A stretch of 64,000 nt of DNA from a bacterium (GTDB lineage: Bacteria; Zhuqueibacterota; QNDG01; JAFGCO01): NCBI GenBank assembly GCA_016932575.1, contig JAFGCO010000017.1, forward strand, positions 1-64,000, in the 5' to 3' direction. The notes under the pieces were generated by a model. It saw only the letters and a program-made list of their open reading frames with translations, was not told the DNA's origin and did no database searches. This document shows positions 1 to 64,000 of the stretch, piece after piece. A program made the position numbers and the translations under genes. Position 1 is the stretch's first letter, and the number at the start of each line of letters is the position of its first letter.

Positions 1-1
1 C

Positions 2-898
2 GAGGGAGACGGCACCCGCCTCTCCAGCCTGGGCGTGCATGAGCACTGGAACAATGCGGCGGATAAACAGTATTCACGAAACCTGGGTACCGGAGAAGGC
101 ATCGAACTGATCAACAGTCCGAATCAGTCATTGCCAACCTGCCAGATTGAAGTGAATACAGAATATGCTTCGGCCGAGGGTGCCGGTGTGTACAAGAAAG
201 GCATGAAAGTTGAAGTTCTTTTGTCGCCCACGGTTTTGGATACAGGCGACGGCATTCGAGCCGTTTTTGACGGGTGGATCGGTGAAGGGGAAGGTGCTTA
301 TACGGGCGGTGATTCCGCATTCACGGTCATTCTGGATGATGATATTCGGGAGACAGCCGTTTGGAAGATTCAATACATGTTTACCCGTGATGTTTATCCT
401 TTGAGCGGAGGAAGAGTTGATCTGGAACCTTCAGGCGACTGGTTTGATGAAGATGCATTTGTCCATGTCCTGGCAACTCCGGAATCCGGTTATTTATGGG
501 CTGGATGGAGTGGCGATACGGTTTGCACATCGAATCCTGTACGGATTCAAGTCGATGAGCCGATACATTTGACGGCGCATTTTGTTGTACAATCCTCCAT
601 GAACAAAGAGAATATTCCTGATCGATTCGTATTGGAACAGAATATTCCCAATCCGTTCAATCCGGAAACTGTCATTATGTATGATCTTCCGAAATCCGGA
701 ATTGTCACCATCGAGGTTTTTGATCTGATGGGGCGGAAGGTGAGAACACTGATCCGGGAGAAAATGCAGCCGGGAACCTATCAGACCGTCTGGGATGGAC
801 GGAACGACGCAGGGAACATGGTCTCGAGTGGAACTTATGTCTATATGATGCGGTGCGGGGCGTTTCAGAAAAGGATGAAGTCGGTGTTTTTAAAGTAG
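2..898 (+). CDS. 5'-truncated secreted protein: DUF362-like C-terminal end, InlB-like repeats, FlgD-like sorting domain
   Basis: The frame is open from base 2, so the gene begins outside the window. The first visible residues (GVHEHWNNAADKQYSRNLG) resemble the end of DUF362 proteins, which are putative Fe-S or oxidoreductase-like proteins; I recall this stretch rather than having searched it. Two beta-rich segments follow with W-x-G-W-S-G-D type motifs, resembling bacterial InlB/Listeria-Bacteroides repeats. The last 85 residues are a FlgD-like/type IX-like sorting domain: NIPNPFNPET, then VFDLMGRKVRTL, then WDGRNDAGNMVSSGTYVY. This implies export across both membranes and surface attachment or release. 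A GTG at base 35 is not a credible start because the homologous sequence continues upstream. The DUF362 label is moderate; the sorting domain is firm. Confidence 0.7.
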   Translation, partial: EGDGTRLSSLGVHEHWNNAADKQYSRNLGTGEGIELINSPNQSLPTCQIEVNTEYASAEGAGVYKKGMKVEVLLSPTVLDTGDGIRAVFDGWIGEGEGAYTGGDSAFTVILDDDIRETAVWKIQYMFTRDVYPLSGGRVDLEPSGDWFDEDAFVHVLATPESGYLWAGWSGDTVCTSNPVRIQVDEPIHLTAHFVVQSSMNKENIPDRFVLEQNIPNPFNPETVIMYDLPKSGIVTIEVFDLMGRKVRTLIREKMQPGTYQTVWDGRNDAGNMVSSGTYVYMMRCGAFQKRMKSVFLK

Positions 899-1047
899 GG
901 AGAAAATCCCTCTCCCGGCTTCACTGTGTCTTCCATCGAGGCTATGCCCAGCCTGAGGCAGGAATCTTCTCATGATGAAGAGCATACCGGATCAGGCATC
1001 ATGCCGGGAATACCTCTGTTAATATTTCTTTATTCATCATTTGGTTA

Positions 1048-1857
1048 TTATTCATCCACAAGCAGCAATGTACCGAATACATCCGCGGTTTGCCAGCCCA
1101 GATTTCTTGCTTCACCCACGGGGCCGGCGATAAAGCGGGATCCGTAAAAATGTTCCCGGCTGCCGGTTTGATCGGAATCGCAATAGGCGCACAAATATCC
1201 GATGCATTTACCTTCCTTTAATTCGGCCGTGGGATTGTCCGTGCCAAGGGCATCATCATAGTCCGATGTAAAAACTGTGACTGCCATTTCCCAGATCGAC
1301 ACTGTTTCCTGTTGGGTACGGAATACCTCGATATGATCCGAGTACAGATGCGGATTACTGTCAGGGCCCAGATCCACAACCTGGCAGTCCAGAGCCACAT
1401 GATAGGCGAATGCATTGTAATTATACGTATGATCGCCTCCGGACGCGTCTTCGTCGATAAAAAACTCAAGGCAGTCGTCTTCCCAGTACTGCTGCAGCGG
1501 ATTTGCGCGTACATCCGAATAGATGTCATCCGTAATCTCAAACAGGAGATAGAGTCTGCTTTCATCCCAGGCGATTTTATAGCGGCCGCTGAAATCGTTG
1601 GGTGTTGCCGGTTCACCATTGTAAGCAATCCACAACTGATCCATTAGCCCCCATTCAGCATTCTCCCAGATGGACTCATCCGCGACACCGTCGATAGTCA
1701 TTGAAACGGAGGCCTTCGGTGCGTAATAATCTGCTTCGGGGAGATTCTTCCCTTCTGATTCCGTGCCGGTATCTTTGGAACAGCCTGTGTGTATAAGAAG
1801 GCTTATCATAAAGAATACAGGAACAGGCCATGCTTTAACCGGATTTGGTCTTTTCAT
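1048..1857 (-). CDS. Lipoprotein with a CBM9-like (DOMON-type) carbohydrate-binding domain
   Basis: 269 residues. The N-terminus has basic residues, a hydrophobic stretch and a plausible lipobox ending HTGC (Cys 26), so it is probably a lipid-anchored exported protein. From about residue 50 the pattern is that of the CBM9-like fold: an IDGVADESIWENAEW opening, then RYKIAWDESRLYLLFEITD, DDCLEFFIDED and W-E-M-A-V. In this family it binds sugars or decorates glycosidases and outer-membrane c-type cytochromes. No catalytic domain is present. It is the only clear minus-strand gene in the window and is convergent with the gene to its left. The substrate cannot be read from the sequence. Confidence 0.75.
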   Translation of the reverse strand: MKRPNPVKAWPVPVFFMISLLIHTGCSKDTGTESEGKNLPEADYYAPKASVSMTIDGVADESIWENAEWGLMDQLWIAYNGEPATPNDFSGRYKIAWDESRLYLLFEITDDIYSDVRANPLQQYWEDDCLEFFIDEDASGGDHTYNYNAFAYHVALDCQVVDLGPDSNPHLYSDHIEVFRTQQETVSIWEMAVTVFTSDYDDALGTDNPTAELKEGKCIGYLCAYCDSDQTGSREHFYGSRFIAGPVGEARNLGWQTADVFGTLLLVDE

Positions 1858-2112
1858 ATGTATTTTTTCCTGTTAATTTTGATATCAAAGATGAATAACT
1901 GATGCATGATGAATACAGGTATTGATGACAATTGTTTTCATAATTATTATGATTTACCCAAGCATCAATATAATATCCTGATCAATGTAAATAAAAAATA
2001 TCCGAATTGCAACACGCCGTTTCTTGTAAAAGTGCTTGTAACTTGCATTGAAAAAAAGTATTTTAATCAACATCATAGATAACTGCTATTACAATCGAAT
2101 GGATAATAATTG

Positions 2113-3591
2113 ATGATTTCATTGTTGAAAAAACGGGCACGAATCTGGCTTATGGTCTATCTGATCTATCTGGCTGTTTTTACTTTGAGTCCCTTTGAAT
2201 TTTCAATCCGGTATTTTCATGAACGCTGCCTAGGCGGTCTGGGTGATTTGTTATTGGGATTTATTTATCTGGATTTCAGTGATATGATTGCCAACCTCAT
2301 TTTATTTATTCCCTTTGGATTCATATACTATTATCTCTCCCGGCATTCTTTGAAAACAGGGTCCTGGAAACAGTGCTTTTTCATCGGCGGTCTTTTGAGT
2401 TTTGGTATTGAGTTTACTCAATTATTTTTAGACCGGTTAAGTAACGGGATGGATATTTTAATGAACGCGCTGGGCAGTGTGATCGGATTTATTTTGGCCG
2501 GATTTTACCAGCGGTTTCATCATAAGTGCTCAGATGTTTTCAGCCGATTGGACAGACGGATACATGCGGGGGCTGTGCTTGCCTATGGCTTTTTTATTGT
2601 TTTTCTTTTTCTGTATCCCCGGAATCTGACCACACCCGAATCGTGGCATCCGAAATTTCATTTATGCATCGGCAACGAGGCGACAAAGAACCGGCCCTGG
2701 CTTGGCAGCCTTCATTGGGTTGCGCTGTATGATCAGTCTTTGACAAAGTCTCAGGTCCGGATGCTGCACCAGGCTGATTTTAATACCCGCGCCATTCAGA
2801 CACGCAAGTCCATGGGATTGATCGCCTTGTATCCATTCACGGAAGGACAGGGTGACACTCTGCATGATGGTTCCGGTTATCTGGATCCTTTACCAATGAT
2901 CGGAAATAAAATTGAATGGATATCGGACCAAGGTATCCGTTGCACCGGCAGATTGATCCGAAGCGAGTCTCCGGGTGTTAAAATTACGGACGCGGTTAAA
3001 AAATCGGGCGCTTTTAGTATCGAGGTCTGGTGCCGGCCGGAAAATTTAACACAGGGCGGGCCTGCACGGATCGTCTCTTTGTCTCCTGATCCTGCTCAAC
3101 GAAATTTTACCCTGGCGCAGCAGAAACGGCAAATCCGGCTGCGTTTTCGATCCAGATTGAGCGGGAAAAATGGCAGTGATATCAACCTCCGTGCCAGGGG
3201 TGTTCTGGACAGTCTTGCAGAATACCATCTCATTGCTACATACAATCATGGTGTGGAACAATTGTATGTCAACGGACAAAGGCATGCGGATGTGATTTAC
3301 GGACATATCAGTTATTTGCCTGAAATGATGGGATTGGGAACAAACAGATTGGCCCAAATCGGTTTTATTATGGCATTTCTGTTTCCACTCGGTGTGTCAG
3401 TGGCTTTCTTGTTCCGTCGAAACCGCCTGATAATCACGATTATATTTGTGCTGAGCCTGGTTCTGGGAGTCGATTTGTTTTATGTATATTCATATCATGC
3501 ACCCCTCTGCATACCGTTATTGGTCACGGGACTGATATCGGCGGTTTCAGGCTGGATCTTCATCAGGCTGATCGTGAAATCAGATAAATAA
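2113..3591 (+). CDS. VanZ-family membrane protein fused to a LamG/concanavalin-A-like domain
   Basis: 492 residues. The first 150 show the VanZ pattern: a TM helix with T-L-S-P-F-E-F, then DMIANLILFIPFGF and a glycine-rich helix holding GIEFTQLFL and MDILMNALG. After another TM helix (about 160-175) comes a roughly 200-residue extracytoplasmic domain with LamG/concanavalin-like features (FSIEVWCRPENL, YHLIATYNHGVEQLYVNG). At least two more TM helices close the protein. VanZ proteins are poorly understood (teicoplanin resistance in one operon, rhombosortase-like relatives). The LamG part may bind a polysaccharide or glycan. I chose the ATG at 2113 over the adjacent TTG at 2110; no strong Shine-Dalgarno is visible. 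Confidence 0.75.
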   Translation: MISLLKKRARIWLMVYLIYLAVFTLSPFEFSIRYFHERCLGGLGDLLLGFIYLDFSDMIANLILFIPFGFIYYYLSRHSLKTGSWKQCFFIGGLLSFGIEFTQLFLDRLSNGMDILMNALGSVIGFILAGFYQRFHHKCSDVFSRLDRRIHAGAVLAYGFFIVFLFLYPRNLTTPESWHPKFHLCIGNEATKNRPWLGSLHWVALYDQSLTKSQVRMLHQADFNTRAIQTRKSMGLIALYPFTEGQGDTLHDGSGYLDPLPMIGNKIEWISDQGIRCTGRLIRSESPGVKITDAVKKSGAFSIEVWCRPENLTQGGPARIVSLSPDPAQRNFTLAQQKRQIRLRFRSRLSGKNGSDINLRARGVLDSLAEYHLIATYNHGVEQLYVNGQRHADVIYGHISYLPEMMGLGTNRLAQIGFIMAFLFPLGVSVAFLFRRNRLIITIIFVLSLVLGVDLFYVYSYHAPLCIPLLVTGLISAVSGWIFIRLIVKSDK

Positions 3592-3682
3592 TCAGTAAAC
3601 ATAATAATCCGTTTCGTGTTTTGTTTTTTAAATTCGCTTTATTATATTTAACATAACTTGGCAGAATTGAACGGAAAGGTTA

Positions 3683-6133
3683 ATGAGCGATTACGATTTT
3701 AAAAATATTGAGAAGAAATGGCAGGCGCGCTGGGAATCGCAGAAATTGTATGAAACAGATATGTCCGATGTGGAAAGGAAGCTTTATTGTCTGGTGATGT
3801 TTCTGTATCCGTCCGGAGACCGGCTTCATATCGGCCATTGGTGGAATTACGGCCCGACAGATACATGGGCGCGTTTCAAGCGTATGCAGGGATATAATGT
3901 ATTTGAACCCATGGGTTATGACGCTTTCGGACTTCCTGCAGAAAATTATGCAATTAAAATGGGAATACATCCCGCAGAATCCACGGCTGCAAATATTAAA
4001 AATATAAGAAAACAATTAACGGCCATGGGCGCGATGTATGACTGGACCAAGGAAATCAACACCAGCAGTCCGGAGTATTACAGATGGACGCAATGGTTCT
4101 TTTTATTGCTCTATAAACATGGTTTGGCTTATAAGAAAAAGGCACCTGTCAACTGGTGCCCTTCATGCAAGACCGTACTGGCCAATGAACAGGTGATTAA
4201 CGGATGCTGCGAACGCTGTGATTCGGAAGTTTATCAGAAAGATCTGGAGCAGTGGTTCTTTAAAATTACCCAATACGCAGACCGGCTGCTGGAAGGCCTG
4301 GACAGGATTGACTGGCCGGAGAAAACCAAAATAATGCAAAGAAACTGGATCGGCCGCAGTGAAGGTGCTTCTGTCAGATTTCCGCTGGCAGACCGTGATG
4401 GCCATATCGAAGTATTCACAACACGACCCGACACATTGTGGGGAGTAACGTATATGGTTCTTGCGCCGGAACATCCGATGGTTATCGAACTCACCACGTC
4501 CGAATGCCGGTCGGCTGTTGAAGATTATATTCGCGAGACCAAAAAACTGACAGAGATAGACCGTACATCTACTGAAAAAGAAAAAACCGGCGTGTTCATC
4601 GGGAGTTACTGTATCAATCCGGTAAACAGTCAGAAAGTGCCCATATGGATTGCTGATTACGCGCTGGCGTCATATGGTACCGGAGCCGTGATGGCCGTTC
4701 CCGGACATGATGAGCGTGATTTCGCGTTCGCGACCCGGTTCAAGCTGCCCATACTTGAAGTGATCAGCCCGGATGGCCAGCCTCATGATCAATTGAATGC
4801 TGCGTATGTGGAGCCGGGAATGATGATTCATTCCGGTCCGTTCACCGGCCAGGCATCAGAACCGGGCATTTCAAAAGTGATCGATTATCTTGAAGAAAAA
4901 GGGTGGGGCGGACGGCAGATCAATTATAAATTACGGGACTGGCTGGTGAGCAGGCAGCGTTATTGGGGGGCTCCCATTCCTGTTATTACCTGCGAGGATT
5001 GCGGAATCGTTTCTGTACCAGAGGATCAGCTGCCCGTGGAGCTGCCGTTGAAAGTGGATTTTACCGGTTCAGGAGAATCCCCCTTACTGACCAATGCGGA
5101 GTGGGTAACGGTTCCCTGTCCGACATGCGGCAAACCTGCCAGGCGTGAAGTGGATACCATGGATACATTTGTCTGTTCCAGCTGGTATTTCCTTCGTTTT
5201 CCCAATCCTCAACTGGACACGGCCGCATTCAATCCGGCTATCATTGATCAATGGCTTCCTGTGGATCAGTATGTCGGGGGTGCTGAACATGCGGTCATGC
5301 ATTTGCTTTACGCACGATTCTTCACCAAGGTGCTTCACGACCTGGGTTATATAAAATTTGATGAGCCCTTTACACGGCTGGTGCACCAGGGAGTGATCAC
5401 CAATAACGGGGCGAAAATGTCCAAATCCCGCGGAAATGTCATTAATCCCGATGATTACATCGTCGAATATGGATCAGATGTTTTTCGTATGTATCTCATG
5501 TTTATGGGTGCCTATACAGAGGGTGGAGACTGGTCGGATGCCGGGATACACGGATTGAACCGGTTTGTCCTGCGTGTCTGGCGGCTGGTGCATCAGATTC
5601 TGGATGATCCTCCCGCGGGAGATGAAACGGAACATATCGGAGAACTGGAACGTATATGTCACTACTCCATTAAAATGGTAACCCAGGATTTGCAGCGTTT
5701 TCAGTTTAATACATCCATCAGCCGAATGATGGAATTGGTCAATGCCATGTATCTGTATGTTCAGGATGTGTCGAAAAACAGTCAAAACCAGGCAGTCTTA
5801 AGCAGCGTCTTAAAAACGTTGGTTCAGCTGCTTGCTCCCTTTGCACCGCATTTGTCGGAAGAGCTTTGGGAGAAGACGGGAGAAAAAGAGAGTGTTTTCA
5901 ACTCTGCATGGCCGGAATGGGACGAAGCAAAACTTAAAACCGATACCCTGAATATGGTCGTGCAGATCAACGGAAAAGTCCGCAGCCAGATGCAGGTGCC
6001 TGTGGATGCGAATGATGACACAGTCGAGAAAATGGCCCTGGATGATCAGAAGATTCAGAAATGGATCCAAGGCAAGACGATTGTGAAAATCGTGGTAGTC
6101 AAGAACAAATTGGTCAGTGTGGTTGTAAAATAA
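3683..6133 (+). CDS. leuS: Leucyl-tRNA synthetase
   Basis: 816 residues, close to the usual 810-880 for bacterial LeuRS. It attaches leucine to tRNA-Leu in the cytoplasm. The class I signature HIGH is at residues 49-52 and KMSKS at 578-582. A zinc-type CPSC...CERCDSE segment lies near 160-180, and the CP1 editing domain with the conserved T-rich VFTTRPDTLWG stretch lies around 237-247. The C-terminal anticodon-binding region ends with a beta domain holding VQINGKVRSQM. An AAAGG Shine-Dalgarno lies 5-6 bases before the ATG. It stands alone between the VanZ-like and the outer-membrane genes. Confidence 0.97.
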   Translation: MSDYDFKNIEKKWQARWESQKLYETDMSDVERKLYCLVMFLYPSGDRLHIGHWWNYGPTDTWARFKRMQGYNVFEPMGYDAFGLPAENYAIKMGIHPAESTAANIKNIRKQLTAMGAMYDWTKEINTSSPEYYRWTQWFFLLLYKHGLAYKKKAPVNWCPSCKTVLANEQVINGCCERCDSEVYQKDLEQWFFKITQYADRLLEGLDRIDWPEKTKIMQRNWIGRSEGASVRFPLADRDGHIEVFTTRPDTLWGVTYMVLAPEHPMVIELTTSECRSAVEDYIRETKKLTEIDRTSTEKEKTGVFIGSYCINPVNSQKVPIWIADYALASYGTGAVMAVPGHDERDFAFATRFKLPILEVISPDGQPHDQLNAAYVEPGMMIHSGPFTGQASEPGISKVIDYLEEKGWGGRQINYKLRDWLVSRQRYWGAPIPVITCEDCGIVSVPEDQLPVELPLKVDFTGSGESPLLTNAEWVTVPCPTCGKPARREVDTMDTFVCSSWYFLRFPNPQLDTAAFNPAIIDQWLPVDQYVGGAEHAVMHLLYARFFTKVLHDLGYIKFDEPFTRLVHQGVITNNGAKMSKSRGNVINPDDYIVEYGSDVFRMYLMFMGAYTEGGDWSDAGIHGLNRFVLRVWRLVHQILDDPPAGDETEHIGELERICHYSIKMVTQDLQRFQFNTSISRMMELVNAMYLYVQDVSKNSQNQAVLSSVLKTLVQLLAPFAPHLSEELWEKTGEKESVFNSAWPEWDEAKLKTDTLNMVVQINGKVRSQMQVPVDANDDTVEKMALDDQKIQKWIQGKTIVKIVVVKNKLVSVVVK

Positions 6134-6217
6134 AAGTGCGCGGTTTTTAAAAAATAGCGGGTATCGACCGAAGGAGAACCATTTTTATCATCTGTTAAAA
6201 CTGAAGGAGGATGGACT

Positions 6218-6838
6218 ATGCGTTGGATAAAGTATTCAGTCATTTTTTGTGTGATTCTGGCACTGGGTTCAGTATCGGGCCAGAATATGAAATCTCTCGA
6301 GTTTCAGGTGGGATCATTAAATCCAAAAGATTTGCGTTCAGGAACGATCTGGGATGTAAAATATGGTATCGCTGTGGATGAAAAAGTGGATATTCAGGTC
6401 GGCATTGCGTATTTCAATAAATCATATACGAAAACAGAAGTCATTGGCGATACAACAGATGAATTTGGCAAGGAACAGGAAATTAAAGAAAAAATGAAGC
6501 AGACAACGGCCCTGCTGCCCTTGTCAGTTAATGCAACGGTCCATTTTCCTCTGAGTCCACCGTTCGGAATCTACGCTGGAGCAGGCCTGTCATGGCAATT
6601 TTTGTTTTTGAATTATAAAGATTATGACACGGGTAAAGACAGGAATGTTACCTATAATGGTGGCGGTTGGGTAGGCCGAGTGGGTGCGGAATATGAATTG
6701 GGTACACGTTCATCCCTGATAGCAGAAGTCCATTATAATAACTGTAAGGTGAAAGAAAATAAAAAGGGCCAGATATTTAAACAAAGGGATGTTTCCGGTC
6801 TGGGTTTCAAGGTCGGATTGCGTGTGATATTGTTTTAA
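6218..6838 (+). CDS. Small outer-membrane beta-barrel protein (OmpA/OmpW-like)
   Basis: 206 residues with a cleavable signal peptide (MRWIKYSVIFCVILALGSVS, then G-Q). The mature part alternates hydrophobic and polar residues as in an 8-stranded barrel and ends in an aromatic strand (GFKVGLRVILF), typical of barrels inserted by BamA. The central segment carries a charged insertion (EFGKEQEIKEKMKQ), likely an extracellular loop. A strong GGAGG Shine-Dalgarno precedes the ATG. A rho-independent terminator at 6949-6990 follows. The function is unknown; the barrel assignment rests on pattern only. Confidence 0.7.
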   Translation: MRWIKYSVIFCVILALGSVSGQNMKSLEFQVGSLNPKDLRSGTIWDVKYGIAVDEKVDIQVGIAYFNKSYTKTEVIGDTTDEFGKEQEIKEKMKQTTALLPLSVNATVHFPLSPPFGIYAGAGLSWQFLFLNYKDYDTGKDRNVTYNGGGWVGRVGAEYELGTRSSLIAEVHYNNCKVKENKKGQIFKQRDVSGLGFKVGLRVILF

Positions 6839-6948
6839 TCGATTTTCATCATGACTCAGGTTTTACAAATAATAGGCATGATGAATTGAGAGAACTTTTG
6901 GCTTAAATTTTTAACACCGGATGATGTCTGAAATGAGTCGTTAAAAAC

Positions 6949-6990
6949 TTCCGGCTCCCTGACAGTGTCCGGAGCCGGAATTTTATCTTT
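6949..6990 (+). terminator. Rho-independent terminator after the barrel gene
   Basis: A 10-bp perfect stem (TTCCGGCTCC at 6949-6958 and GGAGCCGGAA at 6971-6980) with a 12-base loop is followed by TTTTATCTTT. An A-rich stretch on the left side means it could work in both directions, but no minus-strand gene needs it. Confidence 0.75.
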
Positions 6991-7017
6991 ATAAAAGTAT
7001 GATCGGATAATATTAAA

Positions 7018-7830
7018 ATGAATTATTATAGAAGGGTTCAGTTCGGGATGGGCGGAGCCATGCCGGATACCGTAAAGAAGCTGCTGATTGCCAATGTCGC
7101 AGTATTTGTTCTGCAAATGTTTGTCGGACATGAAATGATATTCTATTTTGGGCTGGTTCCCAGACTGATATGGAAAAATTACTATTTCTGGCAGTGGTTC
7201 AGCTATATGTTTCTTCATGGCGGATTTTTTCATATTGCCATGAATATGTATGTGCTGTGGATGTTCGGCAGTGATATTGAGCGGATGTGGGGCAGTAAAG
7301 CTTTTCTTCAATATTATCTTATTTCCGGTGTTGGAGCCGGTATTTTTTATTCAGCCGTGTCTTATCATTCTCAGATACCGACTATCGGTGCTTCAGGTGC
7401 GGTTTATGCTATTTTAGTTGCATTTGCGGTTTTGTTTCCACGTCGCCAGATTATGATGATTTTTCCGCCTATCGTAATGCAGGCCCGCACAATGGTCATG
7501 ATTTTTTTAGGCATTGAATTGTTTTACGGCATCAGCGGCAGCTCGGACGGGGTGGCTCATGTGGCGCATCTTGGAGGCGCTTTGGTGGGTTATCTTTATA
7601 TGAAGCAGGGCCTGCAATTGCCTCTGTCCGATTTAAAAAAACAGTGGAATCAATGGAACCAGCGACGTAAACAGAAGTCCATGTGGAAGCATCAGGCCGA
7701 GCTGGATCGGTTAAGGCGGATCGTGGATGACATTTTAGATAAAGCCAATGATGTGGGAATTGAAAATCTGTCAAAGGAGGAACAGGATTTACTGAAGAAA
7801 GCCAGTAAGATTTTAAAAAAAGAAGAATAA
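7018..7830 (+). CDS. Rhomboid-family intramembrane serine protease
   Basis: 270 residues with about six TM helices up to residue 205, then a charged cytoplasmic tail with a likely coiled coil (205-270). The catalytic motif GASG is present with Ser126 as nucleophile, and the general-base His is in HVAHLGG (His184). The helix-2 pattern HGGFFHIAMNMYVLW supplies the oxyanion His/Asn. It would cleave TM helices of membrane proteins. Only a weak Shine-Dalgarno precedes the ATG at 7018. An in-frame ATG at 7048 is possible, but the first helix begins soon after it. The substrate is unknown. Confidence 0.93.
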   Translation: MNYYRRVQFGMGGAMPDTVKKLLIANVAVFVLQMFVGHEMIFYFGLVPRLIWKNYYFWQWFSYMFLHGGFFHIAMNMYVLWMFGSDIERMWGSKAFLQYYLISGVGAGIFYSAVSYHSQIPTIGASGAVYAILVAFAVLFPRRQIMMIFPPIVMQARTMVMIFLGIELFYGISGSSDGVAHVAHLGGALVGYLYMKQGLQLPLSDLKKQWNQWNQRRKQKSMWKHQAELDRLRRIVDDILDKANDVGIENLSKEEQDLLKKASKILKKEE

Positions 7831-7993
7831 GGCATATATGATCTGCATAGAATAGAATGTTGTTTTCAGATATGTGTATTTCATGACTTAAAGATATTGT
7901 CATACGAAAAGGATGTACTTCTTTGATATTTTAATTAAAGCCGTATTTTGTCATAATAGTATGCATAACCCGATTTATCTGGATGATTGATTC

Positions 7994-9484
7994 ATGAGAT
8001 TTACAAAGCAGTTTCAATATCTATTGACCTGTGTGATTTTTTGCACCATGGGTTACGGTCAGTCCTCTCATTTTATTACTGTGAATGTGAATGGAAAAGT
8101 CTCATCGAATCTGCCTGTCCATTGGGAGGGGAGTGTCGCCTATGTTCCGGTTTCCAGTCTGGCGGATCAACTGGGTATGAGATATCATGAAAATACTGTC
8201 AAAAAGAAAGTCGTACTCACGCGGGGACAACATAACATTGTTTTGACCCATAGAAATCCATTTCTTCTGGTTGATAAAAAAGCCATGCAGATGCCATCGC
8301 CTCCATTGGTGTTCCATGACAAAATGCATATACCGCTTTTCTTCTTTATCTATGCTTCCCAGAATTTATTTGCTGAAAGACTTGAATTTGATCCGAACCA
8401 GTCAGTCTTATCTGTTTTACCGGGGACCTACACAATCATGGGTGTTCAGATTGAACCGAAAAACAACGGTGGATTGATTCATATCAAAACCGCAAGGCAA
8501 TTTAATTTATCAGACATCAGTCTTTCGATCAATAAGAATTGGCTGAATGTGTCGATTTTCGGGGGAAGCTGTGATTCATCACATATCGTCACTGAAAATC
8601 AGGCGGGAATATTTAAACAGGTTGTTCCCTACATTTTTGATCAATCCGTCCAGCTGTCCTTTTTATTGAATCAAAAAGTCGAACATAAAGAAGTTTATGT
8701 CAAACCGGATGAGATTACCATTTCTGTCCGAATTAAAAATTCTGTACCGGCCGCATTGAATAATGATCTTTCTCAGGATCGTAAACGATGGCTTATTGAT
8801 ATTATTGTCATTGATCCCGGACATGGAGGGCGCGATCCGGGTGCATTGGGATCGACAGTCAAGGAGAAGCAGGTGACTTTACAAATTGCCAGACTTCTCA
8901 GAGACTATTTGGAAAAACAGCTCCCGAATGTAAAAATCATCATGACGCGAGAATCTGATCAGTTCATCGGGCTGAAAGACCGTACACAATTTGCAAACAG
9001 CCATCACGGAAAATTATTTGTCAGTATTCATGCCAACGCAAACCGAAGTTCCCGATGCCGAGGTTTTTCTACATATATTTTAGGGCAGGCAAGGAGTGAA
9101 GAGGCAATTAATGTGGCCCAGAAAGAGAATTCTGTTGTTGAGCTTGAGGAAAATCCGGAGGCGTATAAGGAATTTGAAGGTCCGGCATTTATTTTAAACG
9201 CCATCGCCAGAAACCGCTATATGAAAGAAAGCGAGGATTTGGCCGGAATGGTAAACCGGGCCATGAAAGCCAAAACCAATATTCCGGATCAAGGTGTGCA
9301 TCAGGCCGGATTCTGGGTGCTTGTCGGTGCGGCTATGCCGTCAATTTTAGTTGAAACAGCATTCATATCAAACCAGCATGAGGAACGTCTGTTGAAATCA
9401 CGTTCTTTTCAGAGAAAAGTTGCCGAAGCCATCGGAGAAAGTATTACTCAATTCAAGGCTGTTTATGAAAAGGGGATCGGGTAA
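7994..9484 (+). CDS. N-acetylmuramoyl-L-alanine amidase (AmiC/Amidase_3 type)
   Basis: 496 residues. A signal peptide (1-22) is followed by a copper-amine-oxidase-like/AMIN-like N-terminal region (about 25-250) that probably targets the protein to the wall or septum. The zinc-amidase domain runs from 270 to 490. The zinc ligands and catalytic residues are visible: His277 in DPGHGG, Glu291 in STVKEK, His346 in SIHAN and Glu454 in VETAF. It would cleave the amide between MurNAc and the stem peptide in the periplasm. It precedes murI, another peptidoglycan gene, but a 420-bp repeat-filled gap separates them. Confidence 0.95.
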   Translation: MRFTKQFQYLLTCVIFCTMGYGQSSHFITVNVNGKVSSNLPVHWEGSVAYVPVSSLADQLGMRYHENTVKKKVVLTRGQHNIVLTHRNPFLLVDKKAMQMPSPPLVFHDKMHIPLFFFIYASQNLFAERLEFDPNQSVLSVLPGTYTIMGVQIEPKNNGGLIHIKTARQFNLSDISLSINKNWLNVSIFGGSCDSSHIVTENQAGIFKQVVPYIFDQSVQLSFLLNQKVEHKEVYVKPDEITISVRIKNSVPAALNNDLSQDRKRWLIDIIVIDPGHGGRDPGALGSTVKEKQVTLQIARLLRDYLEKQLPNVKIIMTRESDQFIGLKDRTQFANSHHGKLFVSIHANANRSSRCRGFSTYILGQARSEEAINVAQKENSVVELEENPEAYKEFEGPAFILNAIARNRYMKESEDLAGMVNRAMKAKTNIPDQGVHQAGFWVLVGAAMPSILVETAFISNQHEERLLKSRSFQRKVAEAIGESITQFKAVYEKGIG

Positions 9485-9486
9485 AA

Positions 9487-9834
9487 GGTCGTTGAGTCGC
9501 AGAGCCTTAGAGTCACAGGGTCATAGAGTCTTAGGGTCGTTGGTTGAGTGACGGAAACGGAGCATGGGAGAGACGGAGAAACGGAGAAAAAGAATCAAGA
9601 AACAAGAATCAAGAAAAAAAATGAGTAAATGAGTAAATGAGTTCCCTTCATTCCTGCCGCCGTGGGAATCCATTCTATTTGTGTATTTGGTGGGGAGAAG
9701 TGGTGGACTCATCTACCCATATACACATTTACCCATCTACTAATTCTTTGCGGTCTGCTGTCCGTAGTCTTTAAGATGAGTCTTAGAGTCATAGAGTCAT
9801 TGGGTCACAAGAATCAAGATTCAAGAAACAAGAA
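9487..9834. repeat. Modular intergenic repeat, copy 1 (modules A-B-C-D-A-C)
   Basis: This fills the gap between the amidase and murI, starting 2 bases after the stop codon. Module A (9487-9548, again 9776-9806) is a degenerate 7-8 base repeat around GAGTCATAGGGTC. Module B (9550-9588) repeats ACGGAG. Module C (9589-9618, again 9807-9834) repeats AAGAATC/AAGAAAC. Module D (about 9620-9742) begins with ATGAGTAAATGAGT and ends in ACTCATCTACCC plus a related ATTTACCCATCTAC, so its ends are imperfect inverted repeats. The same modules recur at 47636, 48709 and 53561. I see no convincing gene in it. Confidence 0.85.
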
Positions 9835-9905
9835 GCCGGCAACCAGTAACTCGCATATGCAGGTTTGACTGTTCAGTAAGACCATGATTTAAAAGGAATA
9901 CGAAT

Positions 9906-10757
9906 GTGAGTGATTCACGGCCGATAGGTATATTTGATTCAGGGATTGGAGGACTGACGGTTGTGCATGAAGTGTTTCGGCAATTACCGGATGAATCCGT
10001 TGTCTATTTTGGAGATACAGCCCGGGTGCCTTACGGAACCAAATCTGCTCAATCGGTTCAACGTTTCGCTATGCAGGATGCCATGTTTTTATTAAAATAT
10101 AATGTAAAAATGATTGTTGTCGCATGTCATACCGCTTCAGCTATAGCATTGAATTTATTGTGTGATCAATTGAGCCTGCCGGTTTTTGGCGTCACTGAGC
10201 CGGGGGGAAAAGCCGCATTGAAACAAACCCGAAATGGCAAGATTGGTGTTATTGGCACGCGTGGTACGATTCACAGCAAAGCGTATGACCGGTACATGAA
10301 TGCCCTTCATCCCGATATTTTTTTAATGACGCAACCCTGCCCGTTATTTGTCCCCCTGGCTGAAGAAGGCTGGATGGATACAGATGTTACGGAGCGGATT
10401 GCTCAAATTTATCTGTCTTCCATGAAAAGGGCCGGTATCGACACGCTGATTCTGGGCTGCACCCATTATCCATTATTAAAGGGTGTGATTCAGCAGGTTA
10501 TGGGTTCAGACGTGATTTTAATCGATTCGGCCGAAGAAACTGTCCGCTCTGTGAAACAGGTGTTACAAAAAAAACAAATGAACAATCCGGGGCAGCGAAA
10601 GCCGATTCATCGGTTTTTTGTCAGTGATATTCCCGATCAGTTTCAGGAGATCGGCGAGCGTTTTTTAGGTTGTACCCTGAGCCCGGTTGAGCAAGTCGAT
10701 ATGGAAGTTATTGAAATGCTTAAAATCTCTAAAATATCTTCAATGAAAATAGAATAA
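9906..10757 (+). CDS. murI: Glutamate racemase
   Basis: 283 residues, slightly longer than the usual 255-275. It interconverts L- and D-glutamate for peptidoglycan synthesis. The N-terminal IGIFDSGIGGLTV signature and YFGDTARVPYG are present. The two catalytic cysteines are Cys74 (VACHTAS) and Cys185 (LGCTHYP). The start is a GTG at 9906 with a GGA-type Shine-Dalgarno (AAAAGGAAT) 9-10 bases upstream. It is probably cotranscribed with nothing else, since 514 bases without a gene follow. Confidence 0.96.
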   Translation: MSDSRPIGIFDSGIGGLTVVHEVFRQLPDESVVYFGDTARVPYGTKSAQSVQRFAMQDAMFLLKYNVKMIVVACHTASAIALNLLCDQLSLPVFGVTEPGGKAALKQTRNGKIGVIGTRGTIHSKAYDRYMNALHPDIFLMTQPCPLFVPLAEEGWMDTDVTERIAQIYLSSMKRAGIDTLILGCTHYPLLKGVIQQVMGSDVILIDSAEETVRSVKQVLQKKQMNNPGQRKPIHRFFVSDIPDQFQEIGERFLGCTLSPVEQVDMEVIEMLKISKISSMKIE

Positions 10758-11271
10758 AGTGAATGCAGGATCATTTAAGCCTGATTCTGATGGATGAAAA
10801 AATATGGTAACATCAATAAAACATGTGAGAAAAACAACTCATGCTTTCGGAAAATAGGGGTTGCAAAATATCCATAAAAAATATATATTAAAAGTCTAAA
10901 AATCGAGTCTGCCAGATACGATTAGGACAGAGGACATATCGATCATTCCAAATTTGTATTTATATGATAGGCAGGCGGAGAAATAATTCCTCAAAATCAC
11001 TGTGCAGAATGAGAGATAATATATAGGGAAGGGATTTTTATGATTCATCCGGGTGGATATATTGAATACTAAAAGATGGCATATTCATCCAAATTTTATG
11101 GCGGAATGATTTCTGTGAGAGAATATTCATGTAAAATTAATTTTTCCATTATCAGTTTTTGTTAGTGGAGAATTTAAGACCGTCCATTTCTGATTAAAAA
11201 TGATTTATATGATTCAATTGTCTATTTAAATCGGGTAGTTTATATCCATTAAAGATGTGTAGGAGAATTCA
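10758..11271. other. 514-bp gene-free region upstream of secD
   Basis: AT-rich, with no open frame having a Shine-Dalgarno and no family resemblance. There is a possible weak promoter at 10861-10889 (TTGCAA, 17 bases, TATATT) and a better one just before secD. I see no strong hairpin, tRNA or member of the modular repeat family. ATTCATCC occurs twice (near 11043 and 11083). It could be a decayed gene or a long leader; nothing in it can be assigned. Confidence 0.5.
11218..11246 (+). promoter_or_regulatory. Candidate sigma70-type promoter of secDF
   Basis: TTGTCT (11218-11223), a 17-base spacer and TATATC (11241-11246) lie 26 bases before the secD ATG. This would give a short leader that still contains the AGGAG ribosome site. 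Match to consensus is moderate. Confidence 0.4.
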
Positions 11272-13182
11272 ATGAAAGGCAAAACTCTGTTTAAAACAAT
11301 ACTTGTGGCTTTTCTCGTGGGCTGGGCGCTCATTGCATTATGGCCGACTTATAAGTTACAGACATTGTCGCCAGAACAGCAGAAAGCGCTCGATGCAAAA
11401 GGCGAATTAATGCCCCTCCTTGAAAAAGGTATTCGATTGGGTCTCGATCTTCAGGGTGGTATGTATTTAACGTATGAAATTGATCTTCCTGAACTGTTTG
11501 CCCAGATCGCAGAAAATAAAGATCCTATTTTTGATGAAATCATGTCGAATGTGCGCGAGGCATTGAATATTCGAGCAGAAGATTTTTTAACAATTCTTGC
11601 AGATGAATTTAAAACGCGGGACATCCCTTTGCATCGTTACTGGGGTAATCGGCGGGATTCGGATGCGAAAGTGAAAGATTTTCTAGAAGATCAGGCGAAA
11701 GATGCCATGGACCGTGCCATGCAAAAACTGCGCAACCGGATTGATCAGTTCGGTGTGGCTGAACCCAACATTCAAAAAGTTGGTGGCCGGCGCATTCTCA
11801 TCGAACTTCCGGGCATTACTGATCAAGACCGTGCAAAAGAATTAATCGGTAAAACTGCCCTTCTGGAGTTCAGTTTGGTCAAGGATGCACGTGTCGTTAT
11901 GGAGACGATTGAAAAAATCGATCAGGCTGTTGCCAGAAAGCGTAAGGGTGAATCAGTCGAAGATATGGAGCTGTTGCCGAAAGATTCCACTGAAGCAGTG
12001 GCTGAACAAAAAGAAAGCAAGGACAAAGCGGTGTCTGTCAGTGAATTATTCGGGGAGAAAGATGTGGAAATGGATATGAATACGACCGAACCTGACACGG
12101 CCTTGCTTGTGGATGAAGATTTATTTGAGGAAAATCCTTTTATTGCGCTGCTGCGCAATACGAAGGGCAGGGATATAGCCGTTCCTGTTGAGAATATCCG
12201 CGCAGTGAAACGGATTCTTGCACAAGAAGAGATCCATCGGTTCATTCCTTCGGATGCCGTGTTCCGATGGAGTGCGGAAACTTTCAGTATCGATAATAAA
12301 CAGTATCGTGAACTCTATCTGCTCAAGAAAGAGCCGGCCCTTCTGGGCAAACATGTGACCGATGCACGTGTTACCATTGGCAGCGGTGTCACGAGTCAGG
12401 GAAAGCCTGTTGTAAATTTTGCATTGGATCCCCAGGGCCGGCGTGTATTCAGCAGAGTAACAGGTGCAAATCTGGATAAACGACTGGCCATTATTCTGGA
12501 CAGCATGGTCACTTCTGCGCCTGTTATCCAGAGTAAAATTCCGGACGGCCGCGGCCAGATTACCGGGATACCAAATATGGATGAAGCAAAAATGACAGCC
12601 ATCGTGCTTCGTGTAGGAGCGCTTCCAGCGCCTCTTCGTGTCATTGAAGAAAGAACAGTCGGTCCTTCTCTGGGTATGGATTCTGTGAACAGCGGTAAAA
12701 TGGCTGCTCTTATTGGCTTTGGCATCGTCGTTGTATTTATGATTATTTACTATCGGATGGCGGGATTGATTGCCAATATGGCACTGTTGCTGAATATTAT
12801 ACTGCTTATGGCGATGCTGGCTCAATTCGGCTTTACACTGACCTTGCCCGGAATTGCAGGTATTGTTTTAACGATTGGTATGGCTGTGGACGCCAATGTG
12901 CTGGTATTTGAACGTATTCGGGAAGAGCTTAAAACCGGTAAAACAGTGCGTGCATCCATTGATTCAGGATACAGTCAGGCCTTTAAAACCATTTTGGACG
13001 CAAACATCACGACATTGTTGACTGCTGTGGTACTCTACCAGTTTGGTTCGGGACCGATACGGGGATTTGCCGTGACATTAGCGATAGGTATTATTGTCAG
13101 TATGTTTACAGCATTAGTGGTCACCCGGATGATTTTCGATGGAATGACTTCCAGAAGAGTTATGAAAAAATTAAGTATTTAA
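11272..13182 (+). CDS. secD: Protein translocase subunit SecD, with an acidic insertion
   Basis: 636 residues against about 610-615 in E. coli. It is the inner-membrane partner of SecF that helps pull exported proteins through SecYEG using the proton or sodium gradient. TM1 is followed by GLDLQGGMYLTYE, a large periplasmic P1 domain, and five C-terminal TM helices with GMAVDANVLVFERIREEL and LDANITTLLTAVVLY. Residues about 213-289, in the periplasmic region, are highly charged and low-complexity and look like an insertion. An AGGAG Shine-Dalgarno precedes the ATG. secF follows after 25 bases. Confidence 0.96.
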   Translation: MKGKTLFKTILVAFLVGWALIALWPTYKLQTLSPEQQKALDAKGELMPLLEKGIRLGLDLQGGMYLTYEIDLPELFAQIAENKDPIFDEIMSNVREALNIRAEDFLTILADEFKTRDIPLHRYWGNRRDSDAKVKDFLEDQAKDAMDRAMQKLRNRIDQFGVAEPNIQKVGGRRILIELPGITDQDRAKELIGKTALLEFSLVKDARVVMETIEKIDQAVARKRKGESVEDMELLPKDSTEAVAEQKESKDKAVSVSELFGEKDVEMDMNTTEPDTALLVDEDLFEENPFIALLRNTKGRDIAVPVENIRAVKRILAQEEIHRFIPSDAVFRWSAETFSIDNKQYRELYLLKKEPALLGKHVTDARVTIGSGVTSQGKPVVNFALDPQGRRVFSRVTGANLDKRLAIILDSMVTSAPVIQSKIPDGRGQITGIPNMDEAKMTAIVLRVGALPAPLRVIEERTVGPSLGMDSVNSGKMAALIGFGIVVVFMIIYYRMAGLIANMALLLNIILLMAMLAQFGFTLTLPGIAGIVLTIGMAVDANVLVFERIREELKTGKTVRASIDSGYSQAFKTILDANITTLLTAVVLYQFGSGPIRGFAVTLAIGIIVSMFTALVVTRMIFDGMTSRRVMKKLSI

Positions 13183-13207
13183 TATAACCTATGGGAAAGG
13201 GATATCT

Positions 13208-14131
13208 ATGCAGTTTTTCAGAACCCCCAATATCAATTTTATACAAAAACGGCGGACGGCCTATGTTATCTCCGGTGTTTTGGTTCTATTTGGGATCGTA
13301 TCCATTTTCAATTTGAATTTGGGTATTGATTTTAAAGGCGGAACGTCAATTGTTCTGCAATTTGAAGATAAAGTGACCGTTTCTGAATTGCGAAATGCTT
13401 TGGCTGTCGGGGATTTTGGCAATATTGAAATAAAACATTTCGGCAGCAGGAATGAAGTGTTGATTTATGTGGAACAGAAGAAAGATGTGAGCGCTCAGGA
13501 AATGGCTGTCAAGGTGGAAAGTGCAATACAGGAGGTGATGCCTGATAAAGAGTATCAGCGGATAAAGTATGATACGGTAGGACCAAAAATCGGGGAGGAG
13601 CTTCGCAAGTCAGCTGTATTAGCAATTCTATTTGCCCTGTTTCTGATTTTAATATATATTGGCTGGCGTTTTGAACTTGTTTTCGCAATTGGGGCTATCA
13701 TTGCTTTATTCCATGACGTGCTGATCACGATCGGGATTTTCACAATGCTCAATTTTGAATTGTCTTTAAAAGAGATAGCTGCCTTTTTAACGATTGTCGG
13801 TTACTCTTTGAATGACACGATTGTTGTATATGACAGAATCCGGGAAAATTTGAAAATATTGCGCAGTGAAGATTTAGGCGCCATTATTAACCGTTCGATC
13901 AATCAGTGTCTCAGCCGGACGGTTGTCACATCACTGACGACTTTTGTTGTTGTTGCTATATTGTTTATCATCGGGGGGGGTGTGATTCGCGGTTTTGCGT
14001 TTGCGATGATGGTGGGTGTTGTGGTGGGAACCTATTCATCCATATTTGTGGCCAGCCCTCTTGTATTGGAATGGCAGAGCCGGCATGGGGGCAAAGGCAA
14101 ATTAAGGATGATTAAAAGAAAAAGAAAGTGA
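13208..14131 (+). CDS. secF: Protein translocase subunit SecF
   Basis: 307 residues, a normal length. TM1 is followed by GIDFKGGTSIVLQFE, a small periplasmic domain and five TM helices. The conserved GYSLNDTIVVYDRIREN (TM4) and TSLTTFVVVAILF segments are intact. It forms the SecDF complex with the gene immediately upstream, and heavy use of export in this organism fits the many secreted proteins in the window. GGGAAAGGG before the ATG serves as ribosome site. Confidence 0.96.
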   Translation: MQFFRTPNINFIQKRRTAYVISGVLVLFGIVSIFNLNLGIDFKGGTSIVLQFEDKVTVSELRNALAVGDFGNIEIKHFGSRNEVLIYVEQKKDVSAQEMAVKVESAIQEVMPDKEYQRIKYDTVGPKIGEELRKSAVLAILFALFLILIYIGWRFELVFAIGAIIALFHDVLITIGIFTMLNFELSLKEIAAFLTIVGYSLNDTIVVYDRIRENLKILRSEDLGAIINRSINQCLSRTVVTSLTTFVVVAILFIIGGGVIRGFAFAMMVGVVVGTYSSIFVASPLVLEWQSRHGGKGKLRMIKRKRK

Positions 14132-14160
14132 GTTTTGATATAACAGTGAATTTTAGTCCA

Positions 14161-14183
14161 CCGGTATCATATTAAAATACCGG
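14161..14183 (+). promoter_or_regulatory. Small hairpin just before the STAS gene's ribosome site
   Basis: CCGGTAT (14161-14167) and ATACCGG (14177-14183) pair with a 9-base loop. The right arm runs straight into the GGGGAGGG Shine-Dalgarno. It could be a weak secF terminator (no T run) or could tune translation of the next gene. Confidence 0.35.
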
Positions 14184-14193
14184 GGAGGGTGCT

Positions 14194-15808
<1,615 letters not shown>

Positions 15809-16013
15809 GGAAAGCCGGAATGCTTTCTTTGTTTGTCCTTGTGATTCATTCAAGTTTTTAATAGATCTTATTAATAAAATAATTGATATAAAACAAAATA
15901 ATAAACCGAGATTATTCGTAAAATAAACGATTATATAATAAAATATGTTTATTTAAGGTATATTATTTGTAGTAGATTTAATTTTTAGAATTTATGCATA
16001 AAGGGAATTTTTC

Positions 16014-16042
16014 TTGACAATTTAATAAAGTTTCCCTATGTT
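16014..16042 (+). promoter_or_regulatory. Strong sigma70-type promoter of the surface-apparatus operon
   Basis: TTGACA (16014-16019), a 17-base spacer and TATGTT (16037-16042). The -10 box overlaps an upstream in-frame ATG at 16038, which argues that translation starts at 16083 instead. The preceding AT-rich stretch may act as an UP-like element. Confidence 0.6.
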
Positions 16043-16082
16043 TTTAAAAATCAGTCATGTGTATCCTTTGGAGGCCTTTCAT

Positions 16083-19000
16083 ATGAAACAGGGAAGGTGG
16101 ATTTCTTTTTTATGTGTTATGGTCGTTCTCTGGCCGTTTTTCAATAATATTCATGCACGTGAACGAAATTTTTATATACAAGCACGAAGATTGGATAATC
16201 CGAAAAGAACGATCTTGCCAGATCCGTATAAAGATACGTTGACTGTGTGCGAGATGCTTCCGATTGAAGTTTTTGTTGTCTTTGAGAATAAAGATGGTGA
16301 ATCCTATGAATGCAGTCTGGTTTATGAAGATAATGTTGATCTTCCTTTATACTTTGGAGAATGGCAAGATATAAAAATAGTCTCAAATAAAAAAGAGCCT
16401 GTGGATACGCTTCGGAATATTCTTTATCTCCGGCCGAAGCAGCCGGGCTATCTCGAATTTGAAATTTCGGGACGCCTGACAGAGATATGGGGCAGTACAC
16501 GATATAATAGTAAGTATTCTCTGACGTTTCAATTATTAATTAACGAAGCAGATTCCAGTATGGTGCCTGTTTTGATGCCGGATTCTGCAGAAGCCGCATT
16601 GGGATATGATTCGGGCAGTACCAAAACCATATCCTGGAAACCGGCCACAGGATATGCTGACGGATTTTCACAGGAAGCCTATGCCTTTTCAACCAATGAT
16701 CCGAGTACTCTCTTAGAATCGGCCCGTCGTCTTTATCGTTTGTCCGGTCTGGGCGTAAGAAAAACCACTTTTGAAAATCTTAAAGACGGTGTGGAGTATG
16801 GTTATTTTGCAAAAGTGGACTTTATAACAGATAATGGCCATGTTTCTGTTTATTCAGATCTATATAAGTGTACTCAGGACAATACACCACCTGCAATTGT
16901 AGCAGAACCGATTGTCGTTCCTGAACCGGATGGATACCGGTTATCATGGGACGCTGTTGCGGATACTGTAAGTGGTGTAGACAAATATGTGATCTACCGG
17001 GCATCTGATACGGGTGCTGAAATGCCGGTTGATACTCTTCAATCCAACGGCGAGCCTTTTTATATATGGACCGATGAAGATGTTGATGCTACCATCAAAT
17101 ATTATTATCGTGTGCGTGCAGTGGATCGCGTTGGAAACGTCGGTGAAGGTATTCGAACAAAGGCAGTCGATTCGAATGCAGAATTGCCAACAACCCAGGA
17201 AAAATCTTATCCGGAAGAAGAGCTGAACGATGACAGAGAAGTCAAATATGTCGCCAGTTCAATGGATACGATTTCGCTTTTACATCCCATCAATCTGGAC
17301 AGTGTCCGGGTTATTTCAGTCCGCGATGACAAAGCCTTTTTTACGCATCCGTCTGACTTGGATATGCGTGTATTCGACAGTCAAATCATTACTGCACCTT
17401 TTCCTCCCTTTTGGGTATTCGATTACGGGTATAAAGGGCAGATACAAACACAATCCGACGGAATGGTTGAAAAAGGCCGGGGCAGAATGATAGATTTGAA
17501 TTTTGTGAATGGCCATACTTATTATCCAATTATTATTTATTACTATAGGCACAACAGAACCGTTATCGATTCACTGATGCCGCGTGTGATGGATTGTTAT
17601 CCTCCCGAAGATGTTCGTAATGTCAATGTACAATCTTTAATCACCGGTGAAGAAAGAAATTATACACAATGGAAAATGCAGCTTTCGTGGGAAAGACCGG
17701 AGCGGGATCAGGGAAGTCCTTTAACAGCATTTCATATTTATCGCCGTCTGGGTGATACAGCGGAATTTTTAAAAATCGCTGAACTGGACGATAAAAAGAT
17801 TTCATATATTGATGAAAGTCTGAAAACTCTGAGCAATCCAGCGAATCCGTTGGCGGCATATCGTGTTGTGGCAATTGACAGTGTCGGGCATCAGCGTGAT
17901 GTAAACACGTGTGCATGGGAAGGATCAGACAGAGTTTTGAATGCACCAGAATTCAGTTTTATTATCAGGTCTTCTTTTGAAACACTGATTCGCGATACCC
18001 TGTATACACATGCCGATTCAGTGAATTTGGCATTTCAGAATTTTGACTGGTCTGCACCAAACCAGCTGATTGTATCAGTCAATGATCAAAGCCGTATCGT
18101 GCTGAATCCCAAAACGGGCTTGGTACCCATTGCATTGGATACGGCCGCTTTTACTTCGGTCATTCGACTTCGCGCAATATACAAGGGAGGAAGGTCGAGC
18201 CTTTGGTCTGAACCCATGATTGCAGTGCAGGATACGGTTCCGCCTTCTGTGCTCAATGCCCAAAATTACCCTGATTCATCATTTGGTTATATCTACCTTC
18301 AATGGGATCGTACGTCAATGGCTGTGGACAGGTATGATATTTTCAGATCAGCGGATGGAAATAAATTTTCCAAAGTTGATACAGTGCCTGCCAGCAGGGA
18401 TACACTCAATTGGACAGACCAGGATTTATTAGACGCCTATCATTATTATACATACAAAGTACAGCCTTATGCAAAAACAGGCCGCCAGGGACCGTTTTCC
18501 AATGAAGACAGTGACTTTTGCAATCGTCCCCCTGTTATTTATAAGCATTCTGTGAAAGACCGTAACAATGGACAATTTGAAATTCAGATCATATGGAATA
18601 GGGGATGGCCTGTAGGTGTTTCCAACAGTTTTGTCACCGATGTATATATTTATAAAGACTATTTGAATCAGGCACTGTTGCCCGGAGTTGTTTCTACAGA
18701 ACCGAGAGACACTTCGTATGTATTTTATGATGCGTTTTTACGGCATAATTATATTTTTCAGTTACAGGAAAAACTGGATGATGATTCACTGAACCGATCC
18801 AGCGGCCTTTCCCTGCCATATACAGTTTCATTAAAAAAGATTGAAATGGAGGCTTTAACCCAGCCGCATAAAAAAATCTTTTTGGCCTGGGATCATCAGG
18901 TAACAGATACTTTGGATGTTTCTGCTTTCCATCTGATTCGGTCTGAAGATAATCAAGTGGGGCTTGACACGCTTCTTTCTCCCGATCAGTATACATTTAT

Positions 19001-20459
19001 GGATCAGGATATGTCTTTAAAGCATAATCATTTTTATACATATCGATTGGTGGCGCTCAATCAATATCATCAGGTATTGGCGGCCAATGATACAACAGTA
19101 TTGTGCGATTCGGGTCGCGTATATATTCCCACCATTGATACCATGCCGCTGTACTTTAATCAGCGAGTGATTCCGATTTGCTGGTATTGGGAGAAAAATG
19201 GAGCCGTCGACACGACAACAACCCGGGGTGCAAAAAATCTGATTTTACAGATCAGTACCAAATCCAATTTTCCCTTGAGCCCGGCAGGACAGACCGTTAC
19301 GTATGAATTTGCGGCCAACGCAAAGGAGCGATGCGGTAATTTTACTATTCCTGAAAATGCCGGTAATGTAAACACTCAGCTTTTTATCCGTATGTATGCC
19401 CAGGATAAATGGGAAAATCCGGTCCCTTTAATTGAGTCAAATCGCCAGACCACAATGTATGATGCAGTCGAACCTCTGCCGGTTGATTCTTTTAAGGTTG
19501 CACAGGTCCGGTCTCTGGATATCGCAAAAGATACTGTGGTGGTTCAATTAACATGGGATGATTACAGTCTGCTGGATGACAATGATTTGATTTATAATGT
19601 GACTCAATATCGTATTCTTCGCAAAGCGGACGGTCAGGAGACCATTGCCGGAGAAAAGACTGCAGTATTTCAACAGATGTCTTATTCATTTTTAGATACC
19701 GTGCAGAATCGCCGCTATTCGTGGCGTCTGGTATCCGTTGATGCGGCAAATAATGAAACCACCAACGGTTGGATTCAAGCCCCGGTATACATTGAGACAC
19801 CGGATATATCAAGTTTAAATCCTTTAGGCTTTCGCTCCTGCAAGGTTCAGGGTTTATCAGATCATGTTCAGGAATACACTGTGGAAATTGCGATGTTTGA
19901 AAATCATTTCAAACAGGCATATGAGTTGGATGATGAGCAGTTGGATTTTCTGCTTTGCCGCAGTCCCTGGCTTCCCGTTCGGCAGGATACATTTTCCTGT
20001 ACATCGGGGTGGGGTGAATACTTTAGTATGGATACGACCTATTTTCGTATCAAGGGCAGATATGGCGAGGATTGGGAAAGCGGATGGTCTGATGTTAAAA
20101 TATATGATCAGAGCATGGATAAAGAAGGGGGTGAAAGTGGTATCCTGTCAGAATCCGGAATACCCGATCAGTTTGTGATTTCACCGAATTATCCCAATCC
20201 CTTTAATCTGGTTACTTCTATCCGATACGGATTGCCAGAAAGCGGTCATGTCATGATTCGTATTTTTAATTACAGAGGAGCGCTTGTGCGAATTCTGACG
20301 GATGAAGATCAATCAGCCGGTTTTCATTGCTTAAACTGGAACGGAATCAGTCAAATTGGGACATTGGCTGCAAGTGGCGTCTATGTATGTGAAATACGGG
20401 TTGAAACCGAAACAGGAGTCCTGCATCGATCCCGGATGAAAATGATGTTATTGAAATAA
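16083..20459 (+). CDS. Giant secreted fibronectin-III protein with C-terminal sorting domain
   Basis: 1458 residues. The signal peptide is MKQGRWISFLCVMVVLWPFF... with a GGAGG Shine-Dalgarno 8 bases before ATG 16083. A series of Fn3-type beta-sandwiches follows, seen in repeated blocks of the type V-D-x-Y-x-I-Y-R...TFxDxx(L/V)...YxYRVxAVD (for example around residues 275-375, 545-615, 735-805, 950-1015 and 1150-1235). The end (about 1365-1458) is a FlgD-like/type IX-like sorting domain: NYPNPFNL, IFNYRGALVRIL, LAASGVYVCEIR. It is the first gene of a nine-gene operon that also encodes an outer-membrane PorV-like protein and an ExbBD-TonB motor. It is likely the main cell-surface or released product. 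No enzyme domain was recognised. Confidence 0.85.
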   Translation: MKQGRWISFLCVMVVLWPFFNNIHARERNFYIQARRLDNPKRTILPDPYKDTLTVCEMLPIEVFVVFENKDGESYECSLVYEDNVDLPLYFGEWQDIKIVSNKKEPVDTLRNILYLRPKQPGYLEFEISGRLTEIWGSTRYNSKYSLTFQLLINEADSSMVPVLMPDSAEAALGYDSGSTKTISWKPATGYADGFSQEAYAFSTNDPSTLLESARRLYRLSGLGVRKTTFENLKDGVEYGYFAKVDFITDNGHVSVYSDLYKCTQDNTPPAIVAEPIVVPEPDGYRLSWDAVADTVSGVDKYVIYRASDTGAEMPVDTLQSNGEPFYIWTDEDVDATIKYYYRVRAVDRVGNVGEGIRTKAVDSNAELPTTQEKSYPEEELNDDREVKYVASSMDTISLLHPINLDSVRVISVRDDKAFFTHPSDLDMRVFDSQIITAPFPPFWVFDYGYKGQIQTQSDGMVEKGRGRMIDLNFVNGHTYYPIIIYYYRHNRTVIDSLMPRVMDCYPPEDVRNVNVQSLITGEERNYTQWKMQLSWERPERDQGSPLTAFHIYRRLGDTAEFLKIAELDDKKISYIDESLKTLSNPANPLAAYRVVAIDSVGHQRDVNTCAWEGSDRVLNAPEFSFIIRSSFETLIRDTLYTHADSVNLAFQNFDWSAPNQLIVSVNDQSRIVLNPKTGLVPIALDTAAFTSVIRLRAIYKGGRSSLWSEPMIAVQDTVPPSVLNAQNYPDSSFGYIYLQWDRTSMAVDRYDIFRSADGNKFSKVDTVPASRDTLNWTDQDLLDAYHYYTYKVQPYAKTGRQGPFSNEDSDFCNRPPVIYKHSVKDRNNGQFEIQIIWNRGWPVGVSNSFVTDVYIYKDYLNQALLPGVVSTEPRDTSYVFYDAFLRHNYIFQLQEKLDDDSLNRSSGLSLPYTVSLKKIEMEALTQPHKKIFLAWDHQVTDTLDVSAFHLIRSEDNQVGLDTLLSPDQYTFMDQDMSLKHNHFYTYRLVALNQYHQVLAANDTTVLCDSGRVYIPTIDTMPLYFNQRVIPICWYWEKNGAVDTTTTRGAKNLILQISTKSNFPLSPAGQTVTYEFAANAKERCGNFTIPENAGNVNTQLFIRMYAQDKWENPVPLIESNRQTTMYDAVEPLPVDSFKVAQVRSLDIAKDTVVVQLTWDDYSLLDDNDLIYNVTQYRILRKADGQETIAGEKTAVFQQMSYSFLDTVQNRRYSWRLVSVDAANNETTNGWIQAPVYIETPDISSLNPLGFRSCKVQGLSDHVQEYTVEIAMFENHFKQAYELDDEQLDFLLCRSPWLPVRQDTFSCTSGWGEYFSMDTTYFRIKGRYGEDWESGWSDVKIYDQSMDKEGGESGILSESGIPDQFVISPNYPNPFNLVTSIRYGLPESGHVMIRIFNYRGALVRILTDEDQSAGFHCLNWNGISQIGTLAASGVYVCEIRVETETGVLHRSRMKMMLLK

Positions 20460-20545
20460 CATTTCTGATTCAATATCGGTCCATGAGAGAAATATATACA
20501 GGAAATAATATATCATTTGTCAAGTTGCTTCAGGGAGAATTATTT

Positions 20546-21616
20546 ATGAAGAATCGGGCGATTTTTATCGGGTTGCTCTTTGTTGCAGTTCATGTGTTTG
20601 GATTCTCACATCAAAACGACGCAAAGCTGGCCTGGCAAACGCCTGCTCATATCGAAGCTGTATTGATCGAGTTGATGCTGGAAGTCGACCCGGAACTCCC
20701 GGTTCCGGTGCTGGATCATGAAAAACCATTTACCCGGGGACTGAACAATACCGTCACCTGGATGGACAGCATGGATGCAGTTTACGAACAATTGCTGGAC
20801 ATGCAAATGACAATTCAGTTTTGGGCTGTTGAAGCCCGCATTGCAGGTATAGATACGGTTTGGGGATTTGTTGACGGACCTGAACGTTCCGCGGCATTTT
20901 TAAATTTACCGGAAGGGATTGGCATAGAGTACAGGCTTCGTTACTACGCGATAGAAGCTTCAGGGACAATGCATATCAGTGACTGGTCCAGAGCGGAGAT
21001 TTCCGTTCAGGATGCGTCCAGACCTGAAATATTAACCTTTGATATCCTTCAGTTACAAAATATTGGCGATAATCCTTGGGTGCTGGGACCACAAATTGAG
21101 GTACATGTTCAGGCCATGGATACAGACGGGCAAATCATGCAAATTGCTATTCAGGAAATTGGTGATGAAGTGGATCGTGTTCTTTTTGATGATCTGGATG
21201 CTCATCCCCGTACAGTTATTGATACAACTTTACAATACACTTTACTGACGGATCCGAATATGCCGCTGACAATCAAGGGCTGGGTTGTGGATGTCGCAGA
21301 GTTTTATTCAGATACACTGGAAATGCAGTTTTTCTATATGGCTTCTGATCCGAAAGTTGTCTGCTTTCCAAATCCGTTTGTTCCATATCAGGATCATTGT
21401 ACGGTCATAAAAATTGAGAATGAAGAAGCGCAGGAAGCCAAAATATATGATCCCTTCGGTAATCTCATCAGAATACTGCACAAAAATTCACTTTCTGATA
21501 TGGCATTTAAATGGGATGGAACGAATGAACAGGGACATCAGGTGGCAAGCGGAGGCTATTTTTGCATAATCAATGATGATCGGGATTTGTATTGTAAAAT
21601 CGCTGTAATCCGATAA
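20546..21616 (+). CDS. Secreted protein with FlgD-like C-terminal sorting domain
   Basis: 356 residues from ATG 20546, which has AGGGAGA 7 bases upstream and opens a clear signal peptide (MKNRAIFIGLLFVAVHVFGF). A longer frame from 20483 lacks both. The middle is probably one or two beta-sandwich domains. The end has CFPNPFVPYQ, KIYDPFGNLIRIL, KWDGTNEQGHQVASGGYF, i.e. the same sorting-type domain as the preceding giant protein. It probably acts as an accessory surface component. The specific function is unknown. Confidence 0.75.
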   Translation: MKNRAIFIGLLFVAVHVFGFSHQNDAKLAWQTPAHIEAVLIELMLEVDPELPVPVLDHEKPFTRGLNNTVTWMDSMDAVYEQLLDMQMTIQFWAVEARIAGIDTVWGFVDGPERSAAFLNLPEGIGIEYRLRYYAIEASGTMHISDWSRAEISVQDASRPEILTFDILQLQNIGDNPWVLGPQIEVHVQAMDTDGQIMQIAIQEIGDEVDRVLFDDLDAHPRTVIDTTLQYTLLTDPNMPLTIKGWVVDVAEFYSDTLEMQFFYMASDPKVVCFPNPFVPYQDHCTVIKIENEEAQEAKIYDPFGNLIRILHKNSLSDMAFKWDGTNEQGHQVASGGYFCIINDDRDLYCKIAVIR

Positions 21617-21635
21617 AATCAATGCATGGTGAACA

Positions 21636-23663
21636 ATGAAAAAACGAATGATATATTCAGTGGTTATTGCCCTGCTTATTGCGGGCACACGTTCTTTATG
21701 CTCATCAGGAGATGCCGGTCAGCCTGGTGCATTTTTGCGATATGGTGTGGGAGCAAGGGCTATGGGGATGGGGCGTGCTTTTGTAGCTATTGCGGATGAT
21801 GCCAGTGCTGTGTACTGGAATCCGTCCTGCATGCTGGAAGCTGAACGTGCTGAGCTGTCTTCGATGTATTCAAATTTGTATTATGACAGCAGGTATGCAT
21901 ATATTGGGCTGATTCTTCCCCGCTTACTCGAATCGGCAGAAAATCCTTGGCTGAGGTGGTTTTTTGGACCTGATGTCTCCTGGGGTGTGGGATGGACAGG
22001 ATTAAGCATGGTGGGTTTTGAGCAACGGACGCGATATAATGAATACCTGGGTCAGTTTGACATGGGTGAGAATGCCTGGATGTTGTCATGGGCAAAAGAA
22101 AGGGTGGGTCAATTCGGGATTCTCCGCGCAGGAATCACTTATAAAATAATCAATCAGCAATTTACAGGATTAAACAATCATGTCATGACTGTCGATGGCG
22201 CAGGTCCGGACTGGTCTAATGGATTGGATATCGGATTGACATTTCGACCCATTCATGCTCCTGTATTTCGTGTTGTTTCTCTAAAATATCTATTGCCCCT
22301 TCAATTGGGTATGAGCATTCAAAATCTGGTTCAGCCTGGCTGGGATAAAGTTGAAGGAGCCAGTCATCATTTTCCGCGTGTATACCGGTATGGATTTAGT
22401 TATCGTTTTATTTTGCAGGACTGGATACCGGAGGCATGGAATTTCAGATACAAATTGGGGAATATGGCTGTTCTTTTTGCTTTCGACAGGGAACATTATT
22501 CAGGTGCCGATGCGGGGACATATTTTGGTATGGAAGGTCAAATTCCGATTACTGCTCTGAATGTCTGGTTGCTGCCACGATTTGGTGTGAACAATCAAAC
22601 TGAAGGAAGATCCCTGGGATTCGGCTTTTCAATGCCATTTTCTTCAGCTGCTTTCAAATTGGATTACGTTCATACATCCCATCCCGTTTTGGAGGGGGAT
22701 ACACGTTTTTGTTTGTCTGTTCAATTTCGTCATCCTCAAAATGCCGGTCATTTCCAAAAGCGCGCTCATGATGCATCCCTGAGCAAAGAAATGCTGCGTT
22801 ACGATCATCTCGTGCTGTCAAAATATCCGAATGAGTATCTTGAAAATGCTGTAAATGATATCGCCGCGACCGCCGACCGTCCTTATGAAAAACGTCTTTA
22901 TGCCCTTGTGGGCGGCATGCGGCATGCCGAACTGCTGCTGGAAGATGCGAATCTTCTCCTGCGAAAAAGGGATATTGTCGGTGCCCGTCGAAAAGCCCTT
23001 GAATCATCACGAGCATATGCTCCTAATTTTCTTCAAACAGAGAATTATCTGACCGGTGATCAGATGATAGATTATGGAGAAGCGCTTATTATCTCCGGTA
23101 AGATGCGGGATGCCGTCACTGTACTGGAAGAGATTGAAGAACCGACAATCCGTGCGAATTATCTTTTGGGCACCGGATATCAGGGGCTCAGCGACAGTCG
23201 TGCTATTGAGGCATTTAACAGCGCTGTCAATCAGGTGAAACCCGATCAGAATGATCTGGTTGCGCTGTCTTACTTGGGATGGGCTGAATCACTGGTCAAA
23301 GATAAACAATATCAGCCTGCCATGATGGCACTTTCCAGTTTGTTAAATTATAATGCTATTGAATTAGGCGAAGATTATCCGCGTTTTCCAATTTTCGAAG
23401 ATCATTATATTCAGGATGACGCAATGTTCTTAATGGGAATTACTCAAATAATGGCAAAGAATTATCAGGACGGTGTGTCAACGCTTTATAAGACGCTTCG
23501 ATATTATCCGGTATTGACCTACGGAGAAACGTCCAATCAGCTTATTGATGAGTTAACCATTGCTCTGGAACGCAAGGATTTTGATCGTTTAGATACACTG
23601 GCAAATGATATGCTTTTATCCTATTATTCACGGCATGATCCTTCAAACCGATTTTTTGAATAA
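21636..23663 (+). CDS. PorV/PorQ-like outer-membrane protein fused to a TPR domain
   Basis: 675 residues. After the signal peptide, residues 30-380 match the PorV/UPF0164 pattern (GAFLRYGVGARAMGMGRAF, then DDASAVYWNPSCML and a beta-barrel). In Bacteroidota type IX systems PorV shuttles sorting-domain cargo at the outer membrane. Residues about 390-675 form alpha-helical TPR-like repeats (EALIISGKMRDAVTVLEEI, ALSYLGWAESLVKDKQYQPA), a periplasmic extension not found in canonical PorV. It lies 19 bases after a sorting-domain protein gene, so it may handle export or anchoring of those proteins. Confidence 0.8.
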   Translation: MKKRMIYSVVIALLIAGTRSLCSSGDAGQPGAFLRYGVGARAMGMGRAFVAIADDASAVYWNPSCMLEAERAELSSMYSNLYYDSRYAYIGLILPRLLESAENPWLRWFFGPDVSWGVGWTGLSMVGFEQRTRYNEYLGQFDMGENAWMLSWAKERVGQFGILRAGITYKIINQQFTGLNNHVMTVDGAGPDWSNGLDIGLTFRPIHAPVFRVVSLKYLLPLQLGMSIQNLVQPGWDKVEGASHHFPRVYRYGFSYRFILQDWIPEAWNFRYKLGNMAVLFAFDREHYSGADAGTYFGMEGQIPITALNVWLLPRFGVNNQTEGRSLGFGFSMPFSSAAFKLDYVHTSHPVLEGDTRFCLSVQFRHPQNAGHFQKRAHDASLSKEMLRYDHLVLSKYPNEYLENAVNDIAATADRPYEKRLYALVGGMRHAELLLEDANLLLRKRDIVGARRKALESSRAYAPNFLQTENYLTGDQMIDYGEALIISGKMRDAVTVLEEIEEPTIRANYLLGTGYQGLSDSRAIEAFNSAVNQVKPDQNDLVALSYLGWAESLVKDKQYQPAMMALSSLLNYNAIELGEDYPRFPIFEDHYIQDDAMFLMGITQIMAKNYQDGVSTLYKTLRYYPVLTYGETSNQLIDELTIALERKDFDRLDTLANDMLLSYYSRHDPSNRFFE

Positions 23664-23674
23664 TACAGGATGTT

Positions 23675-24841
23675 ATGGTGAAGAGAGACTATTCTCAAAA
23701 TCATTCGTACTTTAGTTTAAAAACAGCTGATTTAAAACTGCTGCGGATTGCTTGCAACCGTCTGATATTTATAGGTAGCAGTTTTATATGGATAATGTTT
23801 ATTTTTACAGGATCTTTTGTGTCCATCCATGCGAGTGTTCAGTATGAGGACATAAAAAATTCTTCCATTGTACTAACTGCGCCCGGCAACCATTACCAAC
23901 TTAAATCAAACACCGTGGTGTTTCAATGGGAGATGAATCATATTTCAGATTCCATTCAATTTATTCCTGAATATTATGAAGTCATGTTCTGGTCAAAGCA
24001 TCGTGATTTTAGTATGGTCAGAACTGTTTATCCCGGAGAAACGAATCGTGCGATGCTTCGCATCATGAATGCTTCCAGCCGTTTTAAAAGGCATGGCCGA
24101 TATTATTGGCAGGTTCATGCTGTTACCCAGAATGGACAGCGATTTAGGTCGGATGTTCGTGAGTTTATTATCCCTGTTCCCAAACAAATGCAATCTATAC
24201 TGCCGGCAATGTTTCCCTATGCAATCAAGTGGCAGCAGACCAAGCGACTGAATGAGGGTGATTTCAAACAGTTAGTTAATTCAGCGTACCCCAAAATCCA
24301 TTTGCAAAGTCATTCTGATTTATGTCTTATTTTCCGCCAGCCATTTATTGGCAATTATAATTTGGATTTGGAAGAGCATTTTCTGTTTAATTCAAATGTC
24401 GGTCTCGGAGGCGGCCTGATGATTCGATGGCGGCTTTATGAAAATTTATATTTTGCGCTCCATCCGGCCGGACGTCTGGGAGTATGCTGGTATGCAACAG
24501 GACTCGAACGTTTTTCAAGTCTGCGTTACGAAACATTTACGGGATGCGATTTTATTATCAATCCGAAAGGTTATGTTTCATCAAATATCCGTTGGGTTCC
24601 TGTTTATCGTTTCCACTATACACTTAAAGATGATGGATTTCGTGTTTTTGAGGGAAGAGGCTGGGAATGGGGAATTAAAATTGTGATTCCCAGAACCATC
24701 ATGACACCTTTCAAAATGCTGGGCATTGAAATGGATTTTGAACGGATGCCCATTGAATATACGTACAGCAGAATTAAAGATGATTATACAGGTGTGACAA
24801 TGCCCACCCAGGAAATTGGCATTAGTTTTTTATTTCAATGA
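23675..24841 (+). CDS. Exported protein with Fn3-like domain and barrel-like C-terminus
   Basis: 388 residues, 11 bases after the PorV-TPR gene. The N-terminus is unusually long and basic before a hydrophobic segment (about 28-52), which could be a signal anchor or an uncleaved signal. Residues about 65-165 look Fn3-like (VVFQWEMNHI, RYYWQVHAVTQNG). From about 225 onward, alternating strands ending in ...TQEIGISFLFQ suggest a small outer-membrane barrel. No family recognised. The operon position suggests a structural part of the same envelope apparatus. Confidence 0.6.
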   Translation: MVKRDYSQNHSYFSLKTADLKLLRIACNRLIFIGSSFIWIMFIFTGSFVSIHASVQYEDIKNSSIVLTAPGNHYQLKSNTVVFQWEMNHISDSIQFIPEYYEVMFWSKHRDFSMVRTVYPGETNRAMLRIMNASSRFKRHGRYYWQVHAVTQNGQRFRSDVREFIIPVPKQMQSILPAMFPYAIKWQQTKRLNEGDFKQLVNSAYPKIHLQSHSDLCLIFRQPFIGNYNLDLEEHFLFNSNVGLGGGLMIRWRLYENLYFALHPAGRLGVCWYATGLERFSSLRYETFTGCDFIINPKGYVSSNIRWVPVYRFHYTLKDDGFRVFEGRGWEWGIKIVIPRTIMTPFKMLGIEMDFERMPIEYTYSRIKDDYTGVTMPTQEIGISFLFQ

Positions 24842-24862
24842 AATGGATAAGGAGATCATTTC

Positions 24863-26179
24863 ATGGTTTATCAAGCCAGATGGTTGAGTTTCGGATTCAT
24901 TTTATTGGGCGCAGCATATGGATTGCTTATTGCCCAAGATCAGTATCAACCGCATATTACTGCTGTTGACCGCCAAATTGACAAGGATATAATCGGTGTC
25001 CCGCAATCTTTTGATTGTCACATCACATGGGACGTGGTGGAGCATAAGGATGGACGATGGATACCTTCAAAAACCAAACATTTTAAGCATTTTCAGATTC
25101 AGTGTTTTGAAGAAGAAACGCTGTTTGATATGAAAGAAAAAACAGCGCAGGAATCCTATTCCTGTCAATTTGAAAAATTGAAACCGAGTGTTCAGTATCG
25201 ATTTGCTGTTTTGGGTATTACAGGATCGCAGGACACTGTCCGTTCGGAAGTGGCAGAGGTGGTCACAGGTCATTTAAGCGCTACCGGCGCAGAGCCGAAA
25301 ATTCAGTGGTATCATCGATTGCCGATCCTCAGTGGCCGGACACCATTGCAATTGGTCGGGCGGGAGAAATTTTATGACAGGGCAACAGAAGCCGGAAAAA
25401 TCGCTTTTTGGTTAATCTGGTGGTTTTTTCTTGCAGGTATTCTGATTTGTACGCAATGCTGGCGTTATATGCGTATGTCTCAAATATTTCCAATGGACCG
25501 AAGCTTAGGTATTGGACACGGATACGATGCGATTTACCAAAGGAATCGTTCGAAAGGATTTCAACGTATTCTGGATGAGTGGAAGCAAATCATTGCTTTG
25601 GCAAATAAAAAGGTACGAGATCATCTGGCAGGAAGGGAAAGTCTGCAGTCTCTTGAAGTTGAGGGAGCCGGAGCCAAATTCTGGCAGGACTGCGGTGCAG
25701 ATACAATGAATGATCTTATTAAACGAATTGATGAATACAAAGGCTATCCGACAACAAAAATATTTAGATCCGGTATGCAAAATCATGAAATCAATGGTTT
25801 TCACTGGATGAAGGTATCGGAAGAGGTAGATCGCGCCATTGAAAACAGGGCTTCGTCTGAATTGGATAAAATCCGTCGAAAAAGTTTCGTTGACTGGCTT
25901 TGGAATCTGGGAACATTTGCCCCTATGATCGGACTTTTTGGCACGGCGACCGGTATTTCAAGTGCATTTGGAAATCTTGAACGTTTGTCTACCGATACAG
26001 AGCAGATGCAGATGGTACAAGAGCTGGCAGGCGGTATTTATGAAGCACTTTGGACAACCATTGAAGGCCTGGCCGTCGGATTTTTACTTATGCTTATTTT
26101 TCATTATTATCAAAACAAACTCAATTGGATATATTCAAAATGGGAAGAAATTTTTGTTGATTTGACCGAAAGACTGTAA
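24863..26179 (+). CDS. MotA/TolQ/ExbB proton-channel protein with N-terminal periplasmic Fn3-like domain
   Basis: 438 residues. It has a cleavable signal peptide (1-24), an Fn3-like periplasmic domain (about 30-140), and TM1 near 172-195 (FWLIWWFFLAGILICTQCW). A long cytoplasmic loop (about 200-345) precedes the two conserved channel helices: WNLGTFAPMIGLFGTATGISSAF and EALWTTIEGLAVGFLLMLIFHYY. ExbB/TolQ proteins form the pentameric stator that passes protons with ExbD/TolR. The extra exported domain is unusual for the family. AAGGAG precedes the ATG. It is followed at once by two exbD-like genes. Confidence 0.88.
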   Translation: MVYQARWLSFGFILLGAAYGLLIAQDQYQPHITAVDRQIDKDIIGVPQSFDCHITWDVVEHKDGRWIPSKTKHFKHFQIQCFEEETLFDMKEKTAQESYSCQFEKLKPSVQYRFAVLGITGSQDTVRSEVAEVVTGHLSATGAEPKIQWYHRLPILSGRTPLQLVGREKFYDRATEAGKIAFWLIWWFFLAGILICTQCWRYMRMSQIFPMDRSLGIGHGYDAIYQRNRSKGFQRILDEWKQIIALANKKVRDHLAGRESLQSLEVEGAGAKFWQDCGADTMNDLIKRIDEYKGYPTTKIFRSGMQNHEINGFHWMKVSEEVDRAIENRASSELDKIRRKSFVDWLWNLGTFAPMIGLFGTATGISSAFGNLERLSTDTEQMQMVQELAGGIYEALWTTIEGLAVGFLLMLIFHYYQNKLNWIYSKWEEIFVDLTERL

Positions 26180-26193
26180 TTCAAGTATTTAAA

Positions 26194-26790
26194 ATGGCAT
26201 TTAAAAGGATATATGAAAAAAAAGGGCTGAGTTTAACCAGTCTTATTGACATCATTTTTCTTCTGTTGATATTTTTTATGGCGACTCTTAATATGTCGTC
26301 GGTCGTTTCCGACCGGAATCAGGGCATTTATACGCAGAAGAAATTTGATTTGCCTGAGATTCGCAATCGAAAAACAGCACCGGTACAGGAAATTTTGTAC
26401 ACACTGATGCTGCAGATCGAGCATGAAGATCCTCAGAATGTCAATAGTCCGCTGGTTGTTTATGCCTTATGGCCTTCCAGAGGCGACTCGATGAATATTT
26501 CTCAAGCCAAATTACAGGCCATTGAAAAAAAGAGATATGCCTATTTTTTACCTGAATCAGAGCGCATATCGAATCCGAAGATACCTGATGTTTCACCTTA
26601 TGTGTTCATTTCTGATGCGATTAATGGATACGCCGATCGATATTATCGATCGGCTGATCCTAAAAACCATATTGAAGTTCGCGCTATTCAGGAAACCAAA
26701 TATCAAATTATCAATCATATTTTAAATACATGCGCATCGCTGGGGGATCGTATACAGCATATTTATATCCGGACCTTGTCAGGAGAATAA
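26194..26790 (+). CDS. ExbD/TolR-family protein, first copy
   Basis: 198 residues. One TM helix near the N-terminus carries the conserved proton-carrying aspartate, Asp19, in SLTSLIDIIFLLLIFF. The periplasmic part (about 45-198) is long for ExbD and ends with the usual alpha/beta motif (EVRAIQETKYQIINHILNTC). It would plug the pore of the ExbB-like pentamer encoded 14 bases upstream and convert proton flow into motion. It differs clearly from the second copy, so the pair may form a heterodimer. A perfect 23-bp palindrome lies at 26632-26654 within the gene. Confidence 0.85.
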   Translation: MAFKRIYEKKGLSLTSLIDIIFLLLIFFMATLNMSSVVSDRNQGIYTQKKFDLPEIRNRKTAPVQEILYTLMLQIEHEDPQNVNSPLVVYALWPSRGDSMNISQAKLQAIEKKRYAYFLPESERISNPKIPDVSPYVFISDAINGYADRYYRSADPKNHIEVRAIQETKYQIINHILNTCASLGDRIQHIYIRTLSGE

Positions 26791-26797
26791 AGCGGAT

Positions 26798-27379
26798 ATG
26801 CCTTTTAAAAAGAAAAGTTTTAAAAGAGACGCTGTTGAATTGGTTTCTCTTATCGATATGATTTTCATTTTGCTGGTTTTTTTTCTGGTCACAAGTTTCG
26901 CCATTAAAATGCCGCTTCAAGAAAGATCGTTAATGGTACCCACGCCAGAGAATAAACCCGGTCGTGCACAGATTTTTATTCAGATTGTGAATGAAAATGA
27001 AGTTTTTTGGCTGGATCAATCTGCCAACCGCGATGTCAAAGCCTGGGATCAGGAACTGTTTTATCTTTTGGGCGATCAGAAGAATCGTGAAATTATCAGT
27101 CGGTTGGTTCGCAGGAATACGTTGTCCCCGGGCGCTTTACAACAGAAATTATCCAGATTTGTATCGAATGCTCAATTACATCGTAACCGAACTTATTTTA
27201 CAGTCGTTCGGTGCCCTGATAATATGCCGTATGTCATTGTTATGAAAATTCTGTCTTCATTATCCCAGGCAGATAATATTGAGTATGGTTGCCTCGGAGG
27301 GACATTGCAGGATTTGTTAAAATCCAAAGTGACAACTGGCACTTATCAAGGGAAAACAGTCCTGAAGCTGGATTTTTAA
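26798..27379 (+). CDS. ExbD/TolR-family protein, second copy
   Basis: 193 residues, 7 bases after the first copy. The single TM helix has Asp20 in ELVSLIDMIFILLVFFLVTS, followed by a periplasmic domain (about 45-193). The proline-rich stretch VPTPENKPGR after the helix is like the flexible linker of TolR/ExbD. Two exbD genes after one exbB gene are known in some TonB systems of Bacteroidota and Proteobacteria. Here they sit in an operon with surface proteins, not next to a TonB-dependent receptor gene. Confidence 0.87.
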   Translation: MPFKKKSFKRDAVELVSLIDMIFILLVFFLVTSFAIKMPLQERSLMVPTPENKPGRAQIFIQIVNENEVFWLDQSANRDVKAWDQELFYLLGDQKNREIISRLVRRNTLSPGALQQKLSRFVSNAQLHRNRTYFTVVRCPDNMPYVIVMKILSSLSQADNIEYGCLGGTLQDLLKSKVTTGTYQGKTVLKLDF

Positions 27380-27479
27380 AATATTTTGACACTAAAATAA
27401 AGAAATGAATCTCATCGTGATGATTTTCGTGTGACTTCAAATCTTTGTGGTCATTTAATCAGGAATTTTAAAAGATTCA

Positions 27480-28070
27480 ATGAAGCAGAAAAAACCAATT
27501 ATTCGAAGACGATGGATCCTTTTCGGGTTGGCTGTTTATACGCTTCTCAGGGAAGGATTTTTTGCATATCAACATTACAGAATGAGTGATCTTCCAAAGG
27601 ATTCGATATTGATCCCTCCGATGATTTCAGAAATTGAACCCCCAATGAGGCCCGGACTCAACGGTATCTGGATTATGGGGGCGCCTGTCAAGACACTCTA
27701 TTTTGAAGTCAATCCGTATCATGCTGGGTCGCGGTCTTTGCAATGGAATGAGCTGCCTCCCAATACGCGGGTTAAAATCAACTGCTATGTGGATCCGTCA
27801 GGTAACTTGCTGATCGACTCTTATGAAATTGAGGGGCATCCGGCAGCGGGAAATCATATTATCGAGACACTTCGAACCTGGAAATATCGGAATTTAAAGA
27901 CAGGTGAAATTAATTTTGATTTCAAACTGCCTTCACGCAGAGAAAAGCTGACCATTTATACAAAACTCAGACGAAAGGCATCGATCCCGGATAGTCTGGA
28001 AATTTTTGATGGCCGGCTTTATAACATTGATGGCATTGAGGATAATGAACTAAAAATCGAGAAAATGTAA
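27480..28070 (+). CDS. TonB-like energy transducer
   Basis: 196 residues. A short basic N-terminus and one TM helix (about 12-28) are followed by a proline-rich segment (IPPMISEIEPPMRPG) and a C-terminal domain with a TonB-C-like pattern: VDPSGNLLIDSYEIEGHPAAGNHIIETLRTWKYRN is the usual V..DG.V......SG...LD..AL.A...W.F of TonB (quoted here with the family pattern, not an alignment). TonB spans the periplasm and pulls on outer-membrane proteins. The linker is short for that, so it may contact a periplasmic partner instead. It follows the ExbD pair by 100 bases. Confidence 0.55.
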   Translation: MKQKKPIIRRRWILFGLAVYTLLREGFFAYQHYRMSDLPKDSILIPPMISEIEPPMRPGLNGIWIMGAPVKTLYFEVNPYHAGSRSLQWNELPPNTRVKINCYVDPSGNLLIDSYEIEGHPAAGNHIIETLRTWKYRNLKTGEINFDFKLPSRREKLTIYTKLRRKASIPDSLEIFDGRLYNIDGIEDNELKIEKM

Positions 28071-28103
28071 ATGAATACTAAAAATATCGTATTGGAGCTT
28101 TCC

Positions 28104-31100
28104 ATGAAGCTGATCAAAGGCATGCAGGGATTCCTTTCATTGATGATTTGTCTCATGTTAATCATCTCTGGGGTCTCTTTTGGACAGTTACCTGAAGAGA
28201 AAGTGGTTCTGTCGGAAGACTTGTCCGAGGCATTGTCATATTTTGATCGCAGTGAATATGAAACGGCCATTGTCCGTCTTATTGATCATGCGAAAAAATT
28301 TGCTGCTGAAAGCGGCATTGCCTATTATTTTGTTGCAGAGAGTCATTACAATCTGGCTTTAGCCGCAAAGATATCCAAAGAAGACAGAATACAACATCTT
28401 GAATCGGTCATTATATATCTTAACTCCGCTGTGGAAAACGGATTGGAAGAGAGCTATCCGGAAAAATCAGATGAAGTCGTTTACAAACGAGCATGGGCTA
28501 ATTTTCGGTTGTCTGAACTGACTTGTCAACCTTTGGAAAAATTATCAATCGCATATAACAATTTCGATTTTATTGCAGGAGGCCTTGAAGATCATAAAAT
28601 GACGCCTGAAGGGGCATATATGTCTGCAGAAGTGCTCATTCAGAAATCCATGTTACGACGGATAGAACTGTATCGGTCTGTGAATGCCGGAGAAAGAATC
28701 TCCATTGCAAAAGATATTATACAGGATTTACGAATAGCTCAAAAACATCTTGAGGATGTTGTCAAGTCTTCTATTGCCTCTCAATATTTACAGGCCTGTG
28801 CGAAGTTTCAACTGCAAAATATCCAATTGATTCTGGCAAAAACCAACGCGAAGTTAAAGCCGGAGGTTTATCAGGAAGTTCGGGGAGGAGAATCCGCTTC
28901 TAACGGCCGGGAAGCCGCCGTAAAATATCTGCAATCGCTTCAGTTTGAAACAGTCAATCAAAATCTTAGCCAGGCTATGGCCGTGCAATTTCATCCTCTT
29001 ATTCAATATTCGAAAACATATGCCACTATTTTCGAATATTTAATTACCGGTGAACAGGTGTTTGAAGTTAATATAGCTTTGGATTCCCTGCCAAGACCCC
29101 GATTCAGACAGGATTATCTTTTTTTTCAGGCCAATCGTGACCATAAAGCAGATATTCAGGAACAGCGATTTATTCAGCTTGCAAAAACAAGCGAGAGTTA
29201 TTATTACGAAGTCTCGACTATTTATCCTGAAGCCCTGTACTGGCTTGGATGGGTTCAATACATCAGTGGTGAAAAAGACAGCAAGAACAGTTTTCAGTCC
29301 TATTTATCGGTCACAGGAAATGACGCCTGTGATCTTCGCGTAAATTTTCTCCGGGAAGATGCACAGATGCGTTTATTTTACCTCACTTTTGATCATAACG
29401 CGACAAATCCAGGCCAATTAAAGTCTTTGAAACAGGCACTGAGTGGTTTTAATCCAACAGTACCTTCTATTAAGAAGGAAAGAAATCTGTTATTGTCTCT
29501 GACCCGTGTTGGATTGGGAGAACAGGCCGGCTCAATATTCAGCAATGTGGATGAAGTGGTGGAATTGATACGATATATGCTGCCAAAGGCGGCTTTGGTT
29601 TATGGTCAGGAGCGTGCTCAGTACTTAAAATACCTCGATTCGCTTCTGAAAATCACACAGTATCAAAAATCGGATCAAACAAAATTTTTTCAGGGTATTG
29701 TTGCATTTCTTCGTGCAGAGATACAACCGGAAGACCAGCAGGTTCTTAAATTTTACAAACAAGCCGCTGATATCATGGAGACACTTGAAAAGGGGAATAA
29801 TAAATATCAGCATGAAGCCAGGTATATTATTGCCAGAGCGTATTTTGATGCAGCAAAGCATGAAAGTGATAAGAATGAAAAGGAAAAGTTGTATCGAAAA
29901 GCCAAAGAAATTTTTGTTGAACTGATTCAGAGACAGAAGAGTTTGCGGTCACTTTTTTATTTAGCCGAGATTTTTATCCACGAGAATAACCATTTGGCTG
30001 CTGCTGAGTGTTATCAGTCGGTTATCAATACAACGTGCCGGATAGACGGTGGTGAATTCTGGTGTGCCAGTGCGCGTGCCGGTTTAAGAAATTCCCGAAA
30101 TCGGGGAGATCTTGGTGAAATCCGGGATATACCAATTGATAACGTTGAATTTCCCGAGAATTTAAACAAAGTGGATAATGAAGAAATTACTTTGGAACAA
30201 TTTGGTTACCAGAAGTATGTGATGAAAAAACTTTGGGCTGAATCGATTGACCGACTGATTCAATTTGGATTACCGAACCGCATGCTGTATCCAGCAGAGA
30301 ATCGAATCAGCGATTCGAGATTTGCCCAGAGAGATTTTGGCCAGCAAACGGCTGGCTTGAGCGAACAGATTATTGGTTTAAAATCAGGGCTGGTGTTGAA
30401 TGTCGTACTTCCGCAGGATTTACTGGCAAGTGAACAGGGCGTCCTTGTTTTTTATAATGGCAAGCTGCTTCCGAAAGAGCGGGATGGTTACCGGGTAGAA
30501 GACATTCCGCTTAATGAAAAAGCACTTTTGGAAATTAGAAATGATCGATGCTATGTCTATAGAAAAAAATTCCGTTTTACACAACCCAGGCAGATGCATT
30601 TGATTATTCCTTTGATTCAAAAATTCCGATTCAGAAGAATCAATCATATTCCGGATATTGAAAAACATACGATTCATTTCCCCGGCCGGCTGGATAAAAA
30701 TACGCTTTTCGTAACCGGACATCAAATTTCTGAATCTTCAGAGTTGTATTATCATTTTAATGAGAAGCTTAATTTACGAGATCTGACTATCGCCGGAGAC
30801 CGGATTTTAGCAGTTAAAGACAGTGCAACATACCTCCTGCAATATCATCTCGATGGTTCCATTCCTGATGACGCTAGAGATCGAACATTACCTCTTTATT
30901 TTCCGGCTTCCAATTACGCCTTGAAATCTCCGGAAGGCGTCGCTGTGGATTCATCAGGTCATATCTATATTACGGATGTTGATCAAAATCAACTGTTCAT
31001 TTTCGATTCGAACGGCCGATTCCGGTCTGTGATTGGAAATATAGCCACAGTACAAAATGACACAATTCCTAAGGTTTCCTTTTTTAGACCAAAGCGTGTT

Positions 31101-31361
31101 GCACTTGCGGAAGATTATGAGGGTGTGAATATAGGTGATACAAGGGTTTATCGTCCAGTTTTACTTTTTGTAACGGATCGAACAGGCATTCATGTTACCA
31201 ATCAGGACGGAGATGTACTGGAACATATACCCAATACAGAGGATCAGAAAGGCATTTTTTACGATTTAATCGTTCAGGGTTATGGAAAATCCTGTCAATT
31301 GTTTGTCTGGAATCGTCAAGCAGGGCATGTTGAGTGGTTTAAGGCAGAACCGGTGAAATAA
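28104..31361 (+). CDS. Large exported TPR protein with C-terminal NHL/beta-propeller-like region
   Basis: 1085 residues from ATG 28104, which has TTGGAGC upstream and begins a clear signal peptide (MKLIKGMQGFLSLMICLMLI). An ATG at 28071 directly after the previous stop is the alternative. Residues about 30-700 are helical TPR-like repeats, for example ALSYFDRSEYETAIVRLIDHA, KAKEIFVELIQRQKSLRSLF and YLAEIFIHENNHLAAAECY. Residues about 890-1085 look like propeller blades (SPEGVAVDSSGHIYITDVDQ is the NHL pattern). It is the last gene of the operon. It is probably a periplasmic scaffold linking the motor to the outer-membrane parts; this is inferred from position only. Confidence 0.75.
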   Translation: MKLIKGMQGFLSLMICLMLIISGVSFGQLPEEKVVLSEDLSEALSYFDRSEYETAIVRLIDHAKKFAAESGIAYYFVAESHYNLALAAKISKEDRIQHLESVIIYLNSAVENGLEESYPEKSDEVVYKRAWANFRLSELTCQPLEKLSIAYNNFDFIAGGLEDHKMTPEGAYMSAEVLIQKSMLRRIELYRSVNAGERISIAKDIIQDLRIAQKHLEDVVKSSIASQYLQACAKFQLQNIQLILAKTNAKLKPEVYQEVRGGESASNGREAAVKYLQSLQFETVNQNLSQAMAVQFHPLIQYSKTYATIFEYLITGEQVFEVNIALDSLPRPRFRQDYLFFQANRDHKADIQEQRFIQLAKTSESYYYEVSTIYPEALYWLGWVQYISGEKDSKNSFQSYLSVTGNDACDLRVNFLREDAQMRLFYLTFDHNATNPGQLKSLKQALSGFNPTVPSIKKERNLLLSLTRVGLGEQAGSIFSNVDEVVELIRYMLPKAALVYGQERAQYLKYLDSLLKITQYQKSDQTKFFQGIVAFLRAEIQPEDQQVLKFYKQAADIMETLEKGNNKYQHEARYIIARAYFDAAKHESDKNEKEKLYRKAKEIFVELIQRQKSLRSLFYLAEIFIHENNHLAAAECYQSVINTTCRIDGGEFWCASARAGLRNSRNRGDLGEIRDIPIDNVEFPENLNKVDNEEITLEQFGYQKYVMKKLWAESIDRLIQFGLPNRMLYPAENRISDSRFAQRDFGQQTAGLSEQIIGLKSGLVLNVVLPQDLLASEQGVLVFYNGKLLPKERDGYRVEDIPLNEKALLEIRNDRCYVYRKKFRFTQPRQMHLIIPLIQKFRFRRINHIPDIEKHTIHFPGRLDKNTLFVTGHQISESSELYYHFNEKLNLRDLTIAGDRILAVKDSATYLLQYHLDGSIPDDARDRTLPLYFPASNYALKSPEGVAVDSSGHIYITDVDQNQLFIFDSNGRFRSVIGNIATVQNDTIPKVSFFRPKRVALAEDYEGVNIGDTRVYRPVLLFVTDRTGIHVTNQDGDVLEHIPNTEDQKGIFYDLIVQGYGKSCQLFVWNRQAGHVEWFKAEPVK

Positions 31362-31695
31362 GTAGGTTTTGATATTTGAACATCTGTTTTCTGTAATTCA
31401 GATTAAATGGATATGCTCTATGAGTAATTTTTATCCGTAGTATGCCTTGAATGAGATTAGAGACTGTATTCCCTTTTTTTAAAAAATATTTGTAATTGCA
31501 ATCTTTTTTGCTGCTCACTGATAAGTAAATGAAGATCAAACTCTCTATGATATCAATACATTATCATCTATTTAAAATAAGCTTTGATTTGGTACAATAT
31601 TAACTCAATAAATATTTCCTGCCGATCGGTCGATTGATTCAGTTTGACTGCTAAAAATCATTTTTATTCAAATATATGATTGTTATTAAATATTT
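31362..31695. other. 334-bp AT-rich gap after the surface operon
   Basis: No gene, tRNA or strong GC-rich terminator seen. A possible promoter for the next gene is TTTAAA, 17 bases, TACAAT around 31575-31605. A run of T followed by A (CCCTTTTTTTAAAAAA near 31472-31486) might mark transcript ends but has no clear stem. Confidence 0.4.
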
Positions 31696-32583
31696 ATGAA
31701 TACAAACTCTGTAATAAATACGAGGGTTTTTGTCAATCCGGACTCAAAACCCCGCAGAATTCGTCAATATCTGAAACAGGCCCTGTCCATGCTGAGGTCC
31801 GCTGGATTTCAGTTGTCAGTCTATTTCACTCAGGGGGCAGGAGAAATTATGATCAAAGCCAGACAGGCTGCACTGGAAGGATATGACGCAATCATTATTG
31901 CGGGCGGAGATGGAACTTTAAATGAAGGCATTAATGGTATTCTGCCCAATCAGGTGACTGTTGGTATTCTCCCATTTGGAGGAAGCAATGTCCTCGCGCG
32001 AGAATTGAAAATCCCTTTAAATCCCCTGGAAGCTGCACAGGTGATTTGCCAGAGACATAAAAAACGGATTGATCTTGGATTGATTCATGGCAGGTATTTT
32101 TCAATGATGGCCAGCTGCGGTTATGATGCATACGCAATCAGTCGTACAAGCCGAAGAATAAAGAAAATAATTCATCGATATGCTTATGTGTGGGCAGGCA
32201 TTAAAGATTTTCTCGGATATCAGCCTTCTGAAATTCATGTCAATCTGGATGATGGTAAAGTCATGGATACCGGCACTTTTGTCGTCCTTGGCAATACACA
32301 TTTCTATGGTGGATTTCATCAAATAACACCATTTGCTGAGGTCGACGACGGATTCCTGGATGTGTGTGTTTATAAGGGAACAACACAGATTGGATTAATT
32401 CAGTTTGCGTTGAATATGCTTTCGAAGAAACATTTAAACATGCGGGATGTGAGATACTATCGTGTAAAAAAGGCAATACTTTATTCTGAAAAACCGACAC
32501 TGGTTCAGGTAGACGGAGATATCTTTGGAAACCTGCCGATGACAGCAGAGGTTGCGCCAAAAATTCTGGAAATATATTATTGA
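31696..32583 (+). CDS. Diacylglycerol/lipid kinase family protein (YegS/DagK_cat)
   Basis: 295 residues. The signature GGDGTLNEGINGI (nucleotide binding) and LPFGGSNVLARELKIP are diagnostic of the DagK/YegS/sphingosine-kinase fold. The C-terminal half with LVQVDGDIFGNLP fits the second domain. It phosphorylates a lipid such as diacylglycerol using ATP at the inner membrane. In family members G-T-x-N-D/V near the P-loop-like site contacts ATP; here it reads G-S-N-V. The exact lipid substrate is unknown. Monocistronic by spacing. Confidence 0.9.
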   Translation: MNTNSVINTRVFVNPDSKPRRIRQYLKQALSMLRSAGFQLSVYFTQGAGEIMIKARQAALEGYDAIIIAGGDGTLNEGINGILPNQVTVGILPFGGSNVLARELKIPLNPLEAAQVICQRHKKRIDLGLIHGRYFSMMASCGYDAYAISRTSRRIKKIIHRYAYVWAGIKDFLGYQPSEIHVNLDDGKVMDTGTFVVLGNTHFYGGFHQITPFAEVDDGFLDVCVYKGTTQIGLIQFALNMLSKKHLNMRDVRYYRVKKAILYSEKPTLVQVDGDIFGNLPMTAEVAPKILEIYY

Positions 32584-32763
32584 TCGGTTTTAAAGGAAGT
32601 ATCAAAAAAACTGAATGATCCTTATTGAATGGACAGTATTTTACAAGCTGATAATTTTATCAATACCAATATGGATATTTAAAAATACTTGATTTACTGA
32701 AATACTTGATTTACATTTTGTTGAATTGATTGACATTATTATACTGACCAACAGACCAATATT

Positions 32764-33753
32764 ATGCCTGCCAATTTGCCTCCTGATTATTATGCTGCAG
32801 AACGTAGATTCCGGGCTGCAACAGATATTCAGGAAAAAATAGAGATCCTTAGAGACATGCTGGCCATTATGCCAAAACACAAGGGCACTGATCATTTACA
32901 GGGAGACCTGAAGCGCAAAATCGCTAAACTCAATTCAGAAGCGCAAAAGAAAAAGGGAGCCAATCGTCAATCTGCATTTGATCATATCCCTGTTGAAGGG
33001 GCCGGACAGGCCGTATTGGTTGGATTGCCAAATTCGGGTAAATCTTCAATTATCAACTACCTGACCCACGCTCATACAGATGTTGCAGATTTTCCATTTT
33101 CAACGTACAAACCTGTTTGCGGAATGATGCCGTTTCAGGATATTCAAGTCCAGTTGGTTGATTTACCTCCCATCGCAGAAAATATAACGGAATCCTGGGT
33201 ATATAATATTATTCGGCTGGCAGATGTTATTATTTTGACCATTGATCTTTCCGATGATAAAATAATAGAACAAATTTTAAGATTAAAGCAAGGTTTGTCA
33301 GATCATCATATTCAAATTGTTATCCGGGGTGAAAGACGGCCTCAGGGACCGGTTGCGAGAAAAACAACTCTGCTGCTGGGAACCAAATCAGATTCACCAG
33401 GCGCTTTGAAAAATTGGAATCGATGTATTGAAAATCTTCCCGGCTCAATCGCCCATACAAAAATTTCTTTCAATCCGAATGACGGTTTGGATAAATTCAG
33501 ACAGATATTGTTTCGGTGTCTGCATATCGTTCGTGTTTATACAAAAACACCGGGTAAAGAGGCGGACATGGAAAGGCCTTATATTCTAGTAAAAAACGCT
33601 AATGTCTGGGATGCTGCCTCTGTTATTCATAAAGAGCTGGCCGATCATATGATCTATGCACGTATTTGGGGATCTGAGAAGTATGATGGTCAGCGTGTAA
33701 ACCGGGATCATATTCTTGAAGACGGTGATATTCTTGAAATTCATACGAAATAA
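32764..33753 (+). CDS. DRG/Obg-like GTPase with C-terminal TGS domain
   Basis: 329 residues. N-terminal helical region, then the G1 loop GLPNSGKS (87-94), G2 around FPFSTYKPVCG, G3 as DLPP, and a C-terminal TGS domain (about 265-329, IYARIWGSEKYDGQRVNRDHILEDGDILEIHTK as family pattern region). It resembles the DRG and archaeal TGS-GTPase group, which acts on ribosomes. The G4 position reads GTKSD in place of the usual NKxD, so guanine specificity may be altered. The next gene starts 9 bases downstream with an AAGGAG site in between. Confidence 0.82.
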   Translation: MPANLPPDYYAAERRFRAATDIQEKIEILRDMLAIMPKHKGTDHLQGDLKRKIAKLNSEAQKKKGANRQSAFDHIPVEGAGQAVLVGLPNSGKSSIINYLTHAHTDVADFPFSTYKPVCGMMPFQDIQVQLVDLPPIAENITESWVYNIIRLADVIILTIDLSDDKIIEQILRLKQGLSDHHIQIVIRGERRPQGPVARKTTLLLGTKSDSPGALKNWNRCIENLPGSIAHTKISFNPNDGLDKFRQILFRCLHIVRVYTKTPGKEADMERPYILVKNANVWDAASVIHKELADHMIYARIWGSEKYDGQRVNRDHILEDGDILEIHTK

Positions 33754-33762
33754 GGAGCGTTT

Positions 33763-34584
33763 ATGAGTGAGGAGATCAGACCTTCAATTTTAGCCGGGAC
33801 CTGGTATCCGAAGAATCCGGATAAACTGAAGCATATGATTCAGAAATATTTGGATCATGTGGAGATACCATCGATCAAAAGCCGCATATTCGGACTTATT
33901 ACTCCGCATGCCGGTTATATCTATTCCGGTCAAACCGCTGCTTATGGCTATAAACAATTGCTTCATCGTGAGATTGATGTTGTAGCCATCTTTTGTCCTA
34001 TGCACCACTATGGACCCGGCAACTATGTTGTCAACGGAGATATTGCTTATGAAACGCCATTGGGGGATGTGCCGGTAAACCGGAATTTGCTGAATCGATT
34101 GAAAAAATATGTGGAGATTGAAGAGATGTTTTTTGATCAGGAACATGCTATTGAAATTCAGCTGCCATTTCTTCAATCGGTACTAAAGAATTTCAGTATT
34201 TTACCTATTATGGTTGGACATAATCATGTCAATGATGTTGAGGATATGGTATCGGGATTGGTAGAAATCTTACACGATCAAAGTGCTTTACTCGTTGCCA
34301 GTTCTGATATGCATCATATGAATGATTATGATGCTGTCAAGTTAAATGATACCATGGTCGTTGATGCATTAAAAACATATGATCTCACGAATATCAGGGA
34401 TGTATTGTCTTCTTCAGGATGCAGTGTATGCGGAAGGGTTCCGATTTCTGTTGTGCTGGAAACTGCAAAACGTCTCGGTGCGATGAATATTCAGGTTTTA
34501 AGTCAGACGAATTCTGCGGACGTTATTGGGAGTTATATTCCTGGACAGTACACGGTAGGGTATTTGTCTGCGGCTGTTTACTGA
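33763..34584 (+). CDS. MEMO1-family protein (AmmeMemoRadiSam system protein B)
   Basis: 273 residues, full family length. Family landmarks are RPSILAGTWYPKNPDKL at the start, GLITPHAGYIYSGQTAAYGYK, then MHHYGP, the EHAIEIQLPFL stretch, and SSDMHHMNDYD. The His/Asp/Cys residues in these blocks line a metal-binding cleft related to LigB dioxygenases. In many prokaryotes it is coded with an AMMECR1 protein and a radical SAM enzyme. Neither is adjacent here. The biochemical role is unsettled. AAGGAG lies upstream of the ATG. Confidence 0.92.
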   Translation: MSEEIRPSILAGTWYPKNPDKLKHMIQKYLDHVEIPSIKSRIFGLITPHAGYIYSGQTAAYGYKQLLHREIDVVAIFCPMHHYGPGNYVVNGDIAYETPLGDVPVNRNLLNRLKKYVEIEEMFFDQEHAIEIQLPFLQSVLKNFSILPIMVGHNHVNDVEDMVSGLVEILHDQSALLVASSDMHHMNDYDAVKLNDTMVVDALKTYDLTNIRDVLSSSGCSVCGRVPISVVLETAKRLGAMNIQVLSQTNSADVIGSYIPGQYTVGYLSAAVY

Positions 34585-34625
34585 AAAATTCACTTGATTA
34601 TATAACGGAACATCATTATATTAAA

Positions 34626-34666
34626 AATAATATTAGTTATTATTATTGTTTTTATAATGATTTCTA
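34626..34666 (+). promoter_or_regulatory. Candidate Fur/PerR operator before the fur-like gene
   Basis: AATAATA (34626-34632) and TATTATT (34638-34644) form an inverted repeat with a 5-base centre, 19 bases in all. A second element at 34652-34666 (TTATAATGATTTCTA) matches the left half of the Bacillus PerR box (TTATAATNATTATAA) perfectly and the right half partly. Both are just before the regulator's ATG, which suggests autoregulation. The whole region is AT-rich, so chance is a real concern. Confidence 0.4.
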
Positions 34667-34669
34667 AGA

Positions 34670-35071
34670 ATGGATTTGAAAATCACCAAATACAGCCGGC
34701 AGCGAGATATAATCCTTCGTATTTTACGTTCAACGAAATGTCATCCAACCGCCGACTGGATTTATGAAAAAGTAAAAAAAGAAATCCCGAACATCAGTCT
34801 GGGAACTGTGTATCGCAATCTGAATTTTCTGGCAGATAAAGGGAAGATCAGGCGATTTAGTTTTGGCGGTACGACAGCACAATTTGACGGGGATTTGCGT
34901 GACCATTATCATATACGTTGTGATTGGTGTAAACGTATCGAAGATGTCCCGCATATATCAACTCGTATTTCTTGTCAGGAAATTGAGAGTTTGACAGGAT
35001 ACCGTATTCACTCGCTGAATTTGTTTTTTTCAGGTATTTGTCCGGAATGTCAGAGAAAGGGAGAACAATAG
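34670..35071 (+). CDS. Fur/PerR-family metalloregulator
   Basis: 133 residues. The winged-helix DNA-binding half contains RDIILRILRSTKCHPTADWIYE and NISLGTVYRNLNFLADKGKI. The dimerisation half has the metal-binding HYHIRCDWCKRIEDV (first CxxC) and FFSGICPECQ (second CxxC), the structural zinc site. Its neighbours (rubrerythrin, rubredoxin, ferritin, peroxiredoxin) suggest a PerR-like peroxide sensor, though Fur is not excluded. It ends 2 bases before the rubrerythrin ATG, so the two form an operon. The Shine-Dalgarno before the ATG is weak. Confidence 0.9.
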   Translation: MDLKITKYSRQRDIILRILRSTKCHPTADWIYEKVKKEIPNISLGTVYRNLNFLADKGKIRRFSFGGTTAQFDGDLRDHYHIRCDWCKRIEDVPHISTRISCQEIESLTGYRIHSLNLFFSGICPECQRKGEQ

Positions 35072-35073
35072 AT

Positions 35074-35577
35074 ATGAAAAAAATGACTGAAGAATTTTTA
35101 AGGGTATCCTATGCCGGAGAAAGTCAGGCGCACATGAAATACTTGATATTTGCAGCCAGGGCGGAACAGGAAGGTAAACTTAACCTGGCGAGGTTATTTA
35201 AAGCCATCGCCTATGCAGAGCAGGTCCATGCAACCAATCATTTCAAAGCGCTGGGTGATCTTGGTGATTCGATCGAGAATCTGGAATCGGCGATTGACGG
35301 AGAGAACTTTGAAGTTGAAGAAATGTATCCCGCGTATGATGTTGTAGCCAAACTGCAGGGTGAAAAAGCAGCAATACGATCGATTCATTATGCTATTGAA
35401 GCAGAAAAGATACACGCAGCGATGTATTCTGAGGCCAGACAGGCAGCAAAGGAAGGTCGTGATGTGGATTATGATAATATATATATCTGTCCTGTCTGCG
35501 GATACACTGTTGAAGGCAGGGCACCGGATACCTGTCCGGTTTGTAATGCGGTAAAGGATAAGTTTGTTCAGTTTTAA
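35074..35577 (+). CDS. Rubrerythrin
   Basis: 167 residues from ATG 35074, which follows the Fur-family stop by 2 bases; AAAGGGAG upstream is the ribosome site. The four-helix diiron domain has the iron ligands in YAGESQAHMKY and in AIEAEKIHAAMY. The C-terminal rubredoxin-like domain has CPVCGY...CPVCNA for one FeS4 iron. It reduces hydrogen peroxide to water in anaerobes with electrons from rubredoxin or NADH. Its start directly behind a PerR/Fur regulator and ahead of rubredoxin fits an oxidative-stress operon. Confidence 0.95.
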   Translation: MKKMTEEFLRVSYAGESQAHMKYLIFAARAEQEGKLNLARLFKAIAYAEQVHATNHFKALGDLGDSIENLESAIDGENFEVEEMYPAYDVVAKLQGEKAAIRSIHYAIEAEKIHAAMYSEARQAAKEGRDVDYDNIYICPVCGYTVEGRAPDTCPVCNAVKDKFVQF

Positions 35578-35623
35578 TCAAACATTGAGGTCGGAATAAA
35601 ATTAAAAATTCAAGGAGGTTGTT

Positions 35624-35782
35624 ATGGAAAAGTATGTCTGTGTTGTATGCGGTTATGTTTATGATCCGGAGAAAGGGGATCCGGATAATGGAGTGGATCC
35701 GGGAACAGCCTTTAAAGATATTCCTGATGATTGGGTATGCCCGGAATGTGGTGCGGGTAAAGAAGAATTCGAACTGGAATAA
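35624..35782 (+). CDS. Rubredoxin
   Basis: 52 residues. CVVCGY (CxxCG) near the N-terminus and CPECGA near the C-terminus bind a single iron. The family core [18 protein letters not shown] and [11 protein letters not shown] are intact. A strong AAGGAGG lies 7 bases before the ATG. It carries electrons, probably to the rubrerythrin encoded 46 bases upstream and to the superoxide reductase at 42399. Confidence 0.97.
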
Positions 35783-35870
35783 TCATTGGCTGTAACTCTT
35801 TATATCAATGATCAGTTTAATGATCTGAACATTATCAATAACTTAAATGATATTCAAGGAGAATGAATTG

Positions 35871-36383
35871 ATGTTAGGTAATAAAATGGCAGTTGCTCTG
35901 AATGCGCAGATAAATAAAGAAATGTATTCGGCCTATTTATACATGGCAATGTCCGCTTATTCTGAAGAAAGGGGGCTGTCAGGTTTCGCTAACTGGTTTA
36001 TGGTTCAGTACAAAGAAGAAATGACGCATGCCATGAAAATCTATCATTATCTCCAGGAGCAGGGAGCAAAGATAAATTTAAAGGCGATTGAGGAACCACC
36101 ATCTGATTTTCAGTCACCCCTGGAGATGTTTAAAAAAACCCTCGTGCATGAACAGTTTGTTACCAAGAGTATTAATGAACTGGTCGATCTGGCTATTTCA
36201 GAGAATGACCATGCAACCCAGATTTTTCTGCAATGGTTTGTTACGGAACAGGTGGAAGAAGAAGCGAATGATCAAGAGATTATCGGAAAACTTGAAATGA
36301 TCGGTGACAATCCCGGAGCGCTTTTTATGATGGACAGGGAACTTGGATCTCGCACTTTTACCGATGAAACCCAGGAAGAATAG
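35871..36383 (+). CDS. Bacterial non-haem ferritin
   Basis: 170 residues from ATG 35871, chosen because AAGGAG sits 9 bases upstream and overlaps the longer frame's first codons. The four-helix bundle carries the ferroxidase ligands in NKEMYSAYLYMAM (Glu), YKEEMTHAMKIYHYL (Glu, His) and TEQVEEEANDQEIIGKL. It stores iron as a 24-mer and removes Fe(II) that would drive Fenton chemistry. It belongs to the oxidative-stress island. Confidence 0.95.
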   Translation: MLGNKMAVALNAQINKEMYSAYLYMAMSAYSEERGLSGFANWFMVQYKEEMTHAMKIYHYLQEQGAKINLKAIEEPPSDFQSPLEMFKKTLVHEQFVTKSINELVDLAISENDHATQIFLQWFVTEQVEEEANDQEIIGKLEMIGDNPGALFMMDRELGSRTFTDETQEE

Positions 36384-36394
36384 GGTGGATGTTA

Positions 36395-36862
36395 ATGAAT
36401 GTACTGACAATTGGCCAATCGGCCCCCGATTTCTGTTTGCCGGATACAGAAGAGAAACAAATCTGTCTGAAGAATTTTCAAGGCAAATGGGTGGTTCTTT
36501 ATTTTTATCCCAAGGATAATACATCCGGTTGTACTCTGGAGGCCATTCATTTTACTGAATCTTTAGCTCAATTTAAAGAACACAATGCAGTTGTCCTGGG
36601 TATCAGTCCTGATTCAGTGAAGAGTCACTGTAATTTTCGGGATAAACATGATTTGAAAGTGACGCTTCTCAGTGATTCTGATCATACGGTACTCGAGGCA
36701 TATGGCGTTTGGTCAGTAAAGAAAATGTATGGCAAAGAATACTATGGCGTAATGCGCAGTACATTCCTTATCGATCCTCAGGGACAAATTGTTGAAATAT
36801 GGAAAAAAGTGAAAGTGCCGGGGCACATAGAGACAATTCTTGAGAAATTACGGTCATTATAA
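36395..36862 (+). CDS. Thioredoxin-dependent peroxiredoxin, Bcp/PrxQ type
   Basis: 155 residues from ATG 36395, with GGGTGG 6 bases upstream; an in-frame ATG at 36389 overlaps that site. The thioredoxin fold has VVLYFYPKDNTSGCTLEA; the Cys in SGCT is peroxidatic (about Cys45), with the conserved Thr next to it and Arg in MRSTFLID. Canonical Bcp proteins have a second Cys five residues later; here that position is not Cys (GCTLEAIHF). The only other Cys visible are near the start (DFCLPD) and in SHCNFRDKH. A rho-independent terminator follows. Confidence 0.92.
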   Translation: MNVLTIGQSAPDFCLPDTEEKQICLKNFQGKWVVLYFYPKDNTSGCTLEAIHFTESLAQFKEHNAVVLGISPDSVKSHCNFRDKHDLKVTLLSDSDHTVLEAYGVWSVKKMYGKEYYGVMRSTFLIDPQGQIVEIWKKVKVPGHIETILEKLRSL

Positions 36863-36894
36863 TCATCAGAACGTTGTATTCCCGATTGATTCAT

Positions 36895-36940
36895 GATTGC
36901 CCTGCAGATAACGATCGACAGGGCAATCCATTCTTTTTTG
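36895..36940 (+). terminator. Rho-independent terminator after the peroxiredoxin gene
   Basis: GATTGCCCTG (36895-36904) pairs with CAGGGCAATC (36919-36928) across a 14-base loop. CATTCTTTTTTG follows. It marks the end of the oxidative-stress transcript and separates it from the response-regulator gene. Confidence 0.8.
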
Positions 36941-37111
36941 TCGTTTTTTCAATTCATTAAAAACCCATGATATCCTTTAATAAAGGCTTATTTATTCTGT
37001 TTTTTATTGACTCACTGAATTCGCATGCTTATATTGAAAAGTACAATATTAAAATAAGAATGATTATATTTCGTGTTTTCATTTTTGATATACAAAATGT
37101 AAGGTTTTTCA

Positions 37112-37510
37112 ATGTCTGTGGAGTATCATGTCCTGCTGATTGAAGACAATCCGGCAGATGCGCGTTTATTAGAACTCACTTTAAATGAGGTTGCCAAAAA
37201 TCATTCTTCAGATATAGTATTTAAATCACGATGGGTGAATTTATTGGAAACCGCGATTCAATATATCCGACAAAATAAATTTCACATCATTTTTCTTGAT
37301 TTATCACTTCCGGACAGTGATGGCCTTGACAGCATCGATGGTCTCCTTGCAGAGGCAGGGAGGATTCCTGTTATTGTTTTGAGTGGATCGATGGATACAT
37401 CCCTCTATGATGACGTTCTGGATCACGGGGCCCAGGGATATATATTGAAAAATGAACTTAATCCCGATCGGTTGTATTTATTATTAAAATCAACTATCAT
37501 CGGGTTTTAA
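37112..37510 (+). CDS. Stand-alone response-regulator receiver (CheY-like)
   Basis: 132 residues, receiver domain only. The acidic pair Glu11-Asp12 is in LLIEDNPADARLL, the phosphoacceptor is Asp63 in FLDLSLPDSDGL, Ser91 is in VLSGSMD, and Lys113 is in YILKNEL. The N-terminal EDNPADARLLEL is typical of receivers paired with phytochrome- or PAS-type histidine kinases. No kinase or output domain is in the window. TAAGG precedes the ATG. Its target is unknown. Confidence 0.9.
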   Translation: MSVEYHVLLIEDNPADARLLELTLNEVAKNHSSDIVFKSRWVNLLETAIQYIRQNKFHIIFLDLSLPDSDGLDSIDGLLAEAGRIPVIVLSGSMDTSLYDDVLDHGAQGYILKNELNPDRLYLLLKSTIIGF

Positions 37511-37653
37511 ATCGTATAGTTGCGATTTTGAAGAGGGGATTGACGATATCTTGTAAAGTTTTAAGAATATGCTTTTTATTTCGTTAAAAATTTATGTTAA
37601 ATATTGAAAAATATTTTATTTAATATATTATTCAACAAATAAGGAGAATTTTA

Positions 37654-40600
37654 ATGTCGCGACCTTTTGTTACCATCGATGGAAATGAAGCCGCTGCGTA
37701 TACGGCGTTTCGTACCAATGAAGTTATTGCTATTTATCCTATTACACCCAGTTCACCCATGGGTGAACATGCCGATGCATGGGCCGTTCAGGATTTAAAA
37801 AATGTCTGGGGGACCGTTCCTCAGGTAACAGAAATGCAGGCGGAAGGCGGTGCCGCCGGTGCTGTTCATGGTGCGCTTCAGGGAGGCGCATTAACCACGA
37901 CTTTCACTGCATCTCAGGGACTGCTGCTTATGATTCCGAATATGTTTAAAATTGCTGGAGAATTAACCTCAACTGTTTTTCATGTATCAGCTCGTTCAGT
38001 GGCCACGCACGCACTCTCAATTTTTTGTGATCACAGTGATGTCATGGCGGCCCGTTCCACGGGGTTTGCCATTTTAGCCAGTAATTCCATTCAGGAAGTT
38101 ATGGATTTTGCTCTAATTGCCCAGGCAGCTACGCTTGAAGCAAGAGTGCCATTTATACACTTTTTTGATGGATTCAGAACTTCACATGAAGTATCCAAAG
38201 TCGAGCAGTTATCTGAAGATGATATGCGGGCTATGATTGATAATGAATTGATTCGTGCGCATCGTCAGCGGTCACTTTCTCCCGACCGCCCGGTAATTCG
38301 GGGTACGGCTCAAAATCCCGATGTATTTTTTCAGGCAAGGGAAACAGTAAATCCTTATTATGTTGCATGCCCGGATATTGTGCAGAAAGCCATGGATAAA
38401 TTCAGTAAAATAGTGGGCCGCCATTATCATTTATTTGATTATACCGGTGCTCCGGAGGCAGAAAAGGTGATTATACTCATGGGATCAGGTGCGGATACCG
38501 TTCAGGAAACCGTGGCCTATCTTCAGGCTAAGGGAGAGAAAGTAGGCGTGCTGAAAGTTCATCTTTACCGCCCATTTTCAGTAAAGCATTTTATCGATTC
38601 ACTTCCTGAGTCAGTCAAACATATTGCCGTTCTGGATCGTACCAAGGAGCCTGGTTCTATGGGAGAACCTTTGTATCAGGATGTGATAACAGCGCTGGTT
38701 GAAGCCAAAATGCAGGGCCTGTTTAAATTTAAAATTGATCCAACTGTAACCGGCGGTCGATACGGTTTGTCATCCAAGGAATTTACACCGGCTATGGTGA
38801 AAGGTGTTTTTGATTCGATGAATCAAACCAAATTAAAAAATCATTTTACGATTGGTATCAATGATGATGTGACCAAAACCAGTCTGGAATACAATCCGGA
38901 ATTTGTTGTTGAACCGGAAGGACGTACACGGGCGGTTTTCTTTGGGCTGGGCTCTGACGGTACGGTGAGCGCCAATAAAAATTCAATCAAGATTATCGGT
39001 GAAGAGACCAAAAACTATGCTCAGGGATATTTTGTTTATGATTCCAAAAAGGCAGGTTCTCTGACAGTCTCACATTTACGTTTTGGTCCCGAACCGATTC
39101 AGTCGCCTTATCTTATTTCCAAGGCCAATTTTGTTGCCTGCCATCAGTTTTCATTTCTTGAAAAATATGAGATGCTTAAACTGGCAGAAGAAGGAGCGAC
39201 TTTTCTTTTGAACAGTATTTTCAGTGCTGAAACTGTCTGGGATCATCTTCCCAGAAAAGTGCAGCAACAGATCATTGACAAGAAACTAAAATTTTTTGTG
39301 ATTGACGCGTACAAACTGGCCGATGAAGTGGGACTGGGTGTTCGCATCAATACGATTATGCAGACCTGTTTCTTTGCCATCAGCAATGTATTGCCCAAAG
39401 CACAGGCCATTGATCTCATCAAGAAGTTTACCGAAAAGGCTTACGGTAAGCGTGGTGAATCAATCATTAAAATGAATTTCAAAGCCATCGACGAAGCTCT
39501 GAATCATCTGATTGAGGTTCAGGTGCCGAAACAGGCGTCCAGCAATATTAAGATGCGCAAAGCCGTACCTGACGAAGCACCTGAATATATTCGAAATGTG
39601 ACCGGTGAAATTGTGGCCGGACGGGGAGATGATTTGCCCGTAAGCGCTTTTGCTCCGGACGGCAGTTTTCCAACAGCTACCACCCAGTGGGAAAAGCGGA
39701 ATGTTGCACTGCAAGTGCCTGTATGGGATCCGGAAGTCTGCATTCAATGCGGAAAATGTGTTTTTGTCTGTCCGCATGCAGTCATCCGTTCCAAAGTATA
39801 CGATTCCGAATCTTTAAAAAACGCTCCGGACACATTTAAATCCACAGATGCAAAGTGGAAACAATATGCCGGGAAAAAATATACAATTCAGATTTCTGCT
39901 GAAGATTGCACGGGCTGTGGTGTTTGTGTGTCCAATTGTCCGGCCAGGAGCAAGGACGAACCGGATAAAAAGGCCATCAATATGAACGATCTCGATCCGA
40001 TCCGTGAGCGGGAACGGCAGAACTGGAAATTTTTTCAGACGCTGCCGTATGTGGACCGCAAAGAATTGAAATTGAATCTGGTAAAAGATATTCAATTGCT
40101 GCAGCCATTATTCGAATTCAGCGGCGCATGTGCAGGATGTGGTGAAACTGCTTATATTAAATTAATGACACAGTTATTCGGTGATCGGGCGCTGATTGCA
40201 AACGCCACCGGATGTTCATCCATTTACGGAGGCAATTTACCGACCACACCTTACGCACAGAATCCGTCGGGACGGGGCCCCTCCTGGTCAAACTCGCTTT
40301 TTGAAGACAATGCAGAATTTGGGATGGGTATGCGTTTGGCTCTTGATAAACAGCTTGAGTATTCCAAGGAACTCGTGAAGAAATTGTCCAAAGATATCGG
40401 GAAGGATTTGGTCAATGATATTCTCAATGCAGATCAAACCACGGATGACGGTATTGAAGATCAAAGAACGCGAATTAAAACCATGAAGAAAAAACTTCAG
40501 GCTCTCAAGGGCAATGATGCCAGGGAGCTGATCAGTCTTGCCGATGTCCTGGTGAAAAAGAGTGTTTGGATTATTGGAGGCGACGGATGGGCTTATGATA

Positions 40601-41214
40601 TAGGCTATGGAGGTTTGGATCATGTGATTGCTTCCGGGCGCAATGTTAATATTCTGGTACTGGATACGGAAGTGTATTCAAATACGGGCGGTCAGGCATC
40701 AAAGGCCACACCGCGCGGTGCAACTGCAAAATTTGCAATGGGAGGCAAACCCGTACCGAAGAAGGACCTGGCAATGATGGCCATCACGTATGGCAATGTG
40801 TATGTCGCCCGGGTTGCATTGGGTGCCAGTGACGTGCAGACTGTGAAAGCATTTCGTGAGGCTGAAGCATATAATGGTCCTTCCTTAATTCTGGCGTATT
40901 GCCATTGTATTGCCCATGGATATGATTTGATCAAAGGATTGGAACAACAAAAACTGGCGGTAAAAAGCGGATATTGGCCGCTGGTTCGTTACAATCCGGA
41001 TCTGCTTAAGGAGGGCAAGAATCCTCTGACCCTTGATTCAAAAGCTCCGGAGATTCCTCTGAAAGATTACGTATACAATGAAACACGCTATAGTATGCTT
41101 ACAAAAACAAGACCGGAGGCCGCAGAGAAATTACTAAAGGAAGCACAGAAAGATGTTTATCAGCGATGGAAAGCTTATGCGCATTTGGCTGAGATGCCTG
41201 TTGATCAAGAATAA
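37654..41214 (+). CDS. nifJ: Pyruvate:ferredoxin (flavodoxin) oxidoreductase
   Basis: 1186 residues, the single-chain form with all domains fused. It oxidises pyruvate with CoA to acetyl-CoA and CO2, passing electrons to ferredoxin; this points to anaerobic energy metabolism. Domain I begins ITPSSPMGEHADAW. The ferredoxin-like domain has two 4Fe-4S motifs, CIQCGKCVFVCP and CTGCGVCVSNCP. The TPP domain includes FSGACAGCGETAYIKL, ATGCSSIYGGNLP, IGGDGWAYDIGYGGLDHV and LDTEVYSNTGGQ. AAGGAG lies 7 bases before the ATG. A strong terminator follows. Confidence 0.98.
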   Translation: MSRPFVTIDGNEAAAYTAFRTNEVIAIYPITPSSPMGEHADAWAVQDLKNVWGTVPQVTEMQAEGGAAGAVHGALQGGALTTTFTASQGLLLMIPNMFKIAGELTSTVFHVSARSVATHALSIFCDHSDVMAARSTGFAILASNSIQEVMDFALIAQAATLEARVPFIHFFDGFRTSHEVSKVEQLSEDDMRAMIDNELIRAHRQRSLSPDRPVIRGTAQNPDVFFQARETVNPYYVACPDIVQKAMDKFSKIVGRHYHLFDYTGAPEAEKVIILMGSGADTVQETVAYLQAKGEKVGVLKVHLYRPFSVKHFIDSLPESVKHIAVLDRTKEPGSMGEPLYQDVITALVEAKMQGLFKFKIDPTVTGGRYGLSSKEFTPAMVKGVFDSMNQTKLKNHFTIGINDDVTKTSLEYNPEFVVEPEGRTRAVFFGLGSDGTVSANKNSIKIIGEETKNYAQGYFVYDSKKAGSLTVSHLRFGPEPIQSPYLISKANFVACHQFSFLEKYEMLKLAEEGATFLLNSIFSAETVWDHLPRKVQQQIIDKKLKFFVIDAYKLADEVGLGVRINTIMQTCFFAISNVLPKAQAIDLIKKFTEKAYGKRGESIIKMNFKAIDEALNHLIEVQVPKQASSNIKMRKAVPDEAPEYIRNVTGEIVAGRGDDLPVSAFAPDGSFPTATTQWEKRNVALQVPVWDPEVCIQCGKCVFVCPHAVIRSKVYDSESLKNAPDTFKSTDAKWKQYAGKKYTIQISAEDCTGCGVCVSNCPARSKDEPDKKAINMNDLDPIRERERQNWKFFQTLPYVDRKELKLNLVKDIQLLQPLFEFSGACAGCGETAYIKLMTQLFGDRALIANATGCSSIYGGNLPTTPYAQNPSGRGPSWSNSLFEDNAEFGMGMRLALDKQLEYSKELVKKLSKDIGKDLVNDILNADQTTDDGIEDQRTRIKTMKKKLQALKGNDARELISLADVLVKKSVWIIGGDGWAYDIGYGGLDHVIASGRNVNILVLDTEVYSNTGGQASKATPRGATAKFAMGGKPVPKKDLAMMAITYGNVYVARVALGASDVQTVKAFREAEAYNGPSLILAYCHCIAHGYDLIKGLEQQKLAVKSGYWPLVRYNPDLLKEGKNPLTLDSKAPEIPLKDYVYNETRYSMLTKTRPEAAEKLLKEAQKDVYQRWKAYAHLAEMPVDQE

Positions 41215-41251
41215 TCTGGAGACGATGTTTTATTTATAAATTTTTGCGAAT

Positions 41252-41297
41252 CAGGGTGTCAAAAGCAAGTATGCTTTTTTTGACACCCTGCTGTTTT
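41252..41297 (+). terminator. Strong rho-independent terminator after PFOR
   Basis: CAGGGTGTCAAAAGCA (41252-41267) pairs with TGCTTTT...GACACCCTG (to 41290) with a small loop and a 3-T bulge; GCTGTTTTTA follows. The long stem contains its own A/T tract, so termination could occur in either direction. Confidence 0.8.
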
Positions 41298-41345
41298 TAT
41301 CCTGAAATTGATGAATAATTCTGCTTTCAGACAGGAGTAACTTCG

Positions 41346-42335
41346 ATGATGCTTCAAACCCGTTATTTAGGATTAAATCTGAATAATCCGCTTGTGATTG
41401 CTTCTTTACCCCTGGCAAAAGATATCTCAAGCATTCGGCATATGGAGGATGCTGGCGCCGCTGCTGTTGTTTTACATTCTCTATTCGAAGAGCAGATTCT
41501 TATTGAAGAAAAACAACTTAACGAGAATCTTTTACGAGGTACGGAAAGTTTCGCAGAAGCCCTCAGTTATTTTCCTGATATTTCCAGCTTTCAATTGGGC
41601 CCGACCGCGTATTTGGAACATATCAAAGAAGTGAAAAGAGCTGTGGAAATTCCCGTCATTGCGAGCTTAAATGGGATATCAACCGGCGGATGGATTGAAT
41701 ATGCCAAAAAAATTGAAGCTGCCGGTGCGGATGCACTGGAGTTGAATATCTATTTTATTCCTACAAATCCTGCCGTTATGGGAGACCAGGTTGAACAGTT
41801 GTATACTGTTCTGGTAAAAGACGTGACGAGCAGTATTAAAATTCCTGTGGCAGTAAAATTAAGTCCTTTTTTCAGTGCGGCCGCCAATATGCTGAAACGT
41901 ATTGATCAGGCAGGTGCGAAGGGTTTGGTTCTCTTTAACCGATTCTATCAACCCGATTTTGATCTGGATAATCTTAATGTTGTGCCCAATCTTCATTTAA
42001 GTCATTCTGGGGAATTGACACTGCGATTGCGATGGGCTGCCATTTTATACGGTCAGTTGGATTGTGATTTGGCCATAACAGGAGGGATTCATACTGCTGA
42101 AGATGTAATTAAATCGATCATGGCGGGTGCCAATGCAACAATGATGGCTTCGGCAATATTAAAACATGGTATTTCCCATATTCAATCTGTATTGTCAGAT
42201 ATGAAAGAATGGATGAAAAAGAGAGATTACAATTCCATTGAGGACATACGAGGGCTGCTCAGCATGAAAAATATTGCCGAACCCACTGCCTATGTCCGAA
42301 GCAATTATATGAAAGTGCTGGGATCATATTTATAA
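41346..42335 (+). CDS. Dihydroorotate-dehydrogenase-like flavoprotein
   Basis: 329 residues, TIM barrel of the DHOD family. LNLNNPLVIASLPLAKD at the start, IPVIASLNGIS, GADALELNIYFIPTN, IPVAVKLSPFF and AITGGIHTAEDVIKSIMAGANATMMASA give the FMN-binding landmarks. The catalytic base position reads NGIS/LNIY and lacks a clear pyrD active-site Cys or Ser block, so pyrimidine synthesis is unlikely. Genes of this subfamily often sit beside PFOR genes, as here, but their role is not established. CAGGAG lies 8-9 bases before ATG 41346. Confidence 0.82.
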   Translation: MMLQTRYLGLNLNNPLVIASLPLAKDISSIRHMEDAGAAAVVLHSLFEEQILIEEKQLNENLLRGTESFAEALSYFPDISSFQLGPTAYLEHIKEVKRAVEIPVIASLNGISTGGWIEYAKKIEAAGADALELNIYFIPTNPAVMGDQVEQLYTVLVKDVTSSIKIPVAVKLSPFFSAAANMLKRIDQAGAKGLVLFNRFYQPDFDLDNLNVVPNLHLSHSGELTLRLRWAAILYGQLDCDLAITGGIHTAEDVIKSIMAGANATMMASAILKHGISHIQSVLSDMKEWMKKRDYNSIEDIRGLLSMKNIAEPTAYVRSNYMKVLGSYL

Positions 42336-42398
42336 AATGTCTTTGAGATCATTCAGAATTTCAATAAGTTAACAGATTTAATCAAAATGGAGGTCAAA

Positions 42399-42794
42399 AT
42401 GGGTAAACTGGGTCAACATATAAGAGAAGCCGACTGGAAAAGCGAAAAGCATGTTCCGGTGATTGAATGTCCGGATCAGGTAAAAGCCGGAGAAATTTTT
42501 GAAGTCAAAGCCTCATTGGGGAAAGAAATTGCGCATCCCAATACGACTGAACACCATATCTGCTGGATTTCGTTATATTTTCATGCAGAAAATGAGAAAT
42601 TTAATTATCATGTCGGGCAATTTGAATTTAATGCGCATGGTGAATCTGACGAAGGTGCAAATGCGGGTCCTGTATATACGCATCATTCGGTCACAGCCAG
42701 TTTAAAAGTGGCAAAATCGGGAACCCTTCATGCGCTGGCATTTTGTAATATTCATGGCCTTTGGGAATCATCCAGGGAAATCATGGTCGTATAA
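42399..42794 (+). CDS. Superoxide reductase (neelaredoxin/desulfoferrodoxin, class II)
   Basis: 131 residues from ATG 42399, with GGAGG 5 bases upstream; the in-frame ATG at 42387 contains that site. The iron centre ligands are visible: His in KHVPVIE, the EHHICWISLYFH pair, and Cys/His in FCNIHGLWE. The Glu-Lys just before the first His (SEKHVP) is the catalytic pair. It lacks the N-terminal desulforedoxin domain, so it is class II. It reduces superoxide to peroxide using rubredoxin electrons, and the peroxide then goes to rubrerythrin or peroxiredoxin. Confidence 0.95.
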   Translation: MGKLGQHIREADWKSEKHVPVIECPDQVKAGEIFEVKASLGKEIAHPNTTEHHICWISLYFHAENEKFNYHVGQFEFNAHGESDEGANAGPVYTHHSVTASLKVAKSGTLHALAFCNIHGLWESSREIMVV

Positions 42795-42908
42795 TCAGGG
42801 TATTTTCCAACAATTTTAATATTGAAAAAATTGTCGGAGAATGTTATATACAATGACCGGCGATTCATGAATTCTAATTGTAGCAAACATTTTTATTCAG
42901 GAAAAATC

Positions 42909-43361
42909 ATGAAATTAAAAACAGTGCAGGAAATTATTGATTATGCCATTGACCGTGAAAAAGAGGCTGTATCCTTCTATACCACATGCAGCGAAAGAAC
43001 CAACCGCGATGAAATGCAGGATGCTTTCATAGAGATGGCCGCTGAAGAAGCAAAACATATAGATTTGTTAAAAAATATGGATGCAGCGGTTTTACACGAA
43101 ACAGCCGTTGAGCGTTTAAATGATCCCAAAATGGAATCGTATATTGTTGAAAAATCTTTTCATCCGGATATGTCGTATCAGGATCTGCTTCAGCTCGCCA
43201 TACACAGGGAAGCCGCGAGTGTCCGGTTGTATAAAACGCTTGTTGAGCAGACGGATGATGCTGCGGTCAGGAGTATTTTATTAAAGCTGGTGACTGAAGA
43301 GTTGAAACATAAAGAACGACTGGAAGAGTTTTACAATACAGGCGTGCTTCAGGAGAACTAA
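42909..43361 (+). CDS. Rubrerythrin-like ferritin-family protein lacking the rubredoxin domain
   Basis: 150 residues from ATG 42909 (CAGGAAAA upstream); the frame extends further 5' without a signal or ribosome site. The four-helix pattern has diiron-type ligands: DREKEAVSFY, MAAEEAKHIDLLK, HREAASVRLYK and VTEELKHKERLEEFY, i.e. two E-x-x-H plus two Glu positions. It probably handles peroxide or iron. It stands between superoxide reductase and another ferritin-like gene, so it belongs to the stress-defence set. Confidence 0.85.
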   Translation: MKLKTVQEIIDYAIDREKEAVSFYTTCSERTNRDEMQDAFIEMAAEEAKHIDLLKNMDAAVLHETAVERLNDPKMESYIVEKSFHPDMSYQDLLQLAIHREAASVRLYKTLVEQTDDAAVRSILLKLVTEELKHKERLEEFYNTGVLQEN

Positions 43362-43412
43362 ATTTTTTTCACTCGTACCGTATAAAATAAAGATAAGGAG
43401 GAAAGAAAAATC

Positions 43413-43913
43413 ATGAAAGCTGCAATGCTTAGTACGGAGAAAGCGTTATCCATCGCGATTCAATCAGAGTATGCGGCTGAAGATGCGTACAAATTATTAA
43501 TGAAAAAAGTAAAAAATTTTATATTGAAAGATAAACTGAAATTTTTGTCTTCTGAAGAGAAGAAACATCAGAAAATATTATTGACGTTGTTTCAAAAAAT
43601 GTTTCCGGGAGAGGAACCGTCAAAAAATGAAAAATTATTAATGCCGCGGTTGACATTGGCCCTGGAAGAAAATGCGTCGGTCCCTGATTTGCTGGAAATG
43701 GCAATAGAAACAGAAAAAGTATCCGAAGAATTTTATGACGATCTTTCACAAGAGGTGGAAGACCGAACTGCTCAGGAAATTTTACAGTATTTGGCCAGTA
43801 TGGAACATGGGCATTATTTTCTTTTGAAAGGTGAATATGATTTATGCATGAGAGATGAGGAATATTATAACCGGGATGAATTCTCTGTGGATATGGTCCA
43901 TGTAGGCCCGTAG
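43413..43913 (+). CDS. Ferritin-like diiron protein
   Basis: 166 residues. Four predicted helices with ferritin-type ligands: SEYAAEDAYKLL, SSEEKKHQKILL, ETEKVSEEFYDDL and LASMEHGHYFLLKGEYDL. The motif spacing resembles the rubrerythrin/COG1633 group. AAGGAGG is 14 bases from the ATG, slightly long spacing. Together with the previous gene it probably forms a tandem pair that arose by divergence. The substrate is not evident. Confidence 0.8.
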   Translation: MKAAMLSTEKALSIAIQSEYAAEDAYKLLMKKVKNFILKDKLKFLSSEEKKHQKILLTLFQKMFPGEEPSKNEKLLMPRLTLALEENASVPDLLEMAIETEKVSEEFYDDLSQEVEDRTAQEILQYLASMEHGHYFLLKGEYDLCMRDEEYYNRDEFSVDMVHVGP

Positions 43914-44070
43914 GATGTATTTCAATATTCTGGTTCACCCTATCTCGATCGACGGATGACTTTTCGGAGACTCAATCATCGGAAGAACAGCCAAAAGGAT
44001 TAAAATCGGTATTCTGTGCAATCGTTGTATATTTATATTGACTGTCCATGCAGCAGGAAATACAGATCAA

Positions 44071-44493
44071 ATGAAAAAATTCGATTTTTTACTGGGTTCA
44101 TGGATACTTGAATATCGTGTACCGGAAAGCAGTTACAGTGAGGCCATGACAGGAACGGGGCGGGGCGTTTTTAAACACACTCTGGAAAATCAATATGTGA
44201 TGTTTGACTATGAATGCGAAGTGGGAGGGCAAAAGGGGCAGGCTCATGGGATATTTGGATGGGATCAAAAGCGACAAATTTATCGCTACTGGTGGTTTGA
44301 AAGTTCCGGAGCTTTTGATACGGCCAGTTGCCAGTTCCTGAATAATGATACATTGTATATGAACTGGCATGGCAGTGTATTGAGACAAACATTCAGAAAA
44401 ACCGGTGATGACGAAGTGATGCTTCATATGGAACAACCGAATGCTGATGGCTGTTACGATTTGATACTTGAGGTTCTGTTCAGGAGGGAATGA
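44071..44493 (+). CDS. DUF1579-like small protein
   Basis: 140 residues from ATG 44071 (GCAGGAAA upstream). A frame extension to TTG 44038 exists but has no ribosome site. The opening KKFDFLLGSWILEYR and the beta-barrel-like alternation, with GRGVFKHTLENQYV and GIFGWDQKRQIYRYWWFESSG, fit DUF1579/lipocalin-like small proteins. No catalytic residues recognised. It sits at the end of the ferritin-like group. Confidence 0.6.
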   Translation: MKKFDFLLGSWILEYRVPESSYSEAMTGTGRGVFKHTLENQYVMFDYECEVGGQKGQAHGIFGWDQKRQIYRYWWFESSGAFDTASCQFLNNDTLYMNWHGSVLRQTFRKTGDDEVMLHMEQPNADGCYDLILEVLFRRE

Positions 44494-44568
44494 TAATGAT
44501 GAATCGTCGTTTGTCTTTCAGTAAAAAAGCCGACATCCTCACTCCATCATTTTTATGAGGAGGAGATC

Positions 44569-44895
44569 ATGAAATCTGCCATGCTGATTCGGTTTGTCCG
44601 TTCTTTTCATCGCTTGAGCGGAATATTACTGATTGTTCTTGTGGGTATTAAAATGTGGACCGGCTTTGCGATGGTCGGCACCATTCAATGGATACCCCGT
44701 TCTCAAGCCTATTTGATTCATTTCGCTGTCTGGATTGATATTCCGTTGCTGTTCCTGTTTATTGGTCATGCCGTTTATGGCCTGTTTAATATCATTAAGA
44801 CAAAAATAGAAAATCGGGTCTGGCTATTTTGGTGGATGACCTGTATTGGATTGTTAATTTTTATTGCATCTGTGATGAGTATTTTATTTATTTAG
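44569..44895 (+). CDS. Small three-helix membrane protein, possible haem-b anchor
   Basis: 108 residues with three TM helices (about 15-35, 47-72, 83-107). His14, His51 and His67 lie at helix ends in a pattern like haem-b membrane subunits (succinate or formate dehydrogenase gamma, cytochrome b561), but no family is certain. A strong GGAGGAG precedes the ATG. It ends 73 bases before the NifS-like gene. If it binds haem it may feed electrons to the neighbouring iron enzymes; this is a guess from position. Confidence 0.6.
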   Translation: MKSAMLIRFVRSFHRLSGILLIVLVGIKMWTGFAMVGTIQWIPRSQAYLIHFAVWIDIPLLFLFIGHAVYGLFNIIKTKIENRVWLFWWMTCIGLLIFIASVMSILFI

Positions 44896-44968
44896 ACCGG
44901 AACCTGCCTTCAATAATCCCGTTTAATTTTGATGGCATAATGCGGTATATACTGAAAAGGATCCTGCG

Positions 44969-46132
44969 ATGATGCAAGATCGAATTTATATGGATAATTC
45001 GGCTACGTCCCAGCCCGATCCGCAGGTGGTTAAGGCAATGCTGCCCTATTTTATTGAACAGTATGCAGTGGCTTCTTCTCAATTCAGTCATACGCCTGGT
45101 ATTCAGGCACGAGAGGGATTGGATCAGGCCAGAGAAATTATCACAAAGAAATTGAATGCGGAACAGGAATCCGTAATATTTACTTCCGGAGGTACGGAAT
45201 CCAACAACCTGGCTTTAAAAGGGACAGCCTGGGCGCATCAGGGCAAAAAAAACCATCTGGTCATTTCCAAAATCGTTCATAATTCCGTGTTGCACAGTGC
45301 GCAATGGCTTGAAAAACAAGGTTTTGATATCACTTATATAGATGTGGACGAACAAGGATTTATTGATCCCGATCATATCAGGGAAGCGATTACAAATCAA
45401 ACGATTTTAGTCAGTGTTCAGCATGCCAATCATGAAGTGGGTACAATTCAGCCAGTACAGGAGATCGCCCGGATTTGTCAGGATGCGGACACTCTTTTTC
45501 ACATCGATGCGTGCCGCAGTTTCACAATGCTCGATCTGAATCTTCAGACATTACCTGCAGATCTTGTCTCCATCACCGGGCATCTGATCCATGGGCCGAA
45601 AGGCGTGGGTGCTCTTTATATTCGACCAGGTACCAAAATACAAAAATGGCAGCATGGCGGATATCACGAATTTGATAAACGTGCGGGTACAGAGAATGTG
45701 GCGGGGATTGTTGGATTCGGGAAATCAGTAGAACTGGCTCAGCAAAAACATGTCGACTATATTCGTGGATTGCAGAAACAACTGATGGATGGCTTAATAC
45801 AGGAAATTAAGGGGACAGTCATCAATGGTCCGCTGGATCCGGATAAACGTCACCCGGGAAATGTCAATGTGTCTTTTAGCCGGGTTGAAGGAGAATCGGT
45901 CGTTCTTCATCTGGACATGAAAGGAATATCCGTTATAACCGGATCTGCCTGTTTTTCACGGTCCCTGGAACCCAGTTACGTTATGATGGCCATGGGTTTC
46001 AGTCATGAGCGGGCCCATGGATCGATTCGATTTACATTGAGCCGGTTCAATCAGGAATCGGAGATCGGGCGTGTCATTCGAAGCTGCAACGACGTTGTTG
46101 AATCGTTAAGAAAAATCAGCCCGTTGCAATAA
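44969..46132 (+). CDS. NifS/IscS-family cysteine desulfurase homologue lacking the PLP lysine
   Basis: 387 residues, normal length for class V aminotransferases of the IscS group. Landmarks match E. coli IscS numbering: His104 (KIVHNSV), Asp180 (HIDACRS), catalytic loop Cys328 (GSACFS). The Schiff-base lysine, K206 in E. coli, is Leu206: the codons read ACC GGG CAT CTG (TGHL, then IHGPKG), and Gln183 is Arg. Archaeoglobus fulgidus IscS also lacks this lysine and pairs with an IscU. It may use PLP differently or deliver sulfur from another source. ATG 44972 is an equal alternative start. The iscU-like gene follows. Confidence 0.85.
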   Translation: MMQDRIYMDNSATSQPDPQVVKAMLPYFIEQYAVASSQFSHTPGIQAREGLDQAREIITKKLNAEQESVIFTSGGTESNNLALKGTAWAHQGKKNHLVISKIVHNSVLHSAQWLEKQGFDITYIDVDEQGFIDPDHIREAITNQTILVSVQHANHEVGTIQPVQEIARICQDADTLFHIDACRSFTMLDLNLQTLPADLVSITGHLIHGPKGVGALYIRPGTKIQKWQHGGYHEFDKRAGTENVAGIVGFGKSVELAQQKHVDYIRGLQKQLMDGLIQEIKGTVINGPLDPDKRHPGNVNVSFSRVEGESVVLHLDMKGISVITGSACFSRSLEPSYVMMAMGFSHERAHGSIRFTLSRFNQESEIGRVIRSCNDVVESLRKISPLQ

Positions 46133-46270
46133 ATACCTGTTGGATTATATTTTTGAGTCATGGTCATTAAAATAATCTTGTTTTTCATTGGGGCAGTGAG
46201 ATACTGATTTATGCAACGCATGGTCCTTGCTTAATTTGATTGAATATTAAAATAAAGGAGTCTGGAATTT

Positions 46271-46909
46271 ATGGCGATTCCGTATACGCAAAAAGTTCTC
46301 AACCATTTTATGCATCCCCATAATGTCGGTAAAATAAAGAATGCTGATGCTCAGGCTACAGAAGGCAGCCCGGCCTGCGGCGATATGGTGAAAGTGTATT
46401 TAAAAGTGGATTCAGACACGAAAGTGATTACGGATATAAAATTTGAATCCTATGGCTGCGCTTCCAATATTGCCACCGGATCTATTATCACGGATCTGGC
46501 GAAAAACAAGTCCATTGAAGAAGCCAAAGCGATCAGCTGGAAAACAGCAAACGACGAACTGGGCGGGCTGCCGCCGGTAAAGGTCCATTGTGCGGTTTTA
46601 GCAGTTGATGCGCTAAGAACAGCGATCGAGAATTATGAGCATCAGCATGGATTATTGAAACACAAAATACCCACCTCGGAAGAAATTGTGATGAAACGGC
46701 TGTCAAGGGTCATTAATCCCCTGGCCGGCCTGGATGTTGTCAAAACCAAGCTGGTGCAAAAGTGTAATATACAGAATGGATGTGCAACGATTTATCTTGA
46801 ATTGCCCGAAGATCATCAGTTTGCCGGCAATATAAAAAATGAAATTATTGAGAGGATCGAGCCGCTTTGGGATATTCATAAAGTCATTGTAATTTTCAGG
46901 GGAGATTAG
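46271..46909 (+). CDS. IscU-type Fe-S scaffold fused to a MIP18/DUF59-like domain
   Basis: 212 residues. The N-terminal part (1-130) is IscU: Cys36 and Asp38 (SPACGD), Cys63 (YGCASNIATGS) and Cys107 with His106 (PVKVHCAVL), all four cluster ligands. Residues about 137-212 (RLSRVINPLAGLDVV, then IYLELPEDH...IKNEIIERI) resemble the MIP18/SufT family, which targets clusters. Usual IscU ends after about 130 residues, so this is a fusion. It is the natural partner of the lysine-less cysteine desulfurase upstream. AAAGGAG lies before the ATG. Confidence 0.85.
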   Translation: MAIPYTQKVLNHFMHPHNVGKIKNADAQATEGSPACGDMVKVYLKVDSDTKVITDIKFESYGCASNIATGSIITDLAKNKSIEEAKAISWKTANDELGGLPPVKVHCAVLAVDALRTAIENYEHQHGLLKHKIPTSEEIVMKRLSRVINPLAGLDVVKTKLVQKCNIQNGCATIYLELPEDHQFAGNIKNEIIERIEPLWDIHKVIVIFRGD

Positions 46910-46910
46910 A

Positions 46911-47135
46911 ATGGATCCGGATATCATTGTTGATGTGATTGGAGAAACCTGTCCTGTTCCATTGGTGGAAATGCGGAAGGCTGTGTTAAAAGCGGAAAAA
47001 GGCAAAGTGATTGAAGTCAAAGGCACGCATCCGGCCTCAAAGCAGGAAATCCCCATGGCTGTGGATTCATTGGGACTGAAGTTGTTGAAAACCGAGGAGT
47101 CAGATGGAATCTGGCACATCTATATACGACGTTGA
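46911..47135 (+). CDS. tusA: TusA/SirA-family sulfur carrier
   Basis: 74 residues. The active-site motif ETCPVPLVEMRKA (CPxP, Cys14) and the two-helix, four-strand layout are complete. TusA-type proteins carry sulfur as a persulfide on this Cys. It starts 1 base after the IscU stop, so the two are in one operon, and a DsrE-like gene follows. Together they could move sulfur to or from the scaffold. The stop codon sits inside the outer arm of an inverted repeat (47134-47209). Confidence 0.92.
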   Translation: MDPDIIVDVIGETCPVPLVEMRKAVLKAEKGKVIEVKGTHPASKQEIPMAVDSLGLKLLKTEESDGIWHIYIRR

Positions 47136-47209
47136 GACTGTTGAAAAACCATTCTAAACATTATTTTTAACCTCAGGGAGGTTAAATTTACAACTTTTTC
47201 GACAGTCTC
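47134..47209. repeat. Nested 76-bp inverted repeat between tusA and the DsrE-like gene
   Basis: The outer arms GAGACTGTTGAAAAA (47134-47148) and TTTTTCGACAGTCTC (47195-47209) pair over 15 positions with one G-T. Inside, TTTAACCTC (47166-47174) pairs with GAGGTTAAA (47178-47186) with a 3-base loop. It is a MITE-like or attenuator-like shape, covering the tusA stop codon and ending 14 bases before the next start. Confidence 0.7.
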
Positions 47210-47223
47210 GTCAGGTGAATTTC

Positions 47224-47637
47224 ATGAAGATGACCATTGTTGTTCATAGCGGTGATTTAGATAAGGTCATGAGCGCTTTAATTCTTGGAAATGGAATATT
47301 GGCCATGGGTGGTGACGTAACACTCTATTTTACATTCTGGGGATTGCAGCGTCTGGTTCGTGGCAGGTTTTCGAAGGCGCCGTTGTCAAAGATGCATTTT
47401 ATGGGCCTTGGCAAGTGGATGATGGTTCAGAGAATGAAAAAGAACCGGGTGGCCGAACCCGAGCGTTTAATGGAAGATTTCAAAGCGCTTGGCGGCAGGG
47501 TGATTGCCTGTGAAATGACCATGGAATTGATGGGACTTTCAAAAGATCAGATGAACGATCAGTGGATCGATCATTATGGTGCAGTAGGGTCGTACGTGAA
47601 GGAAACAGAAAACGCGGATAATACTTTGTTTATTTGA
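47224..47637 (+). CDS. DsrE-family sulfur-transfer protein
   Basis: 137 residues from ATG 47224 (AGGTGA upstream; the GTG at 47215 is less likely). The start TIVVHSGDLDKVMSALILGNGILAMGGDVTLYFTFWGLQ and the conserved Cys96 in RVIACEMTMELMGL are typical of the DsrE/DsrF/DrsH-like group, which often sits beside tusA and cysteine desulfurase genes. It probably accepts sulfur from TusA. It lacks the second subunits DsrF/H. Its stop is immediately followed by modular repeat copy 2. Confidence 0.85.
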   Translation: MKMTIVVHSGDLDKVMSALILGNGILAMGGDVTLYFTFWGLQRLVRGRFSKAPLSKMHFMGLGKWMMVQRMKKNRVAEPERLMEDFKALGGRVIACEMTMELMGLSKDQMNDQWIDHYGAVGSYVKETENADNTLFI

Positions 47638-47765
47638 GTCTTAAGGTCGTTGAGTCGTAGAGTCATAGGGTCGTTGTTAGAGAAGCTGAAACGGAGCGTG
47701 GGCGAGACGGAGAAACGGAGAGAAAAAAAAGAAACAAGAATCAAGAAATAAGAATCAAGAAACAA
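47636..47765. repeat. Modular intergenic repeat, copy 2 (modules A-B-C)
   Basis: It begins at the stop codon of the DsrE-like gene. Module A (47636-47679) repeats GAGTCGTAGAGTCATAGG. Module B (47685-47722) repeats ACGGAG. Module C (47730-47765) repeats AAGAATC/AAGAAAC. The same order is seen at 9487, so the pieces are not random low complexity. No gene is contained. Confidence 0.85.
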
Positions 47766-47852
47766 AATAAAAAAACAATGCTTAAGTCACAAAGTTCAAA
47801 TCTCAGACAAGACAAAATGATGCATATTCACAATATCAAGGGAGGATTGTTT

Positions 47853-48710
47853 ATGAATCAGAAAATTATTATGCTGATTTTCATTGTAATCAAGATGTCA
47901 GCGTTTACCCAGGATACAATTCAGGGATCGTATCACTATACCTACGGAGATAATGAAAGCCTGGTTGAAGCACGGAAAACCTGTAAGGATCTGGCAATCC
48001 GTGATGCGATCGAATCTTATTATATTTTTGTCGAATCCTCAACTGAGGTTGAAAATGCCACGTTGAAAGAGGATATTATCAACACAATTTCTGCCGGCTA
48101 TATGAAAAATCTGACTGTCATCGATCAGACAGAAGAAGGGCGTACAATTTCTACAACGGTTGAAGCCGAGGTTGATCCTGAGCAAGTTCAATCTCTGGTA
48201 CAAAAAATGGTGAATGCTTCTATGAAAACCGACCAGGCCGATAGCAATAAAACAGCTTCTTTATCTTCAGATCAGGTGGAAACTCTGGAATCCCTGCTTG
48301 CAAGGTATGAAAAATGGATGACAAAAACTGAAACCGACTGGAACGAGAAAAATTACGATAGTGCATACAGCAGAATTCAGAAAGTACAGAAACAACTGGA
48401 AGCACATGAACAAAAAGGAGCGACCTCTTTTCAAAAATCCCTGTATCTGTGTATTCACAAACGGACGGTGCTCTTGAAGCATCTGCTTAGACTGGAACAG
48501 GCCGAGCAGAATGCAAAAAGAAAAATAATTGTGCGGTCGCAGAACAGACAGGTTGCTCAGGATGCCATTCAATTGCGAGACGCAATTAATGATTTAAAAT
48601 CGGTTCCGGTTTCAACTCAGGAGCAGAAAAACTTGCGTGATATCTGGGTTAAACGAAGCCGGACGGCCCTGGAGCGGGCGAAAAATAAAATTAAGGGCTC
48701 AAGGGGATAA
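47853..48710 (+). CDS. Exported LPP20/FlgT-N-like protein with coiled-coil tail
   Basis: 285 residues from ATG 47853, with GGGAGGA upstream and a signal peptide (MNQKIIMLIFIVIKMSAFTQ). Residues about 25-130 look like the LPP20/FlgT N-terminal fold (ARKTCKDLAIRDAIESYYI, TISAGYMKNL, TVEAEVDPEQV), built from a helix and sheets. Residues about 145-285 are charged helices, likely coiled coil. The same fold recurs at 50143 and 52385. No enzyme motif. Its own stop borders modular repeat copy 3. Confidence 0.65.
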   Translation: MNQKIIMLIFIVIKMSAFTQDTIQGSYHYTYGDNESLVEARKTCKDLAIRDAIESYYIFVESSTEVENATLKEDIINTISAGYMKNLTVIDQTEEGRTISTTVEAEVDPEQVQSLVQKMVNASMKTDQADSNKTASLSSDQVETLESLLARYEKWMTKTETDWNEKNYDSAYSRIQKVQKQLEAHEQKGATSFQKSLYLCIHKRTVLLKHLLRLEQAEQNAKRKIIVRSQNRQVAQDAIQLRDAINDLKSVPVSTQEQKNLRDIWVKRSRTALERAKNKIKGSRG

Positions 48711-48858
48711 AGAATCAAGAAACAAGAAACAGGAATTAAGACATAAAAAAATGAGTAAACGAGTTCCCTTTATTTCCGCCACTGTGGATATTTATACTGT
48801 TTGTGTATTTTATTGGAGTAGGGGGTGATAAAAAATTTCAAATTTACTCATCTACCCA
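48709..48858. repeat. Modular intergenic repeat, copy 3 (modules C-D)
   Basis: It starts at the stop of the preceding gene. Module C (48709-48740) repeats AAGAATC/AAGAAAC. Module D (48751-48858) has perfect 9-bp inverted ends, ATGAGTAAA (48751-48759) and TTTACTCAT (48843-48851), and shares GAGTTCCCTT and TTTGTGTATTT with module D at 9620. It runs into a false in-frame GTG (48803) of the next gene. Confidence 0.8.
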
Positions 48859-48916
48859 TTCTGGCATGCCAAAGGATTTTATTGATAGCAATATTTTATT
48901 TATGAGGAGCAGAATC

Positions 48917-49822
48917 ATGAAGAATTGGGTCCGGATATTGCGTTTTGCAGTATTTTTATCATTCATTGTCCATTTTTTGTTGCCGGCTAAGGCAGATTTC
49001 TCCCTGCTGCTGCCATCGGAATCTGTTCTGACAGGATGGGAGACGCGGGAAGCACCGGATGTGTACAATCCCCCCACATTATATGAATATATCAATGGTG
49101 AAGCGGAATTGTATCATCGATACGGATTTGTCAGGCTGGTTACTCAGACCTATTATCGGTCAGATTCAGAAGATTCATCCATCACAGTCAATCTTTATGA
49201 TATGGGATCACCTGAGAACGCTTTTGGTATCTATGCCAGTTATCGATATCCGGATTATCAGTATGAAAATTTAGGCGCTGAAGCCATTGTTTCAGAATAC
49301 AACATCAAATTTTATCAGGGACAGGCATTTGTAGATATCAGTGCCTGGGACAGCGGTCCCGTATATTCAAAGGGAATGCATTTGATGGCAACCGAGATTT
49401 CAAAGAAAATTCAGGGTGAAAAAACCGCTCCGGAAATAACAACCTTGCTGCCCCGAAAGCACAGGATTGTAAAAACATTAAAATATCATCCCAAAGAAAT
49501 GCTCAACCAGTCCTTTCTGGGAGCGGGTATTGAAGCCGACTATGAAATGAATCAGGACCGGGGCACCGGATTTATTGTTTTTTGTGAATCCGACAGTGCT
49601 GCTGATGCGTCCGTATCAAGACTTAAGACATTTTATCAAAATATGGGAGATTCGCTTGTACCGGATGAACAGTCAGAAGTTTTGGTTATATTTAAAAACG
49701 ACCGTGATGAATACCTGATCTTTTGTCCGAGAAAATCATATATTCTGGGCTCCAGAGGATTTAAGCGTATAAAAACCGGTCAAATTTTAATTCAAGAGAC
49801 CGGCAAGAGTATGGCAAATTGA
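48917..49822 (+). CDS. Exported DUF6599-like protein
   Basis: 301 residues from ATG 48917, which has GAGGAGC 6-8 bases upstream and a good signal peptide (MKNWVRILRFAVFLSFIVHF). A GTG at 48803 would put repeat-derived residues in front of it and is rejected. The core matches the DUF6599 pattern as I recall it: LTGWETREAPDVYNPPTLYEY, then INGEAELYHRYGF, then a MGSPENAFGIYASYRY stretch. The role is unknown. A tRNA gene follows after 200 bases. Confidence 0.7.
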   Translation: MKNWVRILRFAVFLSFIVHFLLPAKADFSLLLPSESVLTGWETREAPDVYNPPTLYEYINGEAELYHRYGFVRLVTQTYYRSDSEDSSITVNLYDMGSPENAFGIYASYRYPDYQYENLGAEAIVSEYNIKFYQGQAFVDISAWDSGPVYSKGMHLMATEISKKIQGEKTAPEITTLLPRKHRIVKTLKYHPKEMLNQSFLGAGIEADYEMNQDRGTGFIVFCESDSAADASVSRLKTFYQNMGDSLVPDEQSEVLVIFKNDRDEYLIFCPRKSYILGSRGFKRIKTGQILIQETGKSMAN

Positions 49823-50023
49823 TGAAAATTAAACTTGACAATAGAATTTGTCCTAAATAAATTGATCAGTGAACAAAAATCATTGAAATCCGTAAACAAA
49901 AAAGTGTTTGACTTTGTCATTAAAATGAATATTTTTATGATAACATAACCTGTCAGGAACTGATTGAATAAGAGTTATCAATAATATTGGCAAAAAACAA
50001 ATATTAAGGTCATAAAATATAAA

Positions 50024-50096
50024 GCGAATGTAGCTCAGATGGTAGAGCGCCAGCTTCCCAAGCTGGATGTCGCGGGTTCGAATCCCGTCATTCGCT
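50024..50096 (+). tRNA. tRNA-Gly (anticodon CCC)
   Basis: 73 bases forming a full cloverleaf. The acceptor stem is GCGAATG/CATTCGC, the D-arm GCTC/GAGC, the anticodon stem CCAGC/GCTGG with loop TTCCCAA (anticodon CCC, reading GGG), and the T-arm GCGGG/CCCGT with TTCGAAT. The discriminator base is T; CCA is not encoded. Confidence 0.96.
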
Positions 50097-50142
50097 CATT
50101 TTTATGAAGCGACCTCTTGAACAAATAAAGGAGGAAAACACC

Positions 50143-51060
50143 ATGTTATCTGTGAAAAGAGGCATCTTTGTATTGTTGATCATTGCATTGCCGATGGCCC
50201 TGCTGGGGCAGGGATATGTCCAATCTGTCGGGGCCGCCGGAAGTGTGGATTGGACCAACCAGATGATCCGGGCAACCGGTATTGGAGCAGCCAATCCCAA
50301 CCTGCCATTAGCAGCGCAACGTTCAGGCGCTATCCGCGCTGCCAAGCTGGATGCCTACCGCAACCTGCTTGAAATTGTCAAGGGTGTAAATCTGACCTCA
50401 GAAACGACTGTTGAAAATGCCATGCTGCTCAGCGATGTTATCCAGACAAGGGTCGATGGCGTTTTAAGAGGCGCCAGAATGGTCGGAGAACCCAAGTATA
50501 TGTCCACCGGTGATGTTGAAGTGGAGGTGGAAGCGCCTTTGACGGGCATTATTGCCGATGCGGTTCTTCCCCAGGCATTTGGTGGCGGAACCCTCATGAC
50601 AGGGGGTGTAAAACTCTGCCCGACCTGCGGACAGCCCTGGCCAGCCGGAAAACCGGTTCCCGGTGGTGTCACTTTAATTCAAAGTGCTGAACCGCCTTCT
50701 GCCGCCGGTACTTCTACAGGTGTGGTTACCGGTTTAATTGTGGATGCATCGGGTCTGGGATTGCGTCCGGCCATGGCGCCTAAAGTGCTGGATGAATCAA
50801 TGAATGAGATTTACGGATCCAAATTTGTCAGCCGGGAATATGCTGTCGATATTGGCATGGTGGGATATGACAAAAATGTGGAAAAAGCTGCCAAAAATGA
50901 GCGGGTGGCTGATACACCGCTTGTCGTGAAAGCCGTTAAAGCGACAGGGCCAAACAAGACAGATGTGGTGGTGAGTGCAGCTGATGCCACCAAAATTCAT
51001 AATGCCGCGGCCAATATGAATTTCTTGCAGCATTGCAAGGTGATGTTTATATTGGATTAA
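50143..51060 (+). CDS. Exported LPP20/FlgP-like domain protein
   Basis: 305 residues from ATG 50143, with AAGGAGG upstream and a signal peptide (MLSVKRGIFVLLIIALPMAL). Residues about 30-150 show LPP20-like features: RATGIGAAN, AQRSGAIRAAKLDAYRNLLEIVKGV, GEPKYMSTGDVEVEVEAPL. In Vibrio the LPP20-type FlgP lipoprotein forms an outer-membrane ring with FlgT; here no lipobox Cys is evident. Two Cys (CPTCGQ) near 172 look like a CxxC metal or disulfide pair. It leads a set of envelope genes. Confidence 0.65.
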   Translation: MLSVKRGIFVLLIIALPMALLGQGYVQSVGAAGSVDWTNQMIRATGIGAANPNLPLAAQRSGAIRAAKLDAYRNLLEIVKGVNLTSETTVENAMLLSDVIQTRVDGVLRGARMVGEPKYMSTGDVEVEVEAPLTGIIADAVLPQAFGGGTLMTGGVKLCPTCGQPWPAGKPVPGGVTLIQSAEPPSAAGTSTGVVTGLIVDASGLGLRPAMAPKVLDESMNEIYGSKFVSREYAVDIGMVGYDKNVEKAAKNERVADTPLVVKAVKATGPNKTDVVVSAADATKIHNAAANMNFLQHCKVMFILD

Positions 51061-51214
51061 AATTAATTTTAGAGAGTGCCCCTGTTGCAGTCTTAAAAGA
51101 CAGTTCAACAAGTGGCAAGGGCATCAGAAATTCTGAATGACGGAATGATGTTTGTACCTTCATAGTGATTCGTTCGGATATTTTCTGAACCTATTTATAA
51201 ACAGGAGGTGTCCC

Positions 51215-52369
51215 ATGCGGAACCGAATGAGCATGATCGCAGGACTCATTGCGATGCTGGCCCTGTTGTATGTTGCCTGCGGGCCAAAACCGATTCAAAA
51301 AGAGTCCATTTTAGATACGCCGGAAAACCATTACCAACAGGGAAACCGTGAATTACAGGCCGGCAATCTTCAGAGCGCATTAAACGAATTTGAACGTGCC
51401 AAAGCACTGGATCCTGATTATCCGGGCGCTTATGTGGGCATGGGTATGGTCGATTTGCAGAAGAAAAATTTCAAATCAGCTTTGGAGTGGATCAATAAAG
51501 GCCTTGGCAAAGATAAAAAATTTGTGGACGGGCATATTGCCAAAGGTGTGGTGTATATGAAGCAACGGGAAGGTGATGACTGGTTAAAAAGGTCTGTTAA
51601 ATGTTTTGACGAGGCTTTAGAGATCAAACCTGATTCTGAAAAAGCACTTTACTTCAAAGGCGTTGCATACAAAAACGCCTATCAGTTTGCGGAAGCGGCA
51701 AAAGAATTTAGAAAAGTGATAGAAATTAAAGGCGATTTTTCTCAACAGGCCAATGATGAATGGGAGCTGATGCAGAAAATCCAGCGTGCAGCGCCGGGCA
51801 CAAAGATTGGAATGGAAATCGCACTGATTCCCAAAATCGACCGTGCGGATCTGGCCGTCCTGTTTATCCAGGAATTAAAACTGCCAGAGTTACTGAAGAA
51901 AAAAGTCAAGAAAACCTATGACACTTCATTTCGTCCGCCGGATGATCCTTCCGCTGTACCCCAGGCCGAGGCAGCTGAAACAGCAGTTGCAACGGATATT
52001 TCGGGTCATTGGGCCGAAAACTGGATTAAAAATATTCTTGATTACGGTGTGATGGAATTATTCCCGGACAATACCTTCCATCCGGATGAATTGATAACCC
52101 GCGCCGGATATGCCATGTTTATTCAGAATATACTCATTTCAGTCACCGGAGACGAGTCACTGGCATCGAAATATTTCGGCACCGAATCTCCATTTCCGGA
52201 TGTCAACAGCAATCATTACGCTTTTAATGCGATTTCGCTCTGCGTCAGCCGCGGTATCATGAAAGCGGACACAATGGACGGCGCCTTTCATATGCAGGAT
52301 CCTGTTTCAGGAGCAGATGCACTGCTGATCATTCGTGAGCTGCAGAATGCCCTGCGTATGACGTTTTAA
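51215..52369 (+). CDS. Lipoprotein with TPR repeats and a C-terminal SLH domain
   Basis: 384 residues from ATG 51215 (AGGAGGTG upstream). The lipobox is LLYVAC (Cys 22). Residues about 45-180 hold three or more TPR units (NHYQQGNRELQAGNLQSALNEF; GAYVGMGMVDLQKKNFKSAL). Residues about 265-375 contain an SLH motif (SGHWAENWIKNILDYGVMELFPDNTFHPDELITRAGYAMF region and a second copy), which binds peptidoglycan-linked polymers. It would tether outer-membrane complexes to the wall, suitable for its position between LPP20-like and FlgT-like genes. Confidence 0.85.
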   Translation: MRNRMSMIAGLIAMLALLYVACGPKPIQKESILDTPENHYQQGNRELQAGNLQSALNEFERAKALDPDYPGAYVGMGMVDLQKKNFKSALEWINKGLGKDKKFVDGHIAKGVVYMKQREGDDWLKRSVKCFDEALEIKPDSEKALYFKGVAYKNAYQFAEAAKEFRKVIEIKGDFSQQANDEWELMQKIQRAAPGTKIGMEIALIPKIDRADLAVLFIQELKLPELLKKKVKKTYDTSFRPPDDPSAVPQAEAAETAVATDISGHWAENWIKNILDYGVMELFPDNTFHPDELITRAGYAMFIQNILISVTGDESLASKYFGTESPFPDVNSNHYAFNAISLCVSRGIMKADTMDGAFHMQDPVSGADALLIIRELQNALRMTF

Positions 52370-52384
52370 GGCGGGGAGGTCAAC

Positions 52385-53560
52385 GTGATCAAGCAAGCTG
52401 CAAATATTTGCCTAATATTTTGTCTGTTCATGTCCGGCTTGATTTCAGCTCAGACAGATTCTGACATGGCAAAAGAAGTGACTGCGACGGGGATGGGTTC
52501 CATCATCAATGATGATGTGGCTCATGCCCGTGATGATGCCATTGAAGATGCCCTGCGCAAAGGTCTGGAGCAGGTCATGGGCTTAATGGTATCTGCTGAA
52601 ACCCTGGTTGAGAATTACCAGCTCATTGAAGACAATATTTTCAGCAAAACTCAGGGGTATGTCCAGAATTACGAAGTGATTCAGGAGGGCAGGCGCAGTG
52701 AATCACTCTACGAAGTGACTGTAAAAGCCGTTGTTAAACTGTCTGATCTGAAAAGTGATCTTGATGCCATTCAAACACTGATCCGCCGAAAAAATACGCC
52801 AAGAATGATGGTGCTGATCGAAGAAACAAATATCGGCGAAACCCCCGGCATGCATCTTGTCACGACGGATTTGAATACTGCAGAGACAGCCATCATGGAC
52901 CAGTTTATGTCCAAAGGCTTTCGATTTGTCGATCAGCAGACGGTTAAGGCAAATCTGGACAGGGCAGCAGCTGCTGCTATCCTGAAAGGAAATATAGCCA
53001 AAGCTGCTGCACTGGGCAAGTCTCACGGCGCTGAAGTTGTTGTTACCGGGAAGGCAGTGGCCAAAGCCACAGAAACAGAAGCATTCGGTACAAAGATTCG
53101 TTCTCAGCAGGCAACGGTTACTGCACGTGCCATACGTACCGATACTGGTGATATTATCGCCACGGGATCTGCCCAGGGGGCATTTCCGCATATTGATGAT
53201 ATGACCGGAGGTGCCAAAGCCATTCAAAAAGCCTGTGCTCAACTGTCCGATGATTTAATGCAGAAGATTCTGGACAGATGGCAATCGGATGTCAATGTGG
53301 GCGCGACAATGACCCTGAAAGTGCAGGGTATTACCGGGTATTCCCAGTTAAAAAAGTTTGAAGCCTCTTTGAAATATTATGTCCGGGGGCTGACCACTGT
53401 TACACGGCGGGAATATTCCGGTCAATATGCCACTTTTGAGGTCGAAATGAAAGGCAATTCCGATGATTTGGCAGAACGTCTGGATGGTCAGAATATCGAT
53501 GGCATTCAGGTGCGTGTCATTGCAATGTCCCAAAACAGTGTGACTGTCGAACTGAAATAA
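52385..53560 (+). CDS. FlgT-like exported protein
   Basis: 391 residues, GTG start at 52385 with GGGGAGG 6 bases upstream and a signal peptide (1-22). The N-terminal domain (about 30-125) resembles FlgT-N/LPP20 (EVTATGMGSIINDDVAHARDDAIEDALRKGLEQ). A middle domain (about 135-290) has the alpha/beta look of FlgT-M or the TolB/CsgG-like periplasmic fold (GKSHGAEVVVTGKAVAKA). FlgT in Vibrio forms the H-ring of sodium-driven motors. No flagellar genes are here, so it may build a different envelope complex. Modular repeat copy 4 follows. Confidence 0.72.
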   Translation: MIKQAANICLIFCLFMSGLISAQTDSDMAKEVTATGMGSIINDDVAHARDDAIEDALRKGLEQVMGLMVSAETLVENYQLIEDNIFSKTQGYVQNYEVIQEGRRSESLYEVTVKAVVKLSDLKSDLDAIQTLIRRKNTPRMMVLIEETNIGETPGMHLVTTDLNTAETAIMDQFMSKGFRFVDQQTVKANLDRAAAAAILKGNIAKAAALGKSHGAEVVVTGKAVAKATETEAFGTKIRSQQATVTARAIRTDTGDIIATGSAQGAFPHIDDMTGGAKAIQKACAQLSDDLMQKILDRWQSDVNVGATMTLKVQGITGYSQLKKFEASLKYYVRGLTTVTRREYSGQYATFEVEMKGNSDDLAERLDGQNIDGIQVRVIAMSQNSVTVELK

Positions 53561-53606
53561 GAGACAAAAAACAAGAAACAAGAAATAAGAATCAAGAAAC
53601 AAGAAG
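53561..53606. repeat. Modular intergenic repeat, copy 4 (module C only)
   Basis: It begins directly after the FlgT-like stop. It repeats AAGAAAC/AAGAATC about six times at 7-base spacing. A further short element at 53723-53750 (TCTGTGTCTTTCTGTGG plus flanks) resembles another 7-base type, faintly echoed at 27426-27454. Confidence 0.7.
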
Positions 53607-53807
53607 CAAAATTAAAATTGACAATTGGGATTTTTGGGCTTTTGTTTTAAAGAGATGAATCAGAGCTCCAGAGAGAAGAATAAACAGAAAGAAAAGCGCC
53701 GGTCAATATCATTTTTCTTTTTATTCTGTGTCTTTCTGTGGTTCTTTTTCAAGTGTTAAATTATTTTTGCAGTTATCAATAAATGATGAATAAAGGAGTT
53801 TTTTATA

Positions 53808-54707
53808 ATGCAGTTAAAAGGATGCGTTCGTGTTATTTTCACAGCTTTTATCATTTTCATTCTGCCATTGGTCGCCCAAATGAAAAAACGGGTGGCAGTA
53901 TTCACATTTGAAGATAAAACGGACAGGAGCTATCACTGGTGGGATGGGCGTCAGCCGGGTGACGGTATGGCGGATATGCTGACCACGGCACTGGTAAAAT
54001 CAAACAAGTACGTCGTTATGGAACGCCAGGAAATGAGCCGGTTGCTTCAGGAACAGCAGCTGGGTCAGAGCGGAATCGTTACGGAACAGAGCGCCGCTCA
54101 AATAGGAAAAATGCTGGGTGTGGAACTGGCCGTTGTCGGATCGGTTACAGAATTCGGGCACACGAAAAAAGATATGGGTATCAATGTCAAAGGATTCGGT
54201 TTTGGTACAAAGAGCCAGAAAGCCACGGTCGCTGTGGATGTACGTCTGATCAATACAAGCAGCGGAGAAATTATTGCCGCAGAAAGTGTGCGTAAGGAGA
54301 AATCATCGAGCGGTATTCGTTTGGATACACCGGATGGCCGTTTTAACAACGCCAATCAGTTTGATAATTCTCTTGTAGGAAAAGCCACACGTTCAGCCAT
54401 CAATAAAATTGTGGAATTAATTGACCAGCATTCTGCATCCATGCCGTGGGAAGGCAAGATACTCAAAGTATCCGGCAATACTGTGTTCATTAAACCCGGC
54501 GTGGATGGTGGTGTTCAGGTCGGTGATTCATTTGTGATTTATTCTGTTGGAGAAGAACTGGTGGATCCGGATACCGGGCTTTCATTGGGCAGCGAAGAAC
54601 AAAAAGTTGGGAAAATCGAGATCACCCAGGTGCTGGATAAATACTCTAAAGCGAAGGTATCCATGGGAGGAGGATTTTCTGTGGGGGATATGGTCCGGCT
54701 TCAATGA
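53808..54707 (+). CDS. CsgG-family exported protein
   Basis: 299 residues. Signal peptide (1-24), then a CsgG-type domain: RVAVFTFEDKTDR, GDGMADMLTTALVKSNKYVVMERQEMSRLLQEQ and GVELAVVGSVTEF, with VAVDVRLINTSSGEIIAAESV. CsgG makes the outer-membrane pore for curli; many relatives without the curli operon act in unknown envelope tasks. No lipobox is seen, unlike CsgG itself. AAAGGAG precedes the ATG. It is the last gene of the LPP20-SLH-FlgT-CsgG group. Confidence 0.85.
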   Translation: MQLKGCVRVIFTAFIIFILPLVAQMKKRVAVFTFEDKTDRSYHWWDGRQPGDGMADMLTTALVKSNKYVVMERQEMSRLLQEQQLGQSGIVTEQSAAQIGKMLGVELAVVGSVTEFGHTKKDMGINVKGFGFGTKSQKATVAVDVRLINTSSGEIIAAESVRKEKSSSGIRLDTPDGRFNNANQFDNSLVGKATRSAINKIVELIDQHSASMPWEGKILKVSGNTVFIKPGVDGGVQVGDSFVIYSVGEELVDPDTGLSLGSEEQKVGKIEITQVLDKYSKAKVSMGGGFSVGDMVRLQ

Positions 54708-54870
54708 TATTCTCGGTTGATGAATGGCTGGTGGGCTTTGATGAAATGGCACTTTGAATCGAGGCACTGCAGAAACCAATGCTTTTCAAATTTTATCGAT
54801 GATTATCAGGACAGCCATTACTGCGGAATTCGATTGCGTTTAAAATCAATAACTGACCATCAGGTGCTAT

Positions 54871-54908
54871 AAAAATCCCCGGCTTCTTAAAGATACCGGG
54901 GATTTTCT
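54871..54908 (+). terminator. Rho-independent terminator before the AI-2E-family gene
   Basis: AAAATCCCCGG (54872-54882) pairs perfectly with CCGGGGATTTT (54896-54906) over a 13-base loop. The T tract is built into the right arm. The stem ends the CsgG-like transcript and could act in both directions. Confidence 0.7.
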
Positions 54909-55001
54909 ATCCGTGTATAAAATTGACTATTATACACTGTTCAAATAAGAAGAGGACATTCGCAGGAAAATGAATGAGATTTTTTAGCTGAGATTACCGG
55001 A

Positions 55002-56213
55002 ATGAATGATACAATAAAACAATCCTCATTTTTCGTTGGCATTGTTGTGTTTACACTGCTGGCCGCCTATATTTATACAGTGCATCAGATTATTTCGCCT
55101 ATTCTTGTGAGTATAATTCTGCTTTTTGTATTGGGCGGATTGAAAGAGAATCCCTTTGCCAGGCGTATCAGTATCGCTGTATGGGGATTGCTGGTGATAT
55201 GGATGTTTATTAAAGCCCAGATTATTTTTTTCCCATTTATTGTCTCTTATATATTGGCGTATCTGCTGGATCCGATTGCCGATTTTTTAGAAAAAAAGAA
55301 AATACCCCGTTTTATTGCTTCTTTGATTTTGGTAATTCTGGTCTTTGGGATAATTGTCACATTCGGTGTGCTTATTATTCCTCAGCTTGTAGAGGAAATT
55401 CAAAACTTGATCAACAGCCTTCCTCAAGTTGTTGAATCCATTCAAACCAAAATTGTTGAGAATTTACCAAAAGTGCTTCAATTTCTTCGCATTGAAGAAA
55501 CAGAATTCAAGCAGAATTGGACCAGTACAGCCCCCAATGGACTGCAGCAAATCTTTAATAATTTGCTCAAAGGCCTGCTTGGCATTACTTCTTTCCTGGG
55601 GCAGATATTGAATCTTATTATTATCCCGGTGATCACGTTTTATATTCTCAAGGATTTTAATAAGATTCGCCAGTGGTTCCTGGATCTTTTCTCCAGGCAG
55701 CACAAACCGCGTGTTTCTTATTATCTGTGGCGGGTGAATCGTATCGTAGGCAGTTATCTGAGGGCACAGGTGCTTGTCTGCATTTTTGTCGGTATATTGA
55801 CCGGATTTGGATTGGCATTAGCAGGAATTCAGTTTGCCATTCTTCTTGGCGTTCTGACCGGTCTGCTGAATTTCATTCCTTATATCGGTCTGTATGTCAG
55901 CCTGGCTTTATCATGTTTTGTGGCTTTTCTGAATCCAAATCCCCTGTTGTCCATTTTTTATGTGGCACTTATCTTTGCTTTTGTTCAGGGACTTGAAGGT
56001 GCGATTATTCAGCCGAAGATTGTAGGCGACCGTGTGGGATTGCATCCGGTTGCCGTTATGTTCAGCGTATTATTTTTTGCCAGATTTTTTGGATTTTGGG
56101 GGCTGCTGATCGGCGTACCCACAGCTGCTGTGGTTATGTTTTTTATCAATGAATGGAAACGAAGACAGGCACTGAGCGAACTGTTTGAAGAGAGGACGCT
56201 GCAGCAGCAATGA
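55002..56213 (+). CDS. AI-2E/PerM-family permease
   Basis: 403 residues with about eight TM helices. The family signatures PFIVSYILAYLLDPIADFLEKKKIPR and the C-terminal GLLNFIPYIGLYVSLALSC, EGAIIQPKIVGDRVGLHPVAVMF and LIGVPTAAVVMFF are present. Members export or exchange AI-2, sodium/proton or other solutes; the substrate here is unknown. It overlaps the next gene by 4 bases (ATGA), so they are translationally coupled. Confidence 0.9.
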   Translation: MNDTIKQSSFFVGIVVFTLLAAYIYTVHQIISPILVSIILLFVLGGLKENPFARRISIAVWGLLVIWMFIKAQIIFFPFIVSYILAYLLDPIADFLEKKKIPRFIASLILVILVFGIIVTFGVLIIPQLVEEIQNLINSLPQVVESIQTKIVENLPKVLQFLRIEETEFKQNWTSTAPNGLQQIFNNLLKGLLGITSFLGQILNLIIIPVITFYILKDFNKIRQWFLDLFSRQHKPRVSYYLWRVNRIVGSYLRAQVLVCIFVGILTGFGLALAGIQFAILLGVLTGLLNFIPYIGLYVSLALSCFVAFLNPNPLLSIFYVALIFAFVQGLEGAIIQPKIVGDRVGLHPVAVMFSVLFFARFFGFWGLLIGVPTAAVVMFFINEWKRRQALSELFEERTLQQQ

Positions 56214-57520
56214 AATTTGATATCACCGGAAGAATACACTCCCCTTTTTTAATGATTGAAAGTATCGAACCGGGCAGCCTGGCTGACCGGGAAGGATTAA
56301 AGCCCGGAAGTGTTGTTGAATCCATCAACGGGCATCCAATTCGGGATGTGATCGACCTCCGGTTTTACGAAGTTGAACCGGAACTGGATGTCATTATCCG
56401 ATTGAATCAGCAAAAAAAACAACTACACATACAAAATCATGAAATGGCTTCTCTGGGGATTATTCCTTCTCCAATTGAATTCAGATGCTGTGCAAATCAC
56501 TGTCAGTTTTGTTTTATTGATCAAAATCCAAAGAATATGCGGCACAGCCTTTATTTGAAAGACGAGGATTACCGTCTTTCGTTTATGCATGGTAATTATG
56601 TGACTCTCACAAATACCGTTCAGCCAGATCTAAACCGCATTGTTGAGCAGCGGTTGTCACCCCTCTATATATCCGTTCATGCTGTCGATTCTGTTATCCG
56701 AAAACAGCTTCTGGGCCTTCGCAAAGATGACGGACTGATGAAAAAATTACAGTTTTTAGCAGATCATGATATTGAGATGCATGGACAGGTCGTCTTGTGT
56801 CCCGGGATCAATGACAGCGGTGTGCTTGATCATACAATTCAGAGTCTGGTTTCGTTTTATCCTCATATGCAATCTCTGGCCATTGTGCCTGTGGGATTAA
56901 CGAAACACCGTCAAAATTTACCAAAGCTGCAGCCTGTGACATCCCAAAAAGCGAAGAAGGTTGTTCAACAGGTGAGCCTCTATCAAGAGGAATTTAATGA
57001 GTTGTACGGGCAGAGCTTTGTTTATCTGGCAGATGAATTTTATCTATTATGTAACCATCCCATTCCGTTGGATTCGCATTATGGTGAATATTGGCAGATC
57101 GAAAACGGGGTGGGAATGACACGTTGGTTTATTCAGCAATTTAACCTGGATTCCGAAAAATTTCCTTCATCTGTCCGGGAAACCAAAAAAAACGTGATTG
57201 TGACGGGTATGCTGGCTGCACCTGTTCTGCAAAGCAAAATTCTCCCCGTACTTCGGAAGATCAGGGGGCTGAACGTTGCTCTGCTTGCTGTTGAAAATAA
57301 ATTCTATGGATCTTCTGTCACCGTTTCAGGTTTGATTACCGGGCAGGATATTTTAAATGCCATTAAAAATCAAATCCGGGGACATTTTCATGTATTGATT
57401 CCTGAAAATTGTGTGAATCATGAAGGGTTTTTTCTGGATAATATGACTCCTGAAATGCTGGCAGAAGAATTGAATAATCCGGTAACTGTGATATCAGGAT
57501 TTGGTGAACAATGGAATTGA
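56210..57520 (+). CDS. PDZ-radical SAM DUF512-family protein
   Basis: 436 residues. The N-terminal PDZ-like segment has EPGSLADREGLKPGSVVESING. The radical SAM-type cysteine cluster is CCANHCQFCFIDQNPKNMR, with Cys at the CxxxCxxC spacing. The DUF512 C-terminal half ends in ...PVTVISGFGEQWN. It is probably an Fe-S enzyme using S-adenosylmethionine; the reaction is unknown. It is commonly located next to der, as here, and overlaps der by 10 bases. Confidence 0.9.
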   Translation: MKFDITGRIHSPFLMIESIEPGSLADREGLKPGSVVESINGHPIRDVIDLRFYEVEPELDVIIRLNQQKKQLHIQNHEMASLGIIPSPIEFRCCANHCQFCFIDQNPKNMRHSLYLKDEDYRLSFMHGNYVTLTNTVQPDLNRIVEQRLSPLYISVHAVDSVIRKQLLGLRKDDGLMKKLQFLADHDIEMHGQVVLCPGINDSGVLDHTIQSLVSFYPHMQSLAIVPVGLTKHRQNLPKLQPVTSQKAKKVVQQVSLYQEEFNELYGQSFVYLADEFYLLCNHPIPLDSHYGEYWQIENGVGMTRWFIQQFNLDSEKFPSSVRETKKNVIVTGMLAAPVLQSKILPVLRKIRGLNVALLAVENKFYGSSVTVSGLITGQDILNAIKNQIRGHFHVLIPENCVNHEGFFLDNMTPEMLAEELNNPVTVISGFGEQWN

Positions 57521-58830
57521 ATGCAATGCCGGTTGTGGCGATTGTGGGGCGTCCCAATGTGGGAAAATCCACGCTGTTTAACCGATTGATCCAGCGACGT
57601 GAAGCCATAGTGGATGATCGGCCGGGGATTACGCGGGATAGAAAGATCTGTGAAGCGGAATGGGAAGGGCATCGGTTTTTTATCATGGATACGGGAGGAT
57701 ACCTTCCAAAAGCGAAAAATGTGATCGAGGCAGGCGTCACACATCAGGTGCGTCTCGCAATTGATACATCCGATTTGATTTTATTTATCGTTGATGCGAC
57801 AAGCGGTATTACCGATATAGATGGAGATGTTGCTGAGCTGCTTCGAAAAAGCGGCAAAACAAGCCTTCTGGTCGTAAACAAAGTCGATAACCAAAAACGC
57901 GAAATGGATATTCATGAATTTCAGCGTTTGGGATTGGGAGACCCGATTCCCGTTTCAGCGTCTCTGGGACGGCGCACCGGAGATCTTTTATCCATCATTC
58001 TTTCCCGTTTGCCTGTGAAAAATATCGCATGTGAGGCAGAAACGGTTACGAAACTCGCCATTGTTGGACGCCCGAATGCCGGTAAATCCACTTTTATCAA
58101 TGTCATGCTGGGTGAGGAACGTATGCTGGTGACCGAGGTGCCGGGGACGACCCGCGATTCCGTAGATGTACAGATCGAGATAAATCATCAGAAATACTTG
58201 CTGGTTGATACTGCAGGATTGCGTCGGAGAAGCCGTGTGAAAGAAAATGTGGAGTACTACAGTACATTACGGACGCAGCGTGTGGTCAGCTCCTGTGATA
58301 TTGTCTGCGTGTTTATCGATGCAAAAGAAACCATTGCTCAGCAGGATATGCGCGTTATTCGTGAGGCAACCAACGCCAGGAAAGGCGTGGTGATTGTGAT
58401 CAATAAATGGGATCTGATGAAAGGCGATCAGGATAAAATAAAAGAATGGCAGGACGTTCTGGATATTAAGCTTCAGGGGATTCAGTATATACCCGTCCTT
58501 CGTATTTCCTGTAAAACCGGTTTTAAAGTCAAGCAGGTGATGGAGGTGGCTGCGCAGGTTGCCAGGGAACGAGAGATGCGCATTGCCGCGCCCTTATTCA
58601 ATCAAATGATCGAGAAAATCAATCGACAGGTTCAGCATCCCACGGTTCAGGGAAAACGGATTCGGATTCTTTATGGTGCGCAGGTCGGGGACAATCCGCC
58701 TGTATTTGCATTTTTCTGCAATCATCCGCATCTTATCAAGGCTTCGTACAAGCGCTATCTTGAAAATCAGATCCGGGAACATTTTGGGTTTTACGGCGTG
58801 CCTCTAACAATGACATTTAAAAAGAAATAA
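57511..58830 (+). CDS. der: Ribosome assembly GTPase Der (EngA)
   Basis: 439 residues with two tandem GTPase domains and a C-terminal KH-like domain. First P-loop GRPNVGKST near residue 14, DTGGY (G3) and NKVD (G4). Second P-loop GRPNAGKST near residue 189, DTAGL and NKWD. It binds the 50S subunit during assembly. The ATG at 57511 (GGTGA upstream) overlaps the preceding gene; the in-frame ATG at 57526 would also keep the P-loop. Confidence 0.97.
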   Translation: MELNAMPVVAIVGRPNVGKSTLFNRLIQRREAIVDDRPGITRDRKICEAEWEGHRFFIMDTGGYLPKAKNVIEAGVTHQVRLAIDTSDLILFIVDATSGITDIDGDVAELLRKSGKTSLLVVNKVDNQKREMDIHEFQRLGLGDPIPVSASLGRRTGDLLSIILSRLPVKNIACEAETVTKLAIVGRPNAGKSTFINVMLGEERMLVTEVPGTTRDSVDVQIEINHQKYLLVDTAGLRRRSRVKENVEYYSTLRTQRVVSSCDIVCVFIDAKETIAQQDMRVIREATNARKGVVIVINKWDLMKGDQDKIKEWQDVLDIKLQGIQYIPVLRISCKTGFKVKQVMEVAAQVAREREMRIAAPLFNQMIEKINRQVQHPTVQGKRIRILYGAQVGDNPPVFAFFCNHPHLIKASYKRYLENQIREHFGFYGVPLTMTFKKK

Positions 58831-58840
58831 GTTCTGTTCG

Positions 58841-60853
58841 ATGAAAAAATCCATTATCGTTATATTTTTTATGTATCAGTTTGTTCTGGGACGGGCCATT
58901 CAGCAAATTCAGACTGATGCCAATACAGGGCGGATTACTGAATCACAAGCCCTGTTTTATGAAGCCCTGCTGATTCATGATCCGTCACAGCTTCCGTCGA
59001 GGTATCAGGAAGTAACCAGGGAGCCTGTAAAATGCGGATTTGGCATCAGTTCCCGGTTGCAGCAATCCTGGAATCTGCTGTCAGACGAGCAGCAGTCCGT
59101 TCTTGAACCTTATCTGGTGCGTCCGGTCTTTCCATACAGCATTGTATCACCTTCCGGATTGTTCCGGTTGCATTACACAACTCAGGGTGCCGATTCTGTT
59201 TCGATTGATGATGCAGATGCCAATGGCATTCCTGATTTTGTGGAGGAAGCGGGAAAGGCGTTCGATTTTGCTCATGAAGTGATTGTCAATAAAATGGGCT
59301 TTCAACAGCCGCCTCTGGACGATGCGAACGGTCCTGAATGGGATGTGTTTTTTAAGGATATTAATAGTTATGGTTATACAGAATCATTGACGTACCAGCC
59401 GTATATTGTCATGGATAATGATTTTAGTGATGTGTACACAAAAGGATTGGATGGCATGCGGGTGACCAGTGCACATGAGTTTTTTCATCTGGTTCAATTG
59501 GGCTATCAATACAGGGATTCAGATGTATTTTTAATGGAAGCATCCGCTGTCTGGATGGAAGATGTGGTTTACGATCATATCAATGATTATCTGCAGTACC
59601 TTCATGATTTCTTCAGCCAGGAAAATGTGCCGATAACACGCAGAAATTATCTGCATGAATACGGGCTTTGTATCTGGTTTCATTTTTTAAGTAAACGATA
59701 TGGTCAGGATATTGTCAGACAGATTTGGGATCAAATCATTCACAATGCCGCATTACAGGCCTGTGACATGGCATTCAATATCTATGGTATGCATCTGAAT
59801 GACGAGATTGCAGAATTTTATGGATGGAATCTAATGACGGGTGACCGGGCAGACACACTTGACTTTTATCCTGAAGGGCATATGTATCCTGAACAAACGA
59901 TTACTGAAAAATTTGAACTGTCAGAAAGCCGGGTATTCCGCCGGTCAGTTCAGAAAACCGGTGCACGTTATTTTAAAGCTTCACTGGACGACCAGACAAC
60001 AATTATCTGGGCGATGGTGAATGCAGACTGGGCATTCTCTAAACCCGTGGGAGACGGGCTGCTTCAGATACAGCTGAATGAGGCCGATCTTTATTTTAAT
60101 CAAATCACAGATTCTGTTTATTCTGTGCTTATTTCTGATCAGGGATTTGGCTGGCGTTACATCGCAATGGTTCAGAAGCCAGACAATATAATCGTCATGA
60201 ATGTCTATCCTGAATTCAGCGAACTGCAATTGGGCACAGTATCAGGTACTGTGTGGATCTGTCAGGATTCAGCTGATACATTGATGAAGAGCAGCGGTTT
60301 GTCAGGCATTACCATCGAATGTATCGCTGCCGGAGAAGACTCTCTGTTCGGTACGGAAGACGATAAAAAGATTCCCGGGCAACAGACAGGTTCGGAGGGA
60401 AAATACAATTTCTTTGCACTTCCGGACGGCAGCTACCAGATTAAATTAGATGAATCCAGTGTGCCGTATCCCTATGTGACTGTTGATGGTGAGTTGTTAA
60501 AAATGATTCATATTGAAAACGGCGAAGATATTACTGAACTGGATTTCGGATTCTGGTCAGTGCAGGAAGAGGCATTGCCTGCCTGTATTCCAAATCCGTA
60601 TGTCTTAAATGAATGGCCGGATATGAAAATTCCATTTTCATTGGAATCGCCAGATCTGGTGAAACTGACAGTATTTTCGAGCCAGGGGTTTATGATATAC
60701 AGTGATGAAAAGTATTTTGATACAGCGGGAACAGCCTATTTTCGCTGGGACGGACAGGTGAATGCGGAGTTCATGCCCAGCGGAATTTATTTGTATGTGA
60801 TTGTATGTCGCGGAAAGGCCATCCGTCGGGAAAAAATAGCGATTATTCGGTAA
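58841..60853 (+). CDS. Secreted MXAN_6640-like zinc metalloprotease with C-terminal sorting domain
   Basis: 670 residues. Signal peptide, a pro-region (about 20-100), then a metalloprotease domain with HEFFH at 212-216 (the HExxH zinc motif) and downstream Glu in EASAVWMED. This matches the MXAN_6640 putative-peptidase group. Residues about 465-560 look like a Cna-B/prealbumin-like domain (SGLSGITIECIAAG...KYNFFALPDGSYQIKLDE). The end has the FlgD-like sorting pattern (CIPNPYVLNEWPDMKIPF; LTVFSSQGFMIYS; SGIYLYVIV). It is exported and degrades protein outside. Confidence 0.82.
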   Translation: MKKSIIVIFFMYQFVLGRAIQQIQTDANTGRITESQALFYEALLIHDPSQLPSRYQEVTREPVKCGFGISSRLQQSWNLLSDEQQSVLEPYLVRPVFPYSIVSPSGLFRLHYTTQGADSVSIDDADANGIPDFVEEAGKAFDFAHEVIVNKMGFQQPPLDDANGPEWDVFFKDINSYGYTESLTYQPYIVMDNDFSDVYTKGLDGMRVTSAHEFFHLVQLGYQYRDSDVFLMEASAVWMEDVVYDHINDYLQYLHDFFSQENVPITRRNYLHEYGLCIWFHFLSKRYGQDIVRQIWDQIIHNAALQACDMAFNIYGMHLNDEIAEFYGWNLMTGDRADTLDFYPEGHMYPEQTITEKFELSESRVFRRSVQKTGARYFKASLDDQTTIIWAMVNADWAFSKPVGDGLLQIQLNEADLYFNQITDSVYSVLISDQGFGWRYIAMVQKPDNIIVMNVYPEFSELQLGTVSGTVWICQDSADTLMKSSGLSGITIECIAAGEDSLFGTEDDKKIPGQQTGSEGKYNFFALPDGSYQIKLDESSVPYPYVTVDGELLKMIHIENGEDITELDFGFWSVQEEALPACIPNPYVLNEWPDMKIPFSLESPDLVKLTVFSSQGFMIYSDEKYFDTAGTAYFRWDGQVNAEFMPSGIYLYVIVCRGKAIRREKIAIIR

Positions 60854-60906
60854 TGATTTTTTCTTGATTTTAAGTGCAGAATTTCTTATAATGGAATCAC
60901 TGTTTT

Positions 60907-60982
60907 GGGGCCGTAGCTCAGCTGGGAGAGCGTATGACTGGCAGTCATAAGGTCGTGGGTTCGATCCCCATCGGCTCCACCA
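60907..60982 (+). tRNA. tRNA-Ala (anticodon GGC)
   Basis: 76 bases with an encoded CCA end. Acceptor stem GGGGCCG/CGGCTCC (one G-T pair), D-arm GCTC/GAGC, anticodon stem TATGA/TCATA with loop CTGGCAG (anticodon GGC, reading GCC), T-arm GTGGG/CCCAT with TTCGATC, discriminator A. Confidence 0.97.
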
Positions 60983-60991
60983 AAAACAACA

Positions 60992-61047
60992 GCCTGTGAT
61001 TTATAGACTTATGTCAATATCCTATAAGTGTCACAGGCATTTTTTTT
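60992..61047 (+). terminator. Strong rho-independent terminator after tRNA-Ala
   Basis: GCCTGTGA (60992-60999) pairs with TCACAGGC (61031-61038). An inner stem TTATAG (61001-61006) pairs with CTATAA (61022-61027). Eight T follow (61040-61047). Confidence 0.85.
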
Positions 61048-61163
61048 CAAGATCAAACTGAATTGTGACTTTAGTAACTCATACTTAAAATAATATCACC
61101 AATAGTAATACCAGAATAAATAATACCTTATTGAATATTTTAAATATGGGAGGAAAATAAATT

Positions 61164-61775
61164 ATGGAAAAAAATAATCCTGATTGGAAAGAGTTTTGCC
61201 TGAAATGTAAATATTTTGATAATAATATGGGGGTATGCTCAAAACTTCATACGAACATCGCTTCAAATCCCAAATCTTTCAATAAAAAATGTGCCGGTAA
61301 ATTATATGAGCCGGATGATGACAAGATCGCTGTGATAAAAAATAATGAAAGAGAAATCGCGGAAAAAGAGCTGGAAAGGAAAAAACAGGAACTTGAGAAG
61401 CAAAAAGAAAAATTAGATAAATTGCTTGAAAAAGAAAGAGAAAAAGAAAAACAAATAAATGTGCTATATAATAATATTGACAAAGATGAAGTTAAAGAAA
61501 AATACAAATTTCATACATTGCTTGGATATGGTAAATTAATTTCAGGGTTTGGTTGGTTAATAATAATCATATTCTCCATTGTTCTGCTTGTTGGATTATC
61601 ATTGTTGGCAAAAAATCGCGGAGAAGCAGCCGGATATGCAATAGTGACTGTTTTATCATTATTGGGAATCATATCAGGACTGCCTATGGTTGTATTTGGA
61701 CAGTTGATTTCTTGTTTTGTATCGATTGAAAAAAATACAAGGGTGACGAATGAATTATTAAAAAAATCCGATTAA
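61164..61775 (+). CDS. Orphan membrane protein: four-cysteine N-terminus, coiled coil, two TM helices
   Basis: 203 residues, no family recognised. The first 45 residues hold four Cys (CLKCKYF, GVCSKLH, KKCAGK), suggesting a small metal-binding module. Residues about 60-110 are Lys/Glu-rich and form a clear coiled coil. Two TM helices follow (about 127-150, 158-182). The base composition is notably A-rich (many AAA, AAT codons) compared with its neighbours, and it stands alone behind a tRNA and terminator, which suggests acquisition by transfer. GGGAGGA before the ATG supports translation. Confidence 0.75.
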   Translation: MEKNNPDWKEFCLKCKYFDNNMGVCSKLHTNIASNPKSFNKKCAGKLYEPDDDKIAVIKNNEREIAEKELERKKQELEKQKEKLDKLLEKEREKEKQINVLYNNIDKDEVKEKYKFHTLLGYGKLISGFGWLIIIIFSIVLLVGLSLLAKNRGEAAGYAIVTVLSLLGIISGLPMVVFGQLISCFVSIEKNTRVTNELLKKSD

Positions 61776-61961
61776 TTTTTTTAATATTTATGCGCCTGTT
61801 GTTTGTCGTGTTGTTTGTGATTTTCTTTGATCTTCGTTAATAAAATATTTTTCTTGTAAATTTCCTGTATATTTGTTATATATCTTTCCATAACCACTCC
61901 CGAAAGATATTTTCATGGCGGTATTGAAAAATATTCAGATAAAAATATAAGGAAAAGGTGC

Positions 61962-62123
61962 ATGCAGACCGAAATCCTTATCGGCATTGGTGTGATATTT
62001 TCCGGATTGGGTTTTTTGCTTTATTTAACACTTCGTGGCCGATGGATTATCAACCAGATCACCAGCCAGAAACATGATAAAACAACGCGCGTGATTTTAA
62101 GGAAGCTTCAGAATGGCCGATAA
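61962..62123 (+). CDS. Small membrane peptide (53 residues) overlapping the permease gene
   Basis: A single TM helix (about 4-24: EILIGIGVIFSGLGFLLYLTL) is followed by a basic tail (RGRWIINQITSQKHDK). AAGGAAAAGG lies before the ATG. The last 11 bases overlap the start of the APC permease in another frame, so the two are probably translationally coupled. It could be a small accessory subunit of the transporter. No family recognised. Confidence 0.65.
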   Translation: MQTEILIGIGVIFSGLGFLLYLTLRGRWIINQITSQKHDKTTRVILRKLQNGR

Positions 62124-64000
62124 GCATCTTGTCACATCGGAACTTTCCAGAGAGTTGACGCTGTTTGAAATTACCATGATGGGACTGGGCATGATGATCG
62201 GTGCCGGGGTTTTTCTGGGAATCGGAAATGCAATCGGCATCGCAGGACCGGGGGGCGTGATTCTTACCTTTGTTTTAAACGGGGTCATCGCCATCATGAC
62301 CGCATGTTCCTATGCAGAGCTCAGTTCGGCAGTACCCTATGCTGGCGGTGCCTATAATTATACCCGCATCGGTTTTGGACGCGGAGCGAGTTATCTGGCG
62401 GGATGGATGGAGTGGTACGCCTCAAGCGTTGCCGGCAGCCTTTATGCCGTGACATTTTCGATTTATTTAATCCGATACCTGCAACTGATTGGATGTCTGG
62501 AGTGGCTGCCTGTCTCATTAGCAATCGCAGAAAAGGGTCTGGCCGTAATCATTGCCCTGTCTTTTCTTTACATCAATTATCGCGGTGCCTCTGAAACAGG
62601 AAAAGTAGGGGCCTTTTTTACTTTTGGGCAAACCCTGTTTCTTGTCATTATTGGTATTATCGGATTTATTGTGGTCATCAGGGATCCTTCGAGGTTGCAG
62701 AACTTTAAGCCCTTTTTGCCAAACGGATGGTCGAAGCTTTTAATCACCATGGGATTTACCTATGTGGCCTTCGAAGGATTTGAAGTCATCGCACAGACAG
62801 GCGATGAAGCCATACAGCCGCGCCGGAATTTACCCAAAGCCATGATCTATTCGGTATGCATTGTTACATTTACCTATGCTGCCGTCTCATTTGCAGCCAT
62901 GGTAGCTGTTAAAGCCGGTTCATCCGGTGTGGACGCCCCGCCCTGGCAATGGATCGGGCAGTTTCATGAACGTGGATTCGGAGAAGCCATTGCACGATTG
63001 CTGCCAATGGGAAATTTGCTGCTTACGCTTGCCATTATTTTTGCGTCCACCTCTGCATTAAACGCAACGATTTATTCCGCTACACGTGTGATGTATGCGA
63101 TGGGCCGGGATCAAATGTTACCTTCATTTTTTTCTCGTATTTCCAAAAAACAAAAAACTCCATGGGTTGCACTTATCGCTACAGGTGCTCTTGTGATCAT
63201 TGTTGCAACGGTTTTACCCACCTTGGATGTGGCGTCCAGTGCCAGTATGATGTTTTTACTGCTGTTTTTTCTTGTGAATCTATGCGTGGTTCGTGTCAGA
63301 TATCATATGCAGGATGAACTGACCTATGGCTTTCTTATGCCGTTTTTTCCATATCTGCCGGTCATTGCGATTGTCTGTCAGATTATTCTTGCTGTATGGC
63401 TCATTCATATGAGTTTTGTTGCCTGGATCATTGCCCCGGCATGGATCATCTGCGGAACCATCATTTATCTTTTATACTCGAGAACGCATACAAAAACAAC
63501 CGTTGAAGAAGTCCAAATCATCGAAGAGGAAGAAGTCGTTCCTGATAAACCTTCTTATCGTATCATGGCTGCTGTGGCAAATCCAGAAAATGCATTGGGT
63601 ATTTTACAAATTACGCGTAAGCTGAGTCAGGCAAAAATGGCACATTTGGAACTGATACATATGGTTCCGGTTCCGGATCAAATGCCGCTGGCTGATGCAG
63701 ATCAATATATATGGGAAGGCAAAGAGGCAATTATTGAGGTTCTGCTTTACATGAAGAGCGTTCCTGTCGGTACGACCATCCGGTACTGCAGGAATATTGC
63801 CAGGGGTATTGTAAGTGCCATACGTGAAAAAAAGATTAATCTGCTTATTATGGGCTGGCATGGCAATCACCATTCCTATATATTTCGCCTGGGCAGTACG
63901 GTTGATCCAGTGATTGAGCGGGCTCCCTGCCACGTGATTATTGTTAAAAACGCCTGCAAAAAACAGTATAATAAAATTCTTGTTCCGGTGTCAGGCGGTC
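62113..64000 (+). CDS. APC-family amino-acid permease fused to UspA domains (3'-truncated)
   Basis: Runs off the window end; 629 codons visible. ATG 62113 has AAGGAAG about 9 bases upstream. Twelve TM helices are expected; the first holds the APC motif GLGMMIGAGVFLGIG (substrate backbone site), later FEGFEVIAQTGDEA and SALNATIYSATRVMYAMGRD. After about residue 470 comes a UspA-like domain (YRIMAAVANPENALGIL...INLLIMGWHGNHH...CHVIIVKN), and a second begins at the end (KILVPVSGG). Fusions of APC permeases with UspA are known; the Usp part may sense ATP or stress. Confidence 0.92.
   Translation, partial: MADKHLVTSELSRELTLFEITMMGLGMMIGAGVFLGIGNAIGIAGPGGVILTFVLNGVIAIMTACSYAELSSAVPYAGGAYNYTRIGFGRGASYLAGWMEWYASSVAGSLYAVTFSIYLIRYLQLIGCLEWLPVSLAIAEKGLAVIIALSFLYINYRGASETGKVGAFFTFGQTLFLVIIGIIGFIVVIRDPSRLQNFKPFLPNGWSKLLITMGFTYVAFEGFEVIAQTGDEAIQPRRNLPKAMIYSVCIVTFTYAAVSFAAMVAVKAGSSGVDAPPWQWIGQFHERGFGEAIARLLPMGNLLLTLAIIFASTSALNATIYSATRVMYAMGRDQMLPSFFSRISKKQKTPWVALIATGALVIIVATVLPTLDVASSASMMFLLLFFLVNLCVVRVRYHMQDELTYGFLMPFFPYLPVIAIVCQIILAVWLIHMSFVAWIIAPAWIICGTIIYLLYSRTHTKTTVEEVQIIEEEEVVPDKPSYRIMAAVANPENALGILQITRKLSQAKMAHLELIHMVPVPDQMPLADADQYIWEGKEAIIEVLLYMKSVPVGTTIRYCRNIARGIVSAIREKKINLLIMGWHGNHHSYIFRLGSTVDPVIERAPCHVIIVKNACKKQYNKILVPVSGG

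Follow-up and report, generated by a model that had tools for sequence, protein, structure and literature searches.

A conserved ExbB-ExbD-ExbD gene module encoding putative type IX-exported surface proteins in several bacterial phyla

TonB and TolA of Escherichia coli engage their motors through a histidine residue in the transmembrane (TM) helix. The ExbB-ExbD-TonB and Tol-Pal systems resemble the locus described here, a nine-gene cluster within a 64,000-nucleotide stretch of bacterial DNA (the window), in the motor family, the proton-site aspartate, the TonB C-terminal fold and a gene order like that of tolQ-R-A-B. However, the cluster differs from both in its ExbB, which carries a signal and a periplasmic domain, in its two ExbDs and the short linker of its TonB-like protein, and in having neither a receptor nor Pal. 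Type IX secretion and Bacteroidota gliding (SprA, PorV, and PorL/PorM, the latter equivalent to GldL/GldM) share with the cluster the surface proteins with a C-terminal sorting domain (CTD), the PorV-family barrel and a proton motor, and the window's genome also has SprA and PorU. In this case the difference lies in the motor, which in the cluster is made up of ExbB, two ExbDs and a TonB-fold protein, PorL/PorM being undetected. In Flavobacterium, substrates of type B are held by a cognate shuttle that is encoded just downstream of them (PMC12618676).

No published account of the cluster was found in the literature searched, which mostly did not extend to subscription papers, and the module is apparently undescribed so far. 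The few trans-envelope proton motors described to date thereby gain a widely conserved member, in carrier phyla known mostly from metagenomes, and such a motor is linked directly with putative type IX substrates. How secretion or surface movement is powered in T9SS-bearing phyla where PorL/PorM go undetected also becomes a testable question.

Organization and conservation of the cluster

A preliminary description of the window had proposed nine same-strand genes, mostly with short spacing, behind one promoter-like site. All nine open reading frames (ORFs) were found on the plus strand, at or near the positions first assigned to them, and the gaps between them were indeed mostly short (23, 19, 11, 21, 14, 7, 100, and 0 nt). 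The probable operon spans approximately 16083 to 31361 on this single strand; purA ends 229 nt before it, and a lipid kinase gene follows at a distance of 334 nt. Its features are as follows.

16014..16042, plus strand: promoter-like site TTGACA-17-TATGTT, plausibly positioned 41 nt ahead of the likely gene A start at 16083
16083..20459, plus strand: gene A, secreted multidomain Fn3-like surface protein of ~1458 aa with a C-terminal T9SS/FlgD_ig-type sorting domain
20546..21616, plus strand: gene B, second secreted protein, with a FlgD_ig/PorZ-type C-terminal domain
21636..23663, plus strand: gene C, PorV/PorQ-family outer-membrane barrel with a C-terminal TPR region
23675..24841, plus strand: gene D, 388 aa, predicted Fn3/Ig-like domain and ten-strand outer-membrane barrel
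24863..26179, plus strand: gene E, ExbB/TolQ-family proton-channel subunit that begins with a signal sequence and extends into the periplasm with an Fn3-like part
26194..26790, plus strand: gene F, ExbD-like protein 1, with the proton-site Asp (LID) conserved
26798..27379, plus strand: gene G, ExbD-like protein 2, with the Asp conserved
27480..28070, plus strand: gene H, short TonB-like protein predicted to have one TM helix, a linker, and the TonB C-terminal fold
28104..31361, plus strand: gene I, exported protein of ~1085 aa with a TPR-like region followed by an NHL beta-propeller

The gene A ORF opens at 16038, its probable start being 16083, where GGAGG precedes the ATG and a signal peptide follows. 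Similarly, the gene B ORF opens at 20483 with a probable start at 20546, and that of gene I opens at 28071 with a probable start at 28104, as in the preliminary description. The promoter-like site lies where expected ahead of gene A, but could not be told apart from the chance density of such sites, since 65 were counted in 18 kb versus 50 ± 7 expected; the evidence for a promoter at 16014-16042 is therefore weak.

The comparison of gene order across related genomes gave a strongly positive result. The search for gene E covered 147 genomes and yielded full-length relatives in the window's taxonomic order and elsewhere in its phylum. The module was found in about 30 of the 82 genomes of this phylum, which is probably KSB1-like to judge from the titles of same-order contigs, and an eight-gene core recurred in several phyla. 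This core, A-B-C-E-F-G-H-I, comprises two CTD surface proteins, the PorV-family barrel-TPR protein, ExbB, two ExbDs, the TonB-like protein and the TPR-propeller protein. Its order was repeated over the 32 regions examined, some of them cut by contig ends, and was kept across many families at roughly 25 to 45% identity, while the flanks differed outside the closest relatives. In the window's taxonomic order, C and E are separated by gene D, which hardly occurs elsewhere (one weak match, L049). Judged from sequence, the nine genes form one real unit; the synteny rules out a chance run of genes.

The same loci occurred in sequences titled candidate division KSB1, Deferribacteres, Caldithrix sp., Zixiibacteriota, and Delongbacteria. 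In a second phylum, a profile search found gene E in 15 of 17 genomes, and the core order was present at all eight loci examined, H being left unlabelled by the profile at two of them, although at one of these an ORF of matching size, itself without a label, occupies the position of H. Gene E was also found in one Delongbacteria genome, where the module (L136) keeps the core order but contains three consecutive ExbBs; in the window's phylum, the module of one family has two ExbB-like genes (L060, L061, L063, and L065). In 23 of 25 genomes, H and E shared a locus, and in the two others, which are fragmented, H lay on another contig. In G049, gene H is split across two frames (C5:1984604-1985133), and at two loci (L051 and L055) gene C is divided into separate barrel and TPR ORFs.

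Predicted products of the nine genes

The proposed sorting domains of the surface proteins were recovered, as C termini of the FlgD_ig/Por_Secre_tail/PorZ type, on both A and B. The FlgD_ig match of B reached 27.3 bits (cut-off, 27), and that of A was below threshold, a second-phylum homologue of A exceeding the cut-off of TIGR04183 (type A sorting domain). In PHROGs, A had only a tail-fibre-like match, which was judged to reflect the Fn3 repeats. An additional FlgD_ig domain lies at 698-841 of the window, at the end of its first ORF. The third gene proved to encode the expected PorV-family protein with TPRs. Its match to PorV_fam (2.4e-17) is under the cut-off, a second-phylum homologue being over it (118.1 versus 90); the gene C product is far under the PorV equivalog, and the relative passes the family cut-off only. 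The TPR is clear in the homologue at locus L067. Family searches gave no useful match for the products of genes D and H. An AlphaFold model of D, with an alignment of relatives as input, showed an Fn3/Ig-like domain and a ten-strand barrel (pLDDT, 76.5) and matched a designed 10-strand barrel (Z, 16.6), OpcA (14.1), and the CbhA Fn3 module (11.8).

The motor assignment was likewise upheld, E having MotA_ExbB and a weak fn3 domain, and F and G an ExbD domain each. The E product matched PF01618 (MotA_ExbB) at 73.9 bits versus a cut-off of 22.9 (1.3e-20), with an N-terminal fn3 (1.4e-4), and includes a signal sequence and about 150 periplasmic residues. By hydropathy, nearly all homologues have the signal and the helices TM1 and TM3, while TM2 scored in only some; the TM2 and TM3 motifs are conserved. 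In a tree of motor domains, all the E rows formed one clade (support, 99/99) apart from five ordinary ExbBs, two of which adjoin SprA. Some E branches are long, including those of the extra ExbB-like copies (L060, L061, L063, L065, and L136), so placement inside the clade is unsure. F and G matched PF02472 over the cut-off (2.9e-9 and 1e-10, respectively), and the proton-site Asp was present in the TM helix of all their aligned homologues. By family and key residues, E, F, and G belong to a motor of the ExbB/ExbD type in which the two ExbDs are distinct. The two being unlike suggests a heterodimeric axle, which could also hold for AglQ/AglS (PMC3169522) and for the pairs of TolR-like genes in PVC bacteria (PMC12204202).

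The label TonB-like for H had no family match behind it in the window's own protein; it was borne out by the fold and by a PF03544 (TonB_C) match in a single relative (4.6e-4). The AlphaFold model of H, again with relatives aligned as input (pLDDT, 88.2), has one TM helix, a linker, and the TonB C-terminal fold, and its top 12 VIA-align matches were all TonB/FusB C-terminal domains, with modest Z scores of 4.5 to 6.2, unrelated rows starting at 3.5. The model thus indicates a TM-anchored protein that ends in the fold of the TonB C terminus. The linker, which contains a conserved RPG motif, measures ~35 residues from the TM helix to the C-terminal fold in the model, in which a long periplasm-spanning linker is absent. 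Among 23 aligned sequences, no conserved His of the motor-binding Ser/His motif (SHLS) was found in the TM helix, and a TonB_C protein of the window's genome (C14), beside two ExbDs, is also without it. Ser/His occurs in the TM helix of TonB_C proteins that lie beside one or no ExbD (L101 and L102), and His is absent from those beside two (L103, L104, and the window's H). The product of the ninth gene had an NHL match of 26.3 bits (cut-off, 20) and a weak TPR, and its relatives gave TPR, NHL, and YbgF/CpoB-like matches.

Type IX secretion and the proposed function

The core type IX genes had been reported as absent from the window and the system, consequently, as possibly distinct. Elsewhere in the same genome, SprA (C6:97032-101261; 636 bits versus a cut-off of 200; SprA_N, 119.5 bits) and the PorU sortase (C6:284383-287616; 916 bits versus 420) are encoded, which rules out a reading free of T9SS. 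FlgD_ig matched 129 times in this genome at an E value of 0.001 or better, 105 times over the cut-off. Given SprA, PorU, and more than 100 CTD domains, A and B belong to cells with a T9SS export path, and a module that bears a motor and works with a T9SS is the better reading of the cluster.

SprA was present in all 81 genomes of the window's phylum searched (over the cut-off in 79), in most second-phylum genomes, and in Delongbacteria, and PorU was present in 10 of the 11 genomes tested, all three phyla being represented. The GldL/PorL and GldM/PorM profiles, which divergent forms could escape, gave nothing over the cut-off in the 81 genomes. These two profiles do match in genome G142, in which GldK, GldL, and GldM were over the cut-off and the SprA and PorU profiles had no match. 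Matches to GldK (PorK) in the window's genome were under the cut-off, and this family also matched in unrelated controls. Two relatives carry an ordinary ExbB-ExbD set, with TonB_C in L101, directly downstream of SprA and a 305-aa gene (L100:10705-11800 in G024 and L101:11058-12890 in G044). This set is a candidate for the T9SS motor of the phylum instead of PorL/PorM.

It seems unlikely that ExbB, the two ExbDs, and H replace PorL/PorM in SprA-dependent export, whether in general or for A and B only. The CTD proteins and PorV-family barrel of the cluster would suit such a role, as would the occurrence of SprA and PorU with no PorL/PorM profile match over the cut-off in 81 genomes. However, PorL/PorM may have diverged past the reach of the profiles, and the ordinary ExbB-ExbD next to SprA is a better candidate. 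Moreover, the module occurs patchily, in about 30 of 82 genomes, while all 81 genomes searched have SprA, and therefore it does not serve as the phylum's general T9SS motor; a universal motor was set aside, as most SprA-bearing relatives are without the module. TonB-type uptake, in which A and B would bind a polymer for import by C or D with energy from ExbB/ExbD/H, is improbable. An ExbB-ExbD-TonB-fold set does lie alongside outer-membrane barrels and surface proteins, but domain searches found a plug or TonB-dependent receptor domain in none of the nine proteins, and this lack of a receptor demotes the explanation; in addition, D is missing outside the window's taxonomic order. PorV-family barrels are not known to act as TonB receptors.

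A Tol-Pal derivative for outer-membrane upkeep would explain the order E-F-G-H-I, which is that of tolQ-tolR-tolA-tolB, I resembling a fused CpoB (TPR) and TolB (propeller). The best NCBIfam models were TolQ for E (4.4e-16) and TolR for G, a relative of I matched YbgF/CpoB at 5e-7, and a TPR-propeller-Pal fusion is known (PorE; PMC12204202). Nevertheless, every match is far under the equivalog cut-offs, a Pal/OmpA domain was found in none of the nine proteins, presence within the phylum is patchy, and two large surface proteins are attached wherever the contig extends that far, so that we regard this derivation as highly improbable.

Most likely, the cluster encodes a dedicated proton-motive force-transduction module that spans the envelope and serves two T9SS-exported surface proteins, putative adhesins. 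A and B would cross the outer membrane via SprA, and C, which follows the two CTD proteins directly, like the cognate shuttles after type B substrates, may receive and hold them. The ExbB-ExbD1/ExbD2 motor would work on H. Because H by itself could not reach across the periplasm, it would transmit force to the TPR region of C by way of I, an exported protein whose TPR and propeller make it the natural candidate for this link. Force on C might then displace, export, or assemble A and B at the surface. The parts fit the energised outer-envelope machine of the preliminary description, while its energy coupling is something we infer. We consider it more probable than not that the motor acts on the surface assembly formed by A, B, and C, in agreement with the gene order kept across phyla, the linkage of H to E, the single clade of E, the proton-site Asp of F and G, the TonB fold of H, the lack of a TonB-dependent receptor among the cluster proteins, and SprA and PorU in the carriers tested from all three phyla; the missing TM His of H, the modest Z scores of its fold match, and the absence of the module from many T9SS-bearing relatives count against it. 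As output, we favour that A and B are moved or assembled, their secretion being the main rival. More tentatively, the module could define a class of its own among proton-powered surface machines, common to at least three FCB-type phyla. Its motor, with two ExbDs, would drive adhesins that are delivered by the T9SS and held by a PorV-TPR barrel, with surface movement or fibre assembly independent of PorL/PorM and Agl-Glt.

Comparison with known systems

The TolQ-TolR-TolR-vWA transducer clusters are similar in their TolQ-like protein, two unlike TolR-like proteins, TPR gene, and transducer; the latter is there a vWA protein (PMC12204202), whereas none was found in the window's cluster, and surface CTD proteins are not described in that account (PMC12204202). 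With the Agl-Glt system of Myxococcus xanthus (AglRQS and the Glt core), compared by description, the cluster differs in its T9SS-type CTD proteins, PorV-family barrel, and TPR-NHL fusion, which are not listed there (PMC3169522). Also, GltG has an FHA part and the window's H has none. The window's genome contains another ExbB-ExbD-ExbD-TonB_C set, on the minus strand at 4707-15001 of L104 (G000:C46:30000-45000), next to two TPR proteins (1435 and 844 aa), a make-up that recalls the Glt core, with its large TPR proteins, AglRQS, and GltG. The nine-gene cluster itself shares with Agl-Glt one ExbB-like and two ExbD-like proteins together with a TonB-domain protein (PMC3169522), as well as large TPR proteins, outer-membrane barrels, and a core that is clustered in some bacteria (PMC3169522).
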